From: Bradyrhizobium sp. AZCC 1719
GTDB taxonomy: Bacteria; Pseudomonadota; Alphaproteobacteria; Rhizobiales; Xanthobacteraceae
Assembly: GCF_036924525.1 (NCBI RefSeq)
Contig: NZ_JAZHRU010000001.1
Location: forward strand, 2,509,001-2,573,000
Direction: 5' to 3'
DNA: 64,000 bases
Shown: positions 1 through 64,000 of the stretch, piece after piece
How positions within the stretch are numbered: position 1 is the stretch's first letter
Layout of the letters: every line of letters starts with the position of its first letter
Made by a program: the position numbers and the translations under genes
The notes under the pieces: model-generated
Database searches by the model: none
Told to the model about the DNA's origin: nothing
Seen by the model: only the letters and a program-made list of their open reading frames with translations

Positions 1-1064
1 GCGCCGGGCCTGGTGAAGAAAACGCCGTCGGCCGTGCGGAGCTGGCGGATCTGGCCTTCGAAGTCGGGACCTTTCTGCAGGAACCGGCCGGCTTCATCGA
101 CAAATCCATCCCAGATATCGACATAGGTGATACCGGCCTTGCCGGCGCCGTCGCGATACAGCGCATCGAGGAACAGCATGTCGGCCGTTCCCCTTTGCCC
201 TCGGATCGCCGGCAGGCCGACCCACAACACCGGGACGCCCTTGGATTTCAGCACGCCGATCAGCTCTTCGATCTTCTTGGTGTAGAGTTCGACCCAGCGC
301 TCGTCGCGGAACTCGTAAAGTCCGCCGCCAGATCGCGCGGGTGCGGCGCTTTGCGGCGTGTCGTTATCGGCTGCATCGTCAGGCGACAATTCGGCATCGG
401 CCGGCTTATCGTCGCGCTTTGCCGTGTCAGCCGAGCCTTCCGGCTTCTTTGCGTCGGCCGGCTTGGTATCTGTCTTGGTATCCGTCTTGCCGCGCGCGTC
501 CTTCTTGTCTTCCTTCTTGTCGGTCTTCTTCTCGGTGACCGCCTCGCGGATGGCCTGGCGGTCGTGGAGGCCGAGCATGACGACGATGGCGTCGGGCTTT
601 TCGGTGGCGAGGATGCCCTTGGCGGCCGCGGTCCAATCGGCGGGCTCGCCGCGCGGCTGATACTTGATCAGGCCGGAGACGGTCTTGTGCTTGCGGATCA
701 CGCCCATGTCGGGCTGCTCGGAATAGGTGTCTTCCAGGCCATAGGCGAGCCAGTCGGCCATGGCGTCGCCGAGCACCAGCACGTTACGTTCCGGCACCGT
801 GTCTCGCTTGGCGGGCGCGGGCGCGCGGGAGAAATCCTGGCGCGGCGCCTGCGGGGCCTGCTGCTGGAATGGCGAAAAGAAATCGCCGCCGAACCAGCCG
901 CGTTGCGGCGCTTGCCGCTGCGGCTGCCCGCCAAAGCCGCCGAAATTGAAGAACTGCGCCGACGCTGGTCCCACGATCCCGATCAGGAGCGCGATCGCAA
1001 CCGCCAGCGCCACCAGTGGCCCGGTCTCGGTAAACACGCGCAAGAAGGACGTTGGCTTTCGCAT
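1..1064 (-). CDS. DUF459 (SGNH-hydrolase-like) exported protein, 3' end cut by window edge
   Basis: The reading frame starts at an ATG at 1064 and runs off the left edge. It begins with a hydrophobic signal or anchor segment (about residues 14-34), then a Gln/Pro-rich linker, then an SGNH/DUF459-type fold. A Lys/Asp-rich low-complexity insert (about residues 155-215) interrupts the fold. Block I reads VLVLGDAMADWLAYGL and block III reads VMLGLHDRQ. The block V region reads DGVFFT. Known SGNH enzymes use Ser in the GDS block and His in DxxH; here these positions read Ala and Phe, so the protein may not be a working hydrolase. DUF459 proteins are periplasmic and of poorly known role. The family call is fairly secure; the function is not. 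Confidence 0.8.
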   Translation of the reverse strand, partial: MRKPTSFLRVFTETGPLVALAVAIALLIGIVGPASAQFFNFGGFGGQPQRQAPQRGWFGGDFFSPFQQQAPQAPRQDFSRAPAPAKRDTVPERNVLVLGDAMADWLAYGLEDTYSEQPDMGVIRKHKTVSGLIKYQPRGEPADWTAAAKGILATEKPDAIVVMLGLHDRQAIREAVTEKKTDKKEDKKDARGKTDTKTDTKPADAKKPEGSADTAKRDDKPADAELSPDDAADNDTPQSAAPARSGGGLYEFRDERWVELYTKKIEELIGVLKSKGVPVLWVGLPAIRGQRGTADMLFLDALYRDGAGKAGITYVDIWDGFVDEAGRFLQKGPDFEGQIRQLRTADGVFFTRPG

Positions 1065-1224
1065 CCGGCTCGGTCGCAAATGGATCGTGAAGCGTCACAT
1101 ATAGCAGCGGAATCGGGCCGCAAGCGGGCAGATTTCACATCCCATAAACCGGGGTTCCGGGCCCAGCGTCAAGGCTCCTGCCGAATCGTGGTTTTCAGGG
1201 CCACTTTAGCGCTGAAAACGGGCC

Positions 1225-2607
1225 TTAACGGCCCCGCAGCCGCTCCAGCACGTCGGAAGAGGCAAATCCGTCCGCTGGCGCGCCGATCGAAGCCTGGAAG
1301 CTGCGGAGTGCCTCCCGCGTCTGGCCACCGAACTGGCCATCCGGCGTGCCCTTGTAGAAGCCGCGCTGCGCCAGGAGCTGCTGCAGTTCCAGTCGCTCCG
1401 CCCGCGACAGCACCCGTTCCTGCCGCGGCCAGGGTTGCACGAACGGCGGCCCGCCGCGCAGGCGGTCGGCAAAATGGCCGATCGCCAGCGCATAGGCCTC
1501 CGCCGGATTGTATTTCATGATCACCCGGAAATTCTGCAGCATCAGGAAGCCGGGCCCCTGCATGCCGGCCGGCGCCAGCAAATAGGCCTTCTCGGTTGTG
1601 TCAGGAAACGGCTTGCCATCGGCCCGCTTCAGTCCCTGGCTCTGCCACTGCGCAATCGTCATCGCCTTGGACTTGTCCGCCAGCATGAAATTGAAGCTCT
1701 CCGGCAGCACCACCTCGTAGCCCCAGCTCCGGCCGGTCTGCCAGCCGTCTTTCTTGAGGTTGTTGGCGGTGGAGGCGATCAGATCGGCGACGTTGTCGAC
1801 GACGTCGCGGCGGCCGTCACCGTCGGCGTCGACGGCATAGCGCTTGAAGGCCGTCGGCATGAACTGCGTCGGCCCGAACGCGCCGGCCCAGGAGCCGCGC
1901 ATCTGTTCGGGTCTGAGATCGCCGCGGTTGAGGATCTCGATCGCGGTGAGGAATTCATCCTTGAAATAGGCCTGGCGGCGGCCGATGCAGGCCAGTGTCG
2001 CGGTCGATCGCACGACGTTGCGGTCGCCCACTTGCGTCGAGTAGTTGGATTCGATGCCCCAGATCGATGCGATGATGTAGCGGTCGACGCCATAGGCTTT
2101 CTCCGCCGCGTCGAATTGCGGCTTGTATTGGGCGAGGATCTCGCCGCCCTTGGCAAGGCGGTTGTCGTTCACGAGGATATCGAGATAGTCCCAAATCGCC
2201 TTGGTGAATTCGGGCTGCGAGTCCATCAGGTCCATGATGCGCAAATCAGGCTCGAGCCCGGCGGTGAAGCGCTCGAAATTTTGCTGGGTGACGTTGCGCC
2301 GCGCAGCATCCGGCCACATCGAGGCGACGCAATTTTGAAAGTTCGCCGCCGCCTGCCGGATCGCGGACGCCGTCATCAGTGGATGGCCGGAGGCGCCGTC
2401 TTCGCCGCTCCAGGGCGGCGGACTGCCGTCCGGGCCGGGCGTGACCTGCTGCGCCACGGCCTTCTGCCCTGAGAAGATATTGCCGAAAAAGTTCGAAACC
2501 CCGTTGCCGGAGGATTGGGCCTGGGACTGGCCGCTGGAACACAACAGCGCTGCGGCGATTAAGATCGCGCCGGTTCGATTATCCGTCACTCGTTCCAAGA
2601 GACCCAT
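1225..2607 (-). CDS. Lytic murein transglycosylase, MltB family, with peptidoglycan-binding domain
   Basis: This 460-residue protein should cleave the MurNAc-GlcNAc bond of peptidoglycan in the periplasm, leaving 1,6-anhydro-MurNAc. The chosen ATG at 2607 gives a signal peptide (MGLLERVTDNRTGAILIAAA, ending near AQSQAQ-type residues). The open frame extends 46 codons further upstream, but that part is not signal-like. The SLT_2 catalytic domain contains SIWGIESNYS, with the expected catalytic Glu, and GPTQFMPTAF. The last 60 residues (from about ERLELQQLL to the end) form a PG_binding_1 domain. The gene is divergent from galU and stands alone. Family assignment is strong; the exact Mlt subtype is less certain. 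Confidence 0.9.
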   Translation of the reverse strand: MGLLERVTDNRTGAILIAAALLCSSGQSQAQSSGNGVSNFFGNIFSGQKAVAQQVTPGPDGSPPPWSGEDGASGHPLMTASAIRQAAANFQNCVASMWPDAARRNVTQQNFERFTAGLEPDLRIMDLMDSQPEFTKAIWDYLDILVNDNRLAKGGEILAQYKPQFDAAEKAYGVDRYIIASIWGIESNYSTQVGDRNVVRSTATLACIGRRQAYFKDEFLTAIEILNRGDLRPEQMRGSWAGAFGPTQFMPTAFKRYAVDADGDGRRDVVDNVADLIASTANNLKKDGWQTGRSWGYEVVLPESFNFMLADKSKAMTIAQWQSQGLKRADGKPFPDTTEKAYLLAPAGMQGPGFLMLQNFRVIMKYNPAEAYALAIGHFADRLRGGPPFVQPWPRQERVLSRAERLELQQLLAQRGFYKGTPDGQFGGQTREALRSFQASIGAPADGFASSDVLERLRGR

Positions 2608-2838
2608 GCCGTACCCGTCCGTCGAAACCAACCCCGTGCCAGAAGGCCCTGACACGGTTTCCAATAGCTTAACAGTGGGCATTTTGTTGTCCCGCCCGGC
2701 GCGCGCAAGGGGAGGTGCAAGTCGGGCGGGAACACCACCATACATCCGCCTTTGTTCAGGGGTGCAAACCGGCTATCAACGTGCAATCAAAGCACTTTCC
2801 TCATTTCCAAATCTCGATATCAAGGCGCCCGACATCCC

Positions 2839-3717
2839 ATGAAAATCCGTAAAGCCGTCTTCCCGGTCGCCGGCCTCGGCACCCGCGTCCTGCCCGCCAC
2901 CAAGGCGATGCCGAAGGAAATGCTGACCATCGTCGACAAGCCGCTGATTCAATACGTGGTCGACGAGGCCAAGGAGGCCGGCATCGAGCATTTCGTCTTC
3001 GTCACCGGGCGCAACAAGGGGGTGATCGAGGACCATTTCGACCGGATGTTCGAGCTCGACACCACGCTCGCCGCGCGCGGCAAGAAGGCCGAGCAGGACA
3101 TCCTGGCGCGCGACCAGCCCGAAGCCGGCGCCATGAGTTTCACCCGCCAGCAGGCGCCGCTCGGCCTCGGCCACGCGGTCTGGTGCGCGCGCGATATTGT
3201 TGGCGATGAGCCGTTCGCAGTGGTGCTGCCGGACGAGCTGGTGCTCAACAGCCCGGGTTGCCTGAAGCAGATGATCGAGGCCGCGGCGAAACTCGGCGCT
3301 AAATCCAATCTGCTCGCGGTGGAGGCGGTGCCCGACGATCTCACCCACCAGTACGGCATTTGCGGCGTCGGCAAGCGCCTCGCCAAGAACATGTTCGAGG
3401 TCGACGGCATGGTGGAGAAGCCGCCGAAGGGCACCGCGCCGTCAAACCTCTCCATCACCGGGCGTTACATCCTGCAGCCGGAAATCTTCAAGATCCTCGA
3501 AACCCAGGAGCGCGGTGCGGGCAACGAGATCCAGCTCACCGATGCAATGAAAGCTCTCGCCAAGATGCAAAAGTTCTACGGCGTGGAATTCGAGGGCGAG
3601 CGGCACGACTGCGGCTCGAAATCCGGCTTCATTCGCGCCAACATCGCCTACGGCATGGCCCGCCCCGAGCTGCGCGACGGCCTGCGCGCGGAGATGAAGA
3701 AGTATCTGGAGAAATGA
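2839..3717 (+). CDS. galU: UTP--glucose-1-phosphate uridylyltransferase
   Basis: GalU makes UDP-glucose from UTP and glucose-1-phosphate, feeding exopolysaccharide, LPS and glucan synthesis. The 292-residue product has the nucleotidyltransferase signature near its start (FPVAGLGTRVLPATKAMPKE) and full family length. I chose the ATG at 2839 because the conserved MKIRKAVFPVAG begins there; the frame is open 29 codons upstream without homology. It ends 41 bases before the toxin gene of a toxin-antitoxin pair, which has its own operator, so the two are probably not one operon. Confidence 0.95.
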   Translation: MKIRKAVFPVAGLGTRVLPATKAMPKEMLTIVDKPLIQYVVDEAKEAGIEHFVFVTGRNKGVIEDHFDRMFELDTTLAARGKKAEQDILARDQPEAGAMSFTRQQAPLGLGHAVWCARDIVGDEPFAVVLPDELVLNSPGCLKQMIEAAAKLGAKSNLLAVEAVPDDLTHQYGICGVGKRLAKNMFEVDGMVEKPPKGTAPSNLSITGRYILQPEIFKILETQERGAGNEIQLTDAMKALAKMQKFYGVEFEGERHDCGSKSGFIRANIAYGMARPELRDGLRAEMKKYLEK

Positions 3718-3732
3718 GTGAACTTGACCATG

Positions 3733-3749
3733 CTACGGCATTGCCGTAG
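3733..3749. promoter_or_regulatory. Perfect inverted repeat, probable operator of the toxin-antitoxin pair
   Basis: CTACGGCA-T-TGCCGTAG is an 8-bp perfect inverted repeat with a 1-bp centre. It lies 10-26 bases upstream of the toxin start, where an antitoxin or toxin-antitoxin complex would be expected to repress its own promoter. The site is seen directly; its role is inferred from position and from the general autoregulation of type II modules with XRE antitoxins. Confidence 0.65.
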
Positions 3750-3758
3750 TGTAGTCTC

Positions 3759-4100
3759 TTGATGCAGACCGTTGTCGAGACGCCGTCGTACCTGGCCGAT
3801 GCGGAACGCCTGTTTTCGTTGGACGAACGAAAAGCCATCGTGGATCGACTGGCATCCGATCCTGCCTGCGGGGTAGTCGTCCCCGGTGGTGGCGGAATTC
3901 GTAAAGTGCGATTCGGCTTCGGCGCGCGCGGCAAGAGCGGTGGCGCGCGAATTGTCTATTTGTTCTCTGGAGCAGACCTGCCTGTATTTATTCTGGCAGT
4001 TTTTGCCAAGAACGAGAAGGCCAATCTCTCGGCTTCTGAACGTAATGCGCTAGGCAAGATGGTTGCGACTATGATCGAAGACTATCGGAGGCGAAGGTGA
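3759..4100 (+). CDS. RelE/HigB-type toxin of a type II toxin-antitoxin pair
   Basis: The 113-residue product matches the RelE/HigB2-type toxin fold: a basic RKVRFGFGARGKSGGARIVY core and a VFILAVFAKNEKANLS strand-turn region, the typical length, and a gene directly ahead of an XRE-type antitoxin. Members of this superfamily cleave mRNA, usually at the ribosome. Start is ambiguous between TTG at 3759 and ATG at 3762. The stop overlaps the antitoxin start (GTGA), so translation is probably coupled. The toxin-first order is characteristic of HigBA and NadS-type pairs. Confidence 0.85.
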   Translation: MMQTVVETPSYLADAERLFSLDERKAIVDRLASDPACGVVVPGGGGIRKVRFGFGARGKSGGARIVYLFSGADLPVFILAVFAKNEKANLSASERNALGKMVATMIEDYRRRR

Positions 4101-4399
4101 CAAAAGCCGCATTCGACAAGATCAAGGCAGGGCTGGGCGACGCCAAGGCCTATCTCGACGGATCCGCGAACAAGAGGACATTCGGAATTCATGTTCCTGC
4201 GCGGGTGAATGTAAAAAAGATACGTACGCAGCTCGGTATGTCGCAAGAGAGCTTCGCTCAAACCTATGGATTTGCGTTGTCGGCCGTGCGTGATTGGGAG
4301 CAAGGCCGCCGGCAGCCGGAACGCAGTGCCCGCATTTTGCTCAAGGTCGTGGAGAAAGAGCCCGACGCCGTGACGCGAGCCTTGGCGAAGAGCGCCTAA
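4097..4399 (+). CDS. XRE-family (NadS/HigA-like) antitoxin
   Basis: The 100-residue protein has a helix-turn-helix in its C-terminal half (VKKIRTQLGMSQESFAQTYG, then ALSAVRDWEQGRRQP), typical of HigA/NadS antitoxins that bind DNA and neutralise the upstream toxin. It starts at a GTG overlapping the toxin stop by 4 bases. The 17-bp palindrome ahead of the toxin gene is its likely binding site. Its 3' end overlaps by 4 bases the end of the convergent diguanylate cyclase gene. Confidence 0.88.
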   Translation: MTKAAFDKIKAGLGDAKAYLDGSANKRTFGIHVPARVNVKKIRTQLGMSQESFAQTYGFALSAVRDWEQGRRQPERSARILLKVVEKEPDAVTRALAKSA

Positions 4400-5925
4400 G
4401 CCACCAGCGCAAGCTGCGGGATCGCGGCGACCACGGACTGGTTACGGCCGTTGGCCTTGGCTGCGTAGAGCGCCTTGTCGGCCGCTTCGATCAGATAGGA
4501 CCAATCGATCGCTGCCGTGGGCGTCATACTCGCCACGCCGATACTCACCGTCGTCACGCCGGGATCTTCCGACCATTGTTCGACCTTCAGGCGGATGGTC
4601 TCGGCGACCGCGAACGCATCCACAGCCGAGAGGCCAGGCAGAAGTACCGCAAATTCCTCGCCGCCGTATCTGGCCGGACAGTCGCCGGCCCGCTTCACCG
4701 AATCCGAAATGCAGATCGCAATGCCGACCAGCACCTGGTCGCCGGCCTGATGTCCAAACGTGTCATTGTACGATTTGAAATGATCGGCATCGATCATCAA
4801 CACCGCGACGGGGGTCTGGTTGCGCGTCGCCCGCCGCCATTCCAGGTCGATCTCGGAATCGAATTTGCGCCGGTTCTTCAGGCCGGTGAGCGCGTCGGTG
4901 GTCGCAAGCTCTTCCAACTTTTCCTCAGCCTCGGCGCGGCGGCCGATCTCGCGCGCGAGGAACAATGTGGTGCCGAACACGAACAGGATCAGGGCCACCA
5001 TGACCGCTCCGATCCGGATCACCTCCCGGTGCCAGAGGCTCAGGATGCTCGCCAGCGGTTTTCCGACTACGACAAAGAACAGGCTCGTATTGGCGCTTCG
5101 AACGTAAAGCCGCGGTGTCGGGTCCACCGGTCCGACCCCGGCGTAGGATCCGCCTTGCTTCAGATTTGTCGGATTCCAGTTTCTTCGCTCTGCCAGATTT
5201 TTGCCGACGATGTCGAGGTCGAATGGTTTGCGCATGATGATCGTCCGGTCACGACGCAATACCGTGATCGTATCGGCGGGATCGAGTGTCAGCCGCCCGA
5301 ACAAATCGTGGAAATAACTGAAGCGGATCGAGCCCACGACCACACCGAGAAAACCACCATCGGCGTCGGTGATGCGCCGGCTGAGCACGATCGAATAGGC
5401 GCTGCGATGCAGCATCGGACGGCTCATGTACAAGCCGACGTCGGGCTTGTCGCGATGGACGAAGAAGTATTCCTCATCGCTGCGATCCTCCGGCACCGGA
5501 TCGAGGCTTGCCGCATCGATGATCAGCTTGCCTTGCGCGTCGAACACCTGGATCGCGCCGAAATGCCTGGCAGTCGCGGCATGATCGAACAGAATCAGAT
5601 GGCGAATCTCCTTGCTGACCTTTTCGATCTCCGGCATCACCAGATTGGTGGCGACGTTACGCAGCGACAGGTCGTAGAGTTCGATATTCCGGCTGATATC
5701 GGCGTCGATGCTCGAGGCTAGATTTTCCAGTGTTTGCCGCGCCAGCTCTTCCTCGCCGCGGCGCATGTCGAGCATGACGCTGGTACAAATCGCGGAGAAG
5801 CCGATCACCGCCGCGACCGACGATGCGATCAACAGCTTTACGGACAATCGCCAGGGGCGGCGGCCGGAGTCTTTCCTGAACCAACCCTTTCTGGCTTCGT
5901 CGCTTTGCCGCTCGAATAGCATCAT
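4396..5925 (-). CDS. Membrane diguanylate cyclase (GGDEF) with periplasmic sensor domain
   Basis: This protein of about 509 residues should make c-di-GMP from two GTP. From the chosen ATG at 5925 (another is at 5922) it has a TM helix (LLIASSVAAVIGFSAICTSV), a periplasmic Cache-like region of roughly 250 residues, a second TM (IGAVMVALILFVFGTTLFLA), then a GGDEF domain. The active site is intact (ARYGGEEFAV), and an RAGD inhibitory I-site sits five residues upstream, so product inhibition is expected. The frame is open a further 82 codons upstream, but that part is low-complexity and overlaps the divergent gene. The ligand is unknown. Confidence 0.9.
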   Translation of the reverse strand: MMLFERQSDEARKGWFRKDSGRRPWRLSVKLLIASSVAAVIGFSAICTSVMLDMRRGEEELARQTLENLASSIDADISRNIELYDLSLRNVATNLVMPEIEKVSKEIRHLILFDHAATARHFGAIQVFDAQGKLIIDAASLDPVPEDRSDEEYFFVHRDKPDVGLYMSRPMLHRSAYSIVLSRRITDADGGFLGVVVGSIRFSYFHDLFGRLTLDPADTITVLRRDRTIIMRKPFDLDIVGKNLAERRNWNPTNLKQGGSYAGVGPVDPTPRLYVRSANTSLFFVVVGKPLASILSLWHREVIRIGAVMVALILFVFGTTLFLAREIGRRAEAEEKLEELATTDALTGLKNRRKFDSEIDLEWRRATRNQTPVAVLMIDADHFKSYNDTFGHQAGDQVLVGIAICISDSVKRAGDCPARYGGEEFAVLLPGLSAVDAFAVAETIRLKVEQWSEDPGVTTVSIGVASMTPTAAIDWSYLIEAADKALYAAKANGRNQSVVAAIPQLALVA

Positions 5926-6054
5926 CCGCTCCAAGCCTTCCGGTATGCGCCGGATAAATTGTTGCGGTCTTAAGCGGCGACGGCGATATGGTAGACAGTT
6001 AACATTCGGTTGCCGGCGCCGACGGTTTTGTGCAATTCGCTTAAGAGGGCACGC

Positions 6055-6312
6055 GTGAACGTTTACGATCCGTTGCGGGACTATCTGAAGGCGCAGACGC
6101 GCACCGAATTCGTGCTGAGCTTCGAAGAGATCGAGGAGATCATCGATGCGGCGCTGCCGCGCGCCGCGCACCGTGCGTCATGGTGGGAGACGTTGCGCAG
6201 TCCGCAGGAGAAGATGCCGCAGCGCGAGGCCTGCCTCGAAGCCGGCTACATCGCAACGCGGCAGGCGGATGGAAAGAGCGTGAAGTTCAAGAGAATGCCG
6301 GTGAGGCGGTGA
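6055..6312 (+). CDS. Small DUF7662-like protein
   Basis: The 85-residue product begins MNVYDPLRDYLKAQTRTE and continues with an EEIEEIIDAALPRAAHR segment and a WW pair. This matches a small family of unknown function (DUF7662 type) in which a conserved YDPLxxYL start, a helical EEIE segment and a tryptophan pair recur. I chose the GTG at 6055 over the earlier in-frame ATG at 6010 because conservation begins there and the extra 15 residues look random. It is divergent from the diguanylate cyclase gene. Function unknown. Confidence 0.7.
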   Translation: MNVYDPLRDYLKAQTRTEFVLSFEEIEEIIDAALPRAAHRASWWETLRSPQEKMPQREACLEAGYIATRQADGKSVKFKRMPVRR

Positions 6313-6350
6313 GTGCGTGCCGAAAGTTCAGCCGTCATCTCTCACCTCGG

Positions 6351-6455
6351 TTGTCATCGCCCGCGCAGGCGGGCGATCCAGTATTCCAGAGACGTTGGTG
6401 CTTGATCGAGAGGGCGCGGCGTACTGGATACCCCGCTTTCGCGGGGTATGACGGC
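6351..6455. repeat. Dispersed palindromic repeat, family A, copy 1
   Basis: A GC-rich hairpin arm leads into GCGATCCAGTATTCCAGAGA. About 45 bases later comes GCGTACTGGATACCCCGC and a second hairpin arm ending in TATGAC. The GATCCAGTA and TACTGGAT pieces are mutually inverted. The same architecture recurs at 47788-47921 (opposite orientation) and 56299-56398. It lies between two genes and carries no reading frame. It resembles the short intergenic palindromes dispersed in bradyrhizobial genomes. Confidence 0.8.
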
Positions 6456-6489
6456 TGTGTGTGAGGACGCGTCTTGCTTCTGACGCGAT

Positions 6490-9366
6490 CTAGCTCGCCG
6501 CTTGCAGCCGTTCTTCGGTCAGTAGCCGCATCGCGGCGTCGGCATCCATTGGCTCGCCGAAGGCGAAGCCTTGCGCGTATTCGCAGCCCAATTGATAGAG
6601 CTCGACCGCATCCGAATCCGTCTCCGCGCCTTCCGCCACCACGTCCATGCCGAGGTCATGCGCCAGCGCAATGATCGATTTGAGGATCACCGGCCGCGTG
6701 CCGCGGCTGGTGGTGCGCACGAAGGACTGGTCGATCTTGATGGTGTCGAAGGGAAAGCGCTGCAGATACGCCAGCGAGGAATGGCCGGTGCCGAAATCGT
6801 CCAGCGACAGTCCGGTGCCGAGTTCGCGAATGCGCGCCAGCATCTGCGCTGCATGCTCCGGATTCTCCATCACAAGCGACTCGGTGAGCTCCAGCTTAAG
6901 CGTGCCGCGCGCCACCGACGAACGCGACAGCACGGTGCGGATATCGTGGATCAAGTCATGGCGCAGCAACTGCCGCGAGGAGACGTTGACGGAGGCGAAG
7001 ATCGGCTCGCGCGAGCGCATCGCGCGCTGCCATACCGAGAGCTGCCGCGCGGTCTGGTCCAGTACGAACATGCCGAGGTCGACGATCAGGCCGATTTCCT
7101 CCGCAATCGTGATGAACTCGGAGGGCGACATCCTCCCGAGCTTGGGATGGTCCCAACGCGCCAGCGCCTCGAAGCCGGCGATCGAGCGATCTTCCAGCCG
7201 CACGATCGGCTGGTAAAGGATGGTGATCTCCTGCCGCTCGATGGCCCGGCGCAGTTCGCTTTCCAGCGTCAGGCGGTCGGTCTTCCGGGCGCGCATCGCC
7301 GGCTTGTAGACGTCGATGCGGTCGCCGCCGATCCGCTTGGAGTGATACATCGCAAGCTCGGCGTCCTTGATGATCTCGTCGGACAATTGCGTCTGCGGAT
7401 CCGACAGCGCGAGCCCGATCGAAGCGGTCAGGAAGATCTCGCGGTCGTTGAAGGCGATCGGCGCGCGGATGGTCTTGCGGATGGTTTCGGCGAAGGCGGT
7501 GATGCGCGCCGGGTCCTGCTCCGACATCAGGATCAGGCCGAACTGGTCGCCGGCCAGCCGCGCCAGCGTATCCTGCGGTTTCAGGATGCGCGTCAGCCGA
7601 CGCGCCAGCGTCAGCAGGATAGAGTCGCCGACCGCAATGCCGACGGAATCGTTGACCTGCTTGAAACGATCGAGGTCGATCACCATCAGCGTCGGCCGCA
7701 GGTTCGGCATGCTCTTGGCGAAATTCGCCACCGCGCCGAGGCGATCCATGAACAGTTTGCGGTTGGGCAGGCCGGTGAGGTTGTCATGCACGGAGTCGTG
7801 CAGCATGCGCTCTTCGGCGTTCTTGATTTCGGTGACGTCGGTTAGCGTTCCAACCACGCGCGAGACCTCGCCGTCGGAGCCAACCACCGGGCGCGCCTTC
7901 AGCGCGAACCACATGAAGTGGCCGTCCGGCGTGCGCAGGCGGAAATCCTGCACCAGCCGGCCGCGGCGCTGGTCGAGCACGCTGTCCAGCGCAGCACGGA
8001 AGCGATCCTGGTCGAGCGGGTGCAGCACCTCCAGCCATTTTGCGGCCGGACCTTCCAGCGTGCCGCGCCTCAGCCCGAGCAGGCTTTCGGTCTCCGGGCT
8101 GGTGAACACCTTGTCGGCGGAGACGTCCCAGTCCCAGATCAGGTCGCCGGAGCCGGTCAGCGCCAGCGCGCGGCGCTCGATGTCGGAGACAATGCCGGTT
8201 GTCGCGCCGCCGCCGGCGAACGCGTGCTGCATCACCGTAAATCCGATCAGCATCACGATCAGCACGAGGCCGCCGAGCAGCGCCGGACCCACGATGTCGT
8301 TGGTGACGGAGCCCGCCACCGTCATGCCGGCGGCGATCACCCAGACCACCAGAAGGAACCAGGTCGGGATCAACAGCACCGCGCGATCGAAACCATGCGT
8401 CGAGAGATAGACGATCAGTGCAAAGCCGGCGAAGGCGATCAAGACCAGCGAGATGCGCGCAATGCCCGAGGCGACGGCGGGATCGAACAGCGCCAGCGCT
8501 ACCAGCGAGCCGAGGAAGGCCAGCCAGCCGACGGTGATGTGGGAATAGCGCACATGCCAGCGGCTCAAGTTGAGATAGGCGAACAGGAACACCAGCAGCG
8601 TCGCCGCGAGGATCGCTTCGCCGGCCGCGCGCCAGACGCGCTCGGCGTTGTTCGACATGTCGAGCACCTTGCCCCAGAAGCCGAAATCGACGCCGATATA
8701 GACCAGCACAGCCCAGGCGAGCGCGGCGGCGGCGGGGAACATGATGCTGCCCTTCACCACGAACAGGATCGTCAGCACCAGTGCCAGCAGGCCGGAAATG
8801 CCGATCACGATGCCCTGATAGAGCGTGAACGAGTTGACCTTGTCCTTGTAGGCGTCGGGTTCCCACAGATAGAGCTGCGGCAGCTTGTCGGTGCGCAGCT
8901 CCGCCACGAAGGTGATGACGGCGCCGGGGTCGAGCGTGATGCGGAAGATGTCGGCCGTTGCGCTTTCCTGGCGCTCGGGACGATCGCCGGTCGACGGTGT
9001 GATGGTTGCGATGCGCGACAGGCCGAGATCGGGCCACAAGAGGCCGGATGACACGATGCGATAGTGTGGCGCGACGATCAGACGGTCGAGCTGGTCGTCG
9101 GTGTTGTTGGCCAGCGCGAACACCACCCAGTTCTGTCCGCCTTCGCGAGCGCGAACCTCGATGCGGCGGACGATGCCGTCGGTTCCTGGCGCCGTCGAAA
9201 CCTGGATGCGGTCGGTCTCGCTGCGCTGATGATCGAGCACCGCGGTGAGATCGATGGCAGGCGCGTCACTGCGGACGCTGACCGCGTCGATGGCATGCGC
9301 CGCAGGCGCGGCCATAACAATCATGAGGCCCAGCGCGACTAGCGCAAGGCACCTGATCAGACGCAA
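6490..9366 (-). CDS. Membrane PAS-GGDEF-EAL protein, probable c-di-GMP phosphodiesterase
   Basis: About 958 residues. Order: signal peptide, periplasmic 7TMR-DISM-type domain, seven or so TM helices (about residues 185-395), PAS (WDWDVSADKVFTSPE), degenerate GGDEF (LARLAGDQFGLIL) and a full EAL domain. EAL motifs are intact: FEALARW, NVSSRQL, ELTESLVME, DDFGTGHSSL, KIDQSFV, VAEGAE. The cyclase half reads AGDQF, so the protein is more likely a c-di-GMP hydrolase, perhaps with GTP-binding regulation. The start is uncertain: TTG at 9366 has GGAG 8 bases upstream and gives a clean signal peptide. No ATG precedes the signal sequence within the plausible region. Confidence 0.87.
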   Translation of the reverse strand: MRLIRCLALVALGLMIVMAAPAAHAIDAVSVRSDAPAIDLTAVLDHQRSETDRIQVSTAPGTDGIVRRIEVRAREGGQNWVVFALANNTDDQLDRLIVAPHYRIVSSGLLWPDLGLSRIATITPSTGDRPERQESATADIFRITLDPGAVITFVAELRTDKLPQLYLWEPDAYKDKVNSFTLYQGIVIGISGLLALVLTILFVVKGSIMFPAAAALAWAVLVYIGVDFGFWGKVLDMSNNAERVWRAAGEAILAATLLVFLFAYLNLSRWHVRYSHITVGWLAFLGSLVALALFDPAVASGIARISLVLIAFAGFALIVYLSTHGFDRAVLLIPTWFLLVVWVIAAGMTVAGSVTNDIVGPALLGGLVLIVMLIGFTVMQHAFAGGGATTGIVSDIERRALALTGSGDLIWDWDVSADKVFTSPETESLLGLRRGTLEGPAAKWLEVLHPLDQDRFRAALDSVLDQRRGRLVQDFRLRTPDGHFMWFALKARPVVGSDGEVSRVVGTLTDVTEIKNAEERMLHDSVHDNLTGLPNRKLFMDRLGAVANFAKSMPNLRPTLMVIDLDRFKQVNDSVGIAVGDSILLTLARRLTRILKPQDTLARLAGDQFGLILMSEQDPARITAFAETIRKTIRAPIAFNDREIFLTASIGLALSDPQTQLSDEIIKDAELAMYHSKRIGGDRIDVYKPAMRARKTDRLTLESELRRAIERQEITILYQPIVRLEDRSIAGFEALARWDHPKLGRMSPSEFITIAEEIGLIVDLGMFVLDQTARQLSVWQRAMRSREPIFASVNVSSRQLLRHDLIHDIRTVLSRSSVARGTLKLELTESLVMENPEHAAQMLARIRELGTGLSLDDFGTGHSSLAYLQRFPFDTIKIDQSFVRTTSRGTRPVILKSIIALAHDLGMDVVAEGAETDSDAVELYQLGCEYAQGFAFGEPMDADAAMRLLTEERLQAAS

Positions 9367-9487
9367 TGTCAGTACTCCGCGACCAACGATTCTCCCGGCC
9401 CAGCGAACGGGGTCGGCGTTGCCGCGATAAATGACATGAAAGCAAAGCAAATCAAAGGGTTTCCACCCGCGCTTCGCTCGCGATCGG

Positions 9488-10486
9488 CTAGACCGCCAAC
9501 ACAATTTTGCCAATATGTGCGGAGGTCTCCATCCGCCGGTGCGCGTCGGCCGCTTTTTCCAGCGGGAATGAGCTGTCCATCAGCGGTTTTACACGTCCCT
9601 CGCGCAATAGCGGCATCACCTTGGCCTCGATCGCGGCGACCATCGCGGCCTTATCCGCATTAGTACGGGGGCGCAGCGTGGAGCCGGTATGGGTCAGCCG
9701 CTTCACCATCACCTTGGCAATGTTGACGGTAACCTTGGGGCTATTGAGCGTTGCGATCTGCACGATACGGCCGTCGACCGCAGCAGCGTCGTAGTTGCGA
9801 TCGACATAGTCGCCGGCGACCATGTCGAGGATCAGGTTGGCGCCGACATTGTTGGTCTCGGCCTTGACCACGGCGACGAAGTCTTCGGTCTTGTAATTGA
9901 TCGCGCGGTCGGCGCCGAGCTTGAGGCAGGCGTCGATCTTGTCCTGGGAGCCGACGGTCACGATCACCTTGGAGCCGAACGCTTTCGCAAGCTGGATCGC
10001 CATGGTGCCGATGCCGGACGAGCCGCCGTGTATCAGAAGCGTTTCGCCGGGCTTGAGCGCGCCGCGTTCGAACACATTGTGCCAGACGGTCATCAGCGTT
10101 TCCGGGATCGCGCCGGCTTCCTGGATCGATAGCGACGGCGGCACCGCCATCGCCTGCGCGTCTTGCGCAATGCAATACTGGGCGTAGCCACCGCCCGCGA
10201 CCAGCGACATCACCTTGTCGCCGAGCTTGTGCTTTTTGGCGCCTTCGCCGAGCGCCACTACTTCGCCCGCGATTTCAAGGCCGGGCAGGTCGCTGGCGCC
10301 AGGCGGCGGCGGGTAAGCGCCGGAACGCTGCGCGACGTCGGGGCGGTTGACGCCGGCGGCCATCACCTTGACCAGGATTTCGCCTGGGCCGGGCGCTGGA
10401 ACGCTGCGGGTTTCGGGCAACAGCACTTCGGGGCCGCCTGGCTTGCTGATGCCGATGACGGTCATTTGCGCGGGCAGCTTTTCCAT
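9488..10486 (-). CDS. NAD(P)H-quinone oxidoreductase, zinc-type MDR superfamily (PIG3-like)
   Basis: The 332-residue protein is a medium-chain dehydrogenase/reductase of the quinone oxidoreductase branch. It should reduce quinones or other electrophiles with NADPH. Visible features are AAGVNRPDVAQRSG, PGLEIAGEVVALG, the Rossmann motif IHGGSSGIGTMAIQLAKAFG and a C-terminal HRRMETSAHIGKIVL, typical of TP53I3-like enzymes. No structural zinc cysteine cluster is seen. The ATG at 10486 is chosen because the conserved N-terminus starts there; the open frame upstream runs across an unrelated gene. Confidence 0.92.
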   Translation of the reverse strand: MEKLPAQMTVIGISKPGGPEVLLPETRSVPAPGPGEILVKVMAAGVNRPDVAQRSGAYPPPPGASDLPGLEIAGEVVALGEGAKKHKLGDKVMSLVAGGGYAQYCIAQDAQAMAVPPSLSIQEAGAIPETLMTVWHNVFERGALKPGETLLIHGGSSGIGTMAIQLAKAFGSKVIVTVGSQDKIDACLKLGADRAINYKTEDFVAVVKAETNNVGANLILDMVAGDYVDRNYDAAAVDGRIVQIATLNSPKVTVNIAKVMVKRLTHTGSTLRPRTNADKAAMVAAIEAKVMPLLREGRVKPLMDSSFPLEKAADAHRRMETSAHIGKIVLAV

Positions 10487-10607
10487 GATTTGTCCTTGCG
10501 AAAGGCTGAGAATTGAAGGCGGCCCCTGATTAGCCAGCCCGGCTGCGGCTGGCAACCGCGAGAAGGGACGGCCAGACCTGCAGGGAAATGCCGAAAGGAG
10601 GAAACGC

Positions 10608-10799
10608 ATGGCCATCGAAGACGACGACAAGCCGCGGAAGAAAATCAGCCATGAGATTGGCCAGGACCTGTCGCTGCTCTCGGTCGAGGAATTGACGGAG
10701 CGGATTGCACTCTTGAATTCGGAAGTCGCGCGGCTGCAAGAGGCCGTCACCAAAAAGCGCGCGTCAAAGGACGCCGCGAACAGTTTTTTCAAGACGTGA
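10608..10799 (+). CDS. DUF1192 family protein
   Basis: A 63-residue acidic, helical protein: charged N-terminus, SVEELTERIALLNSEVARLQ (a short coiled coil) and a basic tail with a terminal FFKT. Size and the LSVEEL..RI..L..E..RL pattern match DUF1192, a small alphaproteobacterial family of unknown function. A good ribosome site (AAAGGAGG) lies about 8 bases before the ATG. It is divergent from the quinone oxidoreductase. Confidence 0.88.
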   Translation: MAIEDDDKPRKKISHEIGQDLSLLSVEELTERIALLNSEVARLQEAVTKKRASKDAANSFFKT

Positions 10800-10807
10800 G
10801 TGGATCT

Positions 10808-10941
10808 CGTGTCCCGGACGTGGTGCAGCGCCCTTAGCGCTGCTCCGCAGTGCCGGGACCCACGCTTTCGTTCCGGGCAAGATGGGCCCCGGATCAGCAG
10901 CGCATCGCTTGCGCGCTGCGCAGCATCCGGGGCACGAGACC
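10808..10941. repeat. Dispersed palindromic repeat, family B, copy 1
   Basis: GTCCCGGACGTGGTGCAGCG opens the element, a central TGCCGGGACC follows, and the distal arm ends with CATCCGGGGCACGAGAC. This is an imperfect long palindrome with the TCCCGGAC...CCGGGAC signature also found at 16464-16610, 41000-41115, 49401-49525 and 63236-63393. It immediately follows the DUF1192 gene and could fold as a transcript-end structure. Confidence 0.75.
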
Positions 10942-11044
10942 GGCTACTCTCCAAACGATTGCAAGTCCAAAACTCGGCCAATGGCCGACATGGCAAACAA
11001 TCTCTAAAGAAATTCGTTCGTTTACGGTCCGTTAAGCTTTCTCG

Positions 11045-11153
11045 ATTATGACTGTCATCGTCCTCGTTTGGACACCGAGTGGCTCCTGTCCACTCTGTTT
11101 GACGCCTCCCTGTTATCAACTTCAAAAGCCGCCGGAAACGGCGGCTCTTTTTT
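11045..11153 (+). ncRNA. Candidate small RNA ending in an intrinsic terminator
   Basis: No gene precedes this stretch closely on the plus strand, yet it ends in a strong intrinsic terminator: AGCCGCC-GGAAAC-GGCGGCT followed by CTTTTTT. Upstream is a second hairpin (GGACA ... TGTCC) and an unpaired CGCCTCCCTG resembling the C-rich anti-Shine-Dalgarno motif of several alphaproteobacterial trans-acting sRNAs. A short independently transcribed RNA would explain the terminator. Transcript start and expression cannot be judged, so this is an inference. Confidence 0.4.
11124..11153 (+). terminator. Intrinsic terminator upstream of group II intron
   Basis: A 7-bp perfect stem (AGCCGCC with GGCGGCT), a 6-base loop and a run of six T in seven bases. 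It lies 4 bases before the inferred 5' end of the intron, which is the preferred position for bacterial class C group II introns. Confidence 0.85.
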
Positions 11154-11156
11154 GTG

Positions 11157-11809
11157 GTGCGCCAGGCATGGCGCGGAGCGCCTTGACGGGCGCGATTTGA
11201 CCGGAGTGGTGTCCGGTTGATGACTTGGAGGTGAGAGTCCTCTACGGACCCTGGTGATGGGAACCGTTAGCCGAACAGCAAGGGCGTCGTCGCGAGGCGA
11301 GGTCTGAAGGAAGCTGTAAGCAAAGTGCCGGCCTGACGAACAGCCAGCGCATAAGAGGCGTCCGCATCCGGGCGAGGGAGCCACAAAGCCCAAAGCCCAA
11401 TATCACCCGGAGGGTGCGGCCGTAGATGCGACAGGTATATGGCACGAAGGTCACGCGACTAACCCTGGGAGGTCTGTCGTCCTGCCCCCGGCAACGGGTG
11501 TGCTACCGGCGTCGCAAGGCGTCGGGATGGGGCGGCAGAAGTCAGCAGAGGCCGTAGTAGTCGGACCAACCGATGAAGGGCTGAACTTGTCGGAGAAGCT
11601 GGGACCGCTTTTCTGATCGCCTTGAGCAGATGCCGCGCGAGCGGGCTTAGATCTGAGGTCGTGGACGGAATCCGCGAGGTACGATCAAAGCGCTTTGAGG
11701 GTGACAGGCACTGAGGATCGCAGAGCGGACACGACAGGAACCGCCGTATACGGGACCGTACGTACGGTGGTGTGGGAGGGGGAAGCCGCAAGGCTTCCTC
11801 CTACCCGAT
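11157..11809 (+). mobile_element. ORF-less group II intron, class C-like
   Basis: The 653-base element starts with GTGCGCC and carries domain I-like sequence (TTGGAGGTGAGAGTCCTC). Domain V is at 11741-11770: an 8-bp stem CCGCCGTA/TACGGTGG with a CG two-base bulge and a catalytic CGC triad at 11742-11744, the triad of IIC introns. Domain VI has a GGAAGCC-GCAA-GGCTTCC hairpin and an unpaired A at 11803, seven bases from the 3' end, in CTACCCGAT. Complete introns of this kind carry a reverse transcriptase of about 400 residues in domain IV. Here only about 150 bases of decayed frame remain (a short piece reading RQKSAEAVVVG, then stops). It may still splice or be mobilised in trans. Confidence 0.75.
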
Positions 11810-11957
11810 CTCTCCGCGGCTATTTTGTGCCCCCACGAGCTGGAAACCATAAATCCGGTTGCCGCTGGACTCTCGACTTCGCCCGAGCAATGATTTGTTC
11901 ATCATAAGCCGGTGGTTCACAGCCGGTGGGGCAAATAGTGGCGTGAGGGCGTTAACC

Positions 11958-12470
11958 ATGGCGGACCGTTCGCAAAGCGAATCCGCGCTCGTTCTGTTCA
12001 GCGAGCGGCTGACTAATTCGGCGGCGTTCGGAGCTCTCTTCCGGGAAGGCATGGATCTGGTCGAGGAAACCGCCGCCTATCTCGATGGCGACGGCCGCAC
12101 CGAAGCCAAGGCGCTCGAACGTTCTGTCAGCCTTACTTACGCAACCGAAAGCATGCGCCTGACCACCCGCCTGATGCAGCTTGCGTCATGGCTGTTGCTG
12201 CATCGCGCGGTCAAGGAAGGCGAGATGACGCTGACCCAGGCCAATCGGGAAAAGACCAAGGTCAAGCTGACGGCCGCCGATCCCGGGCCGGAGGACATGA
12301 TCGAGAAGCTTCCGCAGCAATTGCAGGATCTGATTGCGCGATCGATGAGCCTGCAGACGCGGGTCCGTCGCCTCGACATCTCGATCCACGCGGCGCCCGC
12401 CGAACGCGCGCCGATCGGCAATCCGCTGGTGCCGCAGCTCAACAGGTTGAAGGCGGCGTTCGAGCAGTAA
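11958..12470 (+). CDS. DUF1465 family protein (RcdA-like)
   Basis: The 170-residue, mostly helical protein matches DUF1465. The Caulobacter member, RcdA, is an adaptor that helps deliver CtrA and other substrates to ClpXP during the cell cycle. Visible family features are the N-terminal SERLTNSAAFGALFREGMDLVEETAAYLDG helix region (quoted in part from about residues 13-42), LERSVSLTYATESMRLTTRL and ASWLLLHRAVKEGEMT. The ATG at 11958 starts the conserved part. It lies downstream of the group II intron. The RcdA role in this organism is inferred from family membership. Confidence 0.82.
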   Translation: MADRSQSESALVLFSERLTNSAAFGALFREGMDLVEETAAYLDGDGRTEAKALERSVSLTYATESMRLTTRLMQLASWLLLHRAVKEGEMTLTQANREKTKVKLTAADPGPEDMIEKLPQQLQDLIARSMSLQTRVRRLDISIHAAPAERAPIGNPLVPQLNRLKAAFEQ

Positions 12471-12489
12471 GTCGAACAGATCTCACCGC

Positions 12490-12612
12490 CGTCATTCCGG
12501 GGCGATGCGCAGCATCGAACTATGGTGCGCAATTGCGCACCTGAGAATCTCGAGATTCCGGGTCTGGTCCTTCGGACCATCTACGATGCGCAATTGCGCA
12601 TCGGAGAATGAC
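12490..12612. repeat. Intergenic palindromic repeat with TGCGCAATTGCGCA cores
   Basis: Begins GTCATTCCGGGGCGATGCGC and ends CATCGGAGAATGAC. It contains two copies of a self-complementary core: GGTGCGCAATTGCGCACC near 12534 and GATGCGCAATTGCGCATC near 12593, separated by an imperfect hairpin (TGGTCC-TTC-GGACCA). It sits between convergent genes and codes for nothing recognisable. Related to family B only in its CCGGGG/GTCATT ends. Confidence 0.75.
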
Positions 12613-12632
12613 GCGGCAGTGAACCGCAAACG

Positions 12633-12660
12633 AAAACGCCCCGGAAACCGGGGCGTTTTT
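12633..12660. terminator. Bidirectional intrinsic terminator between DUF1465 and rpmE
   Basis: AAAACGCCCCGG-AAA-CCGGGGCGTTTTT: an 8-bp GC stem with T-runs on both strands, 34 bases past the rpmE stop. It should end rpmE on the minus strand and stop read-through from the plus strand. Confidence 0.9.
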
Positions 12661-12694
12661 GTATTCTGGATACGAACGGAACGGACGAAACCGC

Positions 12695-12922
12695 TCAGTC
12701 CTTCTTGAGGAAGCCTGAAAACTTCTTCTGGAAGCGCGACACTCGGCCGCCGCGGTCGAGGATCTGCTGCGAGCCGCCGGTCCAGGCCGGGTGCGACTTG
12801 GGATCGATGTCCAGGTTCAGCTTGTCGCCTTCCTTGCCCCAGGTGGAGCGGGTCTGGTACTCGGTCCCGTCGGTCATCACGACCGTAATCGTATGATAAT
12901 TCGGATGAATTTCGGCTTTCAT
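12695..12922 (-). CDS. rpmE: 50S ribosomal protein L31
   Basis: The 75-residue protein is L31, a component of the large ribosomal subunit. It starts [19 protein letters not shown] and contains [16 protein letters not shown] and [12 protein letters not shown], all typical. It lacks the CxxC zinc motif of the zinc-binding form (no cysteine at all), so it is of the zinc-independent sequence type. It is monocistronic with a strong terminator just downstream. Confidence 0.96.
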
Positions 12923-13102
12923 GGCATATCCTTCGGCGCGCCGGCGCCCGTCTCAACTGTCAGGGGATACGGGATTTGGCGGCTCTATAGCTCAGGAAGC
13001 CTGTCAAAACAAGCTACGTATATGTCCTGATTGGGAATCTCCCGGATTTGCCAGAGGGGGGCGCGGAGGCCTATCTGGGGGCAGAAAAACGGGTCGAATT
13101 TC

Positions 13103-14956
13103 ATGAGCGCAGTGGAACAGATTGAAGCCCCCCGCGGCACGCCGCCGCGTGACGCCCTGCTCGAGGAAGAGGCCTTCATCGAGAGCCAGTTGACGCAATC
13201 GCCGGCCAGGACCGGCGCCAGGCTGCGCCCGCTGCTGGCGCTCGCGCCCTATGTCGCGCGCTACCGCTGGCGCGCGGCGCTCGCCTTCATTTCGTTGACG
13301 GTTGCGGCGATCACCACGCTGGTCGTGCCGATCGCGGTCCGGCGCATGATCGATTTCGGCTTCAGTCCCGAAGGCATCGCCCTGATCAACAGCTATTTCA
13401 GCGTCATGATCGCGGTCGTCGCGGTGCTCGCCGCCGCCAGCGCGTCGCGTTACTACCTCGTCATGACGATCGGCGAACGCATCGTTGCCGACGTCAGGCG
13501 CGACGTGTTCACGCATCTGATCTCACTCTCGCCCGCGTTTTTCGATTCCGCGCGTTCGGGCGAGTTGGTGTCGCGGCTGACGGCCGATACCACCCAGATC
13601 AAGTCCGCGGTCGGCGCCTCGGTATCCATCGCGCTGCGCAACATGATGCTGTTCATCGGCGCCGCCACCATGATGGTGATCACGAGCCCCAAGCTTTCAG
13701 GCTTCGTGCTGCTGGCAATTCCTGTGATCGTGATCCCGCTGGTGGCGTTCGGGCGCTGGGTGCGGCGGCTGTCGCGCAACGCGCAGGATACGCTGGCGGA
13801 CGCCAGCGCCTACGCTTCCGAACTGGTCGGCGCGATCAGGACCGTGCAGGCCTATACCAGCGAGCGGATGGCCACTGCCCGCTTCGGCGGCGAGGTTGAA
13901 CAGGCCTATGAGGCAGCGCGCAGCTCAACGCGGGCGCGCGCGGTGCTGACGCTGATCATCATCTTCATCGTGTTCTCCAGCGTGGTGGCGATCCTCTGGG
14001 TCGGCTCGCACGACGTGCTGACCGGCCAGATCACGCCGGGCCGGCTCGGTCAGTTCGTGCTGTATGCGGCGTTCGCCGCCGCCGGTCTCGGACAGCTTAG
14101 CGAGGTCTGGGGCGAAGTCTCGGCCGCATCAGGCGCGGCCGAGCGGCTGTTCGAGATTCTTCGGGTCAAGTCGCAGATCACGGCGCCAGCGCAACCGGTT
14201 GCGCTGCCGCAGCCGGCGCGCGGCGACGTCGGGTTCGAGAATGTCAGCTTTGCCTATCCGGCGCGGCCGGACGTGCTTGCGATCGATCAGGTTTCGCTCT
14301 CGGTCAAGGCCGGCGAGAAGGTCGCGATCGTAGGTCCCTCGGGTGCGGGCAAGAGCACGCTGTTTCATCTCCTGCTGCGGTTCTACGATCCGGCCAAGGG
14401 CACGATCTCGCTCGACGGCGTGCCGGTCAAATCGGCGGATCCGCTTGACGTGCGCTCGCGGATTGCGCTGGTGCCACAGGACTCGGTGGTGTTTGCGGCC
14501 ACCGCGCGCGAAAACATCCGCTTCGGCCGGCCCGATGCCACCGACGCCGAGGTCGAGCGCGCCGCCGATCTCGCGCACGCCACCGAATTCCTGCGCAAGT
14601 TGCCCGGCGGCTTCGAGGCGCAACTCGGCGAGCGCGGCGTAACGCTGTCCGGCGGCCAGCGCCAGCGCATCGCGATCGCGCGCGCGATCCTGCGCGACGC
14701 GCCGCTACTGCTGCTCGATGAGGCGACGTCAGCGCTCGATGCCGAAAGCGAGACGCTGGTGCAGACCGCGCTGGAAGAGCTGATGCGCCATCGCACCACG
14801 CTCGTCATCGCGCATCGCCTCGCCACCGTGCTGTCCTGCGACCGCATCATGGTGATGGACCAGGGCAGGATCGTCGAACAGGGCACGCACGCCGAGCTGG
14901 TCGCGGCGAACGGACTGTACGCGCGATTGGCGCGGCTGCAGTTCGAGGGCGTGTAG
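13103..14956 (+). CDS. ABC exporter, fused permease and ATPase (MsbA-related)
   Basis: The 617-residue half-transporter has about six TM helices (residues 45-330) followed by a nucleotide-binding domain. Walker A is GPSGAGKST, the signature is [16 protein letters not shown], Walker B is [12 protein letters not shown], and the H-loop is VIAHRLATV. It should work as a homodimer exporting lipids or hydrophobic drugs; the substrate cannot be told. The ATG at 13103 starts the conserved frame ([12 protein letters not shown]). An earlier in-frame TTG at 13031 is unlikely. Divergent from rpmE. Confidence 0.93.
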
Positions 14957-14974
14957 CGGACCTGGGTGAGGGTG

Positions 14975-15421
14975 TTATGCCTTCCATTCCATCTTCAGCA
15001 CCGGCCGGCCCGAGGTCGGGTTTACATCCTCGCCGGCATGTTCAAACCCGTTGCGCTCGTAGAAGCGGATCGCGCGCGCGTTGTCCTTATTCACGAGTAG
15101 CGTGACGCCCTTCGGCGAGATGCGCTTGGCCTCTTCGACCAACAGGTGAGCGACGCCGGAGCCCCAATGCTCTGGCGCAACCGCAAGCTGGTCGAGATAG
15201 CCTTCGCGATCGACGGTGACAAAACCGACCAGCGCGCCGCCCTCCTGTTCCGCGACCACAATCTCGGCTTTCGGTACGAGATCGTTGCGCCAGCGGCCGC
15301 GCCACCATTCCAGCCGTGAGGTGACGTCGATCTCGGGATACGCCTCCTGCCAAGTGCGATGCCACAGCTCAATTGCCGCTGCTTCATCATCTGCACGGTA
15401 GAAGCGAGTATGATATCCCAC
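14975..15421 (-). CDS. GNAT-family N-acetyltransferase
   Basis: The 148-residue enzyme has the acetyl-CoA binding motif of GNAT proteins (LAVAPEHWGSGVAHLLVEEA) and the C-terminal NKDNARAIRFYERNGFEHAG, so it should transfer an acetyl group to an amine or protein N-terminus. The acceptor is unknown. Its GTG start overlaps by one base the TAG of the upstream OmpA-domain gene, so it is probably translationally coupled to the MotA/MotB-like pair. Confidence 0.9.
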   Translation of the reverse strand: MGYHTRFYRADDEAAAIELWHRTWQEAYPEIDVTSRLEWWRGRWRNDLVPKAEIVVAEQEGGALVGFVTVDREGYLDQLAVAPEHWGSGVAHLLVEEAKRISPKGVTLLVNKDNARAIRFYERNGFEHAGEDVNPTSGRPVLKMEWKA

Positions 15422-16446
15422 TACCGTTCCGTCAGCTTCAGTTCGATGCGGCGGTTGCGCTTGTAGGCGTCTTCGTTGGGGGCCGAATCGAGCGGCTGGA
15501 ATTCGGCAAAGCCGGCGGCGACCAGCCGCTGCGCGGGAACGCCGAGGAAAACCAGATATTGCACCACGGAGATGGCGCGCGCCGACGACAATTCCCAGTT
15601 CGACTTGAACAGCGGCGAGTTGATCGGCCGCATGTCGGTGTGGCCGTCGACCCGCAGCACCCAGCCGATCTCGCTCGGTATCTGCTTGTCGAGATCGATC
15701 AGCGCAGTGGCGAGTTTGTCGAGTTCGGAGCGGCCCTCGGGGAGCAGCACCGCCTGGCCGGTATCGAAGAACACTTCCGACTGGAATACGAAGCGGTCGC
15801 CGACGATGCGGATATCGGGGCGATTGCCCAGAATGGCGCGCAGGCGACCGAAGAATTCCGAACGGTAGCGCGACAATTCCTGCACGCGTTGCGCCAGCGC
15901 GACGTTCAGGCGCTGGCCGAGATCGGCAATCCGTCCCTGGGATTCCTTGTCGCGCTTTTCGGAGGCTTCCAGCGCTTCCTCGAGCGCCGCAAGCTGGCGG
16001 CGCAGCGCGCTGATCTGCTGGTTCAGCACCTCGATCTGGGCGAGCGCGCGCGAGGTCACCGCCTTTTCGGATTCGAGCGCCTTGTTGAGCTCGTTGGCGC
16101 GGCCCTGGGCGTCGCCGGCACCGCTCAACCCATCGTAAAGCCCCTTGATGCGGTCGCGTTCGCCTTCCGCGGCGGCGAGGCCGGCGCGCAATTGCGCGAG
16201 CTGGTCGTCGAGCGTGATCTTGCCGAGCTTTTCCAGCGACAGCAGGTCGTTCAACTGTGCGATCTTGGCGTTGAGTTGTTCGAGCGCCTTGTCCTTGCCG
16301 GTGACCTCCTGCGACAGGAAGAATTGCACCACCAAAAACACCGACAGCAGGAACACGATCGACAGCACCAGCGTCGACAGCGCATCGACGAAGCCTGGCC
16401 AGTAGTTGAAGCCGGATTCACTGCGGCGTGCACGGGCGAGGGCCAT
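15421..16446 (-). CDS. MotB-like OmpA-domain protein (peptidoglycan-binding stator-type subunit)
   Basis: The 341-residue protein has one N-terminal TM helix (residues about 20-45, preceded by FVDALSTL), a long periplasmic coiled coil (about 50-200) and a C-terminal OmpA/MotB domain with VDGHTDMRPI and NRRIELKL, which binds peptidoglycan. Paired with the MotA/TolQ-like gene upstream, it should form an inner-membrane, ion-driven complex anchored to the cell wall. The first helix has an FVDAL Asp in the region where MotB carries its proton-binding Asp. No flagellar genes are near, so its job is unknown. Confidence 0.87.
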   Translation of the reverse strand: MALARARRSESGFNYWPGFVDALSTLVLSIVFLLSVFLVVQFFLSQEVTGKDKALEQLNAKIAQLNDLLSLEKLGKITLDDQLAQLRAGLAAAEGERDRIKGLYDGLSGAGDAQGRANELNKALESEKAVTSRALAQIEVLNQQISALRRQLAALEEALEASEKRDKESQGRIADLGQRLNVALAQRVQELSRYRSEFFGRLRAILGNRPDIRIVGDRFVFQSEVFFDTGQAVLLPEGRSELDKLATALIDLDKQIPSEIGWVLRVDGHTDMRPINSPLFKSNWELSSARAISVVQYLVFLGVPAQRLVAAGFAEFQPLDSAPNEDAYKRNRRIELKLTER

Positions 16447-16463
16447 TTATTGTCTCCGATATC

Positions 16464-16610
16464 TGTCCCGGACGCGGCGCAGCGTGTAAACGCTGCGCCG
16501 CAGAGCCGGGACCTATTCGTGTTGGGTCCCGGCTCTGCGTCGCATCACCATAGCGTGTCGAAGACGCGCGTAAACGCGCTTTCGCGTGCTGCGCCGCGTC
16601 CGAGACACGA
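16464..16610. repeat. Dispersed palindromic repeat, family B, copy 2
   Basis: GTCCCGGACGCGGCGCAGCG begins the left arm and GCCGCGTCCGAGACACGA ends the right arm. Internal hairpins include CGCAGAGCCGGGACC against GGGTCCCGGCTCTGCG, an almost perfect 15-bp pair. It lies exactly between the stops and starts of the MotA-like and MotB-like genes, so it would form a stem-loop within their mRNA. Confidence 0.85.
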
Positions 16611-16620
16611 ACTTTCCACT

Positions 16621-17616
16621 TCAGCTCTTCTCGGGCTGCCTGGCGATCCGCTCCAGAAGCTTCTTGATCTCGCGGTTTTGTTCGCCCTGGCCGTCGGCCC
16701 ATTCGCGGATCATCTGCTGCTCGGTGCGCATATGCGCAACCAGGCCCTGGATCGCCTCGGCCAGATTGGCCATCGCCGCCGTGGTGTTGCGGCTGCCGCC
16801 GCTCTCTTCCACCACTGCGCGGATACGTTCCATCGCATGCTGCAGTTCGCCGCCGATCCCGGAACTGCCATCGCCATATTCGCGCACGGTGGAGGCGAGC
16901 CAGTCTTCAAGGTCGGTATAGAAGCGGTTCTGCGCCTGGCTCGACTGCAGGTCCAAAAAGCCCAGGATCAGGGAGCCCGCGAGGCCGAACAGCGAGGACG
17001 AGAACGAAATGCCCATGCCGCCGAGTGGCGCGGCCAATCCCTCCTTCAGGGTGTCGAACAGCGAGCCGGCATCGCCGCCGACCTTCAAGCCGTCGATCAC
17101 CTTGCCGACGGAACCGACGGTTTCGATCAGGCCCCAGAAGGTGCCGAGCAGGCCGAGGAAGACCAGCAAGCCCGTCATGTAGCGGGAAATATCACGGGCT
17201 TCGTCCAGCCGTGTCGCGATCGAATCCAGCAAGTGCCGCATGGTCTGCTGCGAGATGCTCATGCGCCCCGAGCGCTCGCCGCCGAGGATCGCCGCCATCG
17301 GCGCCAGCAGCTTCGGGCGCCGGTCGATCGCGAGCCCCGGATCGGCGATGCGGAAATTGTTGACCCAGGCCACTTCCGGATAGAGCCGAACCACCTGCCG
17401 GAACGACAGGATGATGCCGATCAGGAGCACCCCGCCGATCAGCGCGTTAAGGCCAGGATTGGCAAAGAACGCCACGATGATCTGCTTGTAGAGCACGACC
17501 ATGACCAGCGCGCATAGCACCAGGAACACGAGCATCCGCACCAGGAAAATTCGTGGTGAGGACAGTTTGCTCAGCTCGATCTCCATTTCGGAGCGGGAGG
17601 AGGGGCCTGAAGGCAT
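16621..17616 (-). CDS. MotA/TolQ/ExbB-type proton channel protein
   Basis: The 331-residue protein has four predicted TM helices (about residues 25-45, 55-75, 145-165, 190-215) and the MotA/TolQ/ExbB core (GLLVFLGLLGTFWGLIETVG, and PLGGMGISFSSSLFGLAGSL). A 110-residue cytoplasmic tail follows, partly coiled coil. It would form the ring through which ions flow in a complex with the downstream OmpA-domain protein. Alternative start: ATG at 17586. The family is clear; the driven process is unknown. Not Zorya: no nuclease or helicase partner is present. Confidence 0.88.
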   Translation of the reverse strand: MPSGPSSRSEMEIELSKLSSPRIFLVRMLVFLVLCALVMVVLYKQIIVAFFANPGLNALIGGVLLIGIILSFRQVVRLYPEVAWVNNFRIADPGLAIDRRPKLLAPMAAILGGERSGRMSISQQTMRHLLDSIATRLDEARDISRYMTGLLVFLGLLGTFWGLIETVGSVGKVIDGLKVGGDAGSLFDTLKEGLAAPLGGMGISFSSSLFGLAGSLILGFLDLQSSQAQNRFYTDLEDWLASTVREYGDGSSGIGGELQHAMERIRAVVEESGGSRNTTAAMANLAEAIQGLVAHMRTEQQMIREWADGQGEQNREIKKLLERIARQPEKS

Positions 17617-17980
17617 TTGCGGGGTGTCATCCGGTTACGAAAAGGCGCGCTGGCGGCCAATATGGCACAGCGGGCTGGAGAAAAAAGCTGGCAAGCCGCG
17701 ATTTCGGGCCGACGGTGGTGGAACCTCTTCCCGAAACCCGGCTTTGACATCAGCGTATTTTGGAACGGTTCGATGTCCAACCGGGATTTTCCATGACGCT
17801 CTTATATCCGGAGGCGTGGGTGCACCGCCCAGCGCCCGGCAGTGGCGCTATCGCGACTGCCGGTTGCGCACCAGCCCATTCTTCCCGGCGCCACCGACAT
17901 GATCCACCCGGAGGGTCGCGTTAGCCCATAGCGGGGACCGGTTCTTGAAAAGGATCGTGCCAAAAAGGGAGGGAGTGGTC
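17617..17980. other. Intergenic region between MotA-like and methyltransferase genes
   Basis: These 364 bases contain no reading frame that I can support. They must hold both divergent promoters. A ribosome site (GGGAGGG) lies just upstream of the methyltransferase start at 17981. No palindrome of families A-C is present. Confidence 0.6.
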
Positions 17981-19006
17981 ATGAGCTTCGTCTCCACGAT
18001 CATGGGCACCGCCGAGCGGGTGCCGCTGCCCGACGTCATTGTCCGGGCCGCAATCCACCAGCTCTGCTCACGCACCGCCACGAAGCTCGCCACCGGAAAT
18101 GCAGAAAGCGATGCCTGGCTCGCCGACGAAATGGCGGCACGCGCCATCGAATATGCCGACGCGCTCGATATCCAGCATTACGAGGTGCCGGCCGCTTTCT
18201 TTGCCCGCGTGCTCGGTCCCAACCGGAAATATTCCTGCTGCTTCTACCGCGAAGCGGCGTCGACCCTGCAGGAGGCCGAGGAAGAGGCGCTGCGCCAGAC
18301 GGTGGAGCATGCCGATCTGGCCGACGGGCAGTCGATCCTCGAACTCGGCTGCGGCTGGGGTTCGCTGTCGCTGTGGATGGCGCGGCAGTTCCCGCATTCG
18401 CAAGTTACCGCGGTCTCCAACTCGAACGCGCAGCGCGAATGTATTGAGGGCGAAGCCGCAAAGCGTGGTCTGGCCAATCTGCGCATTGTCACGTCAGACG
18501 TGAACCTGTTCGCACCGGAAGCGCGATACGACCGCATCCTCGCGATCGAGATCTTCGAACATATGATGAACTGGCGCGAACTGATGATGCGTCTGCGCGT
18601 ATGGCTGAAGCCCGATGGCCGCTTCTTCCTGCACATCTTCACCCACCGCTCCGGCGCCCATCTGTTCGATCGCGCCGATGGCGAGGACTGGATCGCGCGG
18701 CATTTCTTTACCGGCGGCGTGATGCCGAGCCATCACCTGATCCGGCAATATGCCGACCTGTTCGGGGTCGAAAAGGAATGGCGCTGGAGCGGCATGCATT
18801 ATCAGCGCACCGCGCAGGACTGGCTGGCGAATTTCGACCGACATCGCGACGAAATCGAGCGCGTGCTTCGCAAGGTCTATGGCGGCGAGACCGCGCTGTG
18901 GATGCGGCGCTGGCGCTGGTTCCTGCTCGCCACCGCAGGCCTGTTCGGTTACGCCGGTGGCAGCGAGTGGGGCATCAGCCATTACCGGCTCAAGGCGGCG
19001 GCTTAG
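17981..19006 (+). CDS. SAM-dependent methyltransferase, cyclopropane-fatty-acid synthase family
   Basis: The 341-residue protein carries the SAM-binding motif LELGCGWGSLSLW and the CFA-synthase-like surroundings YEVPAAFFARVLGPNRKYSCCFY, AIEIFEHMMNW, and MHYQRTAQDWLANFD. It is shorter than typical E. coli-type CFA synthase (about 380) and ends with a hydrophobic, Trp/Arg-rich helix. It may methylate or cyclopropanate membrane lipids; substrate not certain. Start: ATG at 17981 with GGGAGGG upstream; an in-frame TTG at 17945 is less likely. Confidence 0.85.
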   Translation: MSFVSTIMGTAERVPLPDVIVRAAIHQLCSRTATKLATGNAESDAWLADEMAARAIEYADALDIQHYEVPAAFFARVLGPNRKYSCCFYREAASTLQEAEEEALRQTVEHADLADGQSILELGCGWGSLSLWMARQFPHSQVTAVSNSNAQRECIEGEAAKRGLANLRIVTSDVNLFAPEARYDRILAIEIFEHMMNWRELMMRLRVWLKPDGRFFLHIFTHRSGAHLFDRADGEDWIARHFFTGGVMPSHHLIRQYADLFGVEKEWRWSGMHYQRTAQDWLANFDRHRDEIERVLRKVYGGETALWMRRWRWFLLATAGLFGYAGGSEWGISHYRLKAAA

Positions 19007-19317
19007 CCCGGCGTTAACTGATTCGTGCCGGATGCCTCCCGCGCGGTCATCTGCTGCAATCATATGCAGCGAAACGGCGTATTCCCGGCCGTCTGTTTCC
19101 GACCCAAGCGCAATGGAACCGTCTCACAATCAAGTGAGTCCGGAAAAATCGGCGGTAATTCAGTGTGATAGCGTTATGTGACATTGGGCCGCCGCGAAAC
19201 CGTATTGCGTCGCAGCACCCTGTCCCTATCCTATCTTCCATCAACCGTGAGTTCCCAAGACTACTTACGACAACGTCGCGAATGCTCAATTCGCGCCCTC
19301 CAACCTGAACTGGGGCA
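19007..19317. promoter_or_regulatory. Upstream region of the RND efflux operon
   Basis: No supportable gene in 311 bases. It contains a 7-bp perfect inverted repeat, CGCGAAT-GCTCA-ATTCGCG, at 19277-19295, 23 bases before the adaptor start codon. That position suits a repressor site or a leader hairpin. No local TetR-type regulator gene is adjacent, so if a repressor exists it is encoded elsewhere. Confidence 0.4.
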
Positions 19318-20532
19318 ATGCTTTCAATGTCCGGACTACGAACGCAATCGGCATGCATCATTGTGATGTTGACTGCGATGGCGCCGCTTTTGGCTGGCTG
19401 CAATGAACCGATCGCCGCGACCGCAGCGGCAAAGCCGCCCGAGCCTGAAGTGGGCACTTTCACCGTCAGATCTCAGGCCCGCGCCATCATTCGTGAGTTG
19501 CCCGGCCGAATCGCACCCACTCGGGTGTCGGAAGTCCGTGCGCGGGTTTCGGGCATCGTCGTCGAGCGCCTGTTCCAGCAGGGCACCGAGGTGAAGGCCG
19601 GCGATCCGCTGTACCGGATCGACCCCAAGCCGTTCGAAGTGGAACTGCAGGCGAGCGAAGCCGCGCTGGACAAGGCGGAAGCTGCGCTCGATCTCGCCAC
19701 CCAGCACGCCCGGCGCATTGCGACGCTGACCAGCCAGCGCGCGGCGCCTGAGGCCGAGAACGAAAAGGCCATCGCAGCCCAACGCCAGGCTGAGGCTGAA
19801 GTTGGCAGCCGCAGGGCCGATGTCGCCCGCGCGAAACTCAATCTCGACTATGCAACAATCCGTGCGCCAATCAGCGGCGTCGTCGGCGCCGCGTTGGTGA
19901 GCGAAGGCGCCCTGGTGGTGCAGAACGAAACCACAAGCCTCGCCACGATCCAGCAACTCGATCCAATCTACGCCGACTTCACCCAATCGATCGCAGAGAT
20001 GAACAAGCTGCGCCGTGCGCTCGAAAGCGGCGACCTCGACCGGATCGCGCCCGACGTGGCCAAGGTCCGCCTCGTGCTCGACGATGGTCCGGTCTATCCG
20101 ATCCCCGGCAAGCTTCTGTTCTCCGATGCCAAGGTCGACGCCTATACTGGGCAGGTCACGCTGCGCGGACAGTTTCCGAATCCGAATCGCGAACTGCTGC
20201 CCGGCATGTATGTCCGCGTCCTGATCGAACAGGGCATCGATTCCGATGCCATGGCCGTGCCGCAGCAGGCGATCCAGCGCGATGCCAGCGGCGGCAGCGA
20301 GGTCTTCGTGGTCAAGGACGACGGCCGCGTCGCGACGCAGCCGGTCCGCACCGGCCCGATGCAGGACGGCCTGTGGCTGATCAGCGATGGCCTCAAGGAG
20401 GGCGACCGCGTCATCGTCGACGGGTTCCAGAAGTTTGTTGCCGGCGACAAGGTCAAGGCGAAGGCGTGGATCGATGCGGATGCCTCGGTTGGGACGATAC
20501 CGGCAGCACCGGCAGCGCAAGCGTCCCGCTGA
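19318..20532 (+). CDS. RND efflux periplasmic adaptor (AcrA/MexA-type lipoprotein)
   Basis: The 404-residue membrane-fusion protein links an inner-membrane RND pump to an outer-membrane channel. The N-terminus has a lipoprotein signal with lipobox LLAGC. Next come a lipoyl half-motif (VRARVSGIVVERLFQQGTEV), a coiled-coil hairpin (residues about 110-170), the second lipoyl half (LDYATIRAPISGVVGAALVS) and beta-barrel and membrane-proximal domains. It ends 9 bases before the pump gene, so the two form an operon. Start either at 19318 or at the next ATG, 19327. Confidence 0.94.
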   Translation: MLSMSGLRTQSACIIVMLTAMAPLLAGCNEPIAATAAAKPPEPEVGTFTVRSQARAIIRELPGRIAPTRVSEVRARVSGIVVERLFQQGTEVKAGDPLYRIDPKPFEVELQASEAALDKAEAALDLATQHARRIATLTSQRAAPEAENEKAIAAQRQAEAEVGSRRADVARAKLNLDYATIRAPISGVVGAALVSEGALVVQNETTSLATIQQLDPIYADFTQSIAEMNKLRRALESGDLDRIAPDVAKVRLVLDDGPVYPIPGKLLFSDAKVDAYTGQVTLRGQFPNPNRELLPGMYVRVLIEQGIDSDAMAVPQQAIQRDASGGSEVFVVKDDGRVATQPVRTGPMQDGLWLISDGLKEGDRVIVDGFQKFVAGDKVKAKAWIDADASVGTIPAAPAAQASR

Positions 20533-20541
20533 GACCGGGAC

Positions 20542-23500
20542 ATGCCCTCCTTCTTCATTGACCGGCCGATCTTCGCCTGGGTGGTCGCGCTTTTCATCTG
20601 CCTGATCGGCGCGATCTCGATCCCGTTGCTGGCGGTCGCGCAATATCCGATCATCGCACCGCCCTCGATTTCGATCTCGACCAGCTATCCCGGCGCGTCG
20701 CCGGAGAACCTCTACAACAGCGTCACGCGGCTGATCGAGGAGGAGCTCAACGGCGCCTCCGGCATCCTCAACTTCGAATCTACCTCCGACTCGCTGGGGC
20801 AGGTCGAGATCATCGCCAACTTCGTGCCCGGCACGGAGACGGGTGCGGCGTCGGTCGAAGTGCAGAACCGACTCAAGCGCGTCGAGGCGCGGCTTCCGCG
20901 CGCGGTGATCCAGCAGGGCATCCTGGTCGAGGAGGCCTCCTCTGCCGTGCTGCAGATCATTACGCTGAATTCGTCCGACGGCTCGCTCGACGAAATCGGC
21001 CTCGGCGATTTCATGATCCGCAACGTGCTCGGCGAGATCAGGCGCATTCCCGGCGTCGGCCGCGCCACGCTCTATTCCACCGAACGTTCGCTGCGGATCT
21101 GGGTCGATCCGGCCAAGCTGGTCGGCTACGGCCTCACTGCCGACGACGTCAACAAGGCGATCTCGGCGCAGAATGCCCAGGTCGCCTCGGGCAGCGTCGG
21201 CGCCGAGCCGAGCACGCCGGAGCAGAGGATTTCCGCGCTGGTGCTGGTCAAGGGTCAGCTCTCATCGCCGGATGAATTCGGCGCCATCACGCTGCGCGCC
21301 AATCCGGATGGATCGACGGTGCGGCTGCGCGACGTCGCCCGCATCGAGATTGGCGGCTTGAGCTACCAGTTCAACACGCGGCTCAACGGCAAGCCGACGG
21401 CGGGCCTTTCGGTGCTGCTGTCGCCGACCGGCAACGCGCTCGCCACCGCGAGCGCTGTCGAAGCCAAGATGCAGGAATTGTCAAAATTCTTTCCGGCCAA
21501 TATCGGCTACGAAATCCCCTACAACATCACGCCCGTCGTCAAGGCCTCGATCAACAAGGTGTTGATGACGCTGGTGGAAGCGGTGGTGCTGGTCTTCATC
21601 GTGATGTTCCTGTTCCTGCAGAACATCCGCTACACCATCATCCCGACCATTGTGGTGCCGGTGGCGCTGCTCGGCACCTGTGCGACGCTGATGGCGGCCG
21701 GCTATTCCATCAACATGCTGACCATGTTCGGCATGGTTCTGGCGGTCGGCATTCTCGTCGACGATGCCATCGTCGTGGTCGAGAACGTCGAGCGGATCAT
21801 GGCGGAAGAGGGCCTGCCGCCGAAGGAAGCGACCCGCAAGGCGATGTCGCAGATCACCAGCGCCATCATCGGCATCACGCTGGTGCTGATGGCCGTGTTC
21901 GTGCCGATGGCGTTCTTCCCGGGTTCGGTCGGCATCATCTATCGCCAGTTCTCGGTCACCATGATCTCGGCCATCGCTTTCTCCGCGCTGTTGGCGCTTT
22001 CGCTGACGCCGGCGCTGTGCGCGACGCTGTTGAAGCCGGTCGAGGCCGGCCACGGCCATGCGCGCAAGGGCGTGTTCGGCTGGTTCAACCGCGTGCTCGA
22101 GACGAGCCGTGGCGGCTATTCGCGCACCGTGCAGGGCTCGCTGAAGCGCACCGGGCGTTTGATGCTGATCTACGCCGCGCTGCTCATCGGCCTCGGCTGG
22201 GCCTTTGTCCGGCTGCCGGGCGGCTTCCTGCCGGTCGACGACCAGGGCTTCATCACGACGGACGTGCAGACGCCGTCCGACTCCTCCTACGCCCGAACCG
22301 AAGCGGCGGTCCAGGCCGTGGAGAAGTATCTGCTCAATCGCGCCGGCGTCGAGGACGTCACGTTCCTCACTGGCTTCAGCTTCCTCGGCCAGGGCATGAA
22401 CACGGCCCAAGCCTTCATCACGCTGAGGGACTGGTCGGAACGGGGCAAAAAGGATTCCGCCGCCGCGATCGTCGCCGACGTCAACCGCGAGCTCTCGTCG
22501 ATCCGCGACGCCAGGATCTCCGCGCTGCAGCCGCCGCCGATCGACAATCTCGGCAATTCCTCCGGCTTCTCGTTCCGCCTGCAGGACCGCGGCCAGAAGG
22601 GCTATCCGGCGCTGGTCGCCGCATCCGACCGGCTGATCGCTGAAGCCAACGCCAGCCCCATCCTGCAGAAGGTCTATGTCGAGGGCCTGCCGCCGGCGCC
22701 GCAGGTCAATCTTATGATCGACCGCGAAAAAGCCGGCGCGTTCGGCGTCACCTTCGAGGACATCAACCAGACGATTTCGACCAATCTCGGCTCGAACTAT
22801 ATCAACGACTTTCCGAACCGCGGCAGGATGCAGCGCGTGATCGTGCAGGCCGACCGCGCCAGCCGCATGAACGCCGACGACATCCTCAACTACAACGTCA
22901 AGAACAGCCGCGGTCAGTTGGTGCCGTTCTCCGCTTTCGCCACGGTCCAGTGGTCGAAGGGGCCGACCCAGATCGCGGGCTTCAACTATTATCCCGCCGT
23001 GCGAATCTCAGGCGAAGCCAAGCCCGGCTTCACCTCCGGCGATGCCATCGCAGAGATGGAGCGGCTGGCCAACAAGCTGCCGCGCGGCTTCGGTTTCGAA
23101 TGGACCGGCCAGTCGCTGCAGGAAAAGCTGTCGGGATCGCAGGCGCCGTTCCTGCTCGGCCTCTCGGTGCTGGTGGTGTTCCTGCTGCTTGCTGCGCTCT
23201 ATGAGAGCTGGACCATTCCGCTCGCGGTCTTGCTGACGGTGCCGCTCGGCATCTGCGGCGCGGTGATTGCCGCGACCATGCGGGGGCTACCGAACGACGT
23301 CTACTTCACCGTTGGCCTGATCACTATCATCGGCCTGGCGGCGAAAGACGCCATCCTCATCATCGAATTCGCCAAGGATCTGCGTGCGCAAGGTAAGCCG
23401 CTGATTGAAGCGACGGTCGAAGCCTGTTCGCTGCGCTTCCGCCCCATCCTGATGACGGGCTTGGCCTTCGTCTGCGGCGTGCTGCCGATGGCGATTGCGA

Positions 23501-23697
23501 CGGGAGCCGGCGGCGCCAGCCAGCAGGCGCTCGGCACCAGCGTGATGGGTGGCATGATCGCGGTCGTGATCCTGGCGCTGTTGATGGTGCCGGTGTTCTT
23601 CGTCTCGGTGCAGCGCGTGCTGGCGGGGGACCGGGAGAAGGTGGAGGAGGTGGCCGGAGCCGAGGTGGCTGGCCCGCCGGCGCCGGTGAAGTCATAG
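20542..23697 (+). CDS. RND multidrug efflux pump, HAE1 family (AcrB/MexB-type)
   Basis: The 1051-residue inner-membrane transporter has the full length and twelve-TM plan of hydrophobe/amphiphile RND pumps. It starts FFIDRPIFAWVVALFICLIG. The proton-relay residues are present: the Asp pair in VGILVDDAIVVVENV (TM4) and Lys in LAAKDAILIIEFAKD (TM10). It exports drugs or natural toxins from periplasm and membrane via proton antiport. No outer-membrane TolC-type gene follows, so the channel is probably shared. Confidence 0.95.
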   Translation: MPSFFIDRPIFAWVVALFICLIGAISIPLLAVAQYPIIAPPSISISTSYPGASPENLYNSVTRLIEEELNGASGILNFESTSDSLGQVEIIANFVPGTETGAASVEVQNRLKRVEARLPRAVIQQGILVEEASSAVLQIITLNSSDGSLDEIGLGDFMIRNVLGEIRRIPGVGRATLYSTERSLRIWVDPAKLVGYGLTADDVNKAISAQNAQVASGSVGAEPSTPEQRISALVLVKGQLSSPDEFGAITLRANPDGSTVRLRDVARIEIGGLSYQFNTRLNGKPTAGLSVLLSPTGNALATASAVEAKMQELSKFFPANIGYEIPYNITPVVKASINKVLMTLVEAVVLVFIVMFLFLQNIRYTIIPTIVVPVALLGTCATLMAAGYSINMLTMFGMVLAVGILVDDAIVVVENVERIMAEEGLPPKEATRKAMSQITSAIIGITLVLMAVFVPMAFFPGSVGIIYRQFSVTMISAIAFSALLALSLTPALCATLLKPVEAGHGHARKGVFGWFNRVLETSRGGYSRTVQGSLKRTGRLMLIYAALLIGLGWAFVRLPGGFLPVDDQGFITTDVQTPSDSSYARTEAAVQAVEKYLLNRAGVEDVTFLTGFSFLGQGMNTAQAFITLRDWSERGKKDSAAAIVADVNRELSSIRDARISALQPPPIDNLGNSSGFSFRLQDRGQKGYPALVAASDRLIAEANASPILQKVYVEGLPPAPQVNLMIDREKAGAFGVTFEDINQTISTNLGSNYINDFPNRGRMQRVIVQADRASRMNADDILNYNVKNSRGQLVPFSAFATVQWSKGPTQIAGFNYYPAVRISGEAKPGFTSGDAIAEMERLANKLPRGFGFEWTGQSLQEKLSGSQAPFLLGLSVLVVFLLLAALYESWTIPLAVLLTVPLGICGAVIAATMRGLPNDVYFTVGLITIIGLAAKDAILIIEFAKDLRAQGKPLIEATVEACSLRFRPILMTGLAFVCGVLPMAIATGAGGASQQALGTSVMGGMIAVVILALLMVPVFFVSVQRVLAGDREKVEEVAGAEVAGPPAPVKS

Positions 23698-24314
23698 ACG
23701 CTGTCATGCTCCGTGACCCCGAGACGCCAGGGCTTCGCCGGGACTTGCGGTCTCAGGCCGTCGAGAAACTTTAGCGTAGGCGGCGGCCGATGCATCCAGT
23801 CCGTGAACTCATAAAGTTGCCGGGCTGACGCCGCGCCAGAGTCCGCCATGCCCCGATAGCCGACGTGCTACTGCATAACAGCGAAACGACGCTATGGGCC
23901 ATGAACGGACGATGCCTTAACTGCCGCACTAGGGCCGTGGCAGACCGCCACCACAGGAAGGCTGGATCAACAGCAATCACTTGCCTTGCACACTTGCTTC
24001 GGCCTTATCGGGCTGACCGATCACCGCGTTGGATCAAGGCGAAGAACCCGAAGTCGCCGGACATGCACCGCGCCACCGCGCCACGAATGCGTTCTCATGA
24101 TCGGTGCTGCCACGTAGGGATCGTTGGTTCCAGGAATTCCTGACCCAAGATGGCATATCATCCGCCTAAGTTTCCAACCGAGCGTCAGACCGAGCAGCTG
24201 TTGGAGTTAGCCAAGCGTATCGGCAGCCCGACTCAACCTAGGAAAGGAGCCCTCGCAGAGGGTGTCCGCTGATTTCAGCTGACATTCGCAGCATGGCGTC
24301 CGGTTTGTCGTGTA
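23698..24314. other. Intergenic, mostly non-coding
   Basis: About 600 bases with only short frames. The single candidate is a 40-residue frame at 24150-24272, listed separately. GC is visibly lower than in the flanking pump gene. No known RNA, transposon end or palindrome of families A-C was seen. Confidence 0.5.
24150..24272 (+). CDS. Possible 40-residue peptide
   Basis: Frame beginning MAYHPPKFPTERQTEQLLEL, ending with a basic GALAEGVR. No convincing Shine-Dalgarno precedes it and no family is recognised. The amphipathic TEQLLELAKRIG segment is plausible for a real small protein, but chance cannot be excluded. Confidence 0.2.
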   Translation: MAYHPPKFPTERQTEQLLELAKRIGSPTQPRKGALAEGVR

Positions 24315-24533
24315 CTAGGTCCGCTTGCGCACGCCAGTGGAAACGGTCTCATGTGCACGCACCGGGGTGCAGGTCGTGATTACGAGCGCAAACCGGCTAC
24401 ACTGCCAGTCAGCGCCGAGCGCGGCGCTGGTGGGTGATGTCAGGTTGACCGACAGTAATGCCGCTACGCAGGCAAACATCACCCACGCCGCGATCAGCAC
24501 CGCTCCCTTGTGGGTCCTTGGGTGGGAAATCAT
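24315..24533 (-). CDS. Small putative exported protein
   Basis: A 72-residue product: basic N-terminus (MISHPRTHKG), a hydrophobic helix (AVLIAAWVMFACVAALLSV), then ADWQCSRFALVITTCTPV with two cysteines. This looks like a small secreted or membrane-anchored protein with one disulfide, a type frequent in bradyrhizobia. The ATG at 24533 is preferred over the earlier one because the signal segment starts there. Function unknown. It is near the 3' end of opgC and on the same strand. Confidence 0.5.
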   Translation of the reverse strand: MISHPRTHKGAVLIAAWVMFACVAALLSVNLTSPTSAALGADWQCSRFALVITTCTPVRAHETVSTGVRKRT

Positions 24534-24589
24534 GGCCTTGGCTCCTGTACGATGGTCGGAAGAAGAATAAGGGGCAGGCCCCACAGTCT

Positions 24590-25969
24590 CTAATTCACGT
24601 CCTGAGCCACATTTTTCGCCGGTGGCCCGAAGGCGTGCGCGATTGCTGGCACTGGATCAGCGCCGCAGCCGGACTCGCGCACCGGAGCAAACAGCATCTT
24701 TATTCGATCACCTCGTCGGCACGGGCGAGCAGCGTGGGCGGAAACGCCGAGCGCGTTGGCTGTCTTGAGATTGATGACCAGCTCAAGCTTGGTTGGCTGC
24801 TCGACGGGCAGGTCGGCGGGCGTCGCGTGCGGCTGCTGCCTGGGTTTGACCTTGATCAAGTTCAGCAGCATCGCCGCCACGATCATTGCCAGGACGCCGC
24901 CAACACTGAGCGCGATCTGCATCGTCAGCCCCTCCGAGATGTCGAGCAGCGCAAGGTGGCTGGCGAACGTCAGCAGAACGCCGAGGCAGTAGATTGGCAG
25001 CGAGTTCTGGCCACAGAGAATGGCGCCGCGCATCACCGCCGTCGTCAGCCCTCGCCAATCGCGAGGCACGACCCATATCACCAAAACCGCAAGGGCCAAA
25101 AAATGCAGCAGTCGCAATGGATCGAGATTCGATTTGTCCATCGGGTAAAGCAGCGTCAGCAGCGCCTGCGGGACCGGCGCTTCCAGCGGTTTGATGCTCC
25201 AGCTCAATGCGATGATCAGGCTGAACACCAGATAGAGAACGGCAGCCACAAGCGCCGTGCGTGAGGTCACCGACGGCCGGAATCTCCCGCCCTCGATGAT
25301 CCACCACGCGCCAAGCACAAACGGCAGCTGCCAGGCCAGCGGATTGAAGAACCAGTGGTTGTTCGGCCATGCCGGGATGGTCCAGCCGAAGACGTGCACC
25401 AGTGCGTAAAGCAACAGCGACGCGCCGAGCGTTGCGTTCGGTGCTCGCAGCAGCAGCCACAGCAGCGGCGCGAACAAAAGGTGATAAAGCACGAACAGCG
25501 GCAAGACGTCGGTGTTGACGGGGCGGTATTGCAGGATCGCCGCGTGCGCGAGCGTCACGCCCGGCTGTTCCAACAGAATGCGCGTATTGCTCTCGTCGGC
25601 AAGACGGCCGCCGCCTGCGAGGTGAACCATGATGGCGCAGGCGAGCGTGAGCAGCAGAAATGCGACATAAATATCCCAGCTTCGCCACAGCGTTCGGCCG
25701 ATCACGCCGGTCCAGCCCCCGCACCGCCGTGCTTTGCCGTAGGCCAGCGCGCAGGTCACACCCGAGACGAACATGAACACTTCCGCGGCATCGCTGAAGC
25801 CGTAGTTACGCAGCGTCAGCCAGCTCCCGATGTTGTTGGGGACATGGTCAAGAAAGATGCACCAGAGCGCGATGCCGCGGCAGGCATCAATGCGCAGATC
25901 GCGGCCGTAGCCTTTCGGCTCCGGCAGCGCGCCTGCCAATGGCTTCGGGGTGGCAGTTCGATCATGCAT
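24590..25969 (-). CDS. opgC: OpgC-type membrane acyltransferase with a foreign C-terminal tail
   Basis: OpgC proteins are multi-spanning inner-membrane enzymes that succinylate osmoregulated periplasmic glucans. About 390 residues match: RIDACRGIALWCIFLDHVPN, SDAAEVFMFVSGVTCALAYG and around ten TM helices. The last 70 residues do not belong. From about PADLPVEQPTKLELVINLK the frame continues into what reads as the C-terminus of an ABC transporter substrate-binding protein. It then shifts frame relative to that protein and runs through unrelated sequence to a late stop. Start at ATG 25969. The enzyme core appears intact, so it may be functional. Confidence 0.85.
   Translation of the reverse strand: MHDRTATPKPLAGALPEPKGYGRDLRIDACRGIALWCIFLDHVPNNIGSWLTLRNYGFSDAAEVFMFVSGVTCALAYGKARRCGGWTGVIGRTLWRSWDIYVAFLLLTLACAIMVHLAGGGRLADESNTRILLEQPGVTLAHAAILQYRPVNTDVLPLFVLYHLLFAPLLWLLLRAPNATLGASLLLYALVHVFGWTIPAWPNNHWFFNPLAWQLPFVLGAWWIIEGGRFRPSVTSRTALVAAVLYLVFSLIIALSWSIKPLEAPVPQALLTLLYPMDKSNLDPLRLLHFLALAVLVIWVVPRDWRGLTTAVMRGAILCGQNSLPIYCLGVLLTFASHLALLDISEGLTMQIALSVGGVLAMIVAAMLLNLIKVKPRQQPHATPADLPVEQPTKLELVINLKTANALGVSAHAARPCRRGDRIKMLFAPVRESGCGADPVPAIAHAFGPPAKNVAQDVN
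24700..24820 (-). pseudogene. Fragment of ABC transporter substrate-binding protein gene (3' end)
   Basis: On the minus strand this reads ADLPVEQPTKLELVINLK then TANALGVS. After a +1-type shift it reads PPTLLARADEVIE followed by TAA at 24700-24702. This is the usual C-terminal end of PF04392-type ABC substrate-binding proteins. Only about 40 codons remain, fused in frame to opgC. The match is recognised from memory of the family, not from a search. Confidence 0.7.
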
Positions 25970-26573
25970 CTGGTTGCCCGTCCGGCGTGCGAGCACGCTT
26001 CAAGAGGGACCGAATTTGACAAAAAACATCGCCGCCGCACTGTCGGATCGTACCAACGCCGCAGTCTGGCGCTGCTTCACGCCGAACCCGGCGACGAAAG
26101 CTGCGATGACGATCATATGGCGGCGCTTGGTAGAACATCCTAGCGCGTGAGGCTATTGACGATCATCGTTCAACGGCACAGCGCGTCAATCAGCCGGAGG
26201 TCCACACAGAGAGGTTCCTAGGTCCTATGATCAAGGTACCGTACAGACCTCGGCATCAATTGACGTCCGTCAGACGCATCATGGACGTTCACCATTGCGC
26301 ATGGACGAAGGAGACTCTGAGTCCCGCGAGTCTCGTCGTCCGCACTCGCTTTTTCGGTGTCCTACCGTGAGCTGATTACAATTGCAGCACACAACGGCAT
26401 TCGGCTCCTACCTTGAGTGGCTGACGGTGGACCGCTGGTTGGGCCAAGGATGGAGGATGGATGGTTTCGGGAGCCAGTCTTCCAACAGCCTCTTCCTCGC
26501 CAAAGACCCGAAGGTGGGTGTATGATTTTCTTTTATTTGGATCTCCGTGCAATGGGATGACGGAGAGCTTTTC
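25970..26573. other. Intergenic region between opgC and response regulator
   Basis: About 600 bases with no supportable gene; it holds the divergent promoters of opgC and the regulator. A Shine-Dalgarno-like CGGAGAG lies just ahead of 26574. A GACTC...GAGTC-type short hairpin occurs near 26313-26335. Nothing else recognised. Confidence 0.5.
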
Positions 26574-27236
26574 ATGAAAGTTCTCATTGTCGACGACCAT
26601 GCATTGATTCGCGAGGCGTTGCACGCTGTCCTGAAACAACTGAAGCAAGAAGCCGTCATATTTGAAGCTTCGAACAGCCGTCAGGCAATGCACATAGTCG
26701 AGGAACATCCCGACATCAGCCTCATTTTACTTGATATCAATTTGCCTGATCGAGATGGCTTCTCTGTCCTCCGCGAACTGCGAGACCGCTATCCGACCAT
26801 TGCTATCATCATTCTTTCGTCCTCGGATGATCAAGACACAGTCAAGCGCGCTTTCAAACTTGGCGCTCTGGGTTTCATCCCGAAAACTACCAAACGAGAG
26901 GTCATGCTCAACGCCATTAAGTTAGTGTTCTCCGGCGGTATTTACATTCCCTCGGAAATTCTGGAGGAAGCAACGTCTCCGCGGCCTACAAATAAGCTAG
27001 CGACGCGCGACACTCTTAAGGGTCTCGGATTGACCGATCGGCAGATTGAAGTGCTTGCGCTCCTGATGAAGGGAAAAAGCAACAAGGTCATTGCCAAGAC
27101 CCTCAATATGGCAGTGCCGACAGTGAAGAACCACATCACGGTCGTTCTCAAGGCGCTCGGCGTAACGAGCCGCACCGAGGCAGTAATAAAAGTAGGAAAA
27201 ATGGGCTGGGAATCGTCGCCGAAATCTGAATCATAA
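26574..27236 (+). CDS. NarL/FixJ-family response regulator (REC-LuxR)
   Basis: The 220-residue protein has a receiver domain (MKVLIVDDHALIREAL; phosphoacceptor Asp in LILLDINLPD; Lys in GFIPKTTK) and a C-terminal LuxR helix-turn-helix (GLTDRQIEVLALLMKGKSNK and VPTVKNHITVVLKALGV). It is a phosphorylation-controlled transcription factor. ATG at 26574 preferred over 26547 because the receiver begins there and CGGAGAG lies upstream. It is convergent with, and overlaps by 6 bases, the hybrid kinase gene, a likely partner. Confidence 0.92.
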   Translation: MKVLIVDDHALIREALHAVLKQLKQEAVIFEASNSRQAMHIVEEHPDISLILLDINLPDRDGFSVLRELRDRYPTIAIIILSSSDDQDTVKRAFKLGALGFIPKTTKREVMLNAIKLVFSGGIYIPSEILEEATSPRPTNKLATRDTLKGLGLTDRQIEVLALLMKGKSNKVIAKTLNMAVPTVKNHITVVLKALGVTSRTEAVIKVGKMGWESSPKSES

Positions 27237-29351
27237 AGCCGGCCCGGTATCTCTCCTATCGTCATGATCCATAAAGAGCTCTTGCATGACAGCGCGGAGC
27301 CGCATTGGGTCGACAGGCTTGTGCAGTAAAATGTATCCTCTATCCTTAGCGTCACGTAATGGTTCAGGTGCCGTATCGCCGCTGATGAGAATAGCTGGGA
27401 TTGATGAACCAAACGCCGCATTGATTTGTTCAATGGCTCGGATCCCCGTCTTTCCGCTCGCAAGATGATAGTCCGAGATTATAAGATCGGGGCGTTGTTG
27501 GCGCTCGGCAAGTTGGATAAGTGCCGCTTCGTCGGATCCGGCGGTAAGGACGGAGTATCCCCATTTGCCAAGCAATCCGCCCGTTCCCTCCTGCACAATT
27601 GGGGCATCGGCAATAACAAGAATTACCCTGCCTTCGACCGCAAAGGCTACGGGGTGAGGTGAGTCGATGGGCTCGGTGGACGTGACGCATTCATCGGCCA
27701 TCGGCACCAGGATTGCGAATCGCGAACCTCGGCCCACAGTCGAAGCTAAGTCGATTTGATGGTTGAGAAGTAGGCGAAGCCTGTCGACAATAGCCAGGCC
27801 GAGCCCCAGGCCGCCGTGCCGGTACCGTTCTGGGGCAGCAAGTTGAAAAAACTCGCCAAAGATATTCTGCTTCTGATCCTCAGGAATGCCGGGACCGCTA
27901 TCCCATACTTCGATACGCAACATTTCACCGCGCCGACGACAGCCGACAATGATCCCGCCGCGCAATGTATAACGCACAGCATTGGATACCAAGTTGAGGA
28001 GTATGCGTTCGAGCAGCATGGCGTCGCTCCTCACCCAGGAGTCACTTCGCCTAACGCGTAGACGCAAGCCCTTTGCTAGCGTTGCCTGATCAAACGTCGT
28101 CTCAATTTTTTGCAACAGGCGCGCGATCGGGAATTCAGTCAGTTTGGGTGTAAGGATCCCAGCATCGAGTCTGGACATATCCAGGAGCGAATTGAACATT
28201 TCATCCATTTCTTTGCGCGTTGCATCGACCAGCTCGATCGTCCTTGTCCTTTCCCCCGATCTGAGCGGCGTGCGCAGCTGTGCAATAAACAAGCCTAGTG
28301 CATGTAATGGCTGCCGCAAATCATGGCTTGCCATGGCAAGAAAGCGCGATTTTGCTGCATTTGCGAGCTCAAGCTCTTGCGTACGCTCTGCGACCTTCCG
28401 TTCTAGTTCGATCTGCGCGCGGCGCAGACGTTTCTCCCCCTTCTTGCGCACCTCGACGTCGGCGCTCAACAGCAAGCTTGGAACGGTAATACTGATCAAG
28501 AACATCAACACCAGCAGGAATGAAGCGTTGAGATCCGCGGTCGTGAAGGGGCCGCCGCCCGTGAGTGTCCCCCAAATCGTGATTCCGGAAAGCACCAGCG
28601 CAACCGTTGCGGTGTCACGTGGACCGCGGCGCAGCGCCGCCCACAACATTGGCAGGATCGCAAGAAAACCCAGCGGATCTCGGCTCGGCGTTTGCTCGAT
28701 CAGGGGACTGAAAGCAATGAGTCCAACGGCCGCCGCTGTTGCGAGGACGCCGACCGTCTCCAAAAATTGATTGCGGTTGAAGGCATGGTAATGGCTTGAT
28801 GCCCAAAGCACGATAACGGGAGCGATGACCAGCGCGCCGGTCACATCTCCCAGCCACCATGTGACCCAGGCGTTCGCGAAATTCGTCCATTCGATGTACC
28901 CGGCAGTTGCCAGGCTGGTCAGTCCAATGCTGGCGCTGATCGGCGTCGCGATCACGAAGCAAATCAGAGCAAACTTCGCGACAGAATTTGGCGTCGAAAA
29001 CGTATTACATCCGCTCGACCATCGAGTGATCAGGTAAGCGCCAACAACCGCTTCAAGAGAATTACCAGTCGCAATCGCAATTGCGGTGGCAACCGAGCCG
29101 GCGGTCGTCGCATTGGCGATCACCGCCGCCGTGAAAATTGCGGGCCAAGTCCGATATCCCCATAACAGCACCGCCGCCAGCGCGACACCCGTCGGTGGCC
29201 AAATTGGCGTTGCACTGGGATGAATAGAGGCGAGAGCAAGGCCGCCTTTTGCCAGGGCGAAATAGATCACTCCAATTGCGACCAGGCCGCCGGCATAGCT
29301 AATGCCTCGGCGGAAATTTACCTCTGGCGTAAGTGATCGTTGATCGGACAT
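27231..29351 (-). CDS. Hybrid sensor histidine kinase: MASE1, HisKA, HATPase, receiver
   Basis: The 706-residue protein has eight or so TM helices in an N-terminal MASE1 sensor (HPSATPIWPPTGVALAAVLL), a coiled coil, HisKA with the phospho-His in MASHDLRQPLHAL, and HATPase_c (NLVSNAVRYT, DSGPGIPEDQ, GGLGLGLAIV). The C-terminal receiver has Asp in LIISDYHL and Lys in LLHKP. The receiver start reads VILVIADAPIVQEG, so one of the usual two acidic residues is Ala, which could weaken metal binding. It probably phosphorylates the convergent LuxR-type regulator and, via a relay, its own receiver. Signal unknown. Confidence 0.92.
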   Translation of the reverse strand: MSDQRSLTPEVNFRRGISYAGGLVAIGVIYFALAKGGLALASIHPSATPIWPPTGVALAAVLLWGYRTWPAIFTAAVIANATTAGSVATAIAIATGNSLEAVVGAYLITRWSSGCNTFSTPNSVAKFALICFVIATPISASIGLTSLATAGYIEWTNFANAWVTWWLGDVTGALVIAPVIVLWASSHYHAFNRNQFLETVGVLATAAAVGLIAFSPLIEQTPSRDPLGFLAILPMLWAALRRGPRDTATVALVLSGITIWGTLTGGGPFTTADLNASFLLVLMFLISITVPSLLLSADVEVRKKGEKRLRRAQIELERKVAERTQELELANAAKSRFLAMASHDLRQPLHALGLFIAQLRTPLRSGERTRTIELVDATRKEMDEMFNSLLDMSRLDAGILTPKLTEFPIARLLQKIETTFDQATLAKGLRLRVRRSDSWVRSDAMLLERILLNLVSNAVRYTLRGGIIVGCRRRGEMLRIEVWDSGPGIPEDQKQNIFGEFFQLAAPERYRHGGLGLGLAIVDRLRLLLNHQIDLASTVGRGSRFAILVPMADECVTSTEPIDSPHPVAFAVEGRVILVIADAPIVQEGTGGLLGKWGYSVLTAGSDEAALIQLAERQQRPDLIISDYHLASGKTGIRAIEQINAAFGSSIPAILISGDTAPEPLRDAKDRGYILLHKPVDPMRLRAVMQELFMDHDDRRDTGPAL

Positions 29352-29508
29352 CGTCGACGCCTAGACTAGGCAGTTGGATCGTCCACTATGACTGACCTTT
29401 TGATCTCCTTGATAAAGATCAATGATCGCTACTTTCCCGTTTACCAAGCGGTGGATCGACACCCCTACATCCGACCGGTGCGACAATGCAAAACTCGGCA
29501 AGATGCGC

Positions 29509-30000
29509 TCAGATCGAATTGATCACCGCAGTCTGCTGACGGACGAAGAAAAAGGCCGGATTCTGATTCCGGACATGGTCTGTGTGGGACATAAAAGCCC
29601 TATGTCTCGTTGGGGTCGCGACCGCCTTCCTGTTCCAGTTGAAGTCCAGCTTCACATCAGCACCCCGCTTGCCCAAGCCGGTGTGGCTTGCAACAAAGTC
29701 CCTGACGTGTTCGGGTACTGGTACGCCATCGATATCGCAGCAGGCTTGAATATCTTCGGCTACTTGGTTGGAAACATCCTCGATCCAGTGGTCAAGTGTG
29801 TTGAAGGCCATGACGCGAACCGGGGCGTTGAATTGGCCGGTTAGGAGATCGGAGATGGTCGTTTCGAGGTCGTCCCGCTCGATCTGTTTTTCAGGCCAAT
29901 CACTGCGTGACGCTCCGAAACTATCGAACACAAGGTAGACGGTCTGATCAGCGCCGTAAGGCACTACCGTCGGCAAGCAATTTGGCATAGGTATCGCCAC
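29509..30000 (-). CDS. Conserved hypothetical protein, C-terminus possibly frameshifted
   Basis: The first 110 residues look like a real protein: PTVVPYGADQTVYLVFDSFG, then IERDDLETTISDLLTGQFNA, PVRVMAFNTLDHWIEDVS and VPEHVRDFVASHTG. They resemble short bradyrhizobial hypothetical proteins of about 115-120 residues. The last 50 residues (from GADVKLDFNWNRK) look like out-of-frame sequence, so the gene may have lost its normal stop. Start: GTG at 30000 with GGAG 6 bases upstream; ATG at 29988 is possible. Function unknown. Confidence 0.6.
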   Translation of the reverse strand: MAIPMPNCLPTVVPYGADQTVYLVFDSFGASRSDWPEKQIERDDLETTISDLLTGQFNAPVRVMAFNTLDHWIEDVSNQVAEDIQACCDIDGVPVPEHVRDFVASHTGLGKRGADVKLDFNWNRKAVATPTRHRAFMSHTDHVRNQNPAFFFVRQQTAVINSI

Positions 30001-30557
30001 GTTGCTCTCCTTCGATGCAAGTTACTTTAACGTCTGCCATGCTACTTCTAGTCGGAAGCCGACAATCTGGATGCACTGTTGCGCAAAGTTTGTACGGCAT
30101 TTGATGGCTGCCTTTCATCGCCATGCAGCCCGGGCATGATTGCCGAGTCGCACGCCCGGCGCCATTCTTATGAATCCGAGGTTCGGCGCGAGGGCAAGAA
30201 AGAGGTTACGCATTTTTTTCTCTCCCACGTTGAAGTGCCCCACTTGACGGTGGGACCAAACGTGCGGGGTCGATGTGAACCGGCTCACATCGGCGGATGC
30301 AAATTTTTGAGATCGACCGCACAGATGTGTAAGGAAGCCTGTCAAGTCCGAGTTGGGACATCTTCGACGCCTCGCCCGGACGCTGATGACTTCAGCTCTT
30401 CACCAACAGGCGACATCGCGCGTGCACTCCTCTAGACAGTCTTCTAGCGTTCACGCGCAACGGTCAAGTGAACACGACTTTTCTTGTTGGCGAACGCTAC
30501 GGCCGCCTCTCGACGCCATGCTTGTGCACGTAGCGGATGAGTAGTCTTTCCGAACAA
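30001..30557. other. Intergenic, no supported gene
   Basis: Frames here on both strands have no recognisable composition or family. One short hairpin, GATGTGAACCGGCTCACATC, is at about 30272-30291. GC is lower than average. Probably decayed or regulatory sequence. Confidence 0.45.
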
Positions 30558-30854
30558 TTACGCATCAGATTCTATATTCACCAAAACCTCCCCGGCGATG
30601 ATTTCGGGGTCTCCAAGATTAAGTTCAAACAGGCTTGCCTGAACAAACTCCAGTACCTTATCGTTCGCCGCATTGGCGCTTTCGCGGTCCTCGAATATCA
30701 TCACAGCGACTCCGACGCCTTCGCCCCCATCCAGTACATAATAAGATCTGAATCCGTGCGATTCCTTTAGGATCTGACCGATGCCGCTTTTGGCGCGGCG
30801 AGCGGCATCCGCAACCGAACGAACCTTGGTGTACTTTCGAATGAATATGTACAT
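30558..30854 (-). CDS. Small ABM-like (dimeric alpha-beta barrel) hypothetical protein
   Basis: The 98-residue product begins MYIFIRKYTKVRSVADAARR and contains LKESHGFRSYYVLDGGEGVG, VAVMIFEDRESANAANDKVLEF, and NLGDPEIIAGEVLVN. The pattern (beta strand, helix, GF.SYY, FED.ESA) is that of small dimeric alpha-beta-barrel proteins related to antibiotic-biosynthesis monooxygenases, often annotated as hypothetical in bradyrhizobia. Function cannot be assigned. Start at 30854 rather than 30893 because the fold starts there. Confidence 0.65.
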   Translation of the reverse strand: MYIFIRKYTKVRSVADAARRAKSGIGQILKESHGFRSYYVLDGGEGVGVAVMIFEDRESANAANDKVLEFVQASLFELNLGDPEIIAGEVLVNIESDA

Positions 30855-31065
30855 CGGGCCACCGTACGTCTCAGTTCCAGCCCCACGCATCAAAGCATAT
30901 CGGGCAGGCCGCTGCTGGACTAGGGCCTACTTCCGGGATGGGTCATTAGCGCCGGTTTAGCCGTGTGCCGATCACTTCCGGTCTACCCCGATAAGCGGAC
31001 AATTTTCAGAACCGGTCGGCAGGTCGCAAAGGGCCAGGAGCGGTCATCGCTCAGTTTGAAAATCA

Positions 31066-31701
31066 CTAACTTTCGGCGGCACGCGATTCAGCGTGATCCG
31101 GATGACCGCAAACGATCTTTTCGGGCCAGATCAGTTCCTCGTGAGATTCGAATACCTCACGGCCCGTAGTCACAATTATCCAGACGGCGATGGCGCCTGC
31201 GATAAGAGAATCAAAAAAGGAATAGCTTGTGAGGAGCAGGAGCACCCCTGCCACCACCGGTGCAAGCGACACCCACACGTCACCCATGTTGTGAATGCAT
31301 GCGAGCCGGATGGCGGCATTGTTACGGCTCGGTTCCAACAGTAGCCGGGCGACGCCCCAATTCGCGGCAGCGGCAGCAAGTCCGACAATAATGGGGACGA
31401 ACCCGTGCACGGGCACGGGATTCCACATACGCTCGACCGCCTGCCACAACAACAACCCGCTTACTGCGATCAGGCCAACTGAATTGAAGAGATTGGCGCT
31501 CCTCAGCAGCTTTTGGGACGGCCCTCGGGCGACGATGAATGCCAGGTAAAGGCAGACAAGTGCCAGTTCATCAGACAGGTTATGGACGCTGTCCATGATG
31601 AGGCTCAGGCTCGAAGCCTGATAGCCCGCGATCGCTTCAACGACGAAAATGCCGGTGTTGAGTCCAACCGCAGCAGCTATGGGTTTTCGGTAGTGGGCCA
31701 T
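31066..31701 (-). CDS. Cation diffusion facilitator (CDF) transporter, short form
   Basis: The 211-residue protein is a CDF-family metal/proton antiporter that would export Zn or a similar divalent cation. It retains the two metal-site motifs (DSVHNLSDELALV in TM2 and HNMGDVWVSL in TM5) and about six TM helices. It ends after TM6 with a short tail and lacks the usual cytoplasmic C-terminal domain of about 80 residues. Short CDF proteins do exist, so this may be a natural form. It is divergent from a His-rich metal-binding protein, which supports a metal role. Confidence 0.85.
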   Translation of the reverse strand: MAHYRKPIAAAVGLNTGIFVVEAIAGYQASSLSLIMDSVHNLSDELALVCLYLAFIVARGPSQKLLRSANLFNSVGLIAVSGLLLWQAVERMWNPVPVHGFVPIIVGLAAAAANWGVARLLLEPSRNNAAIRLACIHNMGDVWVSLAPVVAGVLLLLTSYSFFDSLIAGAIAVWIIVTTGREVFESHEELIWPEKIVCGHPDHAESRAAES

Positions 31702-31725
31702 GGAAGTTACCTTCCACTCCAGTTG

Positions 31726-31752
31726 GTGATGTACGCAATACTATAACATCAC
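31726..31752. promoter_or_regulatory. Inverted repeat between divergent metal genes, candidate metal-regulator operator
   Basis: GTGATGT, 13 bases, ACATCAC: a perfect 7-bp inverted repeat. The interior is AT-rich (ATACTATA), somewhat like the ATGTTATA halves of alphaproteobacterial Zur sites. It lies 25 bases upstream of the CDF start and about 100 upstream of the His-rich gene, so one factor could control both. Assignment to Zur or another regulator is a guess. Confidence 0.45.
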
Positions 31753-31854
31753 ATCTCAACATCAATCTGGGATGGCTGGCGTCCGCAACTATTCCATTAA
31801 TTGGCGGTTGAGTGGGGGTATCGATTGGAGATTGAGTCGCAGGGAGTATCGACG

Positions 31855-32193
31855 ATGGCCGAATGCACCGAGAACCACCACGACAATCACCCCCACAAGC
31901 ATGGGCCGGGCTGCGGGCACACCGCGATTCGCCACGACGGCCATGTGGATTACCTTCATGATGGCCATCTCCATCACATGCACGAGGATCACGTGGATGA
32001 GCATGCGATCGCGATCAACACCACAAATCCCGTGCAGTGCACGCCGGAAGTCCGTTGCTCGCACAAACACGGTCCAAATTGCGGACACGAAGCGGTGCCG
32101 CACGGCGATCATGTCGACTATCTCGTAGACGGCCGGCTGCACCATCCGCACGGCGATCATTGCGATGATCATGGGCCCGTGCAGCTCGCTTGA
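31855..32193 (+). CDS. Histidine-rich metal-binding protein
   Basis: The 112-residue protein has over 25 His and two near-repeats. Each contains HKHGPGCGH or HKHGPNCGH, then HDGHVDYLHDGHLHHMHEDH or HGDHVDYLVDGRLHHPHGDH. No signal peptide is visible, so it is probably cytosolic and chelates Zn, Ni or Co. It is often annotated as a zinc-transporter-associated protein. GGAG lies 10 bases ahead of the ATG at 31855. The divergent CDF gene suggests a shared metal-stress response. Confidence 0.85.
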   Translation: MAECTENHHDNHPHKHGPGCGHTAIRHDGHVDYLHDGHLHHMHEDHVDEHAIAINTTNPVQCTPEVRCSHKHGPNCGHEAVPHGDHVDYLVDGRLHHPHGDHCDDHGPVQLA

Positions 32194-32358
32194 GAGCCGG
32201 TCACGACGCTGGTCGAGCCGCATAAGCAGCTCATTTCAGAGTTGGGTCAGAGTCGGACGAAGCCGCGTTTGAGTTCGCTTTGCCTAGGTCAACGGAGATC
32301 GCCGCGCAGTGGTGTGAGGTCCGAGTTGGGCCAACAGGTGATATTCGCGAAAATGAAA

Positions 32359-32382
32359 GAGGCCGCCAACAGAGGCGGCCTC
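32359..32382 (-). terminator. Intrinsic terminator for the small exported protein gene
   Basis: A 9-bp perfect stem, GAGGCCGCC / GGCGGCCTC, with a 6-base loop. On the minus strand it is followed by TTTCATTTTC. It lies directly past the stop at 32389. Confidence 0.75.
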
Positions 32383-32388
32383 AAACCA

Positions 32389-32640
32389 TCAACACCGGTA
32401 TGGCGGTGGTTGGTGACCCGGCGGAATTCCAGGATACCAAGTTCTGCACGAGCCCGGTGGCGGCAGGTGGCCGCGCGGGATTCGTTCCGCACGATGATAG
32501 CCACGCCCGCGCCGTGGTCCTTCATCCTGCCAGTTGTAAGCGCCGCGCTCGCGCCACTTTCCGCTTTCGTCCTTACCCGGATCGGCAAGCGCCGGACCTG
32601 CGAGCGCCAGAAGCGCAAAAATACCTAGTGCGTATTTCAT
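32389..32640 (-). CDS. Small exported Pro/Gly/Arg-rich protein
   Basis: The 83-residue product has a clear signal peptide (MKYALGIFALLALAGPALA) and a mature part rich in Arg, Gly and Pro. It ends in RIPRGHLPPPGSCRTWYPG then IPPGHQPPPYRC. The motif of GHLPPPG.C..W.P..PPGHQPPP with two Cys recurs in small secreted proteins of Gram-negative bacteria; role unknown. The frame continues upstream without a stop into a remnant of another gene. The start at 32640 is chosen because the signal peptide begins there. Confidence 0.75.
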   Translation of the reverse strand: MKYALGIFALLALAGPALADPGKDESGKWRERGAYNWQDEGPRRGRGYHRAERIPRGHLPPPGSCRTWYPGIPPGHQPPPYRC

Positions 32641-32835
32641 GTCCCGTCTCCAATCGTGCGTTCGATAACACTGAGGCGTCGGGAATGTTCGGCAACAAAT
32701 GCAGATCCTCACCTCGATGTAGCCTTCTTGCACGAACTGCCTGGCGTTCTTCAGCGCGGCCGCAGCCGTGACGCGGCCGAGATTTTCCCGGGCCCCTTCA
32801 TGGTTGCCACTGACCAGGTATTTCAGTTTCGGCAT
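32641..32835 (-). pseudogene. Remnant of a small conserved gene, read through into the exported protein
   Basis: The frame begins MPKLKYLVSGNHEGARENLG and continues VTAAAALKNARQFVQEGY, then IEVRICIC, typical of the first 45 residues of a small bradyrhizobial hypothetical protein. Instead of ending, it runs on through CCRTFPTPQCYR straight into the start of the exported protein, without a stop. Either the original stop was lost or two genes were joined by a deletion. Recognition is from memory only. Confidence 0.45.
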
Positions 32836-33199
32836 GGAGGACTGCCACCGCGATCACGACGATCGCAAGCAGCAGGGGGACGATGACGGGCGGCAGGATC
32901 CACTCGGCCAGGCGAAATTCCGCAAGGGAATGCTCCTGCGCTTTGCGGCGGGAGCGCGACCCTCAATCACCGGTGGATGCCGTGGGAAATGCGGTGATGG
33001 CCGGCCTACGCTGTTTTTCCAGCAGCAACAGCGAGCGCCAAAACGCTTCGCACCGGCTGCGGCAAGAGCGCACAGGAAGCGACAAGGAACCGCCTCCATT
33101 CGCCGCGCGGCAAGAAAGCGATGGCTATTGCGGTGGAGGGAGCGCATGCTGCTCTGCGGGCGGCGCCGGCGTCGGCACTTTTGCGAAAGGCAGGCGCGC
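32836..33199. other. Intergenic with a possible membrane-protein remnant
   Basis: On the minus strand a frame ending with TGA at 32798-32800 reads LAEFRLAEWILPPVIVPLLL and on to AIVVIAVAVL. This is a convincing TM segment with polar flanks, but it has no in-frame start codon before an upstream stop. It may be the end of a broken small membrane protein. Nothing else is supported here. Confidence 0.35.
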
Positions 33200-33469
33200 A
33201 TGACCATCCGTTCCCGACGTGAAGTCGTCACCTTCAAACATCCGTTCCGGATCAGGGGCATCGATCGCCTGTTGCCCGCCGGCGCCTACGAGGTCGTCAC
33301 CGATGAGGAGACGATCGAGGGCCTTTCGTTCGCGGCGTTCCGCCGCGTCGCCACCATAATCGAGGTGCCGGCGGAAGGCTCGCGCGGATTGGCGATGGAG
33401 GTGGCCTCGATCGGCCCGGTCGATTTGTCGGACACCCAGCGCATCGACGCGAGCACATCCGATGACTGA
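33200..33469 (+). CDS. Hypothetical protein, 89 residues
   Basis: Begins MTIRSRREVVTFKHPFRIRG and continues LPAGAYEVVTDEETIEGLSF, AAFRRVATIIEVPAEG. The beta-rich pattern, coding composition and overlap with the next gene make this a real gene. Similar short proteins occur across bradyrhizobia. No function known. It overlaps the next frame by 8 bases, indicating an operon. Confidence 0.72.
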   Translation: MTIRSRREVVTFKHPFRIRGIDRLLPAGAYEVVTDEETIEGLSFAAFRRVATIIEVPAEGSRGLAMEVASIGPVDLSDTQRIDASTSDD

Positions 33470-33758
33470 CGAACCACTCGACCTCGACAGCCACCGCGGC
33501 ATGGCGGCGCAGAAAGCGACCGACATCCGCCGCGCGCTGGCGGAAGTCGAGACCCATGCGCGGGAGCTGCGCGAACGGCGCGCCGAGATCGAAGATCACC
33601 TGCTGGCGTTTCCCGCCGAATCGTGGCCGGAGGCGGCCGCCAAGGCGCGCTACGTCCTGAAGCTGTATGCCGCAGGACTGGCGCCGGAAGACACGAGGCA
33701 TCGCGACCTCGTCGCGGCCATCCTCAAGGACTTTGCCCGGCTCACTGAGCAGGGTTGA
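33462..33758 (+). CDS. Hypothetical helical protein, 98 residues
   Basis: Acidic N-terminus (MTDEPLDLDSHRG), then a helix rich in Glu and Arg (VETHARELRERRAEIEDHLL), SWPEAAAKARYVLKLYAAG and DLVAAILKDFARLTEQG. Likely an all-helical cytoplasmic protein. It starts inside the end of the previous gene (ATGACTGA), so translation is likely coupled. Function unknown. Confidence 0.72.
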   Translation: MTDEPLDLDSHRGMAAQKATDIRRALAEVETHARELRERRAEIEDHLLAFPAESWPEAAAKARYVLKLYAAGLAPEDTRHRDLVAAILKDFARLTEQG

Positions 33759-33802
33759 GGCAAAAAAGGGCTGCCTCGCGGCGCCGCGTAAGGAGTAGTT
33801 AC

Positions 33803-34111
33803 ATGACGCTCACGCACGGACGCTTCATCAGTTACGAGTACGACAGGATGGTGGTGCTGTTCTCAATGCTCGACGGCAACAGGGAGATCCCTTGCGCGGT
33901 CTCGACCTCCGCCATGGATGAACTGGATGGTGTGGTGCGCATGGCAGCGGGCCAGCGTGAGGGGCAGTTCATGCGGTTGCGCGAGCGCATCGAGGCGTGC
34001 GCAGCCGACAAATATCGGGCGACGGAGTTCGAGGGCACGCCGCCCGGAATTGTCCTGCGCAGCATCGATTTCCACAGCCGACGCGAAAATTTTCCAAGAG
34101 CGTCGGACTAG
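33803..34111 (+). CDS. DUF1488-like small protein
   Basis: The 102-residue product (MTLTHGRFISYEYDRMVVLF, IPCAVSTSAMDELDG, RIEACAADKYRATEFEG, GIVLRSIDF) resembles DUF1488, a small family of unknown function. A good AAGGAG lies 12 bases ahead of the ATG. It follows two other small genes by 44 bases and may share their transcript. Confidence 0.68.
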   Translation: MTLTHGRFISYEYDRMVVLFSMLDGNREIPCAVSTSAMDELDGVVRMAAGQREGQFMRLRERIEACAADKYRATEFEGTPPGIVLRSIDFHSRRENFPRASD

Positions 34112-34216
34112 CCATAGGGTGGCTCAAGCCCCATATTACTAGTATCACCGATCGTAAAAAGGCTTCAGTGACTGAGAGACCGTACCGTGCTCCCGCCGCC
34201 CAACAGGAGGGAGTCC

Positions 34217-34471
34217 ATGAAGTCGATCATCTATCCATTGCATTTTCAGCGAAGGTTCGAGCGCCGCTGGGCTTCTAGAATGGTCAGCGAGCTGCCCCGC
34301 TCTCCATCACGAGGGACCAATACCTGCAGCTGCGAACAACTTGTCACTGCCCCGGTCAGTTCAACCTATTTGCCCACGGGCGTTGTCAACGAATGGCGGT
34401 GTTCCGCTTGCGGCAACAACTGGGAGACGATTGCTGATCCCGGCGCGGGCTCAACGAAGCCAGCTCAATGA
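34217..34471 (+). CDS. Small putative zinc-ribbon protein
   Basis: The 84-residue product has four cysteines in the order CSC ... CSAC, with WRCSACGNNWETIAD near the end, typical of a zinc ribbon or rubredoxin-like knuckle. The N-terminus is basic (MKSIIYPLHFQRRFERRW). CAGGAGGG lies 7 bases before the ATG, a strong ribosome site. No family named with confidence. Confidence 0.6.
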   Translation: MKSIIYPLHFQRRFERRWASRMVSELPRSPSRGTNTCSCEQLVTAPVSSTYLPTGVVNEWRCSACGNNWETIADPGAGSTKPAQ

Positions 34472-34823
34472 GCCATTGGCCTGCCTCGTGCTCGGCAGAG
34501 GCGGCGCGGCGGTGACCGAAGCCGCCCCATAAAGGCGGCTCTGACACAACGGCGAAAGAGCGCAGCGATTCGCACGGCTCGACCTGAAGCAAACGGCTCG
34601 ACCTGAAGCAAGGAGGCTCTTGTGAAAGGCAATATCAACAGCAAGGGTAGTCACGTCGGTGTTATAGTGGGTCGAGAAATTTTCGACCGTCGCCGGCTAC
34701 TGTGCATGGGGTTGTTTTCAATATTTTGGCTGGGAGCGCCGAGGCTCCTCGTCCTTCCGCCGTCTGTGGAAGACTGCATCGCCGATCCCGGATGATGACG
34801 GCGTGCGGCTTGGAACCGTCGCT
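34472..34823. other. Intergenic with one weak small-gene candidate
   Basis: Contains a hairpin (GCCGCC-CCATAAA-GGCGGC, about 34523-34541) that could end the preceding gene, although no T-run follows. A direct repeat of CGGCTCGACCTGAAGCAA occurs at about 34577 and 34595. The small frame at 34622-34795 is listed separately. Otherwise nothing recognised. Confidence 0.45.
34622..34795 (+). CDS. Possible 57-residue protein
   Basis: A GTG start preceded at ideal spacing by AAGGAGG. Product: polar start (VKGNINSKGSHVGVIVG), then RRRLLCMGLFSIFWLGAPRL and a short tail. The hydrophobic middle could be a TM segment. No family recognised; the strong ribosome site is the main support. Confidence 0.3.
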   Translation: MKGNINSKGSHVGVIVGREIFDRRRLLCMGLFSIFWLGAPRLLVLPPSVEDCIADPG

Positions 34824-35618
34824 CTACTTGTCGAGCGGCCCCAATATCTTCACCAATTCGCCGTGCACGAACTCGTTGCCGCAGACCACGTGCCCGGTCT
34901 TCAGCGCATCGTCATTGCCGCCGATATCAGAGATCGTGCCACCGGCCTCGCGCACCATGATCTGCCCCGCTGCGATATCCCACGGCGACAGGTTGCGTTC
35001 CCAGTAGCCGTCGAGGCGGCCGGCGGCGACAAAGGCGAGGTCGAGCGAGGCGGCGCCGAAGCGGCGGAAGCCGGCGACCTTGTTTTGCAGCGCGGCCATT
35101 TCCTTCAGCGCCAGCGCATGATCGCCACGGCCGATATGCGGCAGGCCGCAAGCGACCACGCATTCGTTGAGCTGGCGGCGGCCGGCGACGCGCAGCCGCT
35201 GGTCGTTGAGGAACGCGCCCTTGCCGCGCTCCGCGATGTACAATTCGTCATTGGCGGGATTGTAGATCACGCCGGCGATGATGGTGTCTTCGCGCCGCAG
35301 GCCGATCGAGATCGCGAATTGCGGAATGCCGTGCAGGAAGTTGGTGGTGCCGTCGAGCGGATCGACGATCCAGGTGTGGGTCTTGTCGGCGCCCTCGCGC
35401 GTGCCGCCTTCCTCGCCGATGAAGCCGTAGCCGGGACGTGCCTTGGCAAGGTCCTCGTACAGCATTTCCTCGGCGCGCTTGTCGGCCTTGGTGACGAAGT
35501 TCGCCGGCCCCTTCAGCGACACCTGCAGATGCTCGATCTCGCCGAGGTCGCGCTTGAGGCTGCGGCCAGCGCGGCGCGCGGCTTTCACCATGACGTTGAT
35601 AAGGGCTGAATACAGCAT
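34824..35618 (-). CDS. suhB: Inositol monophosphatase family protein (SuhB-like)
   Basis: The 264-residue phosphatase has all metal-site motifs of the family: GEEGG, WIVDPLDGTTNFLHG and SPWDIAAGQIMVREAGG. It should hydrolyse myo-inositol phosphate or related sugar phosphates with Mg. In many proteobacteria SuhB also affects rRNA transcription. The ATG at 35618 gives the canonical MLYSALINVMVKAARRAG start; the frame is open a further 28 codons upstream. It is last of the minus-strand carbon-metabolism cluster, 40 bases after the Sel1 gene. Confidence 0.93.
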   Translation of the reverse strand: MLYSALINVMVKAARRAGRSLKRDLGEIEHLQVSLKGPANFVTKADKRAEEMLYEDLAKARPGYGFIGEEGGTREGADKTHTWIVDPLDGTTNFLHGIPQFAISIGLRREDTIIAGVIYNPANDELYIAERGKGAFLNDQRLRVAGRRQLNECVVACGLPHIGRGDHALALKEMAALQNKVAGFRRFGAASLDLAFVAAGRLDGYWERNLSPWDIAAGQIMVREAGGTISDIGGNDDALKTGHVVCGNEFVHGELVKILGPLDK

Positions 35619-35658
35619 GATGCGAGCGCTTATAGTGAGAGGGAACGGCGCAATGCCG

Positions 35659-36810
35659 TCAGGGTTTAGGGACTGGGTGCCCTGCTGATATGCCGCCGTC
35701 AAGGCGTGATTTGTCGGCGGTACCGGTCCATTTCCGCGCCGCCGCCTCTACCTTGGCGCGATCCTCGGGATTGAGCTCCGAGAGCCTCTCATCCAGTTCG
35801 GGATCGCCCTTGCCGGCGGTCTTGGCGACAAGGTGCCACTTCAGGCCTTCGATCTTGTCCATCTGCACCCCCAAGCCGCTCACGAGCACGCGGGCGAGGC
35901 GGTTCTGCGCGATCGGCGAGTTCTGCCGCGCTGCCTTCCGCAACAGCGCGACCGCCGCAACCTGGTTCCTCGGCGTGCCGGTGCCGTTGAACAGCGCGAT
36001 CGCGTACTCGACCTCGGCATCGACATTGTCGGCCAGCGATGCCGCCTGCAACAGCCGCACCGCCTTGTCGATGTCCTTCGGTACGCCGGTGCCTTCCTTG
36101 TAGAAGGTAGCTAACGCGTATTGTGCTTCCGGACTGCCTGCGTCGGCTGCGACGCGCAGCAGTTCGGCAGCGCGCCGGACATCCTGCGGCAGCGTGTTGC
36201 CGTCAAGGTAGAGCAGCGCCAGATTGTAGGCCGCCTTCGGGTTGCCGAGCTTGGCCGAGGAGGCCAAAAGCTTGACGGCCTGTTCCCGATTGGTCGGCCC
36301 GCCGCGGCCGGACAGCCGCATCATGGCGAGCGCGAACATGCCCTCGCGGTCGCCGGCATCGGCCGCACGCTGGTACCAATCGGCGGCCTTCGCATAGTCG
36401 CGCTTGATGCCGAGCCCGTTGGCGTAGAGCTCGCCCAGCATCGTCATCGCCTTTGGGTCGCCGTTATATTGCGCGCGCGTCGTCGCGAGATCGAACGCCG
36501 TCTTGTACATGCCGCGCTGATAGGCGCCGTAGACGAGATCGACGTTGGGATCCTCGAAGGCCGCCGTCGGCGAGGGCGAGGGCGCGGGCGAGGGCGTCGC
36601 CGCCGGTTTGGGCGCTGGCGCCGGCTTCGGTGGCGCAGCGGGCTGCTTCGCTGCGGGCGGCGCTTTTGGCTTGGGCGGCGCTTCCTTTTTCGCCGGCGGC
36701 GGACTGGCAGGCGGTTGTGCAGCGGGCGGCGTCAGCGAGACCTGCGCGGAGGCGCCGGCCATCATCATCAAGAGGCCCGCAAGCAGCGATATGGGACGCA
36801 GGAGTTTCAT
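35659..36810 (-). CDS. Exported Sel1-repeat (TPR-like) protein
   Basis: The 383-residue protein has a signal peptide (MKLLRPISLLAGLLMMMAGA), a Pro/Ala/Lys-rich linker (about residues 25-82), then at least six Sel1-like repeats of 36 residues (for example AMTMLGELYANGLGIKRDYA, EAQYALATFYKEGTGVPKDI). Such solenoids are protein-interaction scaffolds, usually periplasmic here. The partner is unknown. It lies 9 bases after the ThiE-like gene and could be co-transcribed. Confidence 0.88.
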   Translation of the reverse strand: MKLLRPISLLAGLLMMMAGASAQVSLTPPAAQPPASPPPAKKEAPPKPKAPPAAKQPAAPPKPAPAPKPAATPSPAPSPSPTAAFEDPNVDLVYGAYQRGMYKTAFDLATTRAQYNGDPKAMTMLGELYANGLGIKRDYAKAADWYQRAADAGDREGMFALAMMRLSGRGGPTNREQAVKLLASSAKLGNPKAAYNLALLYLDGNTLPQDVRRAAELLRVAADAGSPEAQYALATFYKEGTGVPKDIDKAVRLLQAASLADNVDAEVEYAIALFNGTGTPRNQVAAVALLRKAARQNSPIAQNRLARVLVSGLGVQMDKIEGLKWHLVAKTAGKGDPELDERLSELNPEDRAKVEAAARKWTGTADKSRLDGGISAGHPVPKP

Positions 36811-36819
36811 TGTCCGGCG

Positions 36820-37530
36820 CTATCCGTGCCCGGCCTTATCCGTGCCGGACTTATCGGTACCAGCTTTGGCTTTTCCGAACGCGGCTTCGTACGCTTGCGC
36901 GATTGCCTGCGCGGCGTCGATCAGTGCCGCCTTGGCGCCGCGCGGGTCGGCCCAGATGAAATCGCCGACCAGCACGAAATCGGCGCCGGCAGCCGCAAAT
37001 TCGCAAAGCTCCTCGCGCGAGGCGGCAAAACCGACGCAGGGCGGCTCGAACAGTTCATCCCACCATTGCAGGCGTTCGGCAATCGCTTCAGTCGATGGCC
37101 GCTGGCCCTTGGCATCGGGCTCGCCGAACAGCACGTAGTCGGCGCCCGCTTCGCCCGCGGCCATCGAATCGTGCCGCGTGGCAAGGCCGCCGATGCCGGC
37201 GATGCGGTCCGGCTTCAGCGACGGCCAGGCATCTTCCAGCGCGGCGAGGCCGGTCAGATGCGCGCCGTCGGCGCCGGCACGCGCCACCAGCTCGACATGG
37301 CCGTCGAGCAACAGCGCCGCGCCGCTATTCTGGATCGCGGGCGCAAGTGCTTTCACGCGCGCGATCATCGTGCGCTGGTCGGTCTGCTTCAGCCGCAGCA
37401 GCACCGCCGCGACGTCGGCCGCAGCCAACAGCTCCGGAAGCTGGTTTGCGAGCTGCGATGGATCGTCCACCTCGGGCGTCGCGAGATAGAGGCGCGGCGC
37501 CGGGCGCGGCGGAACGGGTTTGTTGGACAA
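36820..37530 (-). CDS. ThiE/TenI-like protein (annotated-type thiamine phosphate synthase), divergent active site
   Basis: The 236-residue TIM barrel matches the ThiE/TenI family: LYLATPEVDD, LLLDGHVELVARAGADGAHL, GIGGLATRHDSMAAGEAGADYVLFG, VGFAASREELCEFAAAGADFVLVGD. True ThiE has an Asn-Asp pair before the DxAxxxGAxGVHLGQ stretch; here the corresponding bases read DG, and the GQ after AHL is TG. Catalysis as ThiE is therefore doubtful. Start is uncertain: TTG at 37530, 2 bases past the aldolase stop, with GAAGG upstream, or GTG at 37566 inside the aldolase gene. The C-terminus is a polar GTDKSGTDK tail. Confidence 0.75.
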   Translation of the reverse strand: MSNKPVPPRPAPRLYLATPEVDDPSQLANQLPELLAAADVAAVLLRLKQTDQRTMIARVKALAPAIQNSGAALLLDGHVELVARAGADGAHLTGLAALEDAWPSLKPDRIAGIGGLATRHDSMAAGEAGADYVLFGEPDAKGQRPSTEAIAERLQWWDELFEPPCVGFAASREELCEFAAAGADFVLVGDFIWADPRGAKAALIDAAQAIAQAYEAAFGKAKAGTDKSGTDKAGHG

Positions 37531-37532
37531 AT

Positions 37533-38558
37533 CTAGGCGACCTTCTTTTCCTGGCCCGTGTCCCACTCGCCCTTGCTCGCCAGCGCGTTCATCCGCGCAC
37601 GGTGTGTGAACGCGCGCTGGCCTGCGGCGACGTTCTCGGCCTTACCCGACCACGCCTTCTGCGGCGCCGCCTGCAGCGCCCGGCCATAGGAGAAGGTCAG
37701 CCGCCAGGGCAGGCCGCCGATCCGGTTCATGGCATTCAGATGCGCGGTCGCTTCCTCATCTGATTGTCCGCCGGAGAGGAAGGCGATGCCGGGCACGGCC
37801 GCGGGAACGCACGCCTTCAGGAGACGGACGGTTTTCTCCGCAACTTCCTCGACGGAAGCCTGCTTTCCGCACTTCTTGCCTGAAATGGCCATGTTGGGCT
37901 TCAGCACCATGCCCTCGAGCTCGACACGCTGGACCCGCAATTCCTGGAATGTCTTGTTCAGTACACGCTGGGTCACGTCGTAGCAGCGCTCGATATCGTG
38001 ATCGCCGTCCATCAGCACTTCCGGTTCGACGATCGGCACGATCTGCGCCGCCTGGCACAGCGCGGCGTAGCGCGCCAGCGCATGCGCGTTGACGTGGATC
38101 GCCGTCTGTGTGGGGATGCCGCTGCCGATATCGATCACTGCACGCCACTTGGCGAAGCGCGCGCCGCGCTCGTAATATTTTTTCAGGCGCTCGGCGAGCT
38201 TGTCGAGGCCGACGGTCACCAGTTCGCCCGGGCATTGCGGCAGCGCTTGCGTTCCCTCATCGACCTTGATGCCGGGGATGGCGCCGGACTGCTCGATCAG
38301 CTTGACCAGCGGCGTGCCGTCCTTGGCGTTCTGCCAGATGGTTTCGTCGTAGAGGATGACGCCCGAGACGTACTTGCTCATCGCCTCGGTGGAGCGGAAC
38401 AGCATTTCACGGTAGTCGCGGCGATTCTCCTCCGTGGATTCGACCTTGATGGCGTCAAAACGCTTCTTGATCGTGCCCGAGGATTCGTCGGCGGCGAGAA
38501 TGCCCTTGCCTGGGGTGACCATGGCGAGGGCAACCTTGTTGAGGTCAGCAAGATTCAT
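37533..38558 (-). CDS. Class I fructose-bisphosphate aldolase
   Basis: The 341-residue enzyme splits fructose-1,6-bisphosphate through a Schiff base. Signatures: GKGILAADESSGTIKKRF near the start, VEPEVLMDGDHDIERC, and the active-site lysine in GMVLKPNM. SGGQSDEEATAHLNAMN binds phosphate. Chosen ATG 38558 (MNLADLNKVALAMV). It lies directly downstream of a class II aldolase gene on the same strand; both classes side by side is unusual. Confidence 0.94.
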   Translation of the reverse strand: MNLADLNKVALAMVTPGKGILAADESSGTIKKRFDAIKVESTEENRRDYREMLFRSTEAMSKYVSGVILYDETIWQNAKDGTPLVKLIEQSGAIPGIKVDEGTQALPQCPGELVTVGLDKLAERLKKYYERGARFAKWRAVIDIGSGIPTQTAIHVNAHALARYAALCQAAQIVPIVEPEVLMDGDHDIERCYDVTQRVLNKTFQELRVQRVELEGMVLKPNMAISGKKCGKQASVEEVAEKTVRLLKACVPAAVPGIAFLSGGQSDEEATAHLNAMNRIGGLPWRLTFSYGRALQAAPQKAWSGKAENVAAGQRAFTHRARMNALASKGEWDTGQEKKVA

Positions 38559-38672
38559 GGGAACGTTCTCCGAAAACATCATGCCCTTGCGCACCAAAAT
38601 AGGCGGTTCTCGGGCAATTGCCTAGAAAACGTTCGTCGCACCCTGGGTGTTTGCAAGGCGCGGGGCGCCGGC

Positions 38673-39740
38673 TCAGGCGACCCGCGGGTCCAGCTCACCC
38701 TTGCCGTACCGCTTGGCCATTTCCGCCGTCGTCAGCACTTTCTTGATCTTGCTGGCCTGCCCTGCGGTATTGAATTCCTGCAGCCGCTGCTTGCACAGCT
38801 TGGCCATCGCTTCCATCGCGGGCTTGAGGTATTTGCGCGGGTCGAACTCTTCCGGATTGTCCTTGAAGACTTTGCGGATCTGCCCGGTCATCGCCATGCG
38901 GTTGTCGGTATCGATGTTGATCTTGCGCACGCCGTTCTTGATGCCGCGCTGAATCTCGGACACCGGCACACCCCAGGTCGGCTTCATCTTGCCGCCATTG
39001 GCATTGATGATTTCCTGCAGGTCCTGCGGCACCGAGGACGAGCCGTGCATCACCAGATGCGTGTTCGGCAGCTTGCGATGGATTTCCTCGATCACGTTCA
39101 TGGCGAGGATGTCGCCATCCGGCTTGCGGGTGAACTTGTAGGCGCCGTGCGAGGTGCCCATCGCGATCGCCAGCGCGTCGACCTTGGTCTCCTTGACGAA
39201 CTTCACGGCTTCGTCGGGGTTGGTGAGCAACTGGTCGTGCGACAGCTTGCCTTCGGCGCCGTGGCCGTCTTCCTTGTCGCCCATGCCGGTCTCCAGCGAG
39301 CCGAGCACGCCGAGCTCGCCTTCCACCGAGATGCCGCCGAGATGGGCCATGTCCGTGACCGTCCTGGTCACGCCGACATTGTAGTCCCAGTCGCCGGGGG
39401 TCTTGCCGTCGGCCTTGAGCGAGCCGTCCATCATGACCGAGGTGAAGCCGGCCTGGATCGCGGTCATGCAGGTCGCGGGCTCGTTACCGTGGTCGAGATG
39501 CACGCAGACCGGGATCTGCGGATAGATTTCGGTGACGGCGTCCATCATGTGCCTGAGCATCACGTCGTTGGCATAGGAGCGCGCGCCGCGCGAGGCCTGG
39601 ATGATGACGGGCGCGTCGACCGCGGAGGCGGCCTCCATGATGGCGAGCGCCTGCTCCATATTGTTGATGTTGAACGCCGGCACCCCGTAATCGTGCTCTG
39701 CCGCATGATCGAGCAATTGGCGCAAGGTAATGCGAGCCAT
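38673..39740 (-). CDS. fba: Class II fructose-bisphosphate aldolase
   Basis: The 355-residue zinc enzyme catalyses the same reaction as its class I neighbour, but with a metal. Motifs: [20 protein letters not shown], the zinc His in [28 protein letters not shown], and [14 protein letters not shown]. Length and [13 protein letters not shown] insert fit the CbbA/type B subgroup. It follows pgk with a 50-base gap containing a GCGCC-GAAG-GGCGC hairpin. AGGAG lies 7 bases before its ATG. Confidence 0.95.
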
Positions 39741-39790
39741 TCAAATTCTCCTGTATTTGCCGCGCCTTCGGCGCTTCATTAAGTCGTGGT

Positions 39791-40987
39791 CTAACGCAGT
39801 TTGAGAACTTCGACGCCGGGAAGCGGTTTGCCTTCCATCCATTCGAGAAACGCGCCGCCGGCGGTTGATACGTAGGAAAAATCGTCGGCCACGCCGGCCT
39901 GGTTCAGCGCCGCGACCGTGTCGCCGCCGCCGGCGACAGAGGTCAGCTTCTTCGCCTTGGTACGCTCCGCTGCGTGCTTGGCCGCAACGACCGTGCCGCG
40001 GTCGAATGGCGTCATCTCGAACGCGCCGAGCGGGCCGTTCCAGACCAGCGTCGCGGCGTCGTCGATCGCGGCGTGAATCCGCGCGATCGATTGCGGCCCG
40101 ACGTCGAGGATCATGCCATCGGTGGGAATGGCGTCGAGGCCATAGGCGTGCGAGGGCGAGTTGGCGGCGAAGTGATAGGCGACCACGGCATCGACGGGGA
40201 GGATGATGGCGCAGTTCGCAGCGGTGGCCTTTTCCAGGATACGCAGCGCGGTCGCGGCGAGGTCCTTCTCCGCCAGCGACTTGCCGACGCCGACGCCCTG
40301 CGCGTGCAGGAAGGTGTTGGCCATGCCGCCGCCGATCACGAGCGCATCGACTTTCGTCACCAGGTTTTCGAGCAGATCGATCTTGGTGGATACCTTGGCG
40401 CCGCCAATGATCGCGATAACCGGCTTGGTCGGCGCTTCCAGCGCCTTGCCAAGCGCGTCGAGTTCGGCCTGCATGGTGCGGCCGGCATAGGCGGGCAGCT
40501 TGTGGCCAAGGCCTTCGGTCGTAGCGTGCGCACGGTGCGCCGCCGAAAAGGCGTCGTTGACCCAGATGTCGCCGAGCTTTGCCAGTTCGGTTACGAACGT
40601 CGGATCGTTCTTCTCTTCCTCTTTATGGAAACGGGTGTTTTCCAGGCAGAGGACATCGCCGTCCTTCATCGCGGCCACGGCCTTGGCGGCAGCCTCGCCG
40701 ATGCAGTCGTCGGCAAACGCAACCGGCTTCTTGATGACGTGGCTGAGCGCCGCTGCCACGGGCTTCAGCGAATCCTTGGCGTCGCGCCCCTTCGGCCGGC
40801 CGAAATGCGCAAGCAGGATGACCTTGCCGCCCTTGTCCGCGATCTCGGCAATGGTCGGCGCGACACGCTCGAGCCTTGTCGCGTCGGTGACGCGTCCGTT
40901 CTCCATCGGCACATTGAGGTCGACGCGCAGCAGCACGCGCTTGCCCTTCACGTCGACGTCATCGAGGGTTCGGAATGTTTTCGGCAT
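39791..40987 (-). CDS. pgk: Phosphoglycerate kinase
   Basis: The 398-residue enzyme transfers phosphate from 1,3-bisphosphoglycerate to ADP. Signatures: [49 protein letters not shown] and [16 protein letters not shown]. Start at ATG 40987 ([15 protein letters not shown]). A family B palindrome separates it from gap, so the two are probably on one message with a stem-loop between. Confidence 0.97.
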
Positions 40988-40999
40988 TTGCGCTCTCTT

Positions 41000-41115
41000 G
41001 TCCCGGGCGCACTGCGGCGCCAAGCGCCGCTGTGCAGAACCGGGACCTCTACGCTGGAGTGGGTCCCGGCTCTGCGTCGCGTCACTTCGTGCCGCGCCGC
41101 GTCCGGGACACGAGA
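41000..41115. repeat. Dispersed palindromic repeat, family B, copy 3
   Basis: TGTCCCGGGCGCACTGCGGC opens it, GCAGAACCGGGACC and GGGTCCCGGCTCTGC form the inner pair, and GCGTCCGGGACACGAGA closes it. It lies between gap and pgk within a same-strand gene run, as copy 2 does between the MotA- and MotB-like genes. Confidence 0.85.
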
Positions 41116-41116
41116 C

Positions 41117-42124
41117 TTACAGCAACTTCCCCATCGCCACGGCGGTGTCCGCCATCCGGTTGGAGAAACCCCATTCATTGTCGTACCAGGACATCACGCG
41201 CACCAGCGTGCCGTTCTGCACCTTGGTCTGGTCCTCGTGGAACGTCGACGAGTGGGGATCGTGGTTGAAGTCGATCGAGACATTCGGCGCGGTGGTGTAG
41301 CCGAGGATGCCCTTGAGCTGCTGCTCGGAGGCGCGCTTCATCGCCGCGTTGATTTCCTTGGCATCGGTTGCGCGCTTGGCGACGATCTTGAGATCGACGA
41401 CCGAGACGTTCGGCGTCGGCACGCGGATCGCGACGCCATCGAGCTTGCCCTTCAGTTCGGGGAGCACGAGGCCGATGGCCTTCGCCGCACCGGTCGAGGT
41501 CGGGATCATCGACATCGCCGCCGCACGGCCGCGATAGAGATCCTTGTGCAGGGTGTCGAGGGTCGGCTGGTCGCCGGTGTAAGCGTGGATCGTGGTCATG
41601 AAGCCGGTCTCGATGCCGACGGTGTCGTTCAAGACCTTGGCGAGCGGCGCCAGGCAGTTGGTGGTGCAGGAGCCGTTGGAGACGACCAGGTGATCCTTGG
41701 TCAGCGTGTCATGGTTGACGCCGTAGACGATGGTGGCGTCGGCGTTGTCGGCGGGCGCCGAGACCAGCACGCGCTTAGCGCCGGCGGTCAGATGCGCGGA
41801 AGCCTTGTCCTTGGCGGTGAAGATGCCGGTGCATTCCAGCGCAATGTCGACGCCGAGCGCCTTCCACGGCAGCTTCGACGGGTCGCGCTCGGCGGAAACC
41901 TTGATCTTGCCGTTGCCGAGGCTGATCGAGTCGCCGTCGACAGTCACAGTGCCGGGGAAGCGGCCGTGCACGGAATCGAAGCGCAGCAGGTGGGCGTTGG
42001 TCTCGACCGGGCCGAGATCGTTAATGCCGACCACTTCGATATCCTTGCGGCCGGATTCTGCGATGGCGCGCAAGATATTGCGGCCGATGCGGCCAAATCC
42101 GTTGATCCCGATGCGGACTGCCAT
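41117..42124 (-). CDS. gap: Glyceraldehyde-3-phosphate dehydrogenase, type I
   Basis: The 335-residue NAD-dependent enzyme makes 1,3-bisphosphoglycerate. It has the Rossmann start [20 protein letters not shown], the catalytic Cys in [17 protein letters not shown] and the substrate-site [11 protein letters not shown]. Position between tkt and pgk on the same strand suggests a glycolysis/pentose-phosphate operon. Upstream, a CGCCCGG-CCGAA-CCGGGCG hairpin near 42197-42215 separates it from tkt. Confidence 0.97.
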
Positions 42125-42264
42125 GCTGGTTTCTCCTCTGATAGCCGGTGCCCGCCCCGCGGAGACGTTCCACGGAGGTGCTGACGGCGGAACGCCCGGT
42201 TCGGCCGGGCGGGAACGGTCAATATGGGGGTCTAGGTAGTCCTTTTTCCCCCACAGCTCAACCG

Positions 42265-44250
42265 TCAGCCCACGCGCTTCAGGACAGCGTTAACCGCAGC
42301 CTCGGCAGTAATTCCGAAGTGCTTGAAAAGGTCCTTGGCGGGGGCGCTTGCACCGAAACCGTGCATGCCGATGAATTCACCATCCTGGCCGATCACGGCG
42401 TCCCAGCCCCAGCGTACCGCGGCCTCAATGGCGACCTTGACCGGCGCATTGCCGATAATCGCTGCCTTTCGGTCGGCCGGCTGATCCAGCAGGAGCTCGA
42501 GCGAGGGCACCGAGACCACCCGCGACGGGATGCCACGCTCGCTCAGTTGCTTTTGGGCTGCCACCGCGATCTCGACCTCGGAGCCCGAGGCGAACAGCGA
42601 GACTTTTGCCTCGCCCTGCGCCGCGACCAACTCATAGGCGCCATGCGCGCAAGGATTATCGTTGGGCGCATTGGTGCGAAGCTGCGGCAGGTTCTGGCGG
42701 GTCAGCGCCAGCACGGTCGGGCCGTCGACCCGGTTGAGCGCCAGTTCCCAGCACTCCGCGACCTCGACGGCGTCGCAGGGCCGGAACACGCGCATGTTGG
42801 GAATGGCGCGAAGCGCCGCGAGATGCTCGACCGGCTGATGCGTCGGCCCGTCCTCGCCGAGCCCGATCGAATCATGGGTCATCACGTAGACGACGCCCGC
42901 GCCCATCAGCGCGGCGATCCGCATCGCGGGCCGGGCATAGTCCGTGAACACCAGGAAGGTCGCGCCGTTCGGCGCGAAGCCGCCATGCAGGAAGATGCCG
43001 TTCATCGCCGCGGCCATGCCGTGCTCGCGGATCCCGTAATGGATGAAGCGGCCCTTCGGTGCCTTGGCCGAGAACGCCACTGCCGACTTCGCCTTGTTGT
43101 TGTTGGAGCCGGTGAGGTCGGCGGAGCCCGCCAAAAATTCCATCGGCATCGCGGCGGCGATCGCCTCGATCGCGGCTTCGGAAGATTTCCGCGTGGCAAC
43201 ATTCAGCGGCGATTCCAAAAGCGCCTTCTTGTGCGCCCGCAGCGCCTTCGACAGCGCGGCGGGCCGCTCGTGCCGCATCCGCCGCTCGAACTCGGCGCGC
43301 TTGCGGGGGCCGAGCTCGGCGAAAACGCCTTCCCACTCCTCGCGCGCGGCAGCGCCGCGGCTGCCGGCGGCACGCCATGCCTTCAGCACATCGTCAGGCA
43401 CCGAGAAGGCGTCGAGCGAAATGCCGAGCTTTTCCTTGGCGCCCTTGAGCTCGTCGGCGCCGAGCGCCTCGCCATGGGCCTTCGCCGTGCCGGCCCGCGT
43501 CGGCGCGCCGTAACCGATCGTGGTCTTGCAGGAGATCAGCGACGGCTTGTTGGATTTTTGTGCGCGGGCGATCGCGGCGGCAATCGCCTTCGGGTCCTGG
43601 CCGTCGATCAGTTCGGCCGCCCAGCCCGCGGACTTGAAGCGCTTCACCTGGTCGACCGAATCGGCGAGCGAGGTCGGGCCATCGATCGAGATGCCGTTGT
43701 TGTCATACAGTACGATCAGCTTGTTCAGCTTCCAGTGCCCGGCCATCGCGATCGCTTCCTGCGACACGCCTTCCATCAGGTCGCCGTCGGAGGCGAGCAC
43801 GTAGGTGTGGTGGCTCACCACCTTCTTGCCGAACTCGGCGGCCAGCATCTTTTCCGCCAGCGCCATGCCGATCGAGGTGGCGATGCCCTGGCCGAGCGGG
43901 CCGGTGGTGGTCTCGACGCCGCTGGTTTCGAAATTCTCCGGATGTCCCGGCGTCTTGGAGCCGAGCTGACGGAAATTCCGGATCTGATCGAGCGTCATGT
44001 CCTTGTTGCCGGTGAGGTACAGCAGGGCATAGAGCAGCATCGAGCCGTGTCCGGCCGACAGCACGAAGCGGTCGCGGTCGGGCCAGGTCGGTGCCGCCGC
44101 ATCGAATTTGAGGAACTGTGTGAACAGCACGGTCGCGATGTCGGCGGCGCCCATCGGCAGGCCGGGATGGCCGGATTTCGCCTTTTCGACGGCATCCATG
44201 GCAAGCCCGCGAATCGCATTGGCCATACGGGTATGATCGACCTGCGTCAT
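42265..44250 (-). CDS. tkt: Transketolase
   Basis: The 661-residue thiamine-diphosphate enzyme of the pentose phosphate pathway. Motifs: [34 protein letters not shown], the cofactor-binding [10 protein letters not shown]...YDNNGIS, and [20 protein letters not shown]. Start [20 protein letters not shown] at 44250. It heads the minus-strand cluster tkt-gap-pgk-fba-fda, and is divergent from the DUF4164-zapA pair. Confidence 0.97.
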
Positions 44251-44537
44251 GTGAAAATCCGCCTGAAATGAGGTGCTTGGTTAGGGGTATGTACCGGGCG
44301 AAGGCCGCAATACGGGCGTGTTTGAGGGAAAGTGCGGGCTGGATAGCACCTCAATCCCCGGGAGTCCAAGGCGTGGAAACGCCCTTGCCATGCGAAAAGT
44401 TGCTTAGCAGTGCATAGCTTCGCGCGGGCGTTGCGCTCGGCTCGCTTGCCACGTAAATTTCGTGCTCTAACCGCTTGCCGAACCGCGGATTTTGCTGCCG
44501 TGCGGCGGGCCTACCGCGAGGGTGCGCGCTGTCTCTC

Positions 44538-44864
44538 ATGAGCGATCGTCACACCAACGGGGCCGGCAATGCCGAGCCGGTCCAAGTCGACATCGACGCC
44601 GCTACGCGGCGCCTGATGCTGGCACTCGATGCGCTCGAGGCTGCGGCCGAGCGGCGGCGCGACGCCGACCGCGACGAGAACGAGCTGGCGAGCCGGATCC
44701 AGGCGCTCGGCGCCGATCGCTCGCGGCTCGCCGACGAACTCGACGGTTCGCTGGTGAAGACGCGGCGGTTGGAGCGCACCAACCGCGAGATATCAGAAAA
44801 GCTGGATGCCGCGATCGGCACCATCCGTGCGGTGCTCGATGCCGACGCCGGGGAGAGTGAATGA
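44538..44864 (+). CDS. DUF4164 family coiled-coil protein
   Basis: The 108-residue protein is nearly all helix: RRLMLALDALEAAAERRRDA, ELASRIQALGADRSRLADEL, KTRRLERTNREISEKLDAAI. DUF4164 genes regularly precede zapA in alphaproteobacteria, hinting at a cell-division link. The ATG at 44538 is chosen for the conserved start. Its stop overlaps the zapA start by 4 bases (ATGA). Function unproven. Confidence 0.9.
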   Translation: MSDRHTNGAGNAEPVQVDIDAATRRLMLALDALEAAAERRRDADRDENELASRIQALGADRSRLADELDGSLVKTRRLERTNREISEKLDAAIGTIRAVLDADAGESE

Positions 44865-45244
44865 GTCACATCAACGTCACCATCAACGGCCGGCAGTATC
44901 GCATGGCCTGCGAGGAAGGGCAGGAGGTGCGGCTGTTGAAGCTCGCCGAGAGCCTGGAGTCGCGGGTCGGAGAGTTGCGCGGCAAGTTCGGCGAGATCGG
45001 CGATGCGCGCCTCACCGTGATGGCCGCGCTCACCGTGTGCGACGAACTGCTGGATGCCAACGCGCGCATCCGCGCGCTGGAGGGCGAACTCGAAACCCTG
45101 CGCAACGTTCGCACCGCCGCCGCCGACCGCGCCAAGGCCACCCAGGTCGCCGTCGCCAACGCGCTTAACGCCGCCGCCGACCGCATCGAAAAAACCACGC
45201 AGGTCATCAACCGCACCATCGGCAGCGGCGTCGCGATCGGGTAA
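44861..45244 (+). CDS. zapA: Cell division protein ZapA
   Basis: The 127-residue protein has the ZapA fold: SHINVTINGRQYRMACEEGQ and LLKLAESLESRVGELRG, with a C-terminal coiled coil. ZapA binds FtsZ and bundles its filaments at mid-cell. The alphaproteobacterial order zapA - 6S RNA - 5-formyl-THF cyclo-ligase is kept here, but about 2.3 kb of repeats, an IS and a nuclease gene have been inserted after zapA. Confidence 0.94.
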   Translation: MSHINVTINGRQYRMACEEGQEVRLLKLAESLESRVGELRGKFGEIGDARLTVMAALTVCDELLDANARIRALEGELETLRNVRTAAADRAKATQVAVANALNAAADRIEKTTQVINRTIGSGVAIG

Positions 45245-45260
45245 GACCGCGCCAATTCTT

Positions 45261-45443
45261 CACCCTCCCCTGGAGGGGTCCGAGACGAGCGAAGCTCGCT
45301 CGTGGGTCGGCTCACAGCGAGCGAAGCGAGATGTGAGGCGGGGTGGGGTGATCTCTCAACACGGGCAGCGCCCGATACGAAAGACTGTCACCCCACCTCG
45401 GTTCGCATTTCATGCGAACCGATCCTCCCCCTCCAGGGGAGGA
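45261..45443. repeat. Palindromic repeat, family C, intact copy
   Basis: Left arm: CACCCTCCCCTGGAGGGG ... GCGGGGTGGGGTGAT. Right arm: TGTCACCCCACCTCGG ... TCCTCCCCCTCCAGGGGAGG. The arms are imperfect reverse complements around a 37-base centre, and each carries smaller hairpins (GCTCGC..., TTCGCATTTCATGCGAA). The same arms appear split around the DUF559 gene 1.4 kb away. It follows zapA directly. Confidence 0.85.
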
Positions 45444-45458
45444 TAAGGGGCGGTCCTA

Positions 45459-46815
45459 ACCGGCTACATCGGTGACAGAGTAGACCGACGACATCGATGA
45501 CAGGTCAACTGGTCAGCAAGGGAGGACCTTGCTGATGGGGTGGAAGGAGACCTGTGCGGTGGAAGAACGGATGCGTTTTGTATTTGCGGCGGAGAAGGGA
45601 GAAGATTCGTTTGCGGCCATCTGCCGACGGTTCGGGGTGAGCCGGCAGAACGGCTACAAATGGCTTGCCCGGTACCGGGAGGCAGGTTTGGAAGGTCTGC
45701 AGGAGCACTCGCGAGCTCCGCTGCATCATCCGCAAGCGATTGCGGAGGACATTGCCGAACGCTGCCTTGCGGTGCGGCGGGCGCATCCGACCTGGGGTCC
45801 GTTGAAGGTACGGGCCTATCTGGAGCGCCGCGCACCTGCGACCGAGTGGCCGGCGGCGAGCACGATCGGTGCGCTGTTCGACCGCGAAGGGCTGACGGTC
45901 AAGCGCAAGCTGCGCCGGCGCAGCCCGCCATCGAGCGCCCCCTTTGCCCATTGCGAGGCCGCCAACGACGTCTGGTGCATCGACTTCAAGGGCTGGTTTT
46001 TGACCGGGGACGGCAAGCGGTGCGAACCGCTGACGATCACCGATGCCCACAGCCGCTATCTGCTGCGCTGCCAGGCCCTGCCGCGCACGGATACCGAGCA
46101 TGTCTGGCCGGTGCTCGATGCGGCGTTCCGCGAGTTCGGCCTGCCGCGCTACATGCGCTCGGACAATGGCTCGCCCTTTGCCTCGCGCGGCGCCGGTGGT
46201 CTATCAAGGCTGTCTGTGAAGCTGATCAAGGCGGGCGTGACGCCGGAACGCATCGCGCCTGGCAAGCCGCAGCAGAACGGCCGCCATGAGCGCATGCATC
46301 TCACCCTGTTGCAGGAGGTCGCCGACCCGCCGGCAGACAGCATGCGGGAACAGCTCAAGCGCTTGCGCAAGTTCCAGCATTTTTACAACGAAGAGCGCCC
46401 GCACCAGGCGCTCGACAATGCGACGCCGGCCGACCGCTACCAGATCTCCGCGCGCCGCTTCGACGGCATCCTGCGCGAGCCGAACTACGACGATGACCAG
46501 GAAGTGCGTCGGGTCCGTCACAACGGGGAGATCAAGCTGGACGGCAACATGATCTACATCAGCGAAGCCTTGGTCGGCGAACCGGTTGCTCTTGCCGAAA
46601 CCGAGGATGGCTGGAGCGTCTGCTATGGACCGGTGGTCCTTGGCACCATCGCCTATCGCGGCGACCGGCTACGCAAACCCAAACGCAAAGGCTGTGGACT
46701 TGTGGACAACGCTGCGCGTTGCCCACAGGGTCCACAGCCAACAACAACAGACCTGAACGAAACGAGAATTGTGTCATCGATGTCGCCGGTTTGAACTGTC
46801 ACCGATGTTGTCGGT
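45459..46815 (+). mobile_element. IS481-type insertion sequence
   Basis: About 1.35 kb with a single transposase gene and imperfect terminal inverted repeats of 35-40 bases. The left end reads ACATCGGTGACAG then ACCGACGACATCGATGACA. The right end, reverse-complemented, reads ACATCGGTGACAG then ACCGGCGACATCGATGACA. Outer limits could be 7 bases shorter on each side. I see no clear target duplication. It sits between an intact family C palindrome and the split copy. Confidence 0.82.
45529..46794 (+). CDS. IS481-family transposase
   Basis: The 421-residue transposase has an N-terminal helix-turn-helix (DSFAAICRRFGVSRQNGYKW), a second HTH region (TWGPLKVRAYLERR) and an rve-type DDE core: first Asp in NDVWCIDFKGWF, second in MRSDNGSPFAS, Glu in QQNGRHERMHLTL. 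The frame is intact and its end overlaps the right inverted repeat, so the element may be active. Start could be the GTG/TTG near 45529 or ATG 45535. Confidence 0.92.
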   Translation: MLMGWKETCAVEERMRFVFAAEKGEDSFAAICRRFGVSRQNGYKWLARYREAGLEGLQEHSRAPLHHPQAIAEDIAERCLAVRRAHPTWGPLKVRAYLERRAPATEWPAASTIGALFDREGLTVKRKLRRRSPPSSAPFAHCEAANDVWCIDFKGWFLTGDGKRCEPLTITDAHSRYLLRCQALPRTDTEHVWPVLDAAFREFGLPRYMRSDNGSPFASRGAGGLSRLSVKLIKAGVTPERIAPGKPQQNGRHERMHLTLLQEVADPPADSMREQLKRLRKFQHFYNEERPHQALDNATPADRYQISARRFDGILREPNYDDDQEVRRVRHNGEIKLDGNMIYISEALVGEPVALAETEDGWSVCYGPVVLGTIAYRGDRLRKPKRKGCGLVDNAARCPQGPQPTTTDLNETRIVSSMSPV

Positions 46816-46882
46816 TGCTCAGGGCGCGCTACGATGGCGCGAATGTCTGCGACAAGTCGCAAATGATTGACGCGCGCTCGCT

Positions 46883-46935
46883 CTACCCTCCCCGGGAGGG
46901 GGAGGGTCGCCGCGCAGCGGCGGGGCGGGGTGACA
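46883..46935. repeat. Family C palindrome, left half, split by DUF559 gene
   Basis: TACCCTCCCCGGGAGGGGGA ... CGGGGCGGGGTGACAG. It is equivalent to the left arm of the intact copy at 45261. Its inner end is 2-3 bases from the DUF559 stop codon. Confidence 0.8.
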
Positions 46936-46937
46936 GA

Positions 46938-47333
46938 TTATCCTCGTCGGCGGTGCTTCAGTGGAAATGTCTCCGCATCACGCGAGCCATACACCTCCAA
47001 ATAAATCCTCTCCATCACCGCATTCAAATCGCCAGCAACGTCCGAATTCCAGAAGCGGATAACCCGATATCCTTCCTGGTCCAGCCAGACTTGCCGTTCG
47101 CTATCGCGCTTGGCGATCGCATCCTCGTTGTGATGCTCGCCATCGAGCTCGATGATCAGACGTTTTGCCGGACAGAGGAAGTCCACGACATAAGGTCCGA
47201 TCGGCGTCTGACGCCGGAAATGCGAGCCCTCCATCGGCAGCTCTTTCAAAGCACGCCAGAGAGTGCGCTCATGCGGCGTGGTATTCGCCCGCAGCTTCTT
47301 CGCTGCGGCGCGTCGGATTGCCGTTGAAACCAT
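46938..47333 (-). CDS. DUF559 domain endonuclease (Vsr-like)
   Basis: The 131-residue protein matches DUF559, a family with the Vsr/restriction-endonuclease-like fold. Seen: KKLRANTTPHERTLWRALKE, HFRRQTPIGPYVVDFLCPAK, RLIIELDGEHH, the last giving the metal-binding Asp and Glu, and GYRVIRFWNSDV. It could cleave DNA, though substrates are unknown. The gene fills the space between two inverted arms of a family C palindrome: the stop is 2-3 bases from one arm, the start about 20 bases from the other. Chosen start ATG 47333. Confidence 0.9.
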   Translation of the reverse strand: MVSTAIRRAAAKKLRANTTPHERTLWRALKELPMEGSHFRRQTPIGPYVVDFLCPAKRLIIELDGEHHNEDAIAKRDSERQVWLDQEGYRVIRFWNSDVAGDLNAVMERIYLEVYGSRDAETFPLKHRRRG

Positions 47334-47353
47334 ATCGATCTCGCTCGTGGATA

Positions 47354-47433
47354 GATCACCCCACCCCGCTCGCATCGGACGATGCTGCGCATCGCCCGAG
47401 TGCGAACGACCCTCCCCCTCCAGGGGAGGGTGA
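47354..47433. repeat. Family C palindrome, right half
   Basis: GATCACCCCACCCCGCTCGC, then GACGATGCTGCGCATCG, then ACCCTCCCCCTCCAGGGGAG. It corresponds to the right arm of the copy at 45261-45443 and is inverted relative to the half at 46883-46935. Confidence 0.8.
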
Positions 47434-47589
47434 ATTGGAGCGCAATCTTAACGCGAGTGCAACTGGCCATTTCGAAAGTTGTGTTCATGTCGAGCGGCCC
47501 GTCTTCCGCGTTAGGGGACGGGAAAGCTAAGCTAACCGGTAACCGCTGGCGGACTCGCCTCGTAGCGCTTACATTGGCTTCGCGAAGCT

Positions 47590-47750
47590 GCGTCGTGCGT
47601 CAGGAGCCATATATCCCCGGGGCCTTATCGATCCTTTAGGGAACTGTCCCTGGCCGGGTCCGTGGATCCGGACATATGGTGCCCACCTACTTTCGTAGGG
47701 AACTCCGGGATCGAGTGCTTCAACGGCGTTCGCGGCCTCGCACTTTCGTT
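47590..47750 (+). ncRNA. ssrS: 6S RNA
   Basis: 6S RNA mimics an open promoter and sequesters sigma-70 RNA polymerase. Support: position between zapA and the 5-formyl-THF cyclo-ligase gene, the classic proteobacterial locus, and a fold of about 150 nt. Closing stem: GTGCG (47595-47599) with CGCAC (47739-47743), then AGG with CCT. Next stem: TCGATCC (47629-47635 region) with GGATCGA (47708-47714 region). Terminal hairpins follow: CCGGGTCCGTGGATCCGG, and CCTAC-TTTC-GTAGG. A T-rich stretch follows. Ends are approximate. No frame here is believable. Confidence 0.82.
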
Positions 47751-47787
47751 TTGTTGCTTGCGACCTCGTCCTACCCGCGCACGTCCC

Positions 47788-47921
47788 GTCATACCCCGCG
47801 CATGCGGGGTATCCAGTACGCCGCGGCGTCTCGGTTGAATCACTGAAGTCTCTGGAATACTGGATCACCCGCCTTCCGCCTTCGCTCGTTGAGCTTCGGC
47901 GGACAGGTCGCGGGTGATGAC
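47788..47921. repeat. Dispersed palindromic repeat, family A, copy 2 (inverted)
   Basis: GTCATACCCCGCGCATGCGG, GTATCCAGTACGCCGCGGCG, then TCTGGAATACTGGATCACCC and a final GCGGGTGATGAC. It is in the opposite orientation to the copies at 6351 and 56299 and lies just upstream of the cyclo-ligase start. Confidence 0.8.
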
Positions 47922-47937
47922 GGCGGAAAGATACTGC

Positions 47938-48513
47938 ATGACGGCAACCCTGTCGAAAGCCGATCTCCGCGCCGCAGCTCTGGCGAAACGCGATGCGTTG
48001 AGCGACGAGCAGCGCGCGGCTGCGGCGCAGGCGATGGCGAAGCGCGGCCTGCCGTTCGAGGTCGAGCCAGGGCTCGTCGTGTCGGGATATTCGCCGATCC
48101 GCAGCGAGATCGATCCGGCACCCCTGATGCGCAAGCTCGCCGAGCAGGGCGCGAAGCTCGCGCTGCCCGCAGTGCTGTCGCGTGGCAAATCGCTCGCGTT
48201 TCGCGCGTGGTCGCCCGATGACCGGCTGATGATGGGGCCGCTCGGCATTCTCGAACCGTCGCCGGCGGCGGCCGAACTCGTGCCCGATATCATGCTGGTG
48301 CCGCTGGCGGCGTTCGATCGCGCCGGCCACCGCATCGGTTATGGCGCAGGACACTACGACTTCACACTCGCCCACTTGCGCAAGGCGAAGGCCATTACGG
48401 CCATCGGCACCGGCTTTTCCGTGCAGGAAATAAAAGCCGTTCCCGCGCTGCCGCACGACGTGGCGCTGGATTATGTGCTAACGGAAAAGAAAGTGTTCGA
48501 TTTCCGGAGCTGA
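47938..48513 (+). CDS. 5-formyltetrahydrofolate cyclo-ligase
   Basis: The 191-residue enzyme converts 5-formyl-THF to 5,10-methenyl-THF using ATP. Features: SKADLRAAALAKRDALSDEQ, the phosphate/folate region YSPIRSEIDPAPLM, MLVPLAAFDRAGHRIGYGAG and GHYDFTLAHLRK, plus the C-terminal basic loop. Called ygfA in E. coli, where it is also linked to 6S RNA. It is followed 3 bases later by the YmdB-like gene. Confidence 0.95.
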   Translation: MTATLSKADLRAAALAKRDALSDEQRAAAAQAMAKRGLPFEVEPGLVVSGYSPIRSEIDPAPLMRKLAEQGAKLALPAVLSRGKSLAFRAWSPDDRLMMGPLGILEPSPAAAELVPDIMLVPLAAFDRAGHRIGYGAGHYDFTLAHLRKAKAITAIGTGFSVQEIKAVPALPHDVALDYVLTEKKVFDFRS

Positions 48514-48516
48514 ACT

Positions 48517-49338
48517 TTGCGTATTCTCTTCGTTGGTGACGTGGTCGGCCGAGCAGGGCGCACCGCGGTCGCGGCATATCTGCCCGGCATGATCAGGGAC
48601 TGGGCGCTCGACCTCGTCGTCGTCAATGGCGAGAATTCCGCCGGCGGGTTCGGCATTACCGAGGCGATCTATCAGGAATTGCTCGACGCCGGGGCGGATG
48701 CCATCACGCTCGGCAATCACGCCTGGGATCAGCGCGAGGCGCTGGTGTTCATCGAGCGCGCGCCAAAACTGGTCCGGCCCGCGAACTATCCAAAGGGCAC
48801 GCCGGGCCGGGGAGCGGCGCTGGTCGATACCAAGAACGGCAAGCGCGCGCTCGTTATCAACGCGATCGGCCGCGTCTTCATGACGCCGTTCGACGATCCC
48901 TTCGCGGTGCTCAATCAGGAACTCGAGGCCTGTCCGCTGCGCGAAGCCGCGGATGCGATCGTGGTCGATTTCCATGGCGAGGCGACGAGCGAGAAACAAG
49001 GCATCGGCTATTTCTGCGATGGCCGCGCCAGCCTCGTCGTCGGCACGCACACCCATGTGCCGACTGCCGATCATCAGATCCTCGCCGGCGGCACCGCCTA
49101 CATGACAGACGCCGGCATGACCGGCGATTATGATTCCATCATCGGCATGCAGAAGGAAGAGCCGCTACGGCGCTTTACGACGGGTATCCCATCAGCCCGT
49201 TTCGAACCGGCCGCAGGGGCGGCGACACTCAGCGGTGTCGCGGTCGAGACCGATGATGCCACCGGTCTCGCGCTGCGTGTTGCGCCGGTGCGGGCCGGCG
49301 GCAGGCTCGAGCCGGCCGTGCCGGCGTTTTGGGCGTGA
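48517..49338 (+). CDS. TIGR00282-family metallophosphoesterase (YmdB-like)
   Basis: The 273-residue protein has all metal ligands of the family: LFVGDVVGRAG, VVNGENSAGGFG, TLGNHAWDQ, VDFHGEATSEK and GTHTHVPTAD. The Bacillus homologue YmdB is a 2',3'-cAMP phosphodiesterase and c-type signalling effector. It begins with TTG (CCGGAGCTGAAC upstream) 3 bases after the cyclo-ligase stop, so the two are an operon. Confidence 0.93.
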   Translation: MRILFVGDVVGRAGRTAVAAYLPGMIRDWALDLVVVNGENSAGGFGITEAIYQELLDAGADAITLGNHAWDQREALVFIERAPKLVRPANYPKGTPGRGAALVDTKNGKRALVINAIGRVFMTPFDDPFAVLNQELEACPLREAADAIVVDFHGEATSEKQGIGYFCDGRASLVVGTHTHVPTADHQILAGGTAYMTDAGMTGDYDSIIGMQKEEPLRRFTTGIPSARFEPAAGAATLSGVAVETDDATGLALRVAPVRAGGRLEPAVPAFWA

Positions 49339-49400
49339 AGCGATACAAACGCCGGAGAGTGTCGATGCCGAGGCTGCTGGTTGTTGCGCTGTCACTCTCC

Positions 49401-49525
49401 GTTCCCCGGACGGAGCGCAGCACGCAGTGATGCGCTGCTGAGCCGGGGTCCAGAGATGATATGCGGAAAGACGGGTCCCGGCTCTGCGGAGCAGCGCTAC
49501 GCGCTGCACCGCGTCCGGGACACGG
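49401..49525. repeat. Dispersed palindromic repeat, family B, copy 4
   Basis: TTCCCCGGACGGAGCGCAGC opens it, then GCTGAGCCGGGGTCC, GGGTCCCGGCTCTGCGG and CGCGTCCGGGACACGGAC. It lies between convergent genes (YmdB-like and the molybdenum hydroxylase) and may fold as a terminator-like structure. Confidence 0.8.
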
Positions 49526-49533
49526 ACCTCGCT

Positions 49534-51741
49534 TCAATTGAACTGAACCACCTTGTCGAGCGTAATCGGCAGGTCGCGGACGCGTTTTCCCGTCGCATGA
49601 TAGACCGCGTTGGCGATCGCCGCCGCCACGCCGACAATGCCGATCTCGCCGAGGCCCTTGATGCCGAGTGGATTGACCATCTCGTCGGGCTCGTCGACGA
49701 AGATCACCTTGATGTCGTGCACGTCGGCATTCACGGGCACGTGGTATTCGGCGATATTGGCGTTCATGACGCGTCCGAAGCGATGGTCGAACAGCGTTTC
49801 CTCGTGCAGCGCCATGCCGATTCCCCAGACCACGCCACCCATGACCTGGCTGTGGGCGGTCTTCGGGTTGAGGATGCGGCCGGCGGCGACGGCATTGACC
49901 ACGCGGGTCACGCGGATCACGCCAAGCTGTTCGTCCACCTTGACCTCCGCAAAGATGGCGGAGTGGACGTTGCGCGCCCGCGACTTGTCTTCGGCAACCT
50001 TGTTCGCCTCCTCGCGCGTGATGCGATCGGCATTGCCGGATTGCATCGCGCTGGCAATCGAGACCGCGCGGGTCGCATCCCGCTTGTTGACGATCTTGCC
50101 GTCGATCAGGGCGACGTCATCCACGCCGGCGCCTGCCAGCGGCGAATCCTTCATGCCGATTGCAAGCTTCAGCAAGTCGCCGCGAACCGCGCGGGCGGTA
50201 TTGGCAATCGCGTTGCACACTGAGGACGCGATCCACGAACCGCCTTCGAGCGGACATTGTGGCAGCGTGGAATCGCCGAGCTTGACGCTGATATTGTCGA
50301 TCGGCAGGCCGAGCATGTCGGCCGCGACCTGCGCCATGATCGTGTAGGTGCCGGTGCCGATATCGGACGCGGCGGTCGCCACTTCCGCATGACCGTTCGC
50401 CGTCAGCACGATGCGCACCGTGGTCGGCATCTGCAGCGCCTCCCATACGCCGGATGCCATGCCCCAGCCGACCAGGTCGCTGCCCTCGCGCATGGAGCGC
50501 GGCTCGGGCGTGCGCTTGTCCCAGCCAAACGCCGCCGCGCCCTGCCGGTAGCATTCACGCAGTTGCTTGCTGGTATAGGGAATATCCCCGCCTTGATCGC
50601 GGTCGGAATAGCATTGTAGCCGCAACTGCACCGGATCCATCTTGAGCGCGACGGCGAGTTCGTCCATCGCGTATTCGAGCGCGTAGACGCCGGTCGCAGC
50701 CCCCGGCGCGCGCATGTCGCAGGAGGTCGGCAGATCGAGCTTTACCAGTCTGTGCCCGAATTCCGCATTCGGACTCTTGTAGAGCAGGTTTCCCCAGCCA
50801 GTATCGTTGCGCGCGAACTCCTCAAACTGCGAGGTCACAGTGATGGCTTCATGTTGCATTGCTTCGAGCGCGCCCTCGCTGCTGGCGCCAAGTGCAAGCC
50901 GTTCGATGCTCGCCGGCCGGTAGCCGAGTGCATACATCTGCGCCCTCGTCAGCATGACACGAACCGGGCGTTTGAGTGCCTGCGCTCCCAGAACTGCCAG
51001 TACGACCTGGTATTGCGGGCGTAGCCCCGCGCCGAAACCGCCGCCCATGTAGGGCGACATGACGCGCACCTTGTCCGGCTTCATCTTGAACACGCCGCAA
51101 AGATACTGCTGGACGTTCTGCACGCCCTGCGTCTTGTCGTAGACCGTGAGCTGGCCGTCATCCCAGATCGCCGTCGAGGCAAACAGTTCCATCGGATTAT
51201 GGTGCTCGGTCGGAATGAAATATTCGGCCTCGTGGCGCACGGCGGCGGACGCAAATGCCTTTTCGGCATCGCCGCGCGGCTTCTCCGGCTTATCGATGGC
51301 AAATGCGTTGGCGCGCTCCGCGTGCAGATCGGTGATGTGAGGCGCCTTCTCGTATTCGACCTTTACCAGCGAAGCGGCGACGCGCGCGGTTTCCCAATCC
51401 TCGGCCAGTACCAGCGCAAGCGGTTGTCCGCTGAAAAGGATCATGTCGTCGTAGAGCGGACGATAGGGTGAGCCTTTTTCCGGCGCGACTTCGTCCTTGT
51501 AGGCGTCATCCTTGTCGGGCATCTGCGGTCGATTCCGATGGGTCAGCACGTCGATCACGCCATCAACCTCCAGCGCCCCGCTGGTGTCGATGCGCACGAT
51601 CCGCCCCTTCGGAATCGTCGATTCGACGACATAGCCATGGACGAGGCCGGGGACGTTGAACTCGCCGGCATATTTGGCTTCGCCGGTGACCTTGGCCCTG
51701 CCGTCGACGCGGGATGTCGCTGATCCGATATAGCTTGCCAT
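49534..51741 (-). CDS. Molybdenum hydroxylase large subunit (PaoC/YagR-like)
   Basis: The 735-residue xanthine-dehydrogenase-family subunit holds molybdopterin cytosine dinucleotide and oxidises aldehydes or N-heterocycles. Motifs: GEAKYAGEFNVPGLVHGYVV, MSPYMGGGFGAGLRPQYQVV, TSCDMRAPGAATGVYALEYA, SDIGTGTYTIMAQVAADML, and the catalytic Glu in IKGLGEIGIVG. Start ATG 51741; the frame is open upstream into the FAD-subunit gene. The three genes are in the order FeS - FAD - Mo, as in E. coli paoABC, 5 bases from the FAD-subunit stop. Confidence 0.93.
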   Translation of the reverse strand: MASYIGSATSRVDGRAKVTGEAKYAGEFNVPGLVHGYVVESTIPKGRIVRIDTSGALEVDGVIDVLTHRNRPQMPDKDDAYKDEVAPEKGSPYRPLYDDMILFSGQPLALVLAEDWETARVAASLVKVEYEKAPHITDLHAERANAFAIDKPEKPRGDAEKAFASAAVRHEAEYFIPTEHHNPMELFASTAIWDDGQLTVYDKTQGVQNVQQYLCGVFKMKPDKVRVMSPYMGGGFGAGLRPQYQVVLAVLGAQALKRPVRVMLTRAQMYALGYRPASIERLALGASSEGALEAMQHEAITVTSQFEEFARNDTGWGNLLYKSPNAEFGHRLVKLDLPTSCDMRAPGAATGVYALEYAMDELAVALKMDPVQLRLQCYSDRDQGGDIPYTSKQLRECYRQGAAAFGWDKRTPEPRSMREGSDLVGWGMASGVWEALQMPTTVRIVLTANGHAEVATAASDIGTGTYTIMAQVAADMLGLPIDNISVKLGDSTLPQCPLEGGSWIASSVCNAIANTARAVRGDLLKLAIGMKDSPLAGAGVDDVALIDGKIVNKRDATRAVSIASAMQSGNADRITREEANKVAEDKSRARNVHSAIFAEVKVDEQLGVIRVTRVVNAVAAGRILNPKTAHSQVMGGVVWGIGMALHEETLFDHRFGRVMNANIAEYHVPVNADVHDIKVIFVDEPDEMVNPLGIKGLGEIGIVGVAAAIANAVYHATGKRVRDLPITLDKVVQFN

Positions 51742-51746
51742 GGCGC

Positions 51747-52763
51747 TCACCGTATTTTCTTGTCGGAGACCGACTGCGGCGTGCCTCGCGCGGCCTGATC
51801 GAGCGTGCGAATGATAGCGCGCCGCGCCAGGCCGATCTTGAAATCGTTGTGCCCGTAGCCCTTGGCGCCGTGCAGCAGCCAATCCGCGGCTTTCGCAAAT
51901 GCGGTCGCGTCAGTGCGTTGTCCGAGCAGAGCCGCTTCGGCCGCGGTACTGCGCCATGGTTTGTGCGCAACGCCGCCGAGCGCCAGGCGGGCTTCCTTGA
52001 TCGTGTCGCCGTCGAGTTCGAGCGCTGCCGCCACCGAGACCAGCGCGAACGCATACGACAAACGATCGCGAATCTTCAGGTAGGAATAGTTCGCGCTGAA
52101 CCCTTTTGGCGGAAGCTCGATGGCCGTGATGATCTCATCGGGTTCCAGATTGGCGTCGCGCTGCGGCGTGTTGCCGGGCAGGCGATGGAAATCGGCAAAC
52201 GCGATGGTGCGCGCCCCGGCCGGACCTGCGACATGCACGGTGGCCTCGAGCGCTGCGAGTGCCACGCACATGTCGGAAGGATGCGTGGCGATGCAGGCCT
52301 CGCTCGTTCCGAGGATCGCATTGATGCGGTTGACGCCATCGATCGCCGAGCAGCCGCTACCCGGCTCACGTTTGTTGCACGGCGTTGCCGTGTCGTAATA
52401 ATAGAAGCAGCGCGTCCGCTGCAGCAGGTTGCCGCCGGTCGAGGCCATGTTGCGCAACTGCTGCGACGCGCCTGATAGTATCGCGCGCGAGAGCAGTGGA
52501 TAGCGCTGTTCGATCAGGGGGTGGTAGGCGAGGTCGGTGTTCGGCACCATCGCGCCGATCAGAACGCCGCCGGCGGAGGTTGGTTCGACGCTCCTGAGCG
52601 GCAGGTGCGAAATATCGATCAGCCGGCTCGGACCCTCGACATCATATTTGATCAGGTCGATCAGGTTGGTGCCGCCCGCAATGAATTTTGCGGAAGGATC
52701 CGTGGCAATCTGCTTGATGGCATCGGCGACGTCGTTTGCGCGCGCATATTGGAACGGGGTCAT
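51747..52763 (-). CDS. Molybdenum hydroxylase FAD subunit with 4Fe-4S loop (PaoB/YagS-like)
   Basis: The 338-residue FAD-binding subunit passes electrons from the 2Fe-2S subunit chain. FAD motifs: [20 protein letters not shown] and [14 protein letters not shown] Cys-rich insert ([20 protein letters not shown] then CSAIDGVNR) matches the extra 4Fe-4S site of E. coli PaoB, absent from ordinary xanthine dehydrogenase. Its start overlaps the upstream gene's stop (ATGA). Confidence 0.93.
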
Positions 52764-53275
52764 GATCGCTCCATCGCCTGCTGGATCGCCGCCACGATGT
52801 TCGGATAGGCGCCGCAACGGCAGATATTGCCGCTCATGAGTTCGCGAATCTCGTCGGCCGTTTTGGCCTTGCCCTCGGCGATCAGCCCGGCGGCCGAGCA
52901 GATCTGTCCCGACGTGCAGTAGCCGCACTGAAATGCATCATGATCGATAAAGGCCTGCTGCAGCGGATGCAGCTCGCCGTCGTGTGCAAGGCCCTCGATG
53001 GTGATGATTTCGGCGCCTTGCTTCATCACCGCCAGCGTCAGGCAGGAATTGATCCGCCGCCCGTCGACCAGAACGGTGCACGCGCCGCATTGTCCGTGGT
53101 CGCAGCCCTTCTTGGTGCCCGTCAGGTCGAGATGGTCGCGTAGCGCATCGAGTAACGTCGTCCACGGGGCGACCGTCAGTTCCATACGGTTGCCATTGAC
53201 GGTCAGCCTGATCGGAATTTTCTCCGGCACGGTGGCCATCCGCGTTACACGCTTTGCTGCGCCAGATCGGGCCAT
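52760..53275 (-). CDS. Molybdenum hydroxylase 2Fe-2S subunit (PaoA/YagT-like)
   Basis: The 171-residue subunit carries two 2Fe-2S clusters: the plant-ferredoxin type ([16 protein letters not shown]...NSC) and the C-terminal type ([10 protein letters not shown]...[11 protein letters not shown]). It relays electrons within the trimer. E. coli PaoA has a twin-arginine signal; none is visible here, so this enzyme is probably cytoplasmic, unless export depends on an N-terminus I misjudge. Start at 53275 or the next ATG, 53239. Confidence 0.93.
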
Positions 53276-53561
53276 TTTTGACCTCCGCCTGCTTGATCTC
53301 CGCCTGCCCTGTCTCCGCCTGCCTTGGCTGGTGCGCGAGGGGCCTGCGCGGGGACGATCCAGCCTGCTTGACCTGGCGCGCTGAGGGAGCCGTCAGCCGC
53401 GGTTCCAAGCCTGCCTATCAACGAGTTCGAACAAGGAAGGTTCAGGGCGAACGCGCGATAGGCGCATCCGCTTCACGGCACGTTTTCAGGCAGCCATCGG
53501 CGCAATCGCGCGAAACGGCGCATGCCATTCGATGCGATATGCGCGGTGAGGGCGAGTGTGG
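53276..53561. other. Gap between molybdenum hydroxylase operon and chemoreceptor
   Basis: Contains a direct-repeat-like run of CCTGCTTGATCTCCGCCTGC, CCTGTCTCCGCCTGCCTTGG. Read on the minus strand it is GCAGGCGGAGACAGG-type units upstream of the 2Fe-2S subunit gene. No gene supported. Confidence 0.4.
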
Positions 53562-55319
53562 CTAAAGCCGGTAGGCCGTGCGGAAGCCGCCCCAGTGGCG
53601 GCCCTTGACGCGGATCGGCACGTCGATCTCGCGCATCATCACGGTGTTGCCGTTGCCCATGTCGCGGGCGTAGCTCTGGATCAGATAGGCGCGCTGATTG
53701 CGCCCGGCGGCGAGTCCTGCCGGATCATTGAAGATGCGGCGGTTGCGGCTGTTGGCGGTGTTCCAGGTGACGTCGCCCGGGCGCTGTGGGTGCGAATAGA
53801 TTTTGTTGTGCACCGGCAAATAGCCGTTGGTGTCGATCATGGCGCAGAACGCCATCCGCTTGTCCTTGGCAAGGAACGCTTCCTGGAACGGCGGCAGCGC
53901 GCGATCGGCCCAGTCCAGGATTTTGGTGCGATATTGCACCGGGTTGCTGCCTGGTATCTCGACGTAGTTGGTGTCGAACATGTCCTCCATCGAAATGGCG
54001 CCGCTATCGATGCCGTTCTCGAAAATCTTCTTCAGCGCCGCGCCGGCTTCCATCGCGCGGGTGACCGCCTCGGTGTTGTCGTCCTGGATCGACCACAGCT
54101 TGTCTTCGATCTTCTCGATCAGCGCGGCATTCGTCCGCTCGAACCGGGCCTGCGTGCCGGCCTTCGAGCGCTCACTGACGCGAATGCGGCAAGCGCCGAT
54201 ATCCTGCAACGTCGCCTCAAAACTCTGGCCCTGCGCCAGCCTTTCGGCGTCTGGCCCGCTGACCAGGATGCCATCGATCGAAATCTCATAGACCGGCGCC
54301 GATATCACGCCGCGCGGCGTCTGGATTTCGATCTTGAGGCTGCACGGTAGTTTTTGCTGTTCGCGGCGCTCGGTGCGATCACCCTGGCGCAGCAGCACTG
54401 CGCAACGCGCCTTGAGCTTCTGCGCAAACGCGGTGACGGCCCGTCCGGCCTTGGCGACGCTTTCGCCATGGGCCTCGGCTTCCTTGGTGGCGCTGTCGAT
54501 TTCGGTGGCGCTGTCGCCGACGGAAGCGATGAAGCTCGAAGCGGAGGCCGCATTGTCGGCCATCTCGCCGGTGGTCGCGCTCTGCTCGGCGACCGCGCCG
54601 TTGACGTTCTCGAACACCGGGCGGATCGCCTCGATCGACTGCGTGATGCGATGCACGGCATCGACCGAGCCCGCGGCATCCCGCTGCAGCGCCTCGATCT
54701 TCTTCGTGATTTCCTCCGTCGCGCTTTGGGTCTGCACCGCGAGCGCCTTCACTTCGGTGGCGACGACGGCAAAGCCGCGCCCGGCTTCGCCGGCGCGTGC
54801 GGCCTCGATGGTGGAATTGAGCGCCAAGAGCGTGGTTTGCCGCGCGATCTGCGCGATCAGGTTGACCACGTTGCCGATCGCGGCCGATGATTCCCTCAGG
54901 CGGTCGACATTGGCGCCGGCTTCGCGGGCGGCCTCACTGGCCTGGTCGGCGAGCTTGCCGGCGTCGCGCACCTGGGAGCCGATCCCTTGCGCCGATTGGG
55001 TGAACTTGTCGGCGGCGTGCGAAAACGTCGTCGCCGTGTCCTGTGCGGCGCTGGTGCGGCTGGTCAGGGCGTCGGTGCGCTGGCGAATGGTGGAGAGCGT
55101 CGCAGCGGTCGCCTCGGCGCCGCCGGCGACCGAATTGGCCGCCCGCTCGAGCTGGCGGATCATCGCGCCGAGTTCGAGTTCCAGAAGTTCGAGGATGGCC
55201 TTGGCCGAGTCGCCATCGCCTGAGACGGCCTCCGTCACGGCGGCGGCCGTCTGAACCTTGGGCTGGACGGCAGGCAAAGCCGGTTCCGCCACCTGCTTTT
55301 TGAACAAACCGAAGGCCAT
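53562..55319 (-). CDS. Soluble methyl-accepting chemotaxis protein with PilZ-like segment
   Basis: The 585-residue protein has no TM helix. Order: N-terminal MCP signalling domain (about residues 40-300) with the conserved hairpin [20 protein letters not shown] and [17 protein letters not shown] PilZ-like region follows (residues about 315-390) with RTERR and [12 protein letters not shown], near-matches to RxxxR and [D/N]xSxxG. The C-terminal part (about 400-585) contains [19 protein letters not shown], a Cache-like end. Putting the sensor after the signalling domain reverses the usual order. It should pair with CheA/CheW in the cytoplasm. Start ATG 55319. Confidence 0.88.
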
Positions 55320-55518
55320 GGGGTCCCTTAAAAGTTGAGGGCGCGTGCGAAATCCTCTCATCCGAGCATGAAATCATGGTTAACAACTGCCTGATATTTC
55401 GGCGCGCGGCAGTAGCGGCATACCCGGATGGGACGTAAATCTTTGATTTCAGCCGGTTGCCGGCCTATAAGGCCGCGCTTCACCCCCTACACCCCCGGAT
55501 GAATCCAAGAGACTCCGC

Positions 55519-56265
55519 ATGGCCGGCCATTCCCAATTCAAGAACATCATGCACCGCAAGGGCCGGCAGGATGCCCAGAAGTCCAAGCTGTTCAGCAAGC
55601 TGGCGCGCGAGATCACGGTCGCCGCCAAGCTGGGAACGCCGGACCCGGCGATGAACCCCCGGCTGCGCGCGGCCGTGATCGCGGCCCGCCAGGAGAACAT
55701 GCCGAAGGACAATATCGAGCGCGCCATCAAGAAGGCGATCGGCGGCGAGAGCGAGAGCTATGACGAGATCCGCTACGAGGGCTACGGCCCTGGCGGCGTC
55801 GCCATCATCGTCGAGGCGCTGACGGACAACCGCAACCGCGCCGCCTCCGATATCCGCTCCTATTTCACCAAGTCCGGCGGCAATCTCGGCGAAACCGGCT
55901 CAGTCGCCTTCATGTTCGACCGCACTGGCATCATCGAGTACGACGCCAGCAAGGCCTCCGACGACGCGATGCTGGAAGCCGCCATCGAGGCCGGCGCCGA
56001 CGACGTCGTATCCAGCGAAAGCGGTCACGAGATCTACGCCTCGCAGGAAACCTTTCGCGAGGTTGCGAAAGCGCTGGAAGCCAAGTTCGGCGAAGCCCGC
56101 AAGGCAGCGCTGACCTGGAAGCCGCAGAACACGGTCGCGGTGGATGACGAGACCGGCGAGAAGTTGTTGAAGCTGATGGACCTGTTGAACGAGCACGACG
56201 ACGTGCAGAACGTCTACGCCAATTTCGAGGTTTCCGACGCGCTGGTCGCCAAGATGGGCGGGTAG
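55519..56265 (+). CDS. yebC: YebC/PmpR-family regulatory protein
   Basis: The 248-residue protein has the classic [20 protein letters not shown] start, [20 protein letters not shown] and [18 protein letters not shown]. YebC proteins bind DNA or ribosomes; recent work implicates some in polyproline translation, so regulator may be a narrow label. It precedes ruvCAB, as is standard in alphaproteobacteria. Confidence 0.95.
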
Positions 56266-56298
56266 GGCGCCGCGTCGCCGAGCGCTCCATATTCCGCT

Positions 56299-56398
56299 GT
56301 CGTCGCCCGGCTTGACCGGGCGATCCAGTATCCAGAGGCCGTGGTGATTGCGCCGATAAGCCGCGGCGTACTGGATCCCCGCCTTCGCGGGGATGACA
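56299..56398. repeat. Dispersed palindromic repeat, family A, copy 3
   Basis: GTCGTCGCCCGGCTTGACCG, GCGATCCAGTATCCAGAGGC, then GCCGCGGCGTACTGGATCCC and CGCCTTCGCGGGGATGACA. Same orientation as the copy at 6351. It lies between yebC and ruvC. Confidence 0.85.
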
Positions 56399-56483
56399 AG
56401 AGGAGCAAGGGGCGACGACCGGGGTAGGGGATTTCCGTTCTCTTTATGTTTCGTTCATCCAGCTCTGGCGTTATCACTACGCC

Positions 56484-57011
56484 ATGACATCCCCACCGAT
56501 TCGCCATCCCGTCCGGATTATCGGCATCGACCCAGGCCTGCGCCGCACCGGCTGGGGCGTGATCGAGACCGAGGGTAACCGCCTCGTCTTCGTCGGCTGC
56601 GGCTCGGTGGAGCCGCCGGACAATCTGCCCATAGCGAGCCGCCTGCTCGCGATCCATGAAGGGCTCGCCGCCGTGCTCGGCGATTTCAGGCCGGCGGAAG
56701 CTGCGGTGGAGCAGACTTTTGTCAACAAGGACGGCGTCGCCACCCTGAAGCTAGGCCAGGCCCGCGGCGTCGCCATGTTGGCGCCCGCGATGTTCGGCAT
56801 ATCGGTTGCGGAATACGCGCCCAATCAAGTGAAGAAGACCGTGGTCGGAGCGGGCCACGCCGACAAGAACCAGATCGCCGTGATGCTGAAGATATTGCTG
56901 CCGAAGGCCGAGCCCAGATCCGCCGACGCCGCCGACGCGCTGGCGATCGCCATCACCCACGCCCACCACCGCCAGAGCGCGGCGCTGCGGCTGAAAGTGG
57001 CGAGCGCATGA
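56484..57011 (+). CDS. ruvC: Holliday junction resolvase RuvC
   Basis: The 175-residue endonuclease cleaves Holliday junctions after RuvAB branch migration. Motifs: [18 protein letters not shown] (catalytic Asp), [20 protein letters not shown] (Glu) and [16 protein letters not shown] (C-terminal Asp pair). Followed by a palindromic insertion before ruvA. Confidence 0.96.
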
Positions 57012-57309
57012 TGAGCTCCCGCCGCGTCAGGCCAAGTGAGGGAAGCACACTCGTCAGGCTCCCTCCCCCCTTGCGGGGGAGGGTTGGGGAGAGGGGTAAG
57101 CCGCGGGCTCCGATCAAAGTCGCGCAGCGACAATCTATCAACGAACGCCGCAAGATGATGCGTGAGGATACGAGTGCTTCGCCTCAGACAACTGAGCAAG
57201 CGGCACCCCTCTCCCTAACCCTCCCCCGCAAGGGGGGAGGGAACCCATTCTCCGGTGCGTCCCCAACTATTGTCGGTACCGCCATCGCCTTCGAATCCGG
57301 GACGCCCCA
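57012..57309. other. ruvC-ruvA gap
   Basis: Nearly 300 bases, taken up mainly by the long palindrome at 57060-57243. No gene. In most relatives ruvC and ruvA are close or overlapping, so the palindrome is the likely reason for the gap. Confidence 0.6.
57060..57243. repeat. Long palindrome between ruvC and ruvA (family C-like)
   Basis: Left arm: CCTCCCCCCTTGCGGGGGAG then GGTTGGGGAGAGGGG. Right arm: ACCCCTCTCCCTAACCC then TCCCCCGCAAGGGGGGAGG. The arms are near-perfect inverted repeats about 110 bases apart. They share the CCTCCCCC...GGGGGAGG ends with family C, but the inner GGGAGAGGGG differs. It would form a strong stem within the ruv message. Confidence 0.82.
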
Positions 57310-57927
57310 ATGATCGGCAAACTCAAAGGCCTGATCGATTCCTACGGCGAGGATTACGTGATCCTCGATGTCGGCGGCGTCGGTTATCAGGTGCATTGCT
57401 CGTCGCGCACGCTGCAGGCGCTGCCGTCGCCCGGTGAGGCCGCGGTGCTGTCGATCGAAACCTATGTCCGCGAGGATCAGATAAAACTGTTCGGCTTCCG
57501 CACAGACACGGAGCGCGAATGGTTTCGCCTGCTGCAGACCGTGCAGGGCGTCGGCGCCAAGGTCGCGCTCGCCGTGCTCTCCACGCTCCCGCCGGCCGAA
57601 CTCGCCAATGCGATTGCGCTGCGCGACAAGGCCGCGGTGTCGCGCACGCCTGGCGTCGGACCGAAAGTCGCCGAGCGCATCGTGTCTGAATTGAAGGACA
57701 AGGCGCCGGCGTTCGCCAATGTCGATCCCGCCGTGGTGCATCTGGCCGGCGCCATCGACAGCGACCGCGCACCGCGCCCGGTGACCGACGCGATCTCGGC
57801 GCTGGTCAATCTCGGCTACGGCCAGCCACAGGCCGCCGCCGCCATCGCCACCGCCTCGCGCAGCGCGGGCGAGAATGCCGAGACGGCTCAGCTTATCCGG
57901 CTGGGCCTGAAGGAACTGGCGAAGTGA
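57310..57927 (+). CDS. ruvA: Holliday junction helicase subunit RuvA
   Basis: The 205-residue DNA-binding subunit starts [20 protein letters not shown], has the HhH motifs ([38 protein letters not shown]) and a C-terminal domain that docks RuvB, ending RLGLKELAK. The last 10 codons occur again 528 bases downstream, just before the cytidine-deaminase-like gene. Confidence 0.96.
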
Positions 57928-58373
57928 GCGGAGCCACATTCTTCCGTGATGAAGCCGGGACGCTGTCGCCGTTCTGGCGGTTCGTGCTAATTGTTGCGAT
58001 TTTTCTACTGATCTGGCCGCCCATTTTCGGCAACGTCGGTTGGTGGATGAAGTTTGACTTTGGCCCATCGCTCCTTGTTGGCGTGACAGTCATAGCGACG
58101 TGGTCTTATTTCTTCGCGCCCGCTGCACTATTCGCAGGCATCATTCATGCTGTTGCTGCCATCAGTTTTCACTACAATTCGGTATGGGTACCTTTGCTGA
58201 CGGCTGTATGTGCAACAATCCTGATCATGGTCTCGATCTCTGCGATAGGGCCCGGACCAACGCACAGCCTGATCGATGTGCCGCTCGAAGGCTATGTCAT
58301 TTTTATTGTTGCCTCACTGATAGCGTCGCTGATCTGCTGGCGCCTGACGCGCCGATTTGCGAGGCTGGCATGA
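57924..58373 (+). CDS. Hypothetical four-TM membrane protein, probably acquired
   Basis: The 149-residue protein has four TM helices ([78 protein letters not shown]) and no recognised family. Its GTG start overlaps the ruvA stop. GC is lower than in neighbours, and it lies between two copies of the ruvA 3' end, so it was probably inserted. It may still be translated with ruvA. Confidence 0.65.
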
Positions 58374-58425
58374 CCACCCACGCATCGTCGCACCCGAGCG
58401 CCGATCCGGCGATGTCGGCGATACC

Positions 58426-58455
58426 AGGCTGGGGCTGAAGGAACTGGCGAAATAG
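58426..58455 (+). repeat. Duplicated 3' end of ruvA
   Basis: Codons reading RLGLKELAK plus stop, at 25 of 30 bases the same as the true ruvA end at 57898-57927. It is now untranslated or out of frame relative to any gene here. It marks the right edge of a 0.5-kb insertion. Confidence 0.8.
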
Positions 58456-58496
58456 ATTATGTTCGCCACTGACTATCGAAGGAATGCGTTGCTGCC

Positions 58497-58916
58497 ATGT
58501 TGAGCGAGAAAGACCAGGAACTAATTGCCGCCGCGATTGACGCGATCAGGCCGCGTTATCGCAATAAGTGGCAGGAGGTCGGCGCTGCGATGCGCACCCG
58601 CGACGGCCGCATCGTCACCGGTGTGAATATCGATGCCTATATCGGCCGGATCGCCGTCTGCGCGGAGGCGATCGCCATTGGCCGGGCCATCACCGAAACC
58701 GGCGATCGTGGCATCGAGACCATCGTCGCCGTGCGCCATCCCAAGCCGGACGAGCCCGGCAGTATCGCCGTGGTATCGCCCTGCGGCATCTGTCGCGAAC
58801 TGATCCACGATTACGATGCAAAGGCGCGGGTCATCGTTCCCGACAATGGCCGCGAGCCGAAGGTCGTCACCATCGGCGAGCTTTTGCCCAACAAGTACCG
58901 GAGGGGCAACGGGTGA
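58497..58916 (+). CDS. Cytidine/blasticidin deaminase-like protein
   Basis: The 139-residue zinc enzyme has the two cytidine-deaminase motifs, [11 protein letters not shown] and [10 protein letters not shown], with Glu of the CAE as proton shuttle. Length fits the free cytidine deaminase or blasticidin-S deaminase group. It lies between ruvA and ruvB, and its stop overlaps the ruvB GTG start. Substrate unclear: cytidine, or a modified nucleoside. Confidence 0.85.
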
Positions 58917-59959
58917 ACACCCCCTCCCGCATCGTCACCCCCGAGCGCCGCAGCGACGATGTCGGCGACACCGCGATGCGTCCGCAACTGCTGTCCGAGT
59001 TCGTCGGCCAGGCGCAGGCGCGCAAAAATCTCTCGATCTTCATCGAGGCCGCGCGCAAGCGCGGCGAGGCGCTGGATCACGTGCTGTTCGTCGGGCCTCC
59101 CGGCCTCGGCAAGACCACGCTGGCGCAAATCGTCGCGCGCGAACTCGGCGTCGGCTTTCGCGCCACTTCCGGTCCCGTCATCGCCAAGGCCGGCGATCTT
59201 GCAGCACTGCTCACCAATCTCGAAGAGCGCGACGTCCTGTTCATCGACGAAATCCATCGCCTCAGCCCGGCGGTCGAGGAGGTGCTGTACCCTGCGATGG
59301 AGGATTTTCAGCTCGACCTCATCATCGGCGAGGGTCCGGCAGCGCGCTCGGTGAAGATCGATCTTGCAAAGTTCACCCTTGTCGGCGCCACGACGCGCGC
59401 AGGGTTGTTGACCAATCCGCTGCGCGACCGTTTCGGCATTCCGATCCGGCTGAACTTCTACACCGAGGAAGAGCTGGAGAAGATCGTCAGCCGCGGCGCC
59501 CGCGTGCTCAACATCGGCATGACGCCTGACGGCGCCAACGAGATCGCGCGCCGCGCCCGCGGCACGCCGCGCATCGCCGGCCGCCTGTTGCGCCGCGTGC
59601 GCGATTTTGCATCCGCTGCCGACGCCAGCTCGGTCGACCGCGCCATCGCCGACCACGCGCTGAGCGCGCTGGAAGTCGATGCCGCCGGCCTCGATGCGAT
59701 GGACCGTCGCTATCTGACGACGATCGCGATGAACTATGGCGGCGGCCCGGTCGGCGTCGAGACCATGGCGGCGGCGCTATCCGAGCCGCGCGACGCCATC
59801 GAGGACATCATCGAGCCGTATCTGATCCAGTGCGGCTATCTGCAGCGCACCCCGCGCGGTAGGCTGCTCACCTCGCACGCCTTCCGCCACCTCGGCCTCG
59901 CCGAGCCCGCCCGCGATCCCGCGCAGTTCGGCTTGTTCGGCAACGGCGACGACGATTGA
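58913..59959 (+). CDS. ruvB: Holliday junction helicase ATPase RuvB
   Basis: The 348-residue AAA+ motor drives branch migration. Walker [19 protein letters not shown]; Walker [21 protein letters not shown]; sensor 1 [20 protein letters not shown]; winged-helix C-terminus [20 protein letters not shown]. Start is GTG, overlapping the deaminase stop (GTGA), with GGAGGGG about 8 bases upstream. Earlier frame codons are part of the deaminase gene. Confidence 0.96.
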
Positions 59960-60106
59960 TCGCTTCGAACCCGATCATTCCGGCGGTGCACTAAGGGCAG
60001 AATCGCTGGTGAGAAGCTGCTGGAGGTCTGCTAACGTTCTGCACAAACGCACCCCAATTCGGGCCCAATCCGCCACCATGTTGGCGCTGCATCACGATTG
60101 GATCAC

Positions 60107-61018
60107 ATGTTAACACGCCGTCATTTCTTGAAGTCCATGGGTGGCCTGGGCGCGCTGGGCGCCTCAACCACCGCTTACGGTTTCAGCGCGCCGGTCGTCC
60201 GGCTTCGCGTCGCGCGGTACGATATCTCGCCGCCGCAATGGCCGGCCGGTCTCAAGCTCAGGATCGCCGCCATCGCCGACCTCCACGCCTGCGATCCCTG
60301 GATGTCGCTCGATCATATCGGTGAGATCGTCGAACGCACCAATGCGCTCAAGCCCGACATCGTCGTCATGCTCGGCGACTACGTGGCCGGACATCGCAAG
60401 GTGACGCGCTTCATTCCCGACGCCGAATGGGCGGGAGCGTTGGCCGGATTGAAGGCGCCGCTCGGCGTGCATGCGGTGCTCGGCAATCACGACTGGTGGG
60501 AAGACAAGGAAGTGCAGCGCAACGGCCAGGGGCTGCCGAGCGCGGGCCGTGCGTTGGAAGCTGTCGGTATCCCGGTGTACGAAAACGACGCGAAGAAACT
60601 CAGCAAGAATGGCCAATCGTTCTGGCTTGCCGGATTGGGCGACCAGCTCGCTTACATTCCGGCGCGCCGCTTCAGGCCGCTCAAGCGGATCGGCGTCGAC
60701 GATCTCGGCGCGACGCTGGCGAAGATCACCGACGATGCGCCGGTGGTCCTGATGGCGCACGAGCCTGACATCGCGCGCCGCGTGCCCGCGCGCGTTGCGC
60801 TGCAGCTCTCCGGGCATACCCATGGCGGCCAGGTGCGGATGCTGGGCTGGTCGCCGATCTCGCCCTCCGGCCAGCAGCTCGCCTACGGCCACATCAAGAT
60901 GAATTGCGACGTCGTCGTCTCCGGCGGCCTCGGCTGCAGCATCATGCCGTTCCGTCTCGGCGTGCCCCCGGAGATCGTGCTGGTGACGGTTGGGGCGGGG
61001 CGGCCGGCGGTGGCGTAG
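60107..61018 (+). CDS. Exported metallophosphoesterase (YkuE/UDP-diacylglucosamine-type)
   Basis: The 303-residue protein has a Tat-like N-terminus (TRRHFLKSMGGLGALGASTT) and the calcineurin-like motifs: IADLHACDPW, GDYV, LGNHDWWED, and SGHTHGGQVRM. It should cleave phosphodiesters or monoesters outside the cytoplasm; the natural substrate is unknown. ATG 60107 gives the Tat signal directly; TTG at 60098 is less likely. No obvious SD. Stands alone after ruvB. Confidence 0.87.
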   Translation: MLTRRHFLKSMGGLGALGASTTAYGFSAPVVRLRVARYDISPPQWPAGLKLRIAAIADLHACDPWMSLDHIGEIVERTNALKPDIVVMLGDYVAGHRKVTRFIPDAEWAGALAGLKAPLGVHAVLGNHDWWEDKEVQRNGQGLPSAGRALEAVGIPVYENDAKKLSKNGQSFWLAGLGDQLAYIPARRFRPLKRIGVDDLGATLAKITDDAPVVLMAHEPDIARRVPARVALQLSGHTHGGQVRMLGWSPISPSGQQLAYGHIKMNCDVVVSGGLGCSIMPFRLGVPPEIVLVTVGAGRPAVA

Positions 61019-61093
61019 ATTGCCGGTCGGCTAAGGTAGGGTCGACCTTTCGTTGATCTGGGCATCCAGACCGAAAGATGCTAATGTGATCTT

Positions 61094-61309
61094 ATGAGTT
61101 CAGCCGTCGAAAAAGCCGTAGAAGCGCTTGAGTTGCTGCCTGAGGAAATGCAGGAATCGGCAGCCGACTACTTGCTGTCTCAGGCCAAGAAGTTCCGGGC
61201 ACTTAAAGACGCCATCGACGAGGGAATGGCCGACGTGGAGGCTGGGCGCGTTGTGCCTTGGGATTTGGAAGAATTCCTCAAGCGGGCTCGCGCGCAGGCG
61301 CAACGATAG
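61094..61309 (+). CDS. Type II antitoxin, ParD/RelB-like
   Basis: The 71-residue acidic protein is a helical antitoxin: EKAVEALELLPEEMQESAAD, KFRALKDAIDEGMADVEAGR, VVPWDLEEFLKRARAQ. The LKDAIDEGMADVEAGRVV pattern is typical of antitoxins paired with ParE/RelE toxins. It is followed 9 bases later by the toxin. Such antitoxins bind their promoter and the toxin. Confidence 0.82.
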   Translation: MSSAVEKAVEALELLPEEMQESAADYLLSQAKKFRALKDAIDEGMADVEAGRVVPWDLEEFLKRARAQAQR

Positions 61310-61318
61310 GGACGGGCT

Positions 61319-61609
61319 GTGCGGGTCGTTGTTTCCTTGCGCGCCCGCGCCGACATTCTCAACATACATTCTTATCTCGCCGAAAACAGCATTGTTGCTG
61401 CAGATCGAATGCTGGCTCGATTTTCACAACGGTTCGATGAGCTGCAAGAATTTCCTTTTCTTGGGCCGGATCGAAGTGAATTGAGAGCGTCGCTGCGAGG
61501 GCTCCTGATTGACGGCTATATTGCGTTTTATCTTGTCGAAGTGGATCGGATCGTGATCGTGCGCGTACTTGATGGCCGGATGGATATCAAGCGGGAGATG
61601 TCGAAATGA
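61319..61609 (+). CDS. ParE/RelE-superfamily toxin
   Basis: The 96-residue product matches ParE-type toxins: [39 protein letters not shown] and [20 protein letters not shown]. ParE toxins poison gyrase; other members cut mRNA, and sequence alone cannot tell. It begins with GTG and its stop overlaps the ybgC start (ATGA). So the toxin-antitoxin pair is fused transcriptionally and translationally to a tol-pal-cluster gene. Confidence 0.85.
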
Positions 61610-62058
61610 CTCCCTCCCTCGACGGCGAGATCCGCGACGGCCGCCATCACATGCAGGTCCGTGTCTACTACGAAGATACCGATTTTTCCGGTATCGTATA
61701 CCACGCCAATTACCTGCGCTTCATGGAGCGCGGGCGCACCAACCATCTGCGGCTGATGGGCGCTTCGCAGCATGCGCTGTTCGAGCAGGCGCAGGAGGAG
61801 ATGCCGGGTTTTGCCTTCGTAGTCCGCTCGATGCAGCTCGACTTTCTGCGGCCGGCGCGGATGGACGACGTGCTCGACGTGGTGACATGGCCGGTCGCGG
61901 TGAAGGGCGCTTCCATCACGCTGGCACAGGAGGTGCGGCGAGGCGAAGACGTCCTCGTCAAGGCGGAAGTGCGCGTTGCCTTCATCAGCGAGGGACGAGC
62001 GCAGCCGATCCCGAAATCGCTGCGGCTGTTGATGAAGGCCGATCTGGCGCCGGAATAA
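61606..62058 (+). CDS. ybgC: Acyl-CoA thioesterase YbgC
   Basis: The 150-residue hot-dog thioesterase has the active-site motif [20 protein letters not shown] and [15 protein letters not shown]. YbgC usually heads the tol-pal cluster (ybgC-tolQ-tolR-tolA-tolB-pal) and follows ruvB in bradyrhizobia. Here it follows a phosphoesterase and toxin-antitoxin pair, and tolQ is not next. It should cleave acyl-CoA or acyl-ACP linked to phospholipid synthesis. Confidence 0.93.
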
Positions 62059-62132
62059 ATCTTAGTTTGACGCGTTTTCTTTACGCGAACCGGCATCCAC
62101 TTCGCTCGAAAACGCTATGGATATTGACTCTC

Positions 62133-62148
62133 TGTACCGATCGGTACA
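62133..62148. promoter_or_regulatory. Perfect palindromic operator overlapping the DUF1348-tetR promoter
   Basis: TGTACCGATCGGTACA is a perfect 16-bp palindrome typical of TetR-family sites. It lies between TTGACT (62125-62130) and TACAAT (62144-62149 region), so a bound repressor would block the promoter. The TetR-family gene is the second gene of the same transcript, which points to autoregulation. Confidence 0.8.
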
Positions 62149-62180
62149 ATCTCCTCCGGCAATCATTCCGGAGAAACCTC

Positions 62181-62648
62181 ATGTCGCGTCCGCCGCTGCC
62201 GCCCTTCACCCGTGAAACCGCAGCCCAAAAGGCGCGCATGGCCGAAGACGCCTGGAATTCGCGCGATCCGGTTCGGGTATCGCTGGCCTATACCGAGGAC
62301 AGCCGCTGGCGTAACCGTTCCGAATTCTTCCAGGGCCGCGAGGCGATCGTCGAATTCCTCACCCGCAAATGGGCGAAGGAGCATGACTATCGCCTGATCA
62401 AGGATCTCTGGGCGTTCGATCAGAACCGCATTGCCGTGCGCTTCCAGTATGAATGGCACGACGGTGCCGGGCAGTGGCATCGCTCCTACGGCAACGAGCA
62501 GTGGGAGTTCGACGAACACGGCCTGATGCGGCGGCGCGAGGCCAGCATCAACGATATCGCCATCAAGGAAAGCGAGCGTCGCTTCCATTGGCCCGCGCCT
62601 GGTCCGCGCCCGGCGGATGTCGCGGGGCTAAGCGAGAACCCGCTATGA
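62181..62648 (+). CDS. DUF1348 / NTF2-like (SnoaL-fold) protein
   Basis: The 155-residue protein has the NTF2-like fold of DUF1348: [80 protein letters not shown]. Related proteins occur beside TetR regulators and are thought to be small-molecule isomerases or hydrolases; the substrate is unknown. AGGAG-type GGAGAA precedes ATG 62181. Four bases separate it from the TetR gene. Confidence 0.88.
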
Positions 62649-62652
62649 TCAG

Positions 62653-63219
62653 ATGCTGAAAAGAGGCGTCGAACGTGGAGAGGTACTGCGCGCGCTCGGC
62701 GAGGTGTTTCGCGCGCATGGCTACGAGGGCGCCTCGCTGACGCTGATCACGGAAGCCACCGGGCTCGGCAAGGGCAGCCTCTATCATCTATTCCCCGGCG
62801 GCAAGGAGCAGATGGCCGCCGAGGTGCTGGCCGAGATCGACGGCTGGTTCGAACTTCATATCTTCGCGCCCTTGCGCACCGCCGACGATCCCGCGCGCGC
62901 CATTGCTGCGATGATCGCGGGCGTCGATCAATATTTCCACTCGGGCGATCGCGTCTGCCTGGTCGGCATGGTGGCGCTCGGCTCGGCGCGCGACAGTTTT
63001 GCCGAAGCGGTCGATGGCTATTTCGCGCGCTGGCAAACGGCGCTGGCGCAGCTCCTGCGGCGATCCGGGCTCACGACCAGCCAGGCACAGCGGCGCGCCG
63101 AAAATGCGCTCCTCACCATTCAGGGCGCGCTGGTGCTGGCACGGGCGCGTGGCGACGCCAAAATTTTTCGCCGCGCGTTGAGCGATCTGACGACGCGGTT
63201 GCTGGCGCCGGCGGAGTGA
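62653..63219 (+). CDS. TetR-family transcriptional regulator
   Basis: The 188-residue repressor has an N-terminal TetR HTH (RALGEVFRAHGYEGASLTLI, TEATGLGKGSLYHLFPGGKE) and a C-terminal ligand-binding domain with LVGMVALGSARDSFAEAVDG. It probably controls its own operon through the TGTACCGATCGGTACA palindrome. The start ATG 62653 lies 4 bases after the DUF1348 stop. Confidence 0.92.
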   Translation: MLKRGVERGEVLRALGEVFRAHGYEGASLTLITEATGLGKGSLYHLFPGGKEQMAAEVLAEIDGWFELHIFAPLRTADDPARAIAAMIAGVDQYFHSGDRVCLVGMVALGSARDSFAEAVDGYFARWQTALAQLLRRSGLTTSQAQRRAENALLTIQGALVLARARGDAKIFRRALSDLTTRLLAPAE

Positions 63220-63235
63220 CGGCTTTGCTGTTTGC

Positions 63236-63393
63236 GTTCCCCGGATGCTGCGCAGCGCCATAAGCGCGTTTACGCGCGTCTTCGACACGCTATGGCGGTG
63301 CGCTGGCGTTCCGGGGTCCACTGCATGCCGTGAAATAGGTCCCGGTTCTGCGGTGCATCACCAAGGGGTGCTGCACCGCGTCCGGGACACGAG
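63236..63393. repeat. Dispersed palindromic repeat, family B, copy 5
   Basis: TTCCCCGGATGCTGCGCAGC opens it, then TTCCGGGGTCC, GGTCCCGGTTCTGCGGTGC and CGCGTCCGGGACACGAG. It contains the CTTCGACACGCTATGG piece also seen inverted in copy 2 (16546-16566). It lies between convergent genes. Confidence 0.8.
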
Positions 63394-63401
63394 GGGGCGC
63401 C

Positions 63402-64000
63402 TTACGCCGCCGCCTTATGCCGCGCGAGTTCGGCCTTGTAGAGTTCGAACTCCTCGGCGACCGCTTTCGCAACGCTCGGGCGGGTGCGCAGCCGCTCGTA
63501 ATAGGCTTTCACCGCCGGCCACTTCGCCAGTTCGATCGGCGGCGTCGCCATCGTCCAGTTGATGATGGTGACGAGATAGGCATCCGCGACGCTGAAGTGA
63601 TCGAGCAGGAATTCGCGGCCCTTCAGGTAGTTCTCGAGATAGTCGAGCCGCGACAGATTCTTGTTCAGCGCATAAGTCTTTGCGTCCTGCGGCGCTGTCT
63701 TGTCGAGGAGCGGCACGAACAGCGCCTTGTGCAGCTCGGTGCCGATGAAGCACAGCCATTGATGCAGGCGGCTGCGCTCCTCAGCGGAGTTGGCCGAGAT
63801 GCCGGCGCCCGGAAAGCGGTCGGCGACATATTGCAGGATCGCCGCGTTCTCCGTCAGCACGGTCCCGTCGTCGGTGCGCAGCGTCGGCACCAGCCCGAGC
63901 GGGTTGACGGTGCGAAAATCCGAGCCGTCCTTCTGCACCACCTTGGTCTTGGGATCGACCTCGAGATAGTTGACCTCAACGCCGGCTTCGTACAGCGCAA
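63402..64000 (-). CDS. Glutathione S-transferase family protein, 5' end beyond window
   Basis: The frame stays open from the right edge to the stop at 63402; the true start lies beyond 64000. Visible: LYEAGVEVNYLEVDPKTKVV, NPLGLVPTLRTDDGTVLTEN (thioredoxin-like domain with cis-Pro and the TEN region for glutathione), AAILQYVADRFPGAG, then the helical C-domain FSVADAYLVTIINWTM. Cytosolic detoxification enzyme; subclass beta-like, not certain. Confidence 0.9.
   Translation of the reverse strand, partial: ALYEAGVEVNYLEVDPKTKVVQKDGSDFRTVNPLGLVPTLRTDDGTVLTENAAILQYVADRFPGAGISANSAEERSRLHQWLCFIGTELHKALFVPLLDKTAPQDAKTYALNKNLSRLDYLENYLKGREFLLDHFSVADAYLVTIINWTMATPPIELAKWPAVKAYYERLRTRPSVAKAVAEEFELYKAELARHKAAA

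Follow-up and report, generated by a model that had tools for sequence, protein, structure and literature searches.

DUF559 nuclease genes lie between inverted boxC/PIT-type arms in many bacteria and are strong candidates for the spread of these repeats

Among described systems, the RAYT/REP elements (REPIN) come closest to the arrangement reported here. They have been characterized by inverted flanking of the gene, co-evolution of gene and repeat, and abundance of the cognate repeat (Nunvar 2010, PMC2817692), and their solo inverted pairs are viewed as putative non-autonomous copies (PMC2817692, PMC3116915). The RAYT enzyme is an HUH tyrosine transposase, and the repeats carry a constant GTAG tag. 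A second relevant group is the triplex-motif repeats, which were equated with boxC and PIT, have been known since the 1990s and occur in more than 260 genomes; they form intergenic inverted pairs in many copies as well as hairpin remnants after partial deletion, were linked to genome instability in Escherichia coli, and triplex formation in vitro was demonstrated for an E. coli sequence (Holder 2015, PMC4666352). In the part of that paper available, mobility activities near the triplex repeats of E. coli were never found and no enzyme is assigned to the repeats, and its main text holds no word starting with DUF, nuclease or endonuclease. The CGTC-tagged REPs, palindromes reported without a dedicated transposase in genomes including Bradyrhizobium (Di Nocera 2013, PMC3733652), represent a different sequence class, as the arms described below lack the CGTC tag by eye. 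With regard to the enzyme, the DUF559 nuclease studied here has a Vsr-like fold of the PD-(D/E)XK type, and its nearest solved relatives are a DUF559 protein, I-Bth0305I and Vsr. A Caulobacter DUF559 protein is described as Vsr-like and damage-causing, leading to SOS in cells without a cytosine methyltransferase (PMC12907096), and in Legionella, segments with a transposase and DUF559 are listed as recombination hotspots (PMC12308824). Our literature search, in which most subscription papers fell outside the searchable text, returned no work tying DUF559 or ycjD to palindromic, triplex or boxC repeats or to RAYT.

The locus studied here lies in a 64,000-nt stretch of the 7.2 Mb genome of Bradyrhizobium sp. 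AZCC 1719 (G000:C1:2509001-2573000, hereafter the window), which holds both a DUF559 element and a gene-less solo palindrome. The nuclease ORF is located on the minus strand (46938..47375; 145 aa, domain residues 22-127) and was identified as PF04480 in a Pfam profile search (E 8.8e-36), DUF559 and MTES_1575 being the only Pfam matches at the element; translation likely starts at Met15 (47331-47333). The outermost part of each arm is a C/G hairpin (ACCCTCCCC loop GGGGAGGGT); further inward come a second, variable hairpin and, adjoining the gene, a G-rich strand (GGGGTGGGGTGA). In the left arm (46885-46933) these parts correspond to the family C outer hairpin ACCCTCCCC loop GGGGGAGGGT at 46885..46907, the inner hairpin at 46908..46921 and the G-rich third strand GGGGCGGGGTGA at 46922..46933 on the plus strand. 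In the inverted right arm (47356-47431) they correspond to 47409..47431, 47368..47408 and a minus-strand third strand at 47356..47367 (TCACCCCACCCC on the plus strand), which overlaps the first codons of the listed ORF. The outer hairpins were recognized by direct reading, repeat search and folding, the inner hairpins by direct reading and folding, and the third strands by direct reading. The repeat search paired 46885-46909 with 47407-47431 over 25 nt at 96% complementarity, in agreement with the claim of the initial annotation that the two arms of one palindrome directly flank the gene; the stop codon does hug an arm as had been stated, but the left arm's third strand is four bases away rather than two to three. 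Folded as single-stranded DNA, both arms were far below shuffled controls (z -4.4 and -5.5). The solo family C palindrome at 45262..45444, correctly placed 1.4 kb away in that annotation, has a centre of 36 nt (45352-45387) instead of the 37 given, and the whole solo element as single-stranded DNA formed one long branched hairpin (z -13.3); a near-identical solo copy was found at a further locus, L032. The window locus is intergenic, between genes that we take, from reading, to be zapA and the 6S RNA/ygfA region.

The layout of these arms recurs well beyond the window. The outer side was C-rich at its start in 240 of 256 arms, and the gene-side end of arms of at least 34 nt was G-rich in 208 and C-rich in 6 out of 219. 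Under the purine-triplex rule, the G-rich strand was a mirror of the purine stem, with one mismatch allowed, in 71 of the 103 upstream arms that were parsed (of 128 in all), and the mean agreement with this rule was 0.86 for an arm's own strand, 0.78 for other arms and 0.70 for shuffled ones. The same mirror design was present at differing sequence in SAR202 (CCTTCCCCC..GGGGGAAGGTTAGGATGGGGG). Judged by their sequence, the arms flanking DUF559 genes are repeats of the boxC/PIT intrastrand-triplex class, with which they share arm design, inverted pairing, intergenic position, many copies and hairpin remnants after partial deletion (PMC4666352). They differ from RAYT/REP repeats in having a hairpin plus third strand without a constant tag, the ends of solo copies being variable by eye (GGGTAAG, GGGTGAA, rarely GGGTAG). 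In E. coli K-12 the DUF559 gene ycjD adjoins boxC copies, its arms being confined to one side. At the 3' end of ycjD, strain HYM1 carries an intact arm with the third strand facing the gene, and this arm is decayed in K-12. boxC is said to have been originally described near envM/fabI, which we take to be the neighbour of ycjD.

Four DUF559 matches were present in the genome of the window, three of them between inverted arms that each belong to another palindrome family. The fourth, a weak match (L004, G000:C1:4145134-4145442), is armless; it lies in a 440-aa frame adjoining what reads as a TrmJ-like C-terminus and is possibly a domesticated copy. Within the GTDB family, DUF559 was present in 109 of 119 genomes. 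For 40 genomes, one DUF559 gene each was set against the remaining ORFs of its 20 kb region. The flanks covered 320 nt from the domain for DUF559 and, for controls, 250 nt together with 40 nt of the adjoining ORF end. An inverted-repeat score of at least 16 was reached by 35/40 DUF559 genes and 7/492 other ORFs, one of which (L089) itself has boxC-type arms, and a score of at least 20 by 31/40 and 4/492, respectively (Fisher p 2e-42 for the DUF559-versus-ORF comparison); as the 40 regions were picked from the best 150 DUF559 places listed, weak matches are under-sampled in these figures. In a wider phylum set from 79 genomes, 128 of 154 loci passed the threshold (128/155 with the armless L004, and leaving aside L039, L049, L054, L056, L057, L106 and L277 on short contigs), that is, 76/83 inside the family, including three loci of G400 from the window's genus, and 52/71 outside it; some of the 26 loci below threshold had one arm only. 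A scan of named genomes took the best 80 of the matches listed, among which the closest relatives of the window gene were from Bradyrhizobium; 75 were tested, the flanks of L154, L176, L185, L189 and L204 being too short, and 74 of these were usable because L182 consists of N only. Here 47/74 loci passed, including Nitrospirae, Chloroflexi, Gastranaerophilales and Deltaproteobacteria, against 0/350 windows of the same size, and the 27 that failed included loci of Actinomycetes, Rokubacteria, Anaerolineales and Elusimicrobia. The initial annotation had asked how often DUF559 genes elsewhere lie between such arms and whether the arms are equally dense around unrelated genes; the genes usually do lie between arms in all three samples, and other ORFs and control windows show no comparable density.

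Eight of 34 records of a plasmid collection were opened, and four passed (Pseudanabaena, Picosynechococcus and two Deinococcus), while repeats in those of Synechocystis, Azospirillum and Photobacterium were weaker or one-sided. On viral contigs, arms were found at 19 of 29 usable close DUF559 relatives (out of 33, some on near-duplicate contigs) versus none of 42 usable distant relatives (out of 47), which indicates that the link to the arms is specific to the DUF559 family. The association of nuclease and palindrome is real and widespread and spans at least six phylum-level groups. As separate observations, the two Deinococcus plasmid elements (L340 and L341, from two species) occupy adjacent gaps of the same hpa gene cluster and look like separate insertions, and the Neisseria gonorrhoeae DUF559 gene (L337) lies between two boxC-type repeats in direct, not inverted, orientation, possibly another mode of spread.

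Nuclease and arm types were also found to be paired. Between genomes, protein similarity and arm similarity were correlated (Spearman 0.32; 128 loci, 62 genomes); permuting the arms among paralogues within a genome gave 0.18 (sd 0.03), and none of 1000 permutations reached 0.32. In 70 out of 85 comparisons (92 minus 7 removed by a similarity cut), the arm type of the nearest foreign nuclease matched, with 24 expected by chance. DUF559 types carry their own cognate arm types and co-evolve with them by this measure, a signal that co-inheritance alone could explain. At the level of genomes, the general arm pattern CCTCTCCCN{2,12}GGGAGAGG occurred at least five times in 55/80 genomes with a strong DUF559 match (E <= 1e-10, a cut chosen by the analyst), in 3/28 with weak matches only and in 10/191 with none, corresponding to 55/80 versus 13/219 (Mantel-Haenszel OR 26.7, z 5.8, 10 families). 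One family (f28) showed little association (1/11 versus 2/63), and DUF559-less genomes of the window's family had up to 72 copies of the pattern. The window arm itself, searched as a 24-mer, was present at least seven times in 12/16 genomes with the window's nuclease clade (clade C, cut at E 1.6e-34, set after the gap was seen) versus 9/103 others; the corresponding counts for at least two copies, 16/16 versus 24/103, were set aside because two copies are the element's own arms. By this measure the window's arm type tracks its nuclease clade. In the window's own genome, the family C probe matched 61 pieces, with 40 of the 75 candidates scored, and 54 pieces were matched by the L003 arm, some common to several families and 19 in plus-then-minus pairs within 200 nt. 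The three comparative features of RAYT/REP, inverted flanking, co-evolution and cognate abundance, are all found here with an unrelated enzyme, a PD-(D/E)XK nuclease; to this extent the RAYT/REP-like unit proposed in the initial annotation was borne out, and its active mobility is what we infer.

The history of individual sites was followed at the zapA/6S site, where 30 loci from 60 genus genomes searched were assigned by eye to nuclease-filled (5), solo family C (4) and empty (8) states, to solos of other boxC-type families (5, one partly masked), single-hairpin remnants (5) and one other repeat, two being unreadable. The same turnover was seen at two further solo sites, orthologous positions carrying different palindromes or single-hairpin remnants. 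When filled and empty sites were compared, as the initial annotation had proposed, neither a target-site duplication nor a clean pre-insertion site was found at the zapA/6S site or the two further sites, so that insertion is argued from scatter, copy number and presence or absence. The window copy is old and common to several species. Most solo centres still end in the bases found at the inner ends of the gene-bearing form (TCTCTCC / GAGAGACCG against TCTATCC / GATAGACTG), the match extending by eye over only ~9-10 nt per side. Unrelated REP-type palindromes are held by relatives at the same sites too, as might be expected if a RAYT or other transposase spread the arms and DUF559 were passenger cargo between two REP-type copies; given that one gene family recurs between such arms across phylum-level groups, with cognate pairing, we consider this explanation highly improbable.

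The DUF559 profile is similar to that of I-Bth0305I, which we take to be an EDxHD-type homing endonuclease. This similarity, extending to the fold, together with a gene placed in the palindrome centre with both arms kept and an orthologous site at which some species have a solo palindrome and others the gene-bearing form, would suit a homing parasite, a nuclease that cuts the centre or arm of palindromes spread by other means and copies itself in, with the arms as homology. Lone spread of palindromes, however, predicts more repeat-rich genomes without the gene than were observed, since 55 of the 68 phylum genomes with at least five arm copies have a strong DUF559 match, and the centres match over less than a split centre would retain. 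Homing endonucleases reside in an intron, intein or conserved gene, whereas the window gene is intergenic and inside palindromes, and no intron, intein or methyltransferase neighbour was seen. That no gene for mobility was found close to the E. coli repeats, according to the available text of Holder 2015 (PMC4666352), also counts against homing, which we regard as unlikely; the present data differ from that work in tying a gene family to the repeats.

The window nuclease is under purifying selection, with dN/dS values of 0.09-0.18 against four distinct intact orthologues and 0.48 against a broken-frame copy. Such constraint, the Vsr fold and the SOS caused by the Caulobacter protein in cells without a cytosine methyltransferase (PMC12907096) would be compatible with an enzyme that the host retains to process mismatches or hairpins in the manner of Vsr, the palindromes being terminators or relics. 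A host function of this kind is nevertheless quite improbable, as it gives no obvious reason why the gene should lie between cognate palindromes, at sites unrelated to one another and with several such loci of differing arms in a genome, and no methyltransferase gene was found beside the window DUF559 gene among the ORFs read there.

We consider it probable that the DUF559 gene together with the inverted arms on either side constitutes one selfish element of the RAYT/REP type with an unrelated enzyme, and that the solo palindromes are its non-autonomous copies. The data show the structure of the unit, the pairing of cognate types, their co-occurrence across genomes, purifying selection and the fold; recognition, cutting and copying of the arms by the DUF559 system are steps that we infer. 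Its recurrence in many bacteria, each nuclease type with an arm type of its own, makes DUF559 a strong candidate for the spreader of boxC repeats. The most likely target of the nuclease would be its cognate arm, probably in hairpin form as extruded from supercoiled or single-stranded DNA; after a nick or cut there, host repair would place a copy of the element at a new intergenic site or on a related palindrome. Solo palindromes would represent versions with an internal deletion, in which the two arms and a few inner bases are retained and which depend on the same nuclease for their spread. More tentatively, and with some doubt, the findings may define a new class of mobile element, in which a nuclease of the Vsr/homing fold acts alone, with no transposase: it would cut arms folded as a hairpin or triplex, and host repair would do the copying, so that both the element and large numbers of gene-less palindromes spread, each clade reading its own arm; the boxC/PIT/triplex repeats of Proteobacteria, Cyanobacteria, Deinococcota, Chloroflexota and others might have originated in this way. 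If so, a domain of unknown function would gain a role and a repeat class an enzyme, the present data pointing to one gene family, and bacteria would possess a second, unrelated RAYT/REP-like system with a nuclease replacing the transposase. The family offers a tractable E. coli member (ycjD) and a solved structure (3hrl).

Several minor features of the elements were recorded. Broken nuclease copies still adjoin arms at L299 and L325, with a broken frame in G459 and one stop in G024. The left arm of the window solo contains a nested hairpin within its outer hairpin (45279-45306), and this sequence, TCCGAGACGAGCGAAGCTCGCTCGTGGG, was present on either strand in or beside the loop of several other outer hairpins as well (L005, L022, L025, L028, L034 and L346). 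At 57061-57240 the window contains a solo copy from a second palindrome family, CTCCCTCCCC..GGGGGAGGG..TTGGGGAGAGGGG, and the same type flanks the DUF559 gene of L001. Between the solo family C palindrome and the window DUF559 gene there is an IS481-type integrase gene (45529-46794, by Pfam), and the corresponding IS481-type element (45458-46800) abuts the solo palindrome; since the same IS end abuts a family C arm at L029 in the same genome, this element may target such palindromes.
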